Source of the DNA: a virus
IMG/VR virus record: IMGVR_UViG_3300007519_000052
Span: 1-29,609 of that record
DNA length: 29,609 nt
Strand: one strand, 5' to 3'
A program made the position numbers and the translations under genes. The notes under the pieces were generated by a model that saw only the letters and a list, made by a program, of their open reading frames with translations, searched no databases and was not told the origin of the DNA. Positions 1 to 29,609 of this stretch are shown piece after piece (the stretch's first letter is position 1; each line of letters starts with the position of its first letter).

Positions 1-1
1 A

Positions 2-844
2 GATGATACTATCATTGAGCATACAGAGCAAGTTCTGCGAGCTATGTCAGCTGCAGGCTATGCGATTGTCATTGGTACCGCGCGCCCTGATGAAAACGGC
101 TACAAGGCTGCTACGATTGAGTGGCTACGTCGTCACGACATCCCCTACGATGCTATCTATATGCGCGCGGGCGGAGACTACCGTAAAGACTCGATCGTAA
201 AGGTTGAACTGCTGGAGCAAATGCTTGAAGACGGATGGGACATCCAGTTCGCGCTGGATGATCGCGACGGGGTTGTCCGCGCATTCCGCGACTATGGTCT
301 GCCTGTTTTACAGGTAAACGATGGAGACTTCGATAAGAACAAAACATCACGGTATGCAAAAGACAACCAAGGTAAGGTTCTGCTGGATATTATGGTTGGG
401 CCTTCAGGTTCTGGTAAGTCTACCTACATTGAAAAGAACTACAAGCTATCTGATGTCGTATCGTCAGATGCAGTTCGCGATCAACTGTTTGGTGCACACA
501 CTGATGGACGCGGACATGCTCCAGATGAACTGGCTCGTACTTGGTCGTACGTGCACAGCCTGGTAAAAGCTCGTCTCGATCACGGTGTGTTTACAGTACT
601 GGATGCAACGAACCTTCGTAAAAAGGATCGTACAGCTGTGCTGGATCAACTGCCTAAAGGTGTACTGGCGCGATACGTTGTAATCGACCGTATGTATGAT
701 GACAAACTGAAGACTCGTGGGTGGCGCCCCGAGACTCTGATCGCGAAGCATCATCAGACGTTCAAAGCAACGGTCAAAGAAGTCCTAAAAGGTGATGGTC
801 ACCCATACGTGATTGTTTCAGATCAGCGCGAGCATAAGATTTGA
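2..844 (+). CDS. pseT: Polynucleotide 5'-kinase/3'-phosphatase-like protein (5' end outside window)
   Basis: Open from the left edge; the first in-frame ATG is at 44 but the frame and the homology continue upstream, so the gene is truncated by the window. Counting from that ATG, residues 1-96 look like the second half of a HAD phosphatase related to the T4 Pnkp phosphatase: TARP near 12, GDYRKD (44-49), the acidic DDR motif (72-74) and the closing NDGDF. Residues 115-260 form a P-loop kinase with Walker A GPSGSGKST (119-127), then SSDAVRD and LDATN, as in nucleic-acid kinases. Inferred role: healing of cleaved tRNA or DNA ends. The domain order is phosphatase then kinase, the reverse of T4 Pnkp. 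Its TGA overlaps the TTG start of the next gene. The metal-nucleophile DxD motif of the phosphatase would lie outside the window. Confidence 0.85.
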   Translation, partial: DDTIIEHTEQVLRAMSAAGYAIVIGTARPDENGYKAATIEWLRRHDIPYDAIYMRAGGDYRKDSIVKVELLEQMLEDGWDIQFALDDRDGVVRAFRDYGLPVLQVNDGDFDKNKTSRYAKDNQGKVLLDIMVGPSGSGKSTYIEKNYKLSDVVSSDAVRDQLFGAHTDGRGHAPDELARTWSYVHSLVKARLDHGVFTVLDATNLRKKDRTAVLDQLPKGVLARYVVIDRMYDDKLKTRGWRPETLIAKHHQTFKATVKEVLKGDGHPYVIVSDQREHKI

Positions 845-1191
845 AACCTACCGTAAAAAAGAAGCCGAACGACCAAAACGAAGAACTGTTCCTACTAAAA
901 ACAGGGACAGTTCTTTCTATTTCTACTGATAATGTTATGGTAGGAGTATACAACGACGGGCATTCATGGCGATTTAAAGCGCCTGAACATCTTAACATCT
1001 TTCCAAATTCGAAAGTTTTACTGTATCGGTATCATCTCGATACGGAACCTAACGTTAATGTTATGTTAGTAGTGAAAGATCTTGATCGCACCCACTCGTT
1101 TATTATCGGAGACGAAGGAGGTGGGGAATGTTTAATTAGATTCGGAGTAGAAAAGACTATTGAAGCTGATTTTTACAATCAACTACGATAA
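841..1191 (+). CDS. Hypothetical protein, 116 aa
   Basis: Not recognised. It begins with TTG at 841, overlapping the upstream TGA (TTGA); an in-frame TAA at 835-837 rules out an earlier start, and the next in-frame ATG would remove about 31 residues. The N-terminus is basic (KPTVKKKP); the middle has alternating hydrophobic beta-like segments (TGTVLSI, VMVGVYN, KVLLYRY, VNVMLVV), suggesting a small mostly-beta protein. No signal peptide or membrane helix is visible. The tight overlap suggests translational coupling to the kinase. The stop codon lies inside the late-promoter motif at 1187-1194. Confidence 0.6.
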   Translation: MKPTVKKKPNDQNEELFLLKTGTVLSISTDNVMVGVYNDGHSWRFKAPEHLNIFPNSKVLLYRYHLDTEPNVNVMLVVKDLDRTHSFIIGDEGGGECLIRFGVEKTIEADFYNQLR

Positions 1192-1194
1192 ATA
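1187..1194 (+). promoter_or_regulatory. T4-type late promoter (GATAAATA)
   Basis: GATAAATA matches the T4/cyanophage late promoter core (T/N)ATAAATA. It sits 38 bases before the ATG at 1233, giving a predicted start near 1200 and a short leader with an AAGGA ribosome site. Confidence 0.6.
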
Positions 1195-1232
1195 GAAGTA
1201 TGGCGAGATTGCCAAGTTAGAAGGAAAATACT

Positions 1233-2090
1233 ATGATACAAGTAACACCACGATATACGCTGGATATATGCATCAAAAGCAAACCAGTTACGAAATACAC
1301 AGCTCCCGAGACATCTGCTAAATGGATCGAAGGTCGAGCTAAATCACAATATACTATCAGACTACGTAATAATTCAACAGCTCGGGCACTTTTTGTTGTG
1401 TCTGTTGATGGGCTATCAATTAATGATGGAAAACCAGCCGGAATAGATAGTACAGGATATATAGTCGATGCGTTTGGGACCGTTGAAGTACCGGGTTGGT
1501 CTGTTGACCTATACAGGGCAGCTTCATTTGAGTTTGGAGCTAGTCGTGGGTCTTATGCTGCATCTGTAGGTGAACCAGATAATATTGGTGTTATCGGATT
1601 GATGGTATTTACAGAGAAGTGTAATTACGAAAACAAGTTTCCAGACATAAGTGATTGGGTTTATAATCAACCGAGGATAGTACCACTAACCACTAACCCT
1701 AATCTTCCCTATTACGGTCACCCGCATTCTACACTTATGGGTGGGTATGCACAAAATACCATGACTGTGAGCGGTTCAGCAGCAGCCCCTAGAACTGCTA
1801 CCTTGAACGCTAGCATCTCAGCAACATCAGTCACTAACGCTGCTACAGATGGAACAAACACAGCTTCTCTCGGGACAAATTTCGGCAAGGCGGTTAATTT
1901 TCAAACACAAAAGACAAACTTCGAGAGAGCATCTAACAGGCCTGCTCTTACAGAAGCATTATACTATAGTGATGTAAAAGGCCTAAATAGCATTGGTATT
2001 GTGGTTGATTGGCAGAAGCCAATAGTTGCGGTACCAAATCCGTTCCCAGCTGATCCTGGGTTTTGTAACCCACCGGTTCATTGGAAATAA
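1233..2090 (+). CDS. Homologue of a bacterial conserved protein of unknown function, 285 aa
   Basis: Start is the ATG preceded by AAGGA about eight bases upstream. Residues 38-132 read like a family that I recall as common in proteobacterial genomes and annotated only as hypothetical: a beta-rich stretch with RLRNNS, VVSVDGLSINDG, GYIVDAFGTVEVPGW and DNIGVIGLMVF. The C-terminal region also fits that family: a low-complexity Ala/Thr/Ser linker (about 175-220), then SLGTNFG, TNFERASNRP and a final NSIGIVVDW segment. No signal peptide, membrane helix or known catalytic motif is seen. It has its own late promoter, so it is probably made during virion assembly or lysis; function is unknown. It could be a host-derived auxiliary gene. 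Family resemblance is from memory. Confidence 0.7.
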   Translation: MIQVTPRYTLDICIKSKPVTKYTAPETSAKWIEGRAKSQYTIRLRNNSTARALFVVSVDGLSINDGKPAGIDSTGYIVDAFGTVEVPGWSVDLYRAASFEFGASRGSYAASVGEPDNIGVIGLMVFTEKCNYENKFPDISDWVYNQPRIVPLTTNPNLPYYGHPHSTLMGGYAQNTMTVSGSAAAPRTATLNASISATSVTNAATDGTNTASLGTNFGKAVNFQTQKTNFERASNRPALTEALYYSDVKGLNSIGIVVDWQKPIVAVPNPFPADPGFCNPPVHWK

Positions 2091-2095
2091 CATAT

Positions 2096-2353
2096 ATGGA
2101 TTTCTACACTAATACTCAAGTTGTAAAATTAACAGAGCGTATGCAGATGCTTGAGGATGCACACGTAGCACAAACAGCTGAACTGAAGGATGTAGGAGAA
2201 AAACTATTAGAATGTTCGACCTATCTAATTAAGACTCTTCAAATTTTAGAACGCGTAGTGCCGATATTACCAACTGAAGATATACATCGTCAGGAACAAG
2301 ACTTTTCTTTAACAGATGCAATAATTGCACTTGAACATATACGGAAAGTATAG
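2096..2353 (+). CDS. Small coiled-coil-like protein, 85 aa
   Basis: The open frame begins with a TTG at 2081, but the ATG at 2096 with GGAAA ten bases upstream is the better start. Residues 8-60 have heptad-like hydrophobic spacing with many Glu/Lys (LTERMQMLEDAHV, ELKDVGEKLLE, LIKTLQILERV), suggesting one long helix or a coiled coil. No recognised family. It starts five bases after the stop of the preceding gene, so is probably co-transcribed from the promoter at 1187. The final codons contain the promoter of the downstream tmRNA. It loosely resembles in style the 65-residue protein at 28975, but I see no convincing alignment. Confidence 0.6.
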   Translation: MDFYTNTQVVKLTERMQMLEDAHVAQTAELKDVGEKLLECSTYLIKTLQILERVVPILPTEDIHRQEQDFSLTDAIIALEHIRKV

Positions 2354-2359
2354 TATAAT
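2331..2359 (+). promoter_or_regulatory. Sigma70-type promoter for the tmRNA gene
   Basis: TTGAAC at 2331-2336 and a perfect TATAAT at 2354-2359, separated by exactly 17 bases. The predicted transcript start is near 2366, just before the tmRNA acceptor piece. It lies in the end of the previous coding region. Unlike the structural genes, the tmRNA therefore appears to be read by unmodified host polymerase. Confidence 0.7.
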
Positions 2360-2448
2360 AGGTTATCAATAGGAATTTTCCGCCTATTGAATACGAGGAT
2401 TTTGAATAACTATTCTGGACCCGGACTGCGACGTCCGGCGCCTCCACC

Positions 2449-2517
2449 AAAGTCGGATATCAGCGCCGTAGAATCTCGGCCCAAGGTGATAGTGGTAGGA
2501 TAACCGTATCCGACTTT
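2449..2517 (+). repeat. Inverted repeat in the tmRNA intervening segment
   Basis: AAAGTCGGATA (2449-2459) is the exact reverse complement of TATCCGACTTT (2507-2517). In the precursor this 11-base-pair helix stacks beyond the acceptor stem, separated by a small internal loop (ACC opposite GAT), so precursor pieces are held together before 5' and 3' end maturation. Confidence 0.8.
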
Positions 2518-2614
2518 GATGGGGGCGAAATAGCATCGACAGGTGGCAAAAACAAAATCTAGGGAACGGTTAGATACACCGTAAATGTTCATTCTACTAA
2601 CTGGCAACTTAAAT

Positions 2615-2671
2615 GCAGCCAATGACAACCAAGTAGTGTACGCACGCCAGAGCCTAGCTCTAGCTGCTTAA
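2615..2671 (+). other. tmRNA proteolysis-tag reading frame
   Basis: Codons GCA to TAA encode AANDNQVVYARQSLALAA; the resume codon is either GCA at 2615 or GCC at 2618. The ANDN beginning is typical of alphaproteobacterial tags and the LALAA ending is the usual ClpXP-type degron. With 17-18 residues it is longer than the 10-residue E. coli tag. The end of the frame contains a small hairpin, AGAGC (2649-2653) with GCTCT (2657-2661). Confidence 0.9.
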
Positions 2672-2748
2672 CAAAAGGTAGTCGGAGTTTTTGGAAGTTT
2701 GTACTTAGCAACAGAAACAAACTACCACCATTTTTCTGGAGATATCAA

Positions 2749-2964
2749 ATGCCGTATTTTAAGTTTGGATTTCCATGGACACTCAAAGAGTCGATTATAT
2801 CTATTATTGAAGTTATTTGCGTATATTTCTGTACGATTATAATTCTCGGTGTGATAATATGCATAGGGGTTATAGGTGTATTAATTTACATCGGATGTAT
2901 GAGTTTAATATATGCATGGTTCTTCTGTGAAGAGATTATTAACAATATACGATATAGACGATAG
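2749..2964 (+). CDS. Small membrane protein, 71 aa
   Basis: ATG follows a GGAG ribosome site (2738-2741). After a short N-terminal stretch (residues 1-13) come two very hydrophobic segments, roughly residues 15-37 and 38-60, rich in Ile, Val and Cys, and then a charged C-terminus ending RYRR. Two membrane helices are predicted by eye, with the basic tail likely cytoplasmic. No family recognised. Size and topology would allow a holin-like or membrane-modifying role, but the position beside gp33 and gp59 rather than lysis genes gives no support for that. Confidence 0.65.
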   Translation: MPYFKFGFPWTLKESIISIIEVICVYFCTIIILGVIICIGVIGVLIYIGCMSLIYAWFFCEEIINNIRYRR

Positions 2965-2995
2965 TAACAAAATACGTTTAATACAATGGTAATAT

Positions 2996-3208
2996 ATGGC
3001 AACAAGTAAACAAGAATTCTTAAAGGCTGTTTGGGCACTTATCAACACAACAGATACCTGTGCATTCGATGCAATACTGGATGTATCAAATCGATATGGT
3101 GTAGATGCACAGACGGTTGCGAAACTAGTAAATTCAGACGGACCTCTTAAAGCGCTTATACAACAGCGCGCTGTCGAATTAAATATTATCAAACTAGTTG
3201 ATGTCTGA
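2996..3208 (+). CDS. gp33: Late transcription coactivator, gp33-like
   Basis: A 70-residue acidic/helical protein. The pattern FLKAVWALIN, then AFDAILDVSNRYGVDAQTVAKLV, then LKALIQQRAVELNII resembles the short gp33 proteins that I recall from cyanophages of the T4 group, and the gene order gp33-gp59-gp32 fits. In T4, gp33 links host RNA polymerase to the gp45 sliding clamp and, with sigma factor gp55, directs transcription from late promoters such as those seen in this window. The T4 protein is longer (about 112 residues). No strong ribosome site is visible. Its TGA overlaps the start of gp59, implying coupled translation. The assignment rests on pattern and context only. Confidence 0.65.
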   Translation: MATSKQEFLKAVWALINTTDTCAFDAILDVSNRYGVDAQTVAKLVNSDGPLKALIQQRAVELNIIKLVDV

Positions 3209-3782
3209 TCTTGACCCGTTCGGCGCCTCTTTACTATTTAAAGCTGTAAAGTTACATTTTACTTCTGAGAAGTATGATTATATAAAATATCACGGGAAAG
3301 TATCCGGAGACTCTATTGCGGCCAAGCAAAAGTTCTCCTATAATAAGCAACGGTACTTCTTCGGTAAGCTTGGCCGCCACAAAAATCCAGAACTACTACT
3401 AGTAGCTAATATGCTACACAACCCTAAATGCTTCGTTACTGATGTAATAGAAGATGAGGGGATCGCTCGATATGAAGCGTTAGTAGCAAGAGCTGCATCA
3501 AGATACTATAGACTCGAACAAGACTTATTAATATTCGAGTCTATAAAAGAACTGTTGAATATAGACGATCTTCCGCCTATAATTAACAAGTATATCTCTG
3601 ACGAGATCACTGCAGAGTCTATTGTATTAATCGACTCTGTAACAAAAATACTTGATAGGGTTGACGAACAGTCACATCCTCTTGTTGAAAAACATTTACT
3701 TAAGTTGCGCAAATATAGATCATTTGTACAAATAGATGTAAACCGAGTAAAAGCCATCTTTGAAAAGCGATGGTCACACTAA
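3201..3782 (+). CDS. gp59: Replicative helicase loader, gp59
   Basis: I choose the ATG at 3201 (a TTG lies one codon upstream); it overlaps the previous stop by eight bases. The 193-residue protein follows T4 gp59 along its length: KAVKLHFTSEKYDYIKYHGKV matches the T4 segment around KYDVIKYNW (up to residue 31), KQRYFFGKL (about 49-57) matches KYFFQKL, and ELLLVANMLHNPKCFVTDV, LIDSVTKILDRVDEQ and LKLRKYRSFVQID follow in order. In T4, gp59 binds forked DNA and gp32 and loads helicase gp41. Placing it directly before gp32, its partner, supports the call. Basic, helical, no membrane segments. Confidence 0.9.
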   Translation: MSDLDPFGASLLFKAVKLHFTSEKYDYIKYHGKVSGDSIAAKQKFSYNKQRYFFGKLGRHKNPELLLVANMLHNPKCFVTDVIEDEGIARYEALVARAASRYYRLEQDLLIFESIKELLNIDDLPPIINKYISDEITAESIVLIDSVTKILDRVDEQSHPLVEKHLLKLRKYRSFVQIDVNRVKAIFEKRWSH

Positions 3783-3855
3783 ATAATATGCCCTAGAGGT
3801 GAACACTAATCGTTATATTATGTATTTCCGTGGATAAATTAAAAGGAAAATACAC

Positions 3856-4136
3856 ATGGTTGATTTCTCAACACTAAAAAAAGACCGTCAAAAAAGCTTC
3901 GATTCATTGACTCAGAAGCTTGCTTCCGGCAACAACAACAAACAAAAAGATGCACGATATTGGACTGTGACGCGAGACGCTGCAGGTAACGGATCCGCTA
4001 TTATTCGCTTTCTTCCAACATCGCCAGATGGTACTGAGCCATATGTAGTTACATATGATCACGGGTTCCAGGACCCCAAGACTGGTAAATACTATATCGA
4101 AAATTCTCTCAACACTATCGGACTATCCGATCCCGT
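3856..4136 (+). CDS. gp32: Single-stranded DNA binding protein gp32, exon 1
   Basis: The ATG is preceded by AAAGGA in an A-rich, weakly structured leader, as in T4 where gp32 represses its own translation from such a site. The 93 complete codons encode the basic N-terminal segment (LKKDRQKSFDSLTQKL; the LAST-like cooperativity region) and the start of the OB core: ARYWTVTRDAAGNGSAIIRFLPT, YDHGFQDPKTGKYYIENSLNTIGLSDP. The reading frame runs 22 bases further into an intron and stops at TAA 4156-4158. Exon 2 restores the protein: joining 4136 to 5433 makes GTT-AGT-GAG (Val-Ser-Glu), giving 296 residues in total, close to the 301 of T4. The Cys residues that bind zinc in T4 gp32 are missing here. 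Confidence 0.9.
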
Positions 4137-5432
4137 TAACCACACACTAGCGGCTTAATAGGGTAACCTATTTCGAAAAACATTGTGAATTGCTGGGAAG
4201 ACTAAGTTAAAGAACTCTAAATAGTACTGACATAAACACAGGGGTGTGGAAAATGCAGTACACTAATAAACATAAACACTTTAAAGTATTAGAAACTATA
4301 AAGACTAAGAAAGGGAACATCAAACGAGGAGAGTTTTATTGTATCTTGAATAATAAAACATACAACACGCTAGGAGGCTATAGAAACGGTATTCGACATA
4401 CAGGATTTACAGTGCGTCAAATATATGACACATATTATAAGACACCTGAAGAGGGGTATTGTATGGGATGTCAAAATGAAACTAAGTTTTCCAACATAGT
4501 TGTCGGATATCTTAAATGGTGTTCTGATAAATGCTATTTAAAATCAGATAAACACAGAGCAATTGTTTCAGCGAAATTTAATAACTCGCCCGAAGTGTTA
4601 GAAAACTTTCGCAAAACTCGTAGAAAATGGCTTATTTCTTTATCAGAAACAGACAAAAAAAGGATACACGATAAAAGAGTTAATACTTTGCGTGTTAAAT
4701 ACGGAGAAGATTATTTTAATCATTTGGCTAAACGCGCCAATATATTATGGCAAAGTGCAGATATAGAAAAACGAAAGGCCACATACGCCAAAGGAGTTGA
4801 AACCCGACGAAAAAACGGCACCCTACAACATAGATTATGTAACGGTCGAAACAAAAATATTATTATTAACAATAGCTCGTATACGGTTCAGGGGTTTGAA
4901 GATGCCTTTTTGCTGTACTGTGTAGAAAAACAAATCGAATTTGTATTAGGTGATGATATGCCTACTATAATTAGACCAAGTGTTAAAAGTGGACTTTTTG
5001 TTCCCGACTTTTATTTGCCAGAATATAATTTAATAGTTGATATTAAGAGTAATTGGACATATAATTGTGATGGTATATCTAATCTCTTGGATAAACAAAA
5101 ATGCGTTCACGCAATGGGTTATAACTGCATATTTATTATAGTTAAAACCCTAACGAAAAAGATCAATGACAACACACCCCGAGCCTTTTTGTCAAATGAT
5201 CTTAAAGAGATAAATGAGTTCTTTAATATGTTAATCAGCAGCCAAGCCCCAAAAAGTAAAGGGAAGGTTCAACGACTATCTGAGGAATCAGAGTACACTC
5301 TAAACGCGATTGGGAGTGGAAGTACAATGGATCCAACACAAAATTGGATCGTGATATAGTCTGATCTTATAGGAAACTATAAGCTGGAGTAATTTCCGGG
5401 GATATACTAGCGATATATCTCGAACATAAATG
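4137..5432 (+). other. Group I self-splicing intron in gp32
   Basis: The exon boundary is fixed by three features: exon 1 ends in CCGT, intron ends in G (ATG, 5430-5432), and the spliced frame restores DPVSELN. P1: CCGU (4133-4136) pairs with GCGG (4150-4153) with a U-G pair at the splice site. P10: UAGUG of exon 2 (5433-5437) pairs with CACUA (4145-4149). Core elements: P-like AATTGCTGGGAA (4188-4199), R-like GTTCAACGACTA (5267-5278), S-like TATAGTC (5355-5361) with P7 GACTA/TAGTC, P8 hairpin TCTGA-GGAA-TCAGA (5279-5292), P9 hairpin CTTATAG-GAAA-CTATAAG (5366-5383). It carries an endonuclease gene whose 3' end overlaps the core. Confidence 0.9.
4253..5359 (+). CDS. Intron-encoded PD-(D/E)XK-like homing endonuclease
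   Basis: I place the start at ATG 4253, seven bases after AGGGGTG; an in-frame GTG at 4244 is less likely. The 368-residue protein is Lys/Arg-rich. Residues about 66-88 hold a possible zinc ribbon, CMGCQN then WCSDKCY. The middle (100-200) is basic and helical with repeated RxxxxK patterns. The catalytic-looking part follows: GFEDAFLLYC, then VPDFYLPEYNLIVDIKS, which matches the PD..(D/E)xK nuclease signature (PD, then D-I-K). Inferred role: cutting intron-less gp32 alleles to spread the intron. The last 30 codons are also the intron core (R, P8, S), and the TAG stop lies inside the S element. Family placement beyond PD-(D/E)XK is not certain; EDxHD/Vsr-like is possible. Confidence 0.8.
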   Translation: MQYTNKHKHFKVLETIKTKKGNIKRGEFYCILNNKTYNTLGGYRNGIRHTGFTVRQIYDTYYKTPEEGYCMGCQNETKFSNIVVGYLKWCSDKCYLKSDKHRAIVSAKFNNSPEVLENFRKTRRKWLISLSETDKKRIHDKRVNTLRVKYGEDYFNHLAKRANILWQSADIEKRKATYAKGVETRRKNGTLQHRLCNGRNKNIIINNSSYTVQGFEDAFLLYCVEKQIEFVLGDDMPTIIRPSVKSGLFVPDFYLPEYNLIVDIKSNWTYNCDGISNLLDKQKCVHAMGYNCIFIIVKTLTKKINDNTPRAFLSNDLKEINEFFNMLISSQAPKSKGKVQRLSEESEYTLNAIGSGSTMDPTQNWIVI

Positions 5433-6042
5433 TAGTGAGTTAAACACACGCCTGTGGAGTGAAAGACAAAAAGATCAAGTCCGTCGCCAAAAGCGTCGTG
5501 TCAAGTATCACGCGAACATCCTCGTAATAAAGGATCCAAGCAATACAGATAACGAGGGGAAAGTATTCTTATTCTCCTTCGGTAAGAAGATTCTGGAAAA
5601 GCTAACGGACGTTATGCAAAAGACAGATGATCTTGACGATGAGACGAAGTTTAACCCCTTCGATATGTGGGATGGTGCGAACTTCAGACTTCGCGTCGCA
5701 ATGGTAGATGAATATCCAAACTACGACAAGTCAAAGTTTGATGCTCCGTCACCAATCGCAACCGAAGACGATGAGATTGAGCGCCTATGGCGTACCTCAC
5801 ATGAGCTAGCGTTCCTAACAGATAAGGAATCGTTTAAATCATATGAAGAGCTTCAGAAGCGTATGAACGATGTACTCGGCCTTAGGCCTTCTGAGGGTGT
5901 ATCAACACCGAAGTCTATAGTAGACGACAATGAGATTCCAGATTTCACGAAGTCCACTGCAGATCTAGTCCGCAACCCAGCAGACGATGCTGAAGAAGAA
6001 GATCTCGATAAGTGGCTCAAAGAGCTAGGTAACGCTGATTAA
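5433..6042 (+). CDS. gp32: Single-stranded DNA binding protein gp32, exon 2
   Basis: Continues exon 1 from the third base of the Val codon. It reads SELNTRLW, then the basic RRQKRRVKYHANILVIKDP and NEGKVFLFSFGKKI, which match T4 gp32 (YWANILVVKDP, NEGKVFKYRFGKKI), then FDMWDGANFRLRV, NYDKSKFDAPS and KESFKSYEELQKRM. This is the second half of the OB-fold DNA-binding core. The C-terminal about 45 residues are acidic (DDAEEEDLDKWL), the tail that in T4 contacts the polymerase, primase and gp59. An isolated reading would start only at the internal ATG 5614, which is not a real start because homology extends upstream to 5434. A terminator follows directly. Confidence 0.9.
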
Positions 6043-6043
6043 G

Positions 6044-6070
6044 AAAAAGCCCGCGAAAGCGGGCTTTTTT
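6044..6070. terminator. Bidirectional intrinsic terminator
   Basis: GCCCGC (6049-6054) and GCGGGC (6059-6064) form a six-base-pair stem with a GAAA loop, flanked by five A's on the left and six T's on the right. It serves gp32 on the plus strand and the tape-measure gene, whose stop lies at 6069-6071, on the minus strand. Confidence 0.9.
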
Positions 6071-8162
6071 ATACTCTAACACCAGTAGGAGTAGCTCCAG
6101 GATCTGCAGCAGGTGGCCGAGCACGTGTAATCGTATTATTCTGATTATTAATAGTGTGGTTAACTGCCATTGGAGCATGTGTCACCACTGCAGGTTGTAC
6201 AGGGGGCGGAGCCATATTTGCAGCTGAACGACGCAGAGCCGCTGTGTTAGCGTCAACACGCGCTGTACTAGCTGGTGCAATAGGTCTTGCGGCTGGGCTT
6301 GCTGGTTGCTGTGATTGATTAGGCGCCACTGCACGTAGTACTGCAGGAACATATGCACGCGACTCAGCAGGCATATACGATAGCCAGTCGCCACCCTGAC
6401 GTCCAGCTCTTTGTATTGCTGAGTCGACACGGCCAGGGCCACCGTTATAAGCTGCGAGTGTTTTTCGAATGTCTCCATTATACTTACGGAAGAGAGCTGT
6501 TAAGTAGTCACGCCCGACACGTTCACGCTCAGCGTGACTATTATCTCTAGCTGGTCTAACACCGTATCCGGGATCACGATTCGTTGCATCCATAACTTGC
6601 ATTCGACCCCGGGCACCCTTCGGAGAAACTGCATTAGTGTTACCTCTACTCTCAACGTGTATAACTGCGTTGATAAGCTCCGGAGTAAGTCCTTGAATAC
6701 CAGCTGCTTGAACTGCATTCGCTCCTTGTTGTCGTGCACGGCCTGCGGCTGCTTGTCCGGGGTTTAATCCAGCTGAAGGAGCCGCTGGCCCGCTGATATG
6801 TTGAGCTGAAGGAGCTGCCGCTCCGGCGGCGACACTAGGGCGAGCTGAAGGTGCATCTCGATTAAATATATCCGGTATAGATACACCTGTAAGATTTTTA
6901 ACAACGAATGCGCAGATATCAAAGAATGTTTTTGCTAGCATCTCTCCGAGGTTTGCCATACTCTTTACAGGGTCGAACTTATCAACCATTCCCCCGATCG
7001 TCTTATCCCACCACTTCCCAAGATTAAAATCTCTCAGAGTTTCAGCAAGTTTCTGGAATCCTAATAGCTCAAGAATACCTGTCGCGGCTCCTTTTAGAAG
7101 TTGTAATATCATTTTAGGTATTTCGAGTAAGCCTTTTAGAATACCTTGCATAGCGCCATCAAGGCCGCCCGCGAGCTTCTTCCAAATAGGTCCGTCAGTA
7201 CTTCCCCACCCTTTAAAGAACCCCATGACGCCGTCTATAACTGCCATTATAACAGTTGTCACGATTGCGAATCTTCCGATAATTCGACCAAATCCTTTGA
7301 TGATGCCGCCTAATGGTCCGAGCGCTTTTCCGAGCCCTGCTCCGATTTTTGCGAACGAGGAGCCTAATCTATCAAGCCCTGGTATCCTTGGCATCTTAGG
7401 TAGTTTAATTCCCTTAAACATACCAGTTATCATACCCATCAGCTTACCAAATTGAAGAGCAATGGCAGGCCCCAACAAAGCAAGTCCTCGAGTAAAGAAT
7501 CCTTTGAACTTACCTATGAATCCACGTGCGAGAGTCATTAGCATAGACAAAATACCACTCTTACTTGTTGGGGTACCTTCTAACAGACTCTCATTAGTCT
7601 CGGTCCCCATTCTTTCAGCCTTCTCGTGTGATTTATCTCCACGCATTTGTGCCTTATAGAGTGAAACAAGCTCCGAGGTATTTCCTGTTGTTTGAGCTTG
7701 TTCAGCATTTACACTACTTGTAGTTCTATTCAAAGATTCTACAGACCTACGTATATTGCGCAGCTCATCCGTCATTCCTGCCATAGTGGATTGCATAGCA
7801 GCTACGATAATTTTAAGACCGGACGTACCTTCATTTGCATTGTTTGTAGATGGATTTGTACCGTTGCCGTCAAATCTATTATCAGAGAACCCTCCCGCAT
7901 TAGGGTCTTTGATATAGTCATAGTTCCCCTTAAAGTCAAGTATTTTATTACCGAGTGGTGATGCTGATAGCAGATTGAATGCCATTTGCTTTGGAGTAAA
8001 CTGACGAGCTTTCCATGATATTGTATCAAGTGCTGGTTGCATAAATGTTCGGAACAACGCTTTAGCCGCAACATTTTTAACCTTCGGAGTTCCACCGGGG
8101 TTTGTTACATCTTCGTATCTATCGAAAGACATGCGGGGGAATTTAGGTGCGTCGTTCAGCAT
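6069..8162 (-). CDS. Tape-measure/baseplate hub protein with lytic transglycosylase domain
   Basis: A 697-residue protein at the position of T4 gp29 (tail length determinator) next to gp26 and gp54. Residues 200-430 are Gly-rich with several hydrophobic or amphipathic helices (about 222-250, 290-316, 340-370, 407-424), typical of tape measures that must insert in membranes. Residues 436-480 are an Ala/Pro/Ser linker. Residues 490-612 form an SLT lytic transglycosylase: HVES with catalytic-type Glu504, GARGRMQVM (usual GLMQ with Arg in place of Leu) and AAYNGGPG (570-577). A C-terminal Pro/Ala-rich tail follows. Inferred role: sets tail length and locally cuts peptidoglycan during infection. 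The ATG overlaps the end of the frameshift extension of the upstream gene. The stop codon lies inside the terminator. Confidence 0.8.
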   Translation of the reverse strand: MLNDAPKFPRMSFDRYEDVTNPGGTPKVKNVAAKALFRTFMQPALDTISWKARQFTPKQMAFNLLSASPLGNKILDFKGNYDYIKDPNAGGFSDNRFDGNGTNPSTNNANEGTSGLKIIVAAMQSTMAGMTDELRNIRRSVESLNRTTSSVNAEQAQTTGNTSELVSLYKAQMRGDKSHEKAERMGTETNESLLEGTPTSKSGILSMLMTLARGFIGKFKGFFTRGLALLGPAIALQFGKLMGMITGMFKGIKLPKMPRIPGLDRLGSSFAKIGAGLGKALGPLGGIIKGFGRIIGRFAIVTTVIMAVIDGVMGFFKGWGSTDGPIWKKLAGGLDGAMQGILKGLLEIPKMILQLLKGAATGILELLGFQKLAETLRDFNLGKWWDKTIGGMVDKFDPVKSMANLGEMLAKTFFDICAFVVKNLTGVSIPDIFNRDAPSARPSVAAGAAAPSAQHISGPAAPSAGLNPGQAAAGRARQQGANAVQAAGIQGLTPELINAVIHVESRGNTNAVSPKGARGRMQVMDATNRDPGYGVRPARDNSHAERERVGRDYLTALFRKYNGDIRKTLAAYNGGPGRVDSAIQRAGRQGGDWLSYMPAESRAYVPAVLRAVAPNQSQQPASPAARPIAPASTARVDANTAALRRSAANMAPPPVQPAVVTHAPMAVNHTINNQNNTITRARPPAADPGATPTGVRV

Positions 8163-8343
8163 CTGCTTGTTCTTCCTTCTTCTCTTCCAAATAATTAACT
8201 AATAGACTCGTATAGATATCACGCTCAAACGGGTAGAGATTCTCAATATCTCTGATATTTAGAGGGTGGTCATAATTAATATTTGTTAGTTCAAGTGTAG
8301 AACTGTAGTGGCCTAATAACGTTATATAGTTTAGGCTAACTGA
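8143..8343 (-). CDS. -1 frameshift extension of gp26 (66 aa)
   Basis: At GAT-TTT-TTT-CAG a run of seven T's (minus strand, 8349 to 8343) allows both ribosomal tRNAs to slip back one base with perfect re-pairing. The -1 frame then stays open for 66 codons, from TCA at 8343 to TAA at 8145-8143, and has no start of its own. It encodes SVSLNYITLL..., then YDHPLNIRDIENLYPFERDI and YLEEKKEEQ: a compact acidic-helical segment that reads as real protein. The end overlaps the tape-measure ATG by 20 bases. The predicted fusion has 302 residues (236 + 66). The arrangement is the same as lambda G/GT: chaperone, frameshift extension, tape measure. The segment may correspond to T4 gp51 in role, but I cannot show homology. 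Confidence 0.85.
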   Translation of the reverse strand, partial: SVSLNYITLLGHYSSTLELTNINYDHPLNIRDIENLYPFERDIYTSLLVNYLEEKKEEQADAERRT

Positions 8344-9050
8344 AAAAAATCAGATAACCCATTGAGTTCGATAGTACGAACCGTCCCCTTACTATTTGTA
8401 TAATTTACAGTATACGACAACCTCGGCACTTTTTCAAAGTATGCACTCAGTCGCTTTGTCGCTGTTTTGTCAAATGAATCAAAGAACTCTTCAATCTCTT
8501 CTTCAGCCGCGTCATCAAACTTGTAAATTTTATCTTTATCGAATACATGCTTCATTAATTGCGGCAGAACCTTATAGATGCGTAGAGGGTCATTTATTCC
8601 ATCTAGGTCATTATTCAATAGCATGTCGATAGTAATGTCTTTCATTTCAACCCCAACTGTATCGTTTAACATAACGACACTATCGGGAATATCTATTGCA
8701 TTAACCATCTCTTCTAGTATTGTAGGAAGGTCTAGTTTTATCCCATACATTCTTTCATCTTCTTCATCCTTGAATGAAAGTTCCAGTTCATTAGATACAG
8801 ATACTATTCGTAGATGTACCAATAGAAACTCAAGATCAAATGTGTGTAGGACTTCAATGTCAAAAGTTTTTGTGAGTACGCAGTTATTAACTACCTGCTT
8901 CACTGCACGGACCATATCCTCAGTGTCTTCTGATTTTAACGCAATTAGAAGAATCTTTTCCTCTTTAATTGTATAGGGACGATACATAATCTTTTGTTTT
9001 GCTATCGGAAGAAATGTATTAAAGGTTGCTGTGTCAATTTTAGGTAACAT
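8331..9050 (-). CDS. gp26: Baseplate hub/tail assembly protein, gp26-like
   Basis: 239 residues. The start YRPYTIKEEKILLIA (about residues 24-38) is the hallmark of the T4 gp26 / T4_baseplate family as I recall it. The rest is acidic and helical (LELSFKDEEDERMYGIKL, EEEIEEFFDSFDK) and ends with the beta-like LSYTVNYTNSKGTVRTIELNGLSDFF. A good ribosome site, AGGAG, overlaps the stop of gp54. The frame ends QLA-stop directly after the seven-T slippery run described separately, so two products are expected: this 239-residue form and a longer one. Position immediately upstream of the tape measure matches that of tail assembly chaperones in other phages. Confidence 0.85.
   Translation of the reverse strand: MLPKIDTATFNTFLPIAKQKIMYRPYTIKEEKILLIALKSEDTEDMVRAVKQVVNNCVLTKTFDIEVLHTFDLEFLLVHLRIVSVSNELELSFKDEEDERMYGIKLDLPTILEEMVNAIDIPDSVVMLNDTVGVEMKDITIDMLLNNDLDGINDPLRIYKVLPQLMKHVFDKDKIYKFDDAAEEEIEEFFDSFDKTATKRLSAYFEKVPRLSYTVNYTNSKGTVRTIELNGLSDFFQLA
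8343..8349 (-). other. Programmed -1 frameshift site (T TTT TTT)
   Basis: The heptamer fits X-XXY-YYZ in the zero frame of gp26 and lies three codons before its stop. I did not find an obvious strong downstream stem-loop by eye. Confidence 0.8.
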
Positions 9051-9059
9051 AATTTACTC

Positions 9060-9959
9060 CTAGTTAAATAACGACGCGGGCTCGAAGCTTAGGTCGACTG
9101 GTCGTGGAATTGGGTTAGTGAATATTCCGTTCGTGGCGCGGAATAATATATCGGTTCGATCCAGAGAGGTATCAGCGGATGTGACAGGTACAAAGTAACT
9201 AGCGAATCTCTGGTTGAGATCATTTGCGAGCATAGCACTTGGTTCTAACTGCCTGGAGTTTCTAAGAGCGGAACGAGCTGTTTGACTTTGACTTTCAAGA
9301 TCAGCATATTGAATCTCTTCAAGTGTCAAATATGCTGTAATATGTCGGACATATGAAAATGATACAGTAATTCTAATTAACCCATTGCGGGTATTATTAT
9401 TAAGTAACACTTCTGACATTCTAATTGGAAACGCCTCCAGGAATGTATTACTAACAGCTTTACGGCCTTTAGCCTCGTGATTATATACAACTATAGTTCT
9501 CGCATAAGTACTTTGGTAGTTTACAAAGAACGGCATACCTTCTGCACCAGGCTGCGCCTCGTGTGTTTCATCGTTATAGTATACAATGTTGTTAAACCAC
9601 TCTGTTATAGCTTTATGTGTAGCTCCTTGGCCGTCCACTATAAATTCAAGCGTAAGCGGTGTGAAGACCACTCCCCAGACTGCTCTGTGTGTTGGTCCAT
9701 ACCCGAAACGTTGAATAGTGTCGTCTGTACCTAATGTAAGTCCTGGCATTTGAGCAGAATCACATAGAATTGAGAGCGTCTTTGTAGTGTTTATATTGCC
9801 GCCCCCTCCTCTATCTGTTATTGATATTGTAAAGAGGTTCGGGTTAAGTAGTCCGTTGCGGTCTTCAATTTCTTTAATGAACGTTGATATAGAAAATGGG
9901 TTTCGCTGAGTGGTAACAACAACGTCTGATAGTTCTTCTGGAGCTGTTACGTCTGTCAT
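9060..9959 (-). CDS. gp54: Baseplate-tail tube initiator, gp54
   Basis: 299 residues, close to T4 gp54 (about 320). It has the tail-tube-like fold features of the gp19/gp54 family: LFTISITDRG strand, LCDSAQMPGLTL, then RAVWGVVFTPLTLEFIVDG, followed by TEWFNNIV and the late strands PIRMSEVLLNNNTRNGLIRITVSFSYVR. In T4, gp54 binds the hub and gp48 and starts polymerisation of the tail tube. Its ATG overlaps the upstream stop as ATGA (9956-9959), indicating coupling. The C-terminal 70 residues are polar and low in structure. The stop TAG overlaps the ribosome site of gp26. Confidence 0.8.
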   Translation of the reverse strand: MTDVTAPEELSDVVVTTQRNPFSISTFIKEIEDRNGLLNPNLFTISITDRGGGGNINTTKTLSILCDSAQMPGLTLGTDDTIQRFGYGPTHRAVWGVVFTPLTLEFIVDGQGATHKAITEWFNNIVYYNDETHEAQPGAEGMPFFVNYQSTYARTIVVYNHEAKGRKAVSNTFLEAFPIRMSEVLLNNNTRNGLIRITVSFSYVRHITAYLTLEEIQYADLESQSQTARSALRNSRQLEPSAMLANDLNQRFASYFVPVTSADTSLDRTDILFRATNGIFTNPIPRPVDLSFEPASLFN

Positions 9960-10591
9960 CTTTTAAACCTAATTGCGTTTTTAGAGTCAGTCCAGACCTT
10001 CGTAACTGGTGCTTTCTGGAATCTTTCTGTAGGTAGCATTAATGCGATATCCCATTCAATTGGAGCGACCGAGACGAAACGAGATCTAACGTGGTTCTTG
10101 AGATACTTCTTAAATGCAGGTCTAAAGAACCTAAACCTTGCTGTATTTTTTAGAATCTGATAAGTTAGCCGCAACTTTGTTGATTCATCATATCGAGTAT
10201 TATTAATGAGAGTATATAATGCATCCATTAACTTAGCTCTATGCGACGGCGGGAGATAATGGAGATTGATTCCTGTGAAATATGGACCCTGTACATCGAT
10301 TACAAATACTAGCGGAAAGATATCGTAGTAGGGCATTTTGTCTTTTGTCTTCGGATCGTAATAAAACATATACATCCGACCAGGAACAACTGCTGAACGA
10401 AACCGACGATGATCTGATTTCATCAACTCCGTTTCTTCTACTGATACTACACCTTTAGCTTTATTACGGAACCAATTACGAGCCTCTGCAGTTCGTGCAG
10501 CGAGCATACCAGACCGTAGCCCACGTTCAAGCAACGTAGTAAATACGTTATCCACAATAGCCGATTGTTTATGATAGGGTATCTTAGCCAT
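9956..10591 (-). CDS. Conserved T4-like phage protein of unknown role, 211 aa
   Basis: Not assigned to a T4 gene with certainty. The core PGRMYMFYYDPKTKDKMPYYDIFPLV (about residues 70-95), then GINLHYLPPSHRAKLMDAL, KLRLTYQILKN and KKYLKNHVRSRFV resembles a protein I recall as conserved among cyanophages of the T4 group near baseplate and head-completion genes. It is strongly basic (many Arg/Lys) with a basic C-terminus, KNAIRFKR, compatible with nucleic-acid or virion contact. It lies between gp4 and gp54, and its stop overlaps the gp54 start. A late-promoter-like GATAAATA is only four bases before its ATG. gp2 (DNA end protector) or gp28-like roles are possible but unsupported. Confidence 0.6.
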   Translation of the reverse strand: MAKIPYHKQSAIVDNVFTTLLERGLRSGMLAARTAEARNWFRNKAKGVVSVEETELMKSDHRRFRSAVVPGRMYMFYYDPKTKDKMPYYDIFPLVFVIDVQGPYFTGINLHYLPPSHRAKLMDALYTLINNTRYDESTKLRLTYQILKNTARFRFFRPAFKKYLKNHVRSRFVSVAPIEWDIALMLPTERFQKAPVTKVWTDSKNAIRFKR

Positions 10592-10595
10592 ATGT

Positions 10596-10603
10596 TATTT
10601 ATC
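10596..10603 (-). promoter_or_regulatory. Late-promoter-like GATAAATA motif abutting a start codon
   Basis: Minus-strand GATAAATA in the 42-base gap between the gp4 and 211-residue genes. The usual spacing would put the RNA start within the ATG at 10591-10589, so function as promoter of that gene is doubtful. Confidence 0.3.
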
Positions 10604-10633
10604 GTGATCTACTAGAAGTAAAGTAACTGAACA

Positions 10634-11083
10634 TCAATTTATGTCGCGTTCCGAAATCAGTTTAAAAATCCAGCCTTTTTTATCACAACTGACTCTAGCT
10701 GCTTCCCACTTTTTCATATTAATTCCATATGTAGCAGCCATTCGAAGATACTTTTTTGAGATTTTCCCATTCTTATCCTTCGGAGGCGGAAGCGTTTGTG
10801 AATGTGGTTTAATTTCTACAAGAAATGTTAATATTTTTCCAGATGCGTCTTTACGTTCGAACCATATATCGGGAAAATATCTATGAGATCTTCCGGTAAT
10901 CGGATTAACATAGGATACAATCATAAACGACTCCTCAGAAGCATATCGCACAACCTGTGGATGATTATCGAGGTACATTAGTACTTTAAGTTCTAGTGAT
11001 GAGCGGTACACTATATCTGCTACACGCCCTTTATATTTCTCAGGATGCTTAGGTTTAAAGTATCCTTGTTTATATCCTGCCAT
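10634..11083 (-). CDS. gp4: Head completion protein, gp4 (gp50)
   Basis: The 149 residues match T4 gp4 nearly throughout: YKQGYFKPKHPEKYKGR (4-20), IVYRSSLELKVLMYLDNHPQVV (about 24-45), RYFPDIWF (68-75) and a VEIKPH segment (88-93). The motif set (early Glu, PD, E-I-K) is that of a PD-(D/E)XK nuclease, as for the TnsA-like T4 head completion proteins. In T4, gp4 finishes the DNA-filled head before tail joining. It is the first gene of the minus-strand block, driven by the late promoter at 11116-11123 with a predicted leader of about 27 bases. Confidence 0.85.
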   Translation of the reverse strand: MAGYKQGYFKPKHPEKYKGRVADIVYRSSLELKVLMYLDNHPQVVRYASEESFMIVSYVNPITGRSHRYFPDIWFERKDASGKILTFLVEIKPHSQTLPPPKDKNGKISKKYLRMAATYGINMKKWEAARVSCDKKGWIFKLISERDIN

Positions 11084-11090
11084 GTCTTGC

Positions 11091-11098
11091 CATAAATA
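11091..11098 (+). promoter_or_regulatory. Late promoter CATAAATA for gp48 and the plus-strand baseplate genes
   Basis: CATAAATAG lies 34 bases before the gp48 ATG; predicted RNA start is near 11104. It is one arm of an 11-base inverted repeat (11092-11102 with 11112-11122) whose other arm is the divergent minus promoter. Confidence 0.75.
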
Positions 11099-11115
11099 GT
11101 TAATTCAATACTAAC

Positions 11116-11123
11116 TATTTATC
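11116..11123 (-). promoter_or_regulatory. Late promoter GATAAATA for gp4 and the minus-strand block
   Basis: Reads GATAAATAG on the minus strand, 33 bases before the gp4 ATG; predicted RNA start near 11110. It is the mirror image of the plus-strand late promoter and reads through it. Confidence 0.75.
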
Positions 11124-11131
11124 AGGATTAC

Positions 11132-12298
11132 ATGACACAAGCACAAAATGTAGTTGAAAATAACCGAGCTCAAGCCGGCCTTCAAATGGTTCAGCATCCG
11201 TCTGACTTGGGCCCTTTCTTCTTATCGATGGATTTCTATGACTATAGAGCAGCCTTTGGTCAGACGGCATCACCACATAACTCAGCGAACAACATAAGCC
11301 CTGTTCGTCGCCTGTTTAATGCTGATCGCACGAGTGTAGATAATCAAATTAAAAAGAGTTCATTCGCAAAGATTAAACTACCTATACCTGCGAATCTATC
11401 AGACAATTACCGAACACAATGGGAAGATATTGAGCTTGGGGGATTCGCAGGTATTGCTTCTGATATATACGCGACGACTGGTGCCTTAATTAACGCCGGT
11501 GGTCTGAATGAAAATGCTGGTGGTGGATCTGGAGAAGAAGGCGAGGCCGGTGGAGCATCTGGAATTATATTAGCCGCCCTTAGAGGAACTGCTCAAGGAA
11601 TAGGTCGTCAGTTGATTAATGAGACGACGATCGGTAACATATTCGATCTTGCGACAGGTACAGCTGTTAATCAAAACCTCACGGTTGCATTTAGAGGGCC
11701 GACTCTTAAATCACACCAATTTAAATGGAGACTAGCACCTAAAACTGTTGAAGAGTCTAACAACATCAAAAAGATTATTGGTATAGTCAAACGGGCAAAA
11801 CACGCATCACAATTTGCGTCTGAATCAACTACGATTCTTAGATATCCTTCAGAATGTCTACTAATGTTTGTATCAGCTAGTCCAAACGCAAAAGATTTTC
11901 TATATCCAATGAGGCCTTGTGTATTAGTGGATTTCAGTATAAACTATGCACCGAATGGCGGATTATCTCTTCACCAAGGAGATGGATATAATGTTACGGT
12001 CGTAGAAATATCTATGACCTTTAAAGAGACTTCATACTATACACGTGAATCCTTTGACAATACACTTGAATACGGGTACGATGGGCTTAACACTGCAGAC
12101 TTGATGCGCGCTGGTTCTATACAATACGATGAACAAGGCGCACCGCCCCTATCATCAGAGAATCCTCCAGTTCTCCTCCTACTCCAGCACAGACAGCTCA
12201 AGCACCAGCCGCTGTTGCAACGGCTGCTAGAGAAGCCGCTGTTGCAACTAATCCATTCCTCAGTCAGCGTAGAAACTAATGGCCAGCTATTTTACTAA
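11132..12298 (+). CDS. gp48: Baseplate tail-tube cap, gp48-like, with apparent frameshift near the C-terminus
   Basis: Start ATG 11132 with AGGA upstream. The order of features fits gp48: KIKLPIPANLSDNYRTQWEDIELG (about residues 84-107), a Gly-rich segment, then the tube-like part RGPTLKSHQFKWRLAPKTVEES, LRYPSECLLMFV, FLYPMRPCVLVDFSINYAPNGGL and VVEISMTFKETSYYTRE. In T4, gp48 sits on gp54 at the base of the tube. The last about 42 residues in this frame are Leu/Gln/His-rich and run 20 bases into gp53. The -1 frame instead gives an Ala/Pro-rich tail (SSPPTPAQ ... NPFLSQRRN) ending at TAA 12277-12279, which overlaps the gp53 ATG. A one-base indel or a frameshift between 12133 and about 12170 is likely. 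Confidence 0.75.
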   Translation: MTQAQNVVENNRAQAGLQMVQHPSDLGPFFLSMDFYDYRAAFGQTASPHNSANNISPVRRLFNADRTSVDNQIKKSSFAKIKLPIPANLSDNYRTQWEDIELGGFAGIASDIYATTGALINAGGLNENAGGGSGEEGEAGGASGIILAALRGTAQGIGRQLINETTIGNIFDLATGTAVNQNLTVAFRGPTLKSHQFKWRLAPKTVEESNNIKKIIGIVKRAKHASQFASESTTILRYPSECLLMFVSASPNAKDFLYPMRPCVLVDFSINYAPNGGLSLHQGDGYNVTVVEISMTFKETSYYTRESFDNTLEYGYDGLNTADLMRAGSIQYDEQGAPPLSSENPPVLLLLQHRQLKHQPLLQRLLEKPLLQLIHSSVSVETNGQLFY

Positions 12299-12899
12299 CT
12301 TTCCATCTATAAAATATCGTGACCGATATGCCCCTAATATCCTCGCTTCTATACGGTTAGCATATAACGTATTACAATCGAGTCAAATATATCATCCATT
12401 TGTTATAGCGGAAGGCGATAGACCAGACACAGTAGCAAATCTATATTACGACGACCCTGAGGCTGATTGGTTAATATATCTAGCGAATAATTACGTAGAC
12501 TTAAACAATCAGTGGCCGTTAACCGCCTCACAATTAACTACCTTTATTGAACGTAAGTATGATGGGTTTTCAGGAGCTAGTCAAGTACGACACTATAATT
12601 TGAAACAAAACATTCCTAGTCTGGCGCAGGAACAATTTGATAATATTCCAGACGACATGCGGAAGTATTGGGTTTGGAATAACAATACTCAAGTATACGA
12701 TATCACTAATATGTATGTCGAATTAACACCTGCTTCATATGCTGCGTTAACTGTACGTGAACGGATATATTGGACACCTCATACACACTATGACTATGAG
12801 TTTGAACGTAATGAACAAAAACGAGTAATCAAACTCATCGATCGCCAATATAAAGGCACACTAGAGGATGCTCTAAGGAAAGCTGTAAATGACAGGTAA
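12279..12899 (+). CDS. gp53: Baseplate wedge subunit, gp53
   Basis: 206 residues, near the T4 length of 196. The N-terminal pattern YFTNFPSIKYRD, then NILASIRLAYNVLQSSQIYHPFVIAEGDRPDTVANLYYDDPEADWLIYLANNYVDLN (22-78) is the LysM-like region typical of gp53: a short peptide implying binding to neighbouring wedge proteins. The C-terminus, YDYEFERNEQKRVIKLID, is also conserved in the family as I recall. It starts at TAATG, overlapping the alternative-frame stop of gp48, and its own stop overlaps the gp27 ATG. In T4, gp53 joins the wedge to gp25 and gp6. Confidence 0.85.
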   Translation: MASYFTNFPSIKYRDRYAPNILASIRLAYNVLQSSQIYHPFVIAEGDRPDTVANLYYDDPEADWLIYLANNYVDLNNQWPLTASQLTTFIERKYDGFSGASQVRHYNLKQNIPSLAQEQFDNIPDDMRKYWVWNNNTQVYDITNMYVELTPASYAALTVRERIYWTPHTHYDYEFERNEQKRVIKLIDRQYKGTLEDALRKAVNDR

Positions 12900-14166
12900 T
12901 ATCTTTCAGGGTCATGAAAAGGTAGAGTTAAAAACCGTCACGTTAACATCCGCGGCGAGTCGCAAACGTATTGATATAAAAGCGCTTGTGCGTAACATAG
13001 ATGTCTTTTGTTCGATTTTCACTCCAGTAACAACAGCTCGAGTTCGTGTAATAGACGCAACGGGCATGGTACAAAATCTTCCGATATTAGGTGAGGAAAT
13101 CTTAGAGCTAGTTTTTAAATCCCCAAACAGGGAAGAGTTCGCTAGAATATTTCACGTATATGGTATTGAAAACCAAGAATACAACGACAACGGCGCCGCG
13201 ATTTCCTTTACGTTGAAGCTTGCATCTATCGACAATTTTAAAGCGACTGCTACTACAATCAACAGAGGCGATCGGAAGAATATACATGAGTTGGTGCAGA
13301 GTATTCTAACAGAGAACTTACAAACAGAAGCGGACGCGAATATAGAAAACACTAATGGTGTTGAGCATATTATTATACCTAATTGGAGTATATGGGAATC
13401 TATAGAGTATCTACGAAAGCGTGCTGTATCATCTGAATACATCTCTCCGTTCTTGTTTTTTGAGAATCAAGACGGATATCACTTCCTATCTTATGAAAAG
13501 CTTATTGAGCAGCGACAAGAGAAAGCCGAGACGCTCGTATTTGTTAATGAAAGCTTTAAACCTGGGGCAGGTGAAGGCGCCGACCGTATTACAGTTTTGG
13601 AAAACCAAATTAGGAATGTTACTCAATTTGAGGTTATAACCCGTGCAAATGCTATAACACAACTACAAAACGGAGGCCTCAGCTCACAAGTAACTACGTA
13701 TGATCCATTTACACGAACTTCGAAAACATCTGCGTATAGTTATACAGATTTAAGTACACTAATTAAAAAACCTCTTGTTGATGGATTTCACCCTGAACAC
13801 TCTGAGTCTTTTGCAAACAACATAAGCACTCCTACAATACGAACAACATTAGCGGTTGACACTACGAATGAAAACTACTTATCACAAGAAGCGGCTGGAG
13901 CGAAACAGCTATTCGCATCGGCGGTCGGATCAACCTGTATTGGGTTTACCGTACATGGAGATTCAAGTCTACAAGCTGGAGACATAATAAAGTTCATCGG
14001 CCCCGCTCGTGCTGAATCGCCTGAACCCGATAAGCAGATAACAGATAACTATATCATCGGAAGTCTCAAACACGGATTGTTAGATGGTGCAATGTATGAT
14101 ACTATAGAAGCATATCGATTTGGATTCGGCGAAAGCTTAATAACTACAGCGGAAGAGAGTACATAA
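12889..14166 (+). CDS. gp27: Baseplate central hub subunit, gp27-like
   Basis: 425 residues (T4 gp27 has 391). Placed between gp53 and gp5, the gp27 partner. The N-terminal half is a set of beta strands in a tail-tube-like arrangement: KRIDIKALVRNIDVFCSIFTPVTTARVRVIDATGM, LGEEILELVFKSP and IFHVYGIENQEYN. The middle has ISFTLKLASIDNFKATATTIN and WSIWESIEYLRKRAVS, and the end returns to tube-like strands (IGFTVHGDSSLQAGDIIKFIGPA, NYIIGSLKHGLLDG). In T4, three copies form the hub ring that holds the gp5 needle and adapts three-fold to six-fold symmetry. Starts 11 bases before the gp53 stop; its stop TAATG overlaps gp5. Confidence 0.8.
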   Translation: MTGNIFQGHEKVELKTVTLTSAASRKRIDIKALVRNIDVFCSIFTPVTTARVRVIDATGMVQNLPILGEEILELVFKSPNREEFARIFHVYGIENQEYNDNGAAISFTLKLASIDNFKATATTINRGDRKNIHELVQSILTENLQTEADANIENTNGVEHIIIPNWSIWESIEYLRKRAVSSEYISPFLFFENQDGYHFLSYEKLIEQRQEKAETLVFVNESFKPGAGEGADRITVLENQIRNVTQFEVITRANAITQLQNGGLSSQVTTYDPFTRTSKTSAYSYTDLSTLIKKPLVDGFHPEHSESFANNISTPTIRTTLAVDTTNENYLSQEAAGAKQLFASAVGSTCIGFTVHGDSSLQAGDIIKFIGPARAESPEPDKQITDNYIIGSLKHGLLDGAMYDTIEAYRFGFGESLITTAEEST

Positions 14167-15578
14167 TGCCGATTGAGAATATAGGTAGCGTTGTTTGGTT
14201 TGGTAATGTAGTGGATCGTGTCGATCCTGAAAATGCCGGGCGATTAAAGGTACGTATTATAGGTGTACACGGAGACAACATCGGAGACGATATGTTGCCG
14301 TGGGCTCTTGTAAGTCAGCCTATCACATCTGCAGCAACACAAGGAGTTGGTTCGGCCCCGGTAGGTGTTCTAGTCGGCACTCAAGTATGGGGATTCTTTC
14401 TAGACGGGCAAAATAAACAAATGCCTATTATCAACGGATCTATTGGAGGAATATCTGACGTAAATCCTATTGCATATGGAACATCATCACTCGACAAAGG
14501 TACTGGGCATCTTGAGCCTGCTTCACAATATGCTGCTGCTTACCCATATAACAAAACAACGACGACAGAAGGTGGCCATGTCATTGAAGTAGATGATACC
14601 CCTGGAGCTGAACGGATTCATGTATATCACAAAGCCGGATCATACTATGAGATGAACCCCGATGGATCTGTAGTAACGAGAACTACCGGCGACTCCTTCG
14701 ATATTGTAATGAAGGACAAAACAATATCAGTCGCGGGCGACTTGAAAGTTGTTATTGCAGAGAACGCTACCATACAAGTTGGCGGAGAAGCGAATATACT
14801 GGTTGAAGGTGCGTTGTCTGCCATGTCAGAGACTGCAATAAAGATACAGGCTCCCGTAATATCAATATTAGAACTCGATACACCGCTTGATTTAGATGTT
14901 GCAAGAAATCAGTCTCATGTTCAACAAAACGGAATCCTTGTATTGTTTGATGATGAGATTCCGCAAGGTGGATCTGTTGACTCAACTCTACTTGCTGAAT
15001 TTCCATCGCCTCCGGTTTCGAATACTCCGTCAGAATCTGGTGATACAGCCGCAACTGCTAGACCGTCTCGTAGAGTATCATGCTTAGATCTACAAATTAC
15101 CGGTAATTCGATACCGCGTGGTTCACCATTATACAATACGAAGCTATCCAGAAACTTTACACTCGGATCAATGACGACGAATACAGTATTAAGTAAGACG
15201 GCAGTACGTGCACAAAACGGCATTTCAGCTGACGATTTAGTATGTAATCTCAAAGCGGTAGCGGAAAATATACTAGAGCCTGTTCGTGCTCGATATCCCG
15301 GATTTAACATTAACTCAGGGCTTCGAGCCGGAGCTGGTAGATCGCAACATCTACGCGGCCAAGCAGTCGACCTTCAATGGCCAGGTAAGAGCAATAGAGA
15401 AATGTTTGAAATGGCAAAATGGATCAGTCGCAATCTACCTGTTGATCAGCTTATTGTCGAACACGGACGGCGTCTTTGGTTACATATTAGCTACAATAGA
15501 ACTGCATCATCACAGCGAGGAAAGCTTACAACCATGATAAATAACCGATACACAAACGGATTATCTCTACACTACTAG
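14166..15578 (+). CDS. gp5: Baseplate needle gp5 with C-terminal M15-type peptidase
   Basis: 470 residues. Residues 5-95 are the gp5 OB-fold (WFGNVVDRVDPENAGRLKVRIIG, MLPWALV, VGTQVWGFFLDG). Residues 130-245 are short repeating beta strands such as GSVVTRTTGDSFDIVMKDKT, a needle-like helix. A Ser/Pro linker (about 265-305) leads to the enzyme: SGLRAGAGRSQHLRGQAVDLQW and LIVEHGRRLWLHISYN, which fit the zinc peptidase M15_3 pattern with ligands His395, Asp402 and His440. T4 gp5 has a lysozyme between OB-fold and helix; here no lysozyme is seen and a peptidase follows the helix. Inferred role: piercing the outer membrane and cutting peptide cross-links. A late promoter for gp25 lies in its last codons. 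Confidence 0.85.
   Translation: MPIENIGSVVWFGNVVDRVDPENAGRLKVRIIGVHGDNIGDDMLPWALVSQPITSAATQGVGSAPVGVLVGTQVWGFFLDGQNKQMPIINGSIGGISDVNPIAYGTSSLDKGTGHLEPASQYAAAYPYNKTTTTEGGHVIEVDDTPGAERIHVYHKAGSYYEMNPDGSVVTRTTGDSFDIVMKDKTISVAGDLKVVIAENATIQVGGEANILVEGALSAMSETAIKIQAPVISILELDTPLDLDVARNQSHVQQNGILVLFDDEIPQGGSVDSTLLAEFPSPPVSNTPSESGDTAATARPSRRVSCLDLQITGNSIPRGSPLYNTKLSRNFTLGSMTTNTVLSKTAVRAQNGISADDLVCNLKAVAENILEPVRARYPGFNINSGLRAGAGRSQHLRGQAVDLQWPGKSNREMFEMAKWISRNLPVDQLIVEHGRRLWLHISYNRTASSQRGKLTTMINNRYTNGLSLHY
15536..15543 (+). promoter_or_regulatory. Late promoter GATAAATA upstream of gp25
   Basis: Inside the end of gp5, 43 bases before the gp25 ATG; predicted start near 15549. Confidence 0.5.
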
Positions 15579-15585
15579 GAATCAT

Positions 15586-15981
15586 ATGCTTACACAAGAT
15601 AAAGTCATATATTCGGATTTTTTAATAAATTTCGAACGGCATCCAATCAACAAGGACCTTGTACGTAACGTAAACGAAAGTGCCGTTCGCCAAGCCTTGA
15701 AAAATATTGTGATGACAAATCGAGGAGAGATTCCATATCAACCGACACGAGGTTCGAACGTTCGTCGATTCTTGTTCGAACAAATGACACCTCAAACCTC
15801 GCACGATATTAAAGAAGATGTGATACAGGCGATTATGAATGAAGAGCGCCGTATAGATTTGATTGGCGTTACAGTTGAGCCTAATTATAATGAACAACAT
15901 TATACTATAGTAATTGTATTTTCTATTTTAAACCAGGTAACACCACAATCTGTTACTATAACACTAGAGAGAATTAACTAA
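15586..15981 (+). CDS. gp25: Baseplate wedge subunit, gp25
   Basis: 131 residues, the usual gp25 length (132 in T4), with the GPW/gp25 family pattern: YSDFLINFERHPINKDLVRNVNESAVRQALKNIVMTNRGEIPYQPTRGSNVRRFLFEQ, then VIQAIMNEERRIDLIGVTVEPNYNEQHYTIVIVFSI. The stretch NRGEIPYQPTRGSNV is the EPR-type motif region that binds the sheath-initiating parts. The ATG follows AGGA and the stop overlaps the gp6 start (TAATG), so the two are probably coupled. In T4, gp25 seeds sheath assembly on the baseplate. Confidence 0.95.
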   Translation: MLTQDKVIYSDFLINFERHPINKDLVRNVNESAVRQALKNIVMTNRGEIPYQPTRGSNVRRFLFEQMTPQTSHDIKEDVIQAIMNEERRIDLIGVTVEPNYNEQHYTIVIVFSILNQVTPQSVTITLERIN

Positions 15982-17738
15982 TGCCCGCAAACACATCAAT
16001 TCTTCTAGCAAATCCTGATTTCTTTAGTATCAAGCAAAGTTTGAAACTAAACCTACAAGATCAGGTACAGTTTAGAGATTATAACTTTGACGGTTCGAAC
16101 CTCAATGCTTTGCTTGATGTGTTGGCCACTAACACATATCAGGGTGCCTTCATGAAAAATATGTTGGCGTCAGAGATGTTTTTAGGTACATCACAACTAT
16201 CAAATAGTATATATTCTCACGCGAAAGAGTTAACATATGTTCCTAGGAGTGCGAAGTCAGCATCTACAACATTAACTCTTGAAATAACAACTCCAAATCA
16301 ACCTAGTGTTGTTATAGTTCCGAAAGGCACTCTGTTCACAGGAACAGCTGGGGCGCGGTCTCTGGCGTTTTCTACAAGTCAAGCGTATACGCTTGAGCGT
16401 ACACCAGCTGGCATATACGCTGGTGATGTTGTTATATATGAAGGCCTCTATGTAACTGATGTGTATACCGTTACTACAAAAGACAGATTTACTATTAATA
16501 ACCGCAATGTCGATACAGAAAGCTTAGAAGTAACAGTTACTGATAATACCGGGACGACAATATTTACAAAGCAAGATAGTATTATCGGACTACAATCTTC
16601 TACATCTCCAGTATTCTATATATCCGTTAACTACAAAGGGCTATTTGAAATATACTTTGGTGATAATATCGTCGGTGCTACCCCCTCTACTGGGTCTGTT
16701 ATTAATATCCGTTATAGAGTTACATCAGCAGACCTTGGTAATGATGTAGGTCAGTTTAGAAATTCAGCAAATATAAGTGGCTATACTGGGGTGCGTGTTA
16801 TAACACAAACTCTAACAGCTGGCGGCGCCGCAATCGAGAATGCAGAAATAACCCGCAAGTATGCTCCACTAGCGAACCAAATAAGAGACCGAGCCTTTAC
16901 TGAGGATGATTATATAATCCTTTTGAGGCAAGCGTTCCCTGAAATTCGCGCCATAAATGTATTCGGCGGAGAAACGCTAGATCCACCACAATTCGGTAAG
17001 ATTGTATTATCTATTACTACTGATAATAGCCTCAATGGCATTAGTAATAATCTCAAAGACAAATATACCAAATTTGTTAACTCGAAGAATCCTACCATCA
17101 TCACTCCCATCTTCATTAATCCTGAACTAATACAAGTGAAGGTTAATGCAAAGGTTTATTACGACTTTACTAAAACTACACTTACAGAAAATGATATACA
17201 TAATAAGGTAACACAAGCTATACAAGTGTATAATCTTTCACAACTCAACAACTTTAATACTATTCTACGGAAGTCAAAGTTGACGGGAGTAATTGATAGT
17301 GCCGACGCATCAATCAATAGTAATGAAACCGCGCTGCAGCTTACAACTATAATAGACCATGCACAATTACGTACTCGTTCAAAGACAATACGACTATATA
17401 ATGAAATAGCGAGATGTACCCGCCTCAACGACCCTAGTATATATTCTACAACCTTTAAATATAATAATGCCGTATGTAGAATAGTTGATACTACTAGCGG
17501 AAAACTGTTTATTGAAACCATACTAAACGGCGTCCGTGCTAATATAATTCAAGTCGGGACTATCGACTACTTGAATGGAGTAATCGTTATTACCCCATTC
17601 GATATTCAAGAGGTATATACGTCTAATCTCAAAGTGTTTATAAACCTAAGTAATGACGATATACAAGCGAGTAGAAACACCCTAATTCAGATTGACCTTT
17701 CTGAATTACAAATAACATCACAGGCTCAGAAGCGATAA
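15981..17738 (+). CDS. gp6: Baseplate wedge subunit, gp6
   Basis: 585 residues (T4 gp6 has 660). The N-terminal LNLQDQVQFRDYNFDGSNLNALLDVLATNTYQGAFMKNMLASEMFLGTSQLSNSIYSHAKELTYVPRS (about 24-92) is the characteristic gp6/baseplate-J start. A beta domain (VVIVPKGTLFTG) follows, then RYAPLANQIRDRAFTEDDYIILLRQAFPEIRAINVFGGE and FVNSKNPTIITPIFINPELIQVKVNAKVYYDF, typical of baseplate J-like wedges. In T4, gp6 dimers form the iris-like ring at the core of the baseplate. Both ends overlap neighbours (TAATG). Confidence 0.95.
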   Translation: MPANTSILLANPDFFSIKQSLKLNLQDQVQFRDYNFDGSNLNALLDVLATNTYQGAFMKNMLASEMFLGTSQLSNSIYSHAKELTYVPRSAKSASTTLTLEITTPNQPSVVIVPKGTLFTGTAGARSLAFSTSQAYTLERTPAGIYAGDVVIYEGLYVTDVYTVTTKDRFTINNRNVDTESLEVTVTDNTGTTIFTKQDSIIGLQSSTSPVFYISVNYKGLFEIYFGDNIVGATPSTGSVINIRYRVTSADLGNDVGQFRNSANISGYTGVRVITQTLTAGGAAIENAEITRKYAPLANQIRDRAFTEDDYIILLRQAFPEIRAINVFGGETLDPPQFGKIVLSITTDNSLNGISNNLKDKYTKFVNSKNPTIITPIFINPELIQVKVNAKVYYDFTKTTLTENDIHNKVTQAIQVYNLSQLNNFNTILRKSKLTGVIDSADASINSNETALQLTTIIDHAQLRTRSKTIRLYNEIARCTRLNDPSIYSTTFKYNNAVCRIVDTTSGKLFIETILNGVRANIIQVGTIDYLNGVIVITPFDIQEVYTSNLKVFINLSNDDIQASRNTLIQIDLSELQITSQAQKR

Positions 17739-20677
17739 TGCTAGATATTAAAACCTCCGATATTGTAGCAATACAAATCCCAGACTACCTGGAAGAAGAG
17801 GGACCGACTCTTGTCGCGTTTATTAAAGCGTATTACGAATGGCTAGATGCATCACAGTATGGTAATGATATTGAATTAATCGCATTAACGGATGTCGATG
17901 AAACTGTTGATGAATTCTTAATTTACTTTAAGGAGACGTACCTACCTAACTTTCCAAATCTCTCACCAGAGAGTATTCGACTATTCACTAAGAATATAGG
18001 ATCATTTTATAACGCTCGAGGAACTGAAGATTCATTTAAACTGTTATTCCGTATACTATACAAGCTTGAGTCTTCTGTATATAACCCAGGTAAGGATGTA
18101 TTGGTTGTATCAGATGGTAAGTGGCGGAAGCCCGTTTATATAGAAACGACTCCAATCACGAATCCAGCATTGTATGTAGATAAAGGTATTACTGGATCCA
18201 TATCTGGATCAACTGCAGTTGTTGAAAATATAGTTCGTAAATCAGTAAACGGCAACTACTTTAGCGTGGTGTTTATCTCTAATATCCGTGGACAGTTTAT
18301 TGCTAACGAAGCGATAACTACAGATGGCATACTAGCTGGTGCCCCTATAATCCTCGGTTCACTTAATAGTATTGATATAATTCAAGGTGGGCAAGATAAT
18401 GAAATAGGTGATGAGTTTACGATAGTATCTAATGCCGGTAAATACGGGAAGGCTCGTGTAGTTTCAATAGAAAATGGTACAGGCCGCGTAAACTTTACAT
18501 TGGAAGACGGTGGTTCAGGGTATACATTAGCAGGTGAAGCTACTATATCTGATCGGATTTACACCTTTGAATCTCCTATAGTAGATAATTTTGTTGTTCT
18601 TGAAGGTATTCAACAGGCGTCATCAAATGTATCGTTTCTATCTGCAAACAATATGTTTACGGTCGGGGATACTGTAAATGGCTATACTACAGGTACAAAT
18701 ATCTTTCAAGGGAGCGGTACTGTAGTTACTGCAACTCAAGTAGGAGCGAACGGTGCGATAAAAATCGTTCACTTGAACGACTACACAGATTTTGATTTTG
18801 CGGACTATATCGCTAAGTCAGGCAATACAGTATCTGCAATTATTGATACTGTACAAGATACGACTGCTACTGCAAACGTTGTTGGATTTGACACTGCAAA
18901 GATTGGTATATACAACACTAATAACGTATTCTATCTGAGTCATTCTATTACTGGAGATATTTCAAATACAACCGGTGTCATAAGTTCGCAAAGTACAGGA
19001 TTCGGCGCAGGATTTAATATAGGTTCACTTACTGGAGAAGAAACAGTCTGGATCAACACTGATGGATTATCACATCTCAACACTGCAGGTGTATCCTATC
19101 TTGATATAAGCTTAGATGGTTCCGGGTCAGGTGTTGGTTATGTGAATAGTGCTATAATAACGTCAGGAGGCACCGGATATGCGAACAGCGCCTCGGTAGT
19201 GTTCGCCGGCGGTGGTACCAGTATATCTGGTGTATCGATTACCGCGCCCGGTACAGGCTACGCGAATGGAGAACGGTTAGTATTTACAAGTACAACTGGT
19301 GCCGGTGCATCAGGTATTGTAACTACGAACGGAGCCGGAGCTATCATTACTACCACAATCGGAAACACTGGCAGCAATTATCGTTCGACTCCAACTGTTA
19401 CAGTTGCAAATACTGCAGGTACAGGAGCAAGTCTTATAGCAGTATCGTCCCCTACAACAAATGCTATCGCCACTGTACTGACAAACGGCTCCGGTGTTAT
19501 AACTTCAGTGAATGTTTCAAATCAAGGAGCAGGGTTCTTCAGTACTCCAACTATTACAGTGGCAGGTGGAACTGGTGCCAATCTAACCGCAACTATGCAA
19601 TGGGGATACGGGTTTCCTAAGTTTCCATCTGGTGGATCATTAACTATAATCAATCAATGTCTAACTACTAATACCGTTACTATCGGTACTATCTCAGCAC
19701 TATCTCAGATTTCACCAGGACAAGATTATAATCAAGACCCGTTTGTACTTGTAATAGAGCCGTTTATATCAGCACTCGGTAAGAAAGACATCATTTTGTC
19801 GCTTACTGATACAGTTGGTGCATTTACATTAGGTGAAATAATAGAGCAGAACGTGATTGATCCTGCTGCAATATTAGCATACACTACTAATTCCGGGCCT
19901 GGTTTTGAAAACGGAGAGATCATTACTAAGGGATCCACAACAGGTATAGTATATAGTAGAACTCCTGGCGTTGTACGTGTGTTTAATATAGTTAACGGAC
20001 CCTTTACTGCTGGTGTTGCCACAAGTAATATTTCCAACACAAACATTACAATTAACACTGTAACTGATACAACTAGACTAGGTACTGCAAAGGGCCGTGT
20101 TCGCGCCCATATAGTTAATGAAGATACCTTAATTATTAGTAGACTGTCTTTTAACACATCATTTAATAATGTACAAACTATAACAGGGCTTCGTTCGAAT
20201 GCAACTGCATTAATTGCACTTGCAACGCCGGATGCCGATAGTCAAGCGATGGGTAACAATGCAATCGTTACTGCGGAAGTAAGAACTGCTAACGGTATTG
20301 TAAGTACGGTTGAGATTGTCGATTCAGGGTACGCGTATTATAATAGTGATATTTTGACACTTACATCAGCTGATAGTCAGTTTGCCGTTACTGGCGTAGC
20401 CTCCGTAAATACACAAGGAAATGCCGAAGGATACTGGATAAACTCAGACGGCTTCTTGAACGCAGATAAATATATACAAGACGGTAATTACTATCAAGCG
20501 TATTCTTATGAAATACAAGTAGGTGTTTCGCTTGACCGATACGCGGATATTATCAAGAAGCTGCTACACACTGCCGGAACGAAGATGTTTGGTAAATACA
20601 TTCTTGTTACTTCCGGTGCGGTAGACATACATACAGATAGTGAAGTTCGAGACGGCCTCGATGCTATCGTTAATTAG
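17738..20677 (+). CDS. gp7: Baseplate wedge/structural protein at the gp7 position, 979 aa
   Basis: Lies between gp6 and gp8 as T4 gene 7 does and has similar length (T4 gp7: 1032). The N-terminus IQIPDYLEEEGPTLVAFIKAYYEWLD, TVDEFLIYFKETYLPNFPN and SFYNARGTEDSFKLLFRILY (residues 12-110) matches the start of large structural proteins I recall in cyanophages. The middle (residues about 460-625) holds several Gly-rich units of the type GxGYxN...V.F..GGT, and earlier VNFTLEDGGSGYT, giving a beta-repeat region. The C-terminus, YSYEIQVGVSLDRYADIIKKLLHTAGTKMFGKYI, is again helical. Whether it is a true gp7 homologue is not shown by sequence; position and size suggest it. Ends 14 bases before gp8. 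Confidence 0.75.
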   Translation: MLDIKTSDIVAIQIPDYLEEEGPTLVAFIKAYYEWLDASQYGNDIELIALTDVDETVDEFLIYFKETYLPNFPNLSPESIRLFTKNIGSFYNARGTEDSFKLLFRILYKLESSVYNPGKDVLVVSDGKWRKPVYIETTPITNPALYVDKGITGSISGSTAVVENIVRKSVNGNYFSVVFISNIRGQFIANEAITTDGILAGAPIILGSLNSIDIIQGGQDNEIGDEFTIVSNAGKYGKARVVSIENGTGRVNFTLEDGGSGYTLAGEATISDRIYTFESPIVDNFVVLEGIQQASSNVSFLSANNMFTVGDTVNGYTTGTNIFQGSGTVVTATQVGANGAIKIVHLNDYTDFDFADYIAKSGNTVSAIIDTVQDTTATANVVGFDTAKIGIYNTNNVFYLSHSITGDISNTTGVISSQSTGFGAGFNIGSLTGEETVWINTDGLSHLNTAGVSYLDISLDGSGSGVGYVNSAIITSGGTGYANSASVVFAGGGTSISGVSITAPGTGYANGERLVFTSTTGAGASGIVTTNGAGAIITTTIGNTGSNYRSTPTVTVANTAGTGASLIAVSSPTTNAIATVLTNGSGVITSVNVSNQGAGFFSTPTITVAGGTGANLTATMQWGYGFPKFPSGGSLTIINQCLTTNTVTIGTISALSQISPGQDYNQDPFVLVIEPFISALGKKDIILSLTDTVGAFTLGEIIEQNVIDPAAILAYTTNSGPGFENGEIITKGSTTGIVYSRTPGVVRVFNIVNGPFTAGVATSNISNTNITINTVTDTTRLGTAKGRVRAHIVNEDTLIISRLSFNTSFNNVQTITGLRSNATALIALATPDADSQAMGNNAIVTAEVRTANGIVSTVEIVDSGYAYYNSDILTLTSADSQFAVTGVASVNTQGNAEGYWINSDGFLNADKYIQDGNYYQAYSYEIQVGVSLDRYADIIKKLLHTAGTKMFGKYILVTSGAVDIHTDSEVRDGLDAIVN

Positions 20678-20691
20678 AATAGAGAGAGTAG

Positions 20692-22476
20692 ATGCAGTTA
20701 CTAACAAAAAATATTGAAACCTTACAAGCAAAGCTTTTCAAATCAAATATAGAAGCAACAGATGAGATTTCATATGTGTTCGCTGGGGGGCCTACACCTT
20801 GGGCAGCTGAAGCATCGCCACCTGCAGTTACACACGGTGTGAATCTTGTTGAATATAATACCTTTGACACTATGGTTTTCGGGAAACGTATTGCACCAGC
20901 AGATATTAAATTAATGATTCGTCGTGTTGACTGGACATTTAACACAGTATATACAAGATATGACGACCTCGACGTTAACCTTTCCAAGAAGGATTTTTAT
21001 GTACTTGTCGAGTCTCTTGGTGAATACCATATATTCATATGCCTCGATAACAACAAAGGGGCGAAATCGTTATATGCTCCAGCATTCGAGGACACGTCAC
21101 CTGATGATGAATTCTACTTCACAGCAGATAATTATCAATGGAAGTATATGTTTACTGTTAATAGTGCAACATATGATAAATTTTCTACAGCATTATACGT
21201 ACCGTTCGTGGAAAACGTCAACGTTACCGCTAATACAAATCCGGGTTCAATTGAAACTATTGTAATCGATGTTGTAGGCTCTAAGTATGCATCTTATGCG
21301 AACGGGTATTTTCAAGCTGTTGCAGTTAACGGAAATTCCACAATATTTACGCTAGAGGCGACTGCATCCGCGAACACGGATTTTTATCGCGGATCAGCAT
21401 TAAAGATTATCGAGGGGCCAGGCGCAGGGCAACAAAAAGAAATTTTAGAATACATTATCGCAGGCGGGCAACGAAGAGTTGTGATTGATACGCCATTCGA
21501 GACCTTTCCCTCGCTAGCTTCAAAATACGAAATTACACCGAATGTAGTAATTACAGGTGACGGCATAAATTGTAAGGCGCGAGCGATAATAAATCCCGCG
21601 GCTAATACAATCTCTGTAATTGAGATTACAAATTCTGGATCGAACTACTCATATGCTACTGCGAGAGTAACAGGTAATACAGGTATACTTGAAGAGGCTT
21701 TAATAGAGCAAACATCACTACGAGTAATACTAGGTCCTCCAAGCGGGTTCGGGGGAGACGTTCCAAAGACTCTATTTGTAAATACTGTAGGAGTCTCTGT
21801 TAATTTCGCGAACACGGAGCTTGGAACTATTCCAACTGATAACAAATTCCGAACACTCGGTATTATACATAAACCTATGTTTGCAAATGTTGAAGTAACG
21901 GTTGCAAACACTGCAGGTGTATTCGCAGATGGAGAAACAGTAAGAGTACCGACATCTAATACGGTAGTTGGTGTAGTTACGTTCTATGATGAACTTTCTG
22001 CACTATTACGCTTAACTAATGTCGAATATCCTCTTGTTGTTAACCAGCAAATCCACGGAGTAACATCTAATACTTCTGCGATTGTGTCAGACGTTAATAT
22101 ATCAGGATTCGACAAGAGCTTTAATACTTTCGATCAACGATTAAGACTTGGTATCACAAAGACCTCTGTTCCTGATTTTGTTGAAAATGATATAGTTACG
22201 CAGAACTCTACACTAGCGACTGGTACAATTGAGAGTGCGAATACTACAGTGTTAGGATTAACTAACATACGAGGAGTGTTTAACGCAACTGATCTCATTA
22301 ATGAGTATTCTCTTGTTGGTACAAACGGCGCCACTGCGAATGTTAATTCGATAACATACCCCGATCTTAAAAAGAATATAGGGGAAATAATCTATCTTGA
22401 AAACATTCAACCTGTTCAAAGAAGTCAGTCAACTAGCGAGACAGTAAAACTTAACATAACATTTGGAACAAAATAG
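20692..22476 (+). CDS. gp8: Baseplate wedge subunit, gp8
   Basis: 594 residues, much longer than T4 gp8 (334), as usual in the cyanophage branch. The opening FAGGPTPWAAEASPP (residues 29-44) and MIRRVDWTFNTVYTRYDD are typical for gp8, followed by KDFYVLVESLGEYHIFICLDNNKGAKS and WKYMFTVNSATYDKF. The remaining half has beta-rich segments (GPGAGQQKEILEY, ITNSGSNYSYATARVTG, VEVTVANTAGVFADGETV) that look inserted or duplicated. Ends KLNITFGTK. In T4, gp8 dimers connect gp10 and gp7 in the wedge. It is the last gene before the late promoter at 22488. Confidence 0.85.
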   Translation: MQLLTKNIETLQAKLFKSNIEATDEISYVFAGGPTPWAAEASPPAVTHGVNLVEYNTFDTMVFGKRIAPADIKLMIRRVDWTFNTVYTRYDDLDVNLSKKDFYVLVESLGEYHIFICLDNNKGAKSLYAPAFEDTSPDDEFYFTADNYQWKYMFTVNSATYDKFSTALYVPFVENVNVTANTNPGSIETIVIDVVGSKYASYANGYFQAVAVNGNSTIFTLEATASANTDFYRGSALKIIEGPGAGQQKEILEYIIAGGQRRVVIDTPFETFPSLASKYEITPNVVITGDGINCKARAIINPAANTISVIEITNSGSNYSYATARVTGNTGILEEALIEQTSLRVILGPPSGFGGDVPKTLFVNTVGVSVNFANTELGTIPTDNKFRTLGIIHKPMFANVEVTVANTAGVFADGETVRVPTSNTVVGVVTFYDELSALLRLTNVEYPLVVNQQIHGVTSNTSAIVSDVNISGFDKSFNTFDQRLRLGITKTSVPDFVENDIVTQNSTLATGTIESANTTVLGLTNIRGVFNATDLINEYSLVGTNGATANVNSITYPDLKKNIGEIIYLENIQPVQRSQSTSETVKLNITFGTK

Positions 22477-22487
22477 CCAGCTGCTTC

Positions 22488-22495
22488 CATAAATA
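22488..22495 (+). promoter_or_regulatory. Late promoter CATAAATA for the 2147-residue protein
   Basis: In the 53-base gap after gp8; predicted RNA start near 22501 and ATG at 22530. An AAAGG-like ribosome site precedes the ATG. Confidence 0.7.
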
Positions 22496-22529
22496 TCTAA
22501 AATAGCACACACAAAAGGTATGTCGATTT

Positions 22530-25500
22530 ATGAGTTTAGATACAGATTTTAATGTAGCGCCTTTCTGGGACGATTATACTGAAGATAAGAACTTTCACCA
22601 GGTGTTGTTCCGTGCAGGTGTACCTGTTCAGGCTCGTGAATTAACGCAAGCTCAAACTATTTTACAAAATCAGATTGAGCGTTTCGGTCAAAACATTTTC
22701 CAAGACGGTACTATTATCTCTGGCTCGAACTTTTCGTTTGATTCTCCATACCCCTATGTAAAGGTTCTCGATCTACAAGCTGACGGGCAACCGGTAAACA
22801 TATCTCAATATCGTAACAGAATTTTGAAGAATAGCTCTGATCTAACAGCTATAGTTGTGGATACAATCGATGGTCTTGAATCACAAAACCCTAATCTTAA
22901 TACTCTATATGTTAAATATCTCAATAAAGGTATTAACGGATCTGGTGTATTCGCAAATGCAGAAGTTATATCTGCGTATACGCGCGATTATCAAGTTCTA
23001 GCTGTTGATGTAGTTGATAGAGGTACAGGGTATAGTAATAACGATATCGCTGTCTTTACTAGTTCTACAGGCTCCGATGCCGCTGGACGTGTAATAACAG
23101 ATAATACTGGTCGTGTTGATACTATTGTTATTACTACAGGTGGATCTAATTATATATCTCTACCCACTATGTCAATTGCGAACAGCATTGGAGGAACTGC
23201 TAATGGTACAGGGGTATCCCTCCTTGCTAACAACGTAGTTGGACAGGTTACTGTAGCAGCGAATACATTTGTTACAACTGCTAACACTGCTTTTTATCCT
23301 ACAGGAGCTGGGTATTCGTTTAGTGTCGGAGAAGGTGTAATCTTCCAAAAAGGATATTTCGTCCGTGTAGAGCCGCAAAACTTAGTTATCTCGCGCTATT
23401 CCACGAACCCTTCAGGTGTGCAGGTAGGTTTTGAGACTGTAGAATCTGTAGTTAATAATAGTATTGATACATCTCTACTTGATAACGCTCAAGGCAGTCC
23501 TAATGAAACTGCACCTGGTGCATTTAGATTAAAGCTAACACCGAAACTAGCGTTGAAACTAGTAGATGAGGCTGCTGCTGCGCCGAACTTCTTCTCATTG
23601 GTAGAGTTCCAAGACGGTAAGCCTATCAAGCAAAAACAAACATCGGAATATAATGTACTCGGACAAGAAATGGCGAAACGTACTGCCGAAGAGTCTGGCA
23701 ACTATGTACTTTATCCATTCACAATATCTACAGATGAAATTTCTGCGAACACGACACACTTCCAAACACGGATAGGTGCAGGTACTGCATACGTAAATGG
23801 ATTTAGAATTGAGCAGCATGATACGTACTCTGTACCACTACGTAAGGGTATAGATACTCAAGCGATTGATAGTGTTTCTGTATCTACAAATTACGGTAAT
23901 TACGTTTTTGCAAATAAACTAGTAGGAATGCTACCCTTCAATATAAATGACACGGTTACATTACGCGATGCCGCATATGTAGATGCTGCTTCCACGATGG
24001 GGAATTCACTCGGTACAGCTCGCGTTCGCAACGTTGTATTTGACAACGAGACAAATGGAGTACGAACGTACCGTGTGTACCTATTCGATATACAAATGGT
24101 CGGCGGAGCTTCATTCTCTGACACAGTAGCAGTATTTTATGCAGGTACTGGTTTCCCTGATCGTGGTGCCGCAAATCTCGTACTCGAAGGTGGTAAAGCT
24201 ACTATAAAAGAAGCATCTTTTGCCCCGCTAGTATTTCGATTCGGACAAAAAGCTATCAAGACACTTCGCGATGGCTCGAATAACAACGATACAATATACA
24301 CCTACAACACACTCGATACTTCAGTAAGCTTTGCAGCGAACGGAGTACTTCAAAAAAATCTCTCAGGAACAGACGTGTTTCCTTACTCGGGTGTATTAAA
24401 CGATATCGAAGAGCGTGACATGATCTTTACAGCACGCAATAGTGCAAATACTGCGAATTATGCAGGTACAGTAAACGTATCAACCACAACTACGACTGTC
24501 GTGGGTACAGGAACTGCCTTCTTGAATACCTTTACTGTCGGTGACTACTTTATACCAGTAGGCGGCACAGCTCGTCGAGTAATTTCAGTCGCGAATAATA
24601 CCAGCATGGTTGTTGAAGCTAATAACTCTATCACAAACGCTTCAGTTGCTCATAGTAAGCACTTCCCAGCGAACGAAGTGATTCCCTTTACTGGACGAGC
24701 AGCGCGAACTATTACAGTATCTGGTAGTGTGTTAACTGCTGCACTTGGAGAGGATATATCGAATAGTCTTAACATAAACGCGACTTATAATGTCCGTCGT
24801 CCAAGTACTCTACAACTAACTAAAAATATCAATAAAAATATAATAGTAAAGCTAAACATTGCTACTGCAGCTAAAGGTGTAAGTGGTCCATGGTCATTAG
24901 GATTCGCGGATGTACATAAACTTGTTAGTGTTACAAAGACAACAAATGCTAACTATACTACTGGTGCAGTAGATGTAACGCAACATTTCGTTGTTGATTC
25001 CGGGCAAAAGGATACTATGTATGGACTCGGGTATATTCGGAAGAAGTCAACAAGCAAACTAGTAATTGAAGCAGATGCATTCCTTGCAGTAACGGTTGAT
25101 GTATTTACTCACACCGATACAGGCGGCGGCATAGGCTTCTTCTCAGTCGATTCCTATCCAGTTGACGATCTCGTCACACCGATTACTACATCCGTTATAC
25201 GCACACAAGATATTCCGATGTTTACGTCTCCAGTATCCGGAGCGGCATACGATCTTCGTGACTCTGTAGACTTTAGACCCGTTGTTGTTAATACAGCGAC
25301 TGTCGCTACACTACTTGCGAACGCTACAGTTAACCCAACTACTACAGAAGCACTATCAGCTGATGAGAAGTATGTACCGGCTGTCAACAAAACATTCATA
25401 ACAGATTTAATTTACTATCAAGGACGTTTTGATATTATATCATTGACCTCATATGGGCAATATGATATCAAGCGCGGTATTGCATCAGATAATCCTACTC

Positions 25501-28500
25501 CACCGTCTAAGAGTCACGGAGCTATGAATATTGCTACTGTTAGTATTCCACCATTCCCTACACTTACAACAAAAACTGGGTCAAGTGCGAACCGCCCTGA
25601 CTATACAGTAAAGATTAGTACGAAGCAAAACCGTAGATATACGATGGAAGATATCGGACAACTGGATAGTCGTCTGAACAGAGTAGAATACTACACTGCA
25701 CTATCTCTCCTTGAAAAGCAAGTGAGTGACCTACTCATACCGTCTGCGATAGACCCAATGCTCAACCGATTCAAAAATGGTATTTTTGTTGAGCCGTATT
25801 CAAACTTCTCCCTCTCCAACGTATTAGACGGAGAATTCTCCGCTTCAATCGATGAGGCAGTTGGTGAGCTAATTCCACGATTCAGTTCAAATAAATTTGA
25901 CCTCACCGCAAGTAGTATCTCAGGGCTAATTAGCGGCTCTGATATTATATCACTTGATTACGACCATGTATTAACTATTGTTCAGCCTTTTGCGACAAGA
26001 GTTCGTAACTGTACTGAAAACTTCTGGAACTTCACCGGGCGCGTCCAGCTATTTCCAAGCTATGATAACTTCTATGATGTTAAAAGGTCTCCCGAAAATA
26101 CACTCGTTATTGATGTAGATACAGCTGCTTCGACTCTATCTCTGCTTACTGAACTTAATAACATACGAGCACTCAATACTATAGACACTACAACAACAGT
26201 TACGTCATCAAGTGAGCAGACGTCATCTGTTCGTGGCGGCGACTCATCTGTTAGTCATTGGGTTGATGAGACTGTTAATACTGTTAGAGATACTACAGTT
26301 ACAGAAACACGTAATATGCTTATCGGACAAGTCAATGAGACTGTTCAACGCGTAGGTGACTTTATAACAGATATATCATTCAGTCCGTATATTCGGGAAC
26401 AAGTAATACACTTTACAGTTACTGGACTGAAGCCGTCTACTGCAGTAAATGCATTCTTTGACAAGGTAAAGGTTACAGGGTATTGTCAACAAGCTGTTAT
26501 TGTCCCAGAATTAATTACTATAAACTCATTTAAGAAAAAGTTCGCTCTCGGCGACGGTTTGATCTCTGATGAAACTGGTGAATTACACGGAATGTTCTTC
26601 CTTCCTGCTGGTACATTCTTCGTCGGCGACCGCGAACTCAAGTTCCTCGATGTAAATGATCTAAATTCTGAATCCGCAGCATCTACAACAGCAGTTGGAG
26701 CCTTCCACGCTTATAACTTCTCAGTAACGAAGAGCGACGTAGTCGTTGCTACAAGAACCGCTGAAGTAATGAACCGAGCTTCGACATCGTCATCAACCTC
26801 AACTACGCGTGATTCAACTACACGCAGCGTATTCGTGGATGTTCCGACTCCTCCACTACCTCCAGTTATTACTCCACCTAGAACCCCTCCTGTAATCGTC
26901 GGGGGCGGCGGAGGCGGCCCTGAAATACCTGTTCCTTGGGTTGATGATAGGATTGACTGGGCCTGGTTCCGTGATCGCGGCGTAGAGATTACATATACTG
27001 ATCCGATTGCACAGACATTCTCCATATCAAGAAATCAGTCTGAAAACCAAGATGGTATTCATATATCTATGGTCGATCTATTCTTCCAACGTAAAGATGC
27101 AAATCTCGGGATTACTGTACAGTTGAGACTAACTGATAACGGATACCCGTCAGCAACAGTACTACCGATGGCGTCCGTTCACCTAAAATCTAATCAGGTT
27201 AATGTATCAGCGAATGCCTCAGCGCTAACACCAGTAGTATTCCCAACGCCAATCTTCCTCAAAGCTGATCAAGAATATGCTCTCGTAGTTATACCTGATG
27301 GCAATTCGCCTGAATATTTGATCTATACTGCGCAAGGCGGCCAAACCGACTTGACGAATCCGAGTTATACTGTTCGTCAGGATTGGGGTGGAGGCGTACT
27401 ATTTACTTCTACGAACAACTCTGCGTGGCAGTCAATTCAAGACGAAGATATGAAGTTTAATATTCATAGGGCCCAGTATAAGACAGAAACAGGCTCAATG
27501 ACTCTTACGAACAAAGATGATGAATTCTTTACAGTTGGACCGATTACTAATTCGTTCCTCGGTGGTGAAAAGGTATTTAAATTAACTGCTGCAGTTGCAG
27601 GTAACGTCACATTTAATACAAACTCTACTGCAGTAGTAGGGGTAGGAACTTCCTTCCAAACTGCATTTACTGTAGGACAGGCAATTGTACTTTGTAGTAA
27701 TACTACACCCGCGGTTACATCTAACTTTGATGTTGTGTCCGTTCAAAGCATTACTAATAATACAGTAATGACTCTTAAATCAAGTCCAACATTCTCTGGT
27801 GCAGGTGTTAAGGCTTTAAGTACACCTGTAGGAGAAGTATTCTTCTATGATGCACTCAAGGGAGAAATGACAGTAACCAATTCTACTGCATCGAGTAACG
27901 CATTCATGTTCGAGGCTGGCGACGTAGTAATAGGGGAAACTCTGAATGGATATACTACTATTACTTCAGTCGATGACAAAGTAATTAGTTATTTCCAACC
28001 ACTTATATATAAAACTACTATGTCTGGTTCCAATATTACAGGAACTATACAACTAGCGAATGAAGCGTTACAAATACAGGCCGCTCAGCCAATTATATTC
28101 AATGATACTAACTACTTAAATACGTTTGAAGCATTCATTGGATCTAAGAGTAATGAAATAGCGGCTGGTGTAGGTAAATCTGTTCGACTAACTCTAAACT
28201 TCACTACATCAAATCGTAATATCTCACCTACCTTAGATATGCAATCGACTAGTATACTACGCTATGAGAATCAAATCAACAACGATTCTACTAACGAAGC
28301 GAATGTTAACGGTAATCTCATTTCTAAGTATATCTCTAAAACCATTACACTTAAAGATGGCTTAGATGCAGAAGATATTAAAGCGTTTGTGACCGGTTAT
28401 CAACCGACCGGTACTGAAATTGAAGTTTATGTGCGAGCATTATCAGCAGGTGACTCAGATAATCTTCGCGAGAAGACTTGGACTAAACTCATCCCGACCG

Positions 28501-28973
28501 CAAATACAACAAGCGACTCATCTAATAGAAACGACTTTAGGGAGTTTGAATACTCATTCGGAAATACGGTACCGACAACAGCACTAACAGGTGTAGTTTC
28601 TGTTGCTAATAATGCAGTAGCAGTAACGGGAATAGGTACCCTGTTTACTCCAGAAATTGCAGTTGGTTCAGTAATTCAAATCAATACAGGTTCAAATTCT
28701 TTTGTTACTCGCGTTAGTGCAGTTACAAGTAATACAGCACTAACGATAGCTGATCCGGCTCCGGCTACATCAACAAGCACTAGTATATCAAAACTCGATA
28801 CACCGAATGCAATGTTTAGAAACGTTCAAAATGACGGAGTTGTAACATACTACAATAGCAATAGTCGTTTTGAAACCTATAAAACATTTGCAATCAAAAT
28901 TGGACTGAAGTCTGCAGATACTCATCTAGTACCACGCCTGAAAGACTTAAGAGTGATAGCATTATCCGTATAA
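22530..28973 (+). CDS. Very large tail/baseplate structural protein, 2147 aa
   Basis: Begins SLDTDFNVAPFWDDYTEDKNFHQVLFRAGVPVQARELTQAQTILQNQIERFG, the start of DUF4815-type structural proteins in cyanophages (family recalled, not searched). The early part has a GTGYSNNDIAVF-type repeat (about 165-220). Three copies of a roughly 70-residue unit (VGTGTAFLNTFTVGDYF and similar) lie near residues 643-712, 1690-1770 and 2020-2090. Residues 1100-1170 include helical segments; 1270-1320 are Thr/Ser-rich. A Pro/Gly linker (PPLPPVITPPRTPP, GGGGGGPEIP) lies near 1437-1470, followed by DPIAQTFSI and a beta-rich C-terminal part. Likely a gp10-like or peripheral baseplate/fibre-attachment protein. No frameshift or stop is seen along its 6.4 kb. 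Confidence 0.8.
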   Translation: MSLDTDFNVAPFWDDYTEDKNFHQVLFRAGVPVQARELTQAQTILQNQIERFGQNIFQDGTIISGSNFSFDSPYPYVKVLDLQADGQPVNISQYRNRILKNSSDLTAIVVDTIDGLESQNPNLNTLYVKYLNKGINGSGVFANAEVISAYTRDYQVLAVDVVDRGTGYSNNDIAVFTSSTGSDAAGRVITDNTGRVDTIVITTGGSNYISLPTMSIANSIGGTANGTGVSLLANNVVGQVTVAANTFVTTANTAFYPTGAGYSFSVGEGVIFQKGYFVRVEPQNLVISRYSTNPSGVQVGFETVESVVNNSIDTSLLDNAQGSPNETAPGAFRLKLTPKLALKLVDEAAAAPNFFSLVEFQDGKPIKQKQTSEYNVLGQEMAKRTAEESGNYVLYPFTISTDEISANTTHFQTRIGAGTAYVNGFRIEQHDTYSVPLRKGIDTQAIDSVSVSTNYGNYVFANKLVGMLPFNINDTVTLRDAAYVDAASTMGNSLGTARVRNVVFDNETNGVRTYRVYLFDIQMVGGASFSDTVAVFYAGTGFPDRGAANLVLEGGKATIKEASFAPLVFRFGQKAIKTLRDGSNNNDTIYTYNTLDTSVSFAANGVLQKNLSGTDVFPYSGVLNDIEERDMIFTARNSANTANYAGTVNVSTTTTTVVGTGTAFLNTFTVGDYFIPVGGTARRVISVANNTSMVVEANNSITNASVAHSKHFPANEVIPFTGRAARTITVSGSVLTAALGEDISNSLNINATYNVRRPSTLQLTKNINKNIIVKLNIATAAKGVSGPWSLGFADVHKLVSVTKTTNANYTTGAVDVTQHFVVDSGQKDTMYGLGYIRKKSTSKLVIEADAFLAVTVDVFTHTDTGGGIGFFSVDSYPVDDLVTPITTSVIRTQDIPMFTSPVSGAAYDLRDSVDFRPVVVNTATVATLLANATVNPTTTEALSADEKYVPAVNKTFITDLIYYQGRFDIISLTSYGQYDIKRGIASDNPTPPSKSHGAMNIATVSIPPFPTLTTKTGSSANRPDYTVKISTKQNRRYTMEDIGQLDSRLNRVEYYTALSLLEKQVSDLLIPSAIDPMLNRFKNGIFVEPYSNFSLSNVLDGEFSASIDEAVGELIPRFSSNKFDLTASSISGLISGSDIISLDYDHVLTIVQPFATRVRNCTENFWNFTGRVQLFPSYDNFYDVKRSPENTLVIDVDTAASTLSLLTELNNIRALNTIDTTTTVTSSSEQTSSVRGGDSSVSHWVDETVNTVRDTTVTETRNMLIGQVNETVQRVGDFITDISFSPYIREQVIHFTVTGLKPSTAVNAFFDKVKVTGYCQQAVIVPELITINSFKKKFALGDGLISDETGELHGMFFLPAGTFFVGDRELKFLDVNDLNSESAASTTAVGAFHAYNFSVTKSDVVVATRTAEVMNRASTSSSTSTTRDSTTRSVFVDVPTPPLPPVITPPRTPPVIVGGGGGGPEIPVPWVDDRIDWAWFRDRGVEITYTDPIAQTFSISRNQSENQDGIHISMVDLFFQRKDANLGITVQLRLTDNGYPSATVLPMASVHLKSNQVNVSANASALTPVVFPTPIFLKADQEYALVVIPDGNSPEYLIYTAQGGQTDLTNPSYTVRQDWGGGVLFTSTNNSAWQSIQDEDMKFNIHRAQYKTETGSMTLTNKDDEFFTVGPITNSFLGGEKVFKLTAAVAGNVTFNTNSTAVVGVGTSFQTAFTVGQAIVLCSNTTPAVTSNFDVVSVQSITNNTVMTLKSSPTFSGAGVKALSTPVGEVFFYDALKGEMTVTNSTASSNAFMFEAGDVVIGETLNGYTTITSVDDKVISYFQPLIYKTTMSGSNITGTIQLANEALQIQAAQPIIFNDTNYLNTFEAFIGSKSNEIAAGVGKSVRLTLNFTTSNRNISPTLDMQSTSILRYENQINNDSTNEANVNGNLISKYISKTITLKDGLDAEDIKAFVTGYQPTGTEIEVYVRALSAGDSDNLREKTWTKLIPTANTTSDSSNRNDFREFEYSFGNTVPTTALTGVVSVANNAVAVTGIGTLFTPEIAVGSVIQINTGSNSFVTRVSAVTSNTALTIADPAPATSTSTSISKLDTPNAMFRNVQNDGVVTYYNSNSRFETYKTFAIKIGLKSADTHLVPRLKDLRVIALSV

Positions 28974-28974
28974 T

Positions 28975-29172
28975 ATGATGCAGGATCATAAATTCACTAG
29001 AGATAAGAGTAGTGCCGCCCTTATAAATACAGATAGGGACGGTCTACTCTCTTATCGCCAGAAACGATTAGTTGCGAAACAAACTATTGAAGCGACGAGG
29101 CAATTAGAAGCTAGGGTACTTACTCTTGAAAAAATAGTCGAAGAACTATGTATATTACTTAACAAAAGATAG
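28975..29172 (+). CDS. Small helical structural-cluster protein, 65 aa
   Basis: Starts at ATG 28975 or the adjacent 28978, just after the TAA of the 2147-residue gene, so it is probably translated by re-initiation. Sequence is charged: SSAALINTDRDGLLSYRQKRLVAKQTIEATRQLEARVLTLEKIVEELCILLNKR. The last 35 residues have clear leucine/valine heptads, predicting a coiled coil. Similar small proteins with an ALINxDxxxLxxY pattern follow large structural proteins in T4-like phages as I recall; the role is unknown, perhaps fibre trimerisation or attachment. A perfect TATAAATA lies within it. Confidence 0.65.
   Translation: MMQDHKFTRDKSSAALINTDRDGLLSYRQKRLVAKQTIEATRQLEARVLTLEKIVEELCILLNKR
29022..29029 (+). 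promoter_or_regulatory. Perfect late promoter core TATAAATA
   Basis: Exact T4 late consensus, inside the 65-residue gene and 163 bases upstream of the next ATG (29192). It may give extra expression of the fibre-like gene, or be fortuitous coding sequence. Confidence 0.4.
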
Positions 29173-29191
29173 TCTAGGAACTCAGCAGTAA

Positions 29192-29609
29192 ATGGCAACA
29201 CCGGTACAAAATACTAATCCACAGTTGGATAACTTTGCAGGTCTTATCGATCGTGTAAACCAGATTGCCTTTGTGATTTCAACAACTGCAGTAACAACGT
29301 TACCTACAGCGCCTGGTGGTCAAACTACTGGGAATGCTGCAATTATCGGTACCTTAAGTTCAAACGTAATGGCGACCAGCGCGCTACGGGGTGGTACGGT
29401 TCAAGTATCCGCGCCCCTTATCATCACATCAAACGTTGTATCAAACAGTGCACTTACTACACTAACGTCGAATAATATCCTCGGCGGATCAAATACTACC
29501 ATCACTTCAAATGTCACACACTTTATTGGGCAATCACTTGTTATAAACGCAGCCACTACAGTAGGCGCTGTTGTAACATTCAATGCTAATACAACCTTTG
29601 TAGCGCCAG
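29192..29609 (+). CDS. Fibre-like structural protein, 5' part (runs off the window)
   Basis: ATG at 29192 follows AGGAA at 29176-29180 and 19 bases after the previous stop. The frame is open to the edge (139 codons). The start MATPVQNTNPQLDNFAGLIDRVNQIAFVISTTAVTT resembles N-termini of T4-like phage structural proteins of the fibre type; from about residue 70 the sequence becomes Asn/Thr/Ser-rich with repeated short strands (SNVVSNSALTTLTSNNI, TTITSNVTHFIGQSLVIN), as in trimeric beta-helical fibres. Function cannot be assigned further because the C-terminal part is missing. Confidence 0.75.
   Translation, partial: MATPVQNTNPQLDNFAGLIDRVNQIAFVISTTAVTTLPTAPGGQTTGNAAIIGTLSSNVMATSALRGGTVQVSAPLIITSNVVSNSALTTLTSNNILGGSNTTITSNVTHFIGQSLVINAATTVGAVVTFNANTTFVAP

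Follow-up and report, generated by a model that had tools for sequence, protein, structure and literature searches.

What does a circularly permuted tmRNA gene do in a phage, and how firmly can it be recognised as one? tmRNA frees ribosomes that have become stuck and marks their products for destruction. A first-pass annotation of the window (the whole stretch of DNA analysed here, a 29,609-base viral record of a T4-like myophage) had claimed a permuted, two-piece tmRNA near its left end and had proposed that the phage may use it to replace or redirect host ribosome rescue. The phage origin is borne out by T4-type baseplate, tail-tube, gp2, gp4, gp33, gp59 and gp32 families in the window. Near relatives of the window proteins were found solely in contigs of the same phage, and none in the phage collection. 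The features of the locus are collected in Table 1.

Table 1. Features of the tmRNA locus and of the genes that follow it (window coordinates).
Feature	Position	Strand	Basis or remark
Candidate sigma-70-like promoter	2331..2359	+	TTGAAC 2331-2336, 17-bp spacer, TATAAT 2354-2359; consensus match 10/12
Predicted leader hairpin, 8 bp, TCAATAGG/CCTATTGA	2366..2390	+	Precursor 5' end; MFE and centroid folds
Acceptor RNA piece (3' half of tRNA-like domain)	2391..2449	+	Covariance match, folds; 5' boundary putative
P2, 5' strand	2397-2404	+	In acceptor piece
T-arm	2421-2438	+	In acceptor piece
Acceptor strand CGCCTCC	2439-2445	+	Followed by A 2446 and encoded CCA 2447-2449
Spacer between halves, 71 nt	2450..2520	+	Presumably cut out; folding, pairing statistics
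Spacer helix, 11 bp	2450-2460 with 2506-2516	+	Closes spacer
UGAU	2517-2520	+	Spacer end, directly 5' of G1
Coding RNA piece (5' half of tRNA-like domain and mRNA-like domain)	2521..2726	+	alpha_tmRNA match ends at 2726; 3' boundary putative
Acceptor strand GGGGGCG	2521-2527	+	Starts at G1; in coding piece
P2, 3' strand	2553-2560	+	In coding piece
PK1 hairpin (one PK1 stem)	2566-2570/2578-2582	+	MFE fold
Tag reading frame ANDNQVVYARQSLALAA and TAA, 17 aa	2618..2671	+	TAA at 2669-2671
3' domain element GCAACAGAAAC	2708-2718	+	In coding piece
gp33-like late-transcription coactivator	2996..3208	+	PF16805 26.1 bits (cut-off 25); phrog_254 E 3e-4
gp59-like helicase loader	3198..3782	+	phrog_269 E 2.6e-33
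gp32-like ssDNA-binding protein gene, intron-like insertion inside	3856..6042	+	phrog_224 matches both parts

Identity and structure of the tmRNA gene

An Infernal search with Rfam covariance models, the check that the first-pass annotation had suggested, matched alpha_tmRNA (RF01849) at 2327-2726 on the plus strand (90.8 bits, E 1.1e-23) and tmRNA_permuted (RF04321) over the same positions (79.3 bits, E 7e-14). Both matches span the full model length and lie above the gathering cut-offs (50 and 47 bits, respectively), which rules out chance. Because the 404-base tmRNA stretch recurs at 100% identity in two further contigs (L054 and L125), an assembly error of a single contig does not account for it. 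ARAGORN did not call the locus when run on the window, likely because the T-arm has 18 nt and not 17. Thus, the window carries a circularly permuted tmRNA of alphaproteobacterial type in a phage, presumably made as two separate RNA pieces, as judged from the sequence.

The predicted structure agrees with this assignment. As the annotation had noted, the CCA-bearing end (2439-2449) lies ahead of the GGGGGCG end (2521-2527), and all 7 of the 7 acceptor-stem (P1) positions are paired, with G3-U70 (G-T in the DNA), the identity pair for alanyl-tRNA synthetase, at position 3. Unconstrained folding yields P1, the T-arm, P2, the PK1 hairpin and the spacer helix, the proposed P2 pairing being part of the minimum-energy fold; fold z-scores were −3.2 and −3.6, and no shuffle folded as well. 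The ANDN...LALAA tag frame was read as expected at 2618-2668, with an alanine start, a hydrophobic end and a stop codon. The resume codon is most likely GCC at 2618, GCA one codon upstream (2615) being possible. At the 5' side, the Rfam alpha_tmRNA alignment puts its own 5' hairpin at the leader hairpin. The sigma-70-like promoter is plausible by its position just upstream of the tmRNA; promoter-like sites in the region are no more numerous than in shuffles.

The one irregular part is the T-arm. A standard T-arm has 5 bp and a 7-nt loop (17 nt), and the other tmRNAs examined mostly have 17 nt; the 18 nt of the window T-arm can form 6 bp with a 6-nt loop or 5 bp with an 8-nt loop. The gene is intact in all tested sequence features of alpha-type permuted tmRNAs except a regular T-arm. 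We therefore consider it highly probable that the locus is a functional alpha-type permuted tmRNA gene, predicted to belong to the gp33-gp59-gp32 module of a T4-like phage. Against a functional gene stand a score of 90.8 bits, below the chromosomal 143-313 bits; a T-arm one nucleotide over the standard; and an unsure place in the tree.

Could the RNA instead act as a decoy, binding SmpB or ribosomes, tagging incompletely and so inhibiting host trans-translation? Mycobacteriophage DS6A has a tRNA-like domain without a tag, for which such a role was proposed, and a molecule similar to that domain strongly inhibits tmRNA (PMC4131195); the irregular T-arm would fit as well. A decoy, however, needs no tag frame, stop, conserved ends, P2 or PK1 hairpin, all of which are kept here, and we judge this explanation quite improbable.

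The spacer helix

How are the two halves held in the precursor? Among 35 distinct T4-type phage tmRNAs, 29 have at least 8 contiguous pairs that close the spacer at a fixed place beside CCA/G1, compared with 0.2% of shuffled spacers. In the 30 T4-type phage tmRNAs with a spacer of at least 29 nt, 89% of the cells in this register are paired, against 65% (maximum 69%) when partners were dealt anew and 38–58% when they were slid. The spacer helix, of 8-14 bp, covaries across phages and bacteria, and the Rfam models leave this region unpaired. We rejected the idea that the helix is specific to phages: bacterial genes share the register (78% of cells paired vs 57%), and their fourth pair is often a mismatch. 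UGAU precedes G1 in 28/35 phage genes and in 67/113 bacterial genes. Spacer length differs, with a median of 34 nt in alphaproteobacteria and of 86 nt in T4-type phages, compared with 71 nt in the window.

In the predicted precursor, the spacer helix continues through the NCCA/UGAU step into the acceptor stem as one long hairpin, and this hairpin probably offers the ends to processing enzymes. A pelagiphage-like subgroup (L012, L037, L065, L066, L088, L091, L106 and L123) has a spacer of 19-27 nt and no spacer helix; its readable tags have 10 aa, e.g., ANNNNFALAA and ANFNEYALAA.

Genomic setting and distribution among phages

The gp33-like gene is the first recognisable T4 gene downstream of the window tmRNA, and both gp33 and gp59 follow on the same strand, at +475 and +677 from G1. 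The gp32-like gene beyond them is split: its N-terminal part lies at 3856-4158, and its C-terminal part begins at about 5431 and ends at 6042. An endonuclease-like ORF (4244-5359) lies inside, and a group I intron match at 5125-5383 (46.2 bits, E 1.4e-9) is slightly below the cut-off of 50. The insertion is probably a group I intron with a homing endonuclease.

Is this placement general? A DNA similarity search with the tmRNA against 50,697 phage records gave no match; members of the family have to be sought with a covariance model or a motif. In viral contigs, an exact motif for the coding 5' end gave at least 120 matches. Among the matches listed, 72 loci were also ARAGORN tmRNAs, and a gp33, gp59 or gp32 homologue accompanied 48 of the 113 viral loci with a complete motif, in 48/48 cases downstream of the tmRNA and on the same strand. 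Where at least 4.5 kb of downstream sequence was present, 17 of 36 loci among the matches listed show the gp33/gp59/gp32 order; therefore, other phages keep the permuted tmRNA elsewhere. It adjoins tRNA clusters in Rhizobium phage RHph_I1_18 and Erythrobacter phage vB_EliS-L02. Stenotrophomonas phage vB_SmaS-DLP_6 (KU682439), with a gammaproteobacterial host, has an unannotated beta-type permuted tmRNA at about 102831-103060 (RF01850 103.7 bits, RF04321 136.8 bits), also beside a tRNA cluster. Tag ends are conserved among phage tmRNAs.

Two isolates, Melnitz and HTVC008M, show the tmRNA-gp33-gp59-gp32 order as well. In 2022, Buchholz et al. (PMC9004378) reported permuted tmRNAs in marine myophages, among them the two-piece tmRNA of phage Melnitz, which precedes the gene for the late-transcription coactivator gp33; 17/47 Melnitz-like contigs had a permuted tmRNA, and 53/133 distinct phage tmRNA structures were two-piece (PMC9004378). 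As of 2014, mycobacteriophages and Bacillus phage G were the only phages with ssrA in the tmRNA database (PMC4131195), in agreement with the annotation's view of phage tmRNAs as one-piece. The annotation's permuted tmRNA stood, but the implied novelty was not supported: the window tmRNA is a clear further example of the known phage two-piece tmRNAs and not the first.

Like the window, Melnitz (a Methylophilales phage, MZ577097) is a T4-like marine myophage. Its alpha-type permuted tmRNA (106.7 bits) lies immediately upstream of gp33 and gp59 in the same orientation and likewise shows a spacer helix and UGAU ahead of G1. Unlike the window, Melnitz has a spacer of 142 nt, the tag ANDNYVPVDYALAA and a glutamine riboswitch (RF01739) after the tmRNA; no such riboswitch matched at E≤1 in window positions 1-6100. 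Pelagibacter phage HTVC008M differs from the window in its 10-aa tag, ANFNEYALAA, and in two small ORFs between the tmRNA and gp33. Its alpha-type gene lies at 145103-145414 of NC_020484 (83.8 bits) and is absent from the annotation of that reference genome. The idea that HTVC008M has no tmRNA was rejected: ARAGORN was blank in the scanned part and Infernal found the gene. Surveys based on ARAGORN thus undercount phage tmRNAs. The small additions made here are the wide conservation of the gp33-gp59-gp32 placement, the HTVC008M copy missing from its annotation and, probably, a covarying spacer helix absent from Rfam. The permuted tmRNA is confirmed as a regular T4-like phage component tied to a fixed genomic place, which makes a role in infection testable in the cultured phages Melnitz and HTVC008M.

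Possible role and relation to bacterial genes

How might the tmRNA act during infection? A single precursor RNA would be made, probably from the gene's own host-type promoter, its halves held by the acceptor stem, P2 and the spacer helix, as sequence and covariation show. Host RNase P and other nucleases would free G1 and the CCA end to leave two base-paired pieces, and host AlaRS would charge the RNA with alanine through the G3-U70 pair observed in P1. With host SmpB and EF-Tu, the charged RNA would rescue ribosomes that have stalled on broken mRNAs; such mRNAs should abound while host mRNA is degraded. Products bearing QVVYARQSLALAA, of the ANDN...LALAA type, would be sent to ClpXP-type proteases of the host, and the phage would gain added ribosome recycling capacity. 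The proposal that the phage replaces or redirects host rescue is more than the data support: a search for SmpB in the window and 13 related records (14 in total, five of them complete phage genomes) found none, and the tag ends are the ordinary ANDN...LAA. With a tag of this usual type, redirected tagging is not indicated. The simpler reading is that the window tmRNA supplements the host rescue system.

We give least credence to a tmRNA that chiefly tags host proteins for amino-acid supply, or that serves a late-transcription switch before gp33. tmRNA tags any protein on a stalled ribosome, with no selectivity known to us, and co-location with gp33 may reflect shared transcription alone, although amino-acid recycling was proposed for the Melnitz tmRNA (PMC9004378) and the position upstream of gp33 is conserved.

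Where does the gene come from? An above-cut-off match was found in 131/142 alphaproteobacterial genomes. Chromosomal alphaproteobacterial tmRNAs (RF01849) share with the window gene the gene order, P1 with G3-U70, P2, the 3' GCAACAGAAAC element, the ANDN tag start and the register of the spacer helix. They differ in their standard 17-nt T-arm and in score, full single-copy matches reaching 143-313 bits, against 90.8 bits for the window gene and about 80-148 bits for T4-type phage loci. In a tree, phage and bacterial genes are strongly clustered, with 2 label changes vs 36 in shuffles, the host sample being incomplete. A single origin of phage tmRNAs, suggested by a first one-branch tree, was dropped when a wider bacterial sample gave two changes; in the wider-sample tree the deep branches lack resolution and the placement of the window gene is unsure.

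Could the window gene be a copy that was taken from a host not long ago and is now decaying, with its function lost? The covariance score, low compared with bacteria, and the irregular T-arm would agree with decay. Yet no tested identity or frame feature is damaged, many diverged phages carry the same locus, and the sampled bacterial genes include no near relative, which makes such a copy very improbable. The functional gene thus stays the favoured reading, and the separate grouping of phage and bacterial tmRNAs argues for long-term maintenance in phages. We suggest only tentatively, at well short of an even chance, that the permuted tmRNA is an old, vertically kept, phage-specific lineage in the core gp33-gp59-gp32 module of a large group of T4-like phages, distinct from the genes of present hosts and with the spacer helix as a processing element. 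If so, the recurring module would suggest that phages are selected to control ribosome rescue themselves at the switch from early to late.

A second, divergent alpha_tmRNA (72.8 bits) was seen at L289, about 8510-8850 on contig C5 of alphaproteobacterial genome G151, which also has a normal alpha_tmRNA (235.7 bits). The divergent copy is flanked by ORFs resembling phage portal and capsid genes and is probably a prophage tmRNA.
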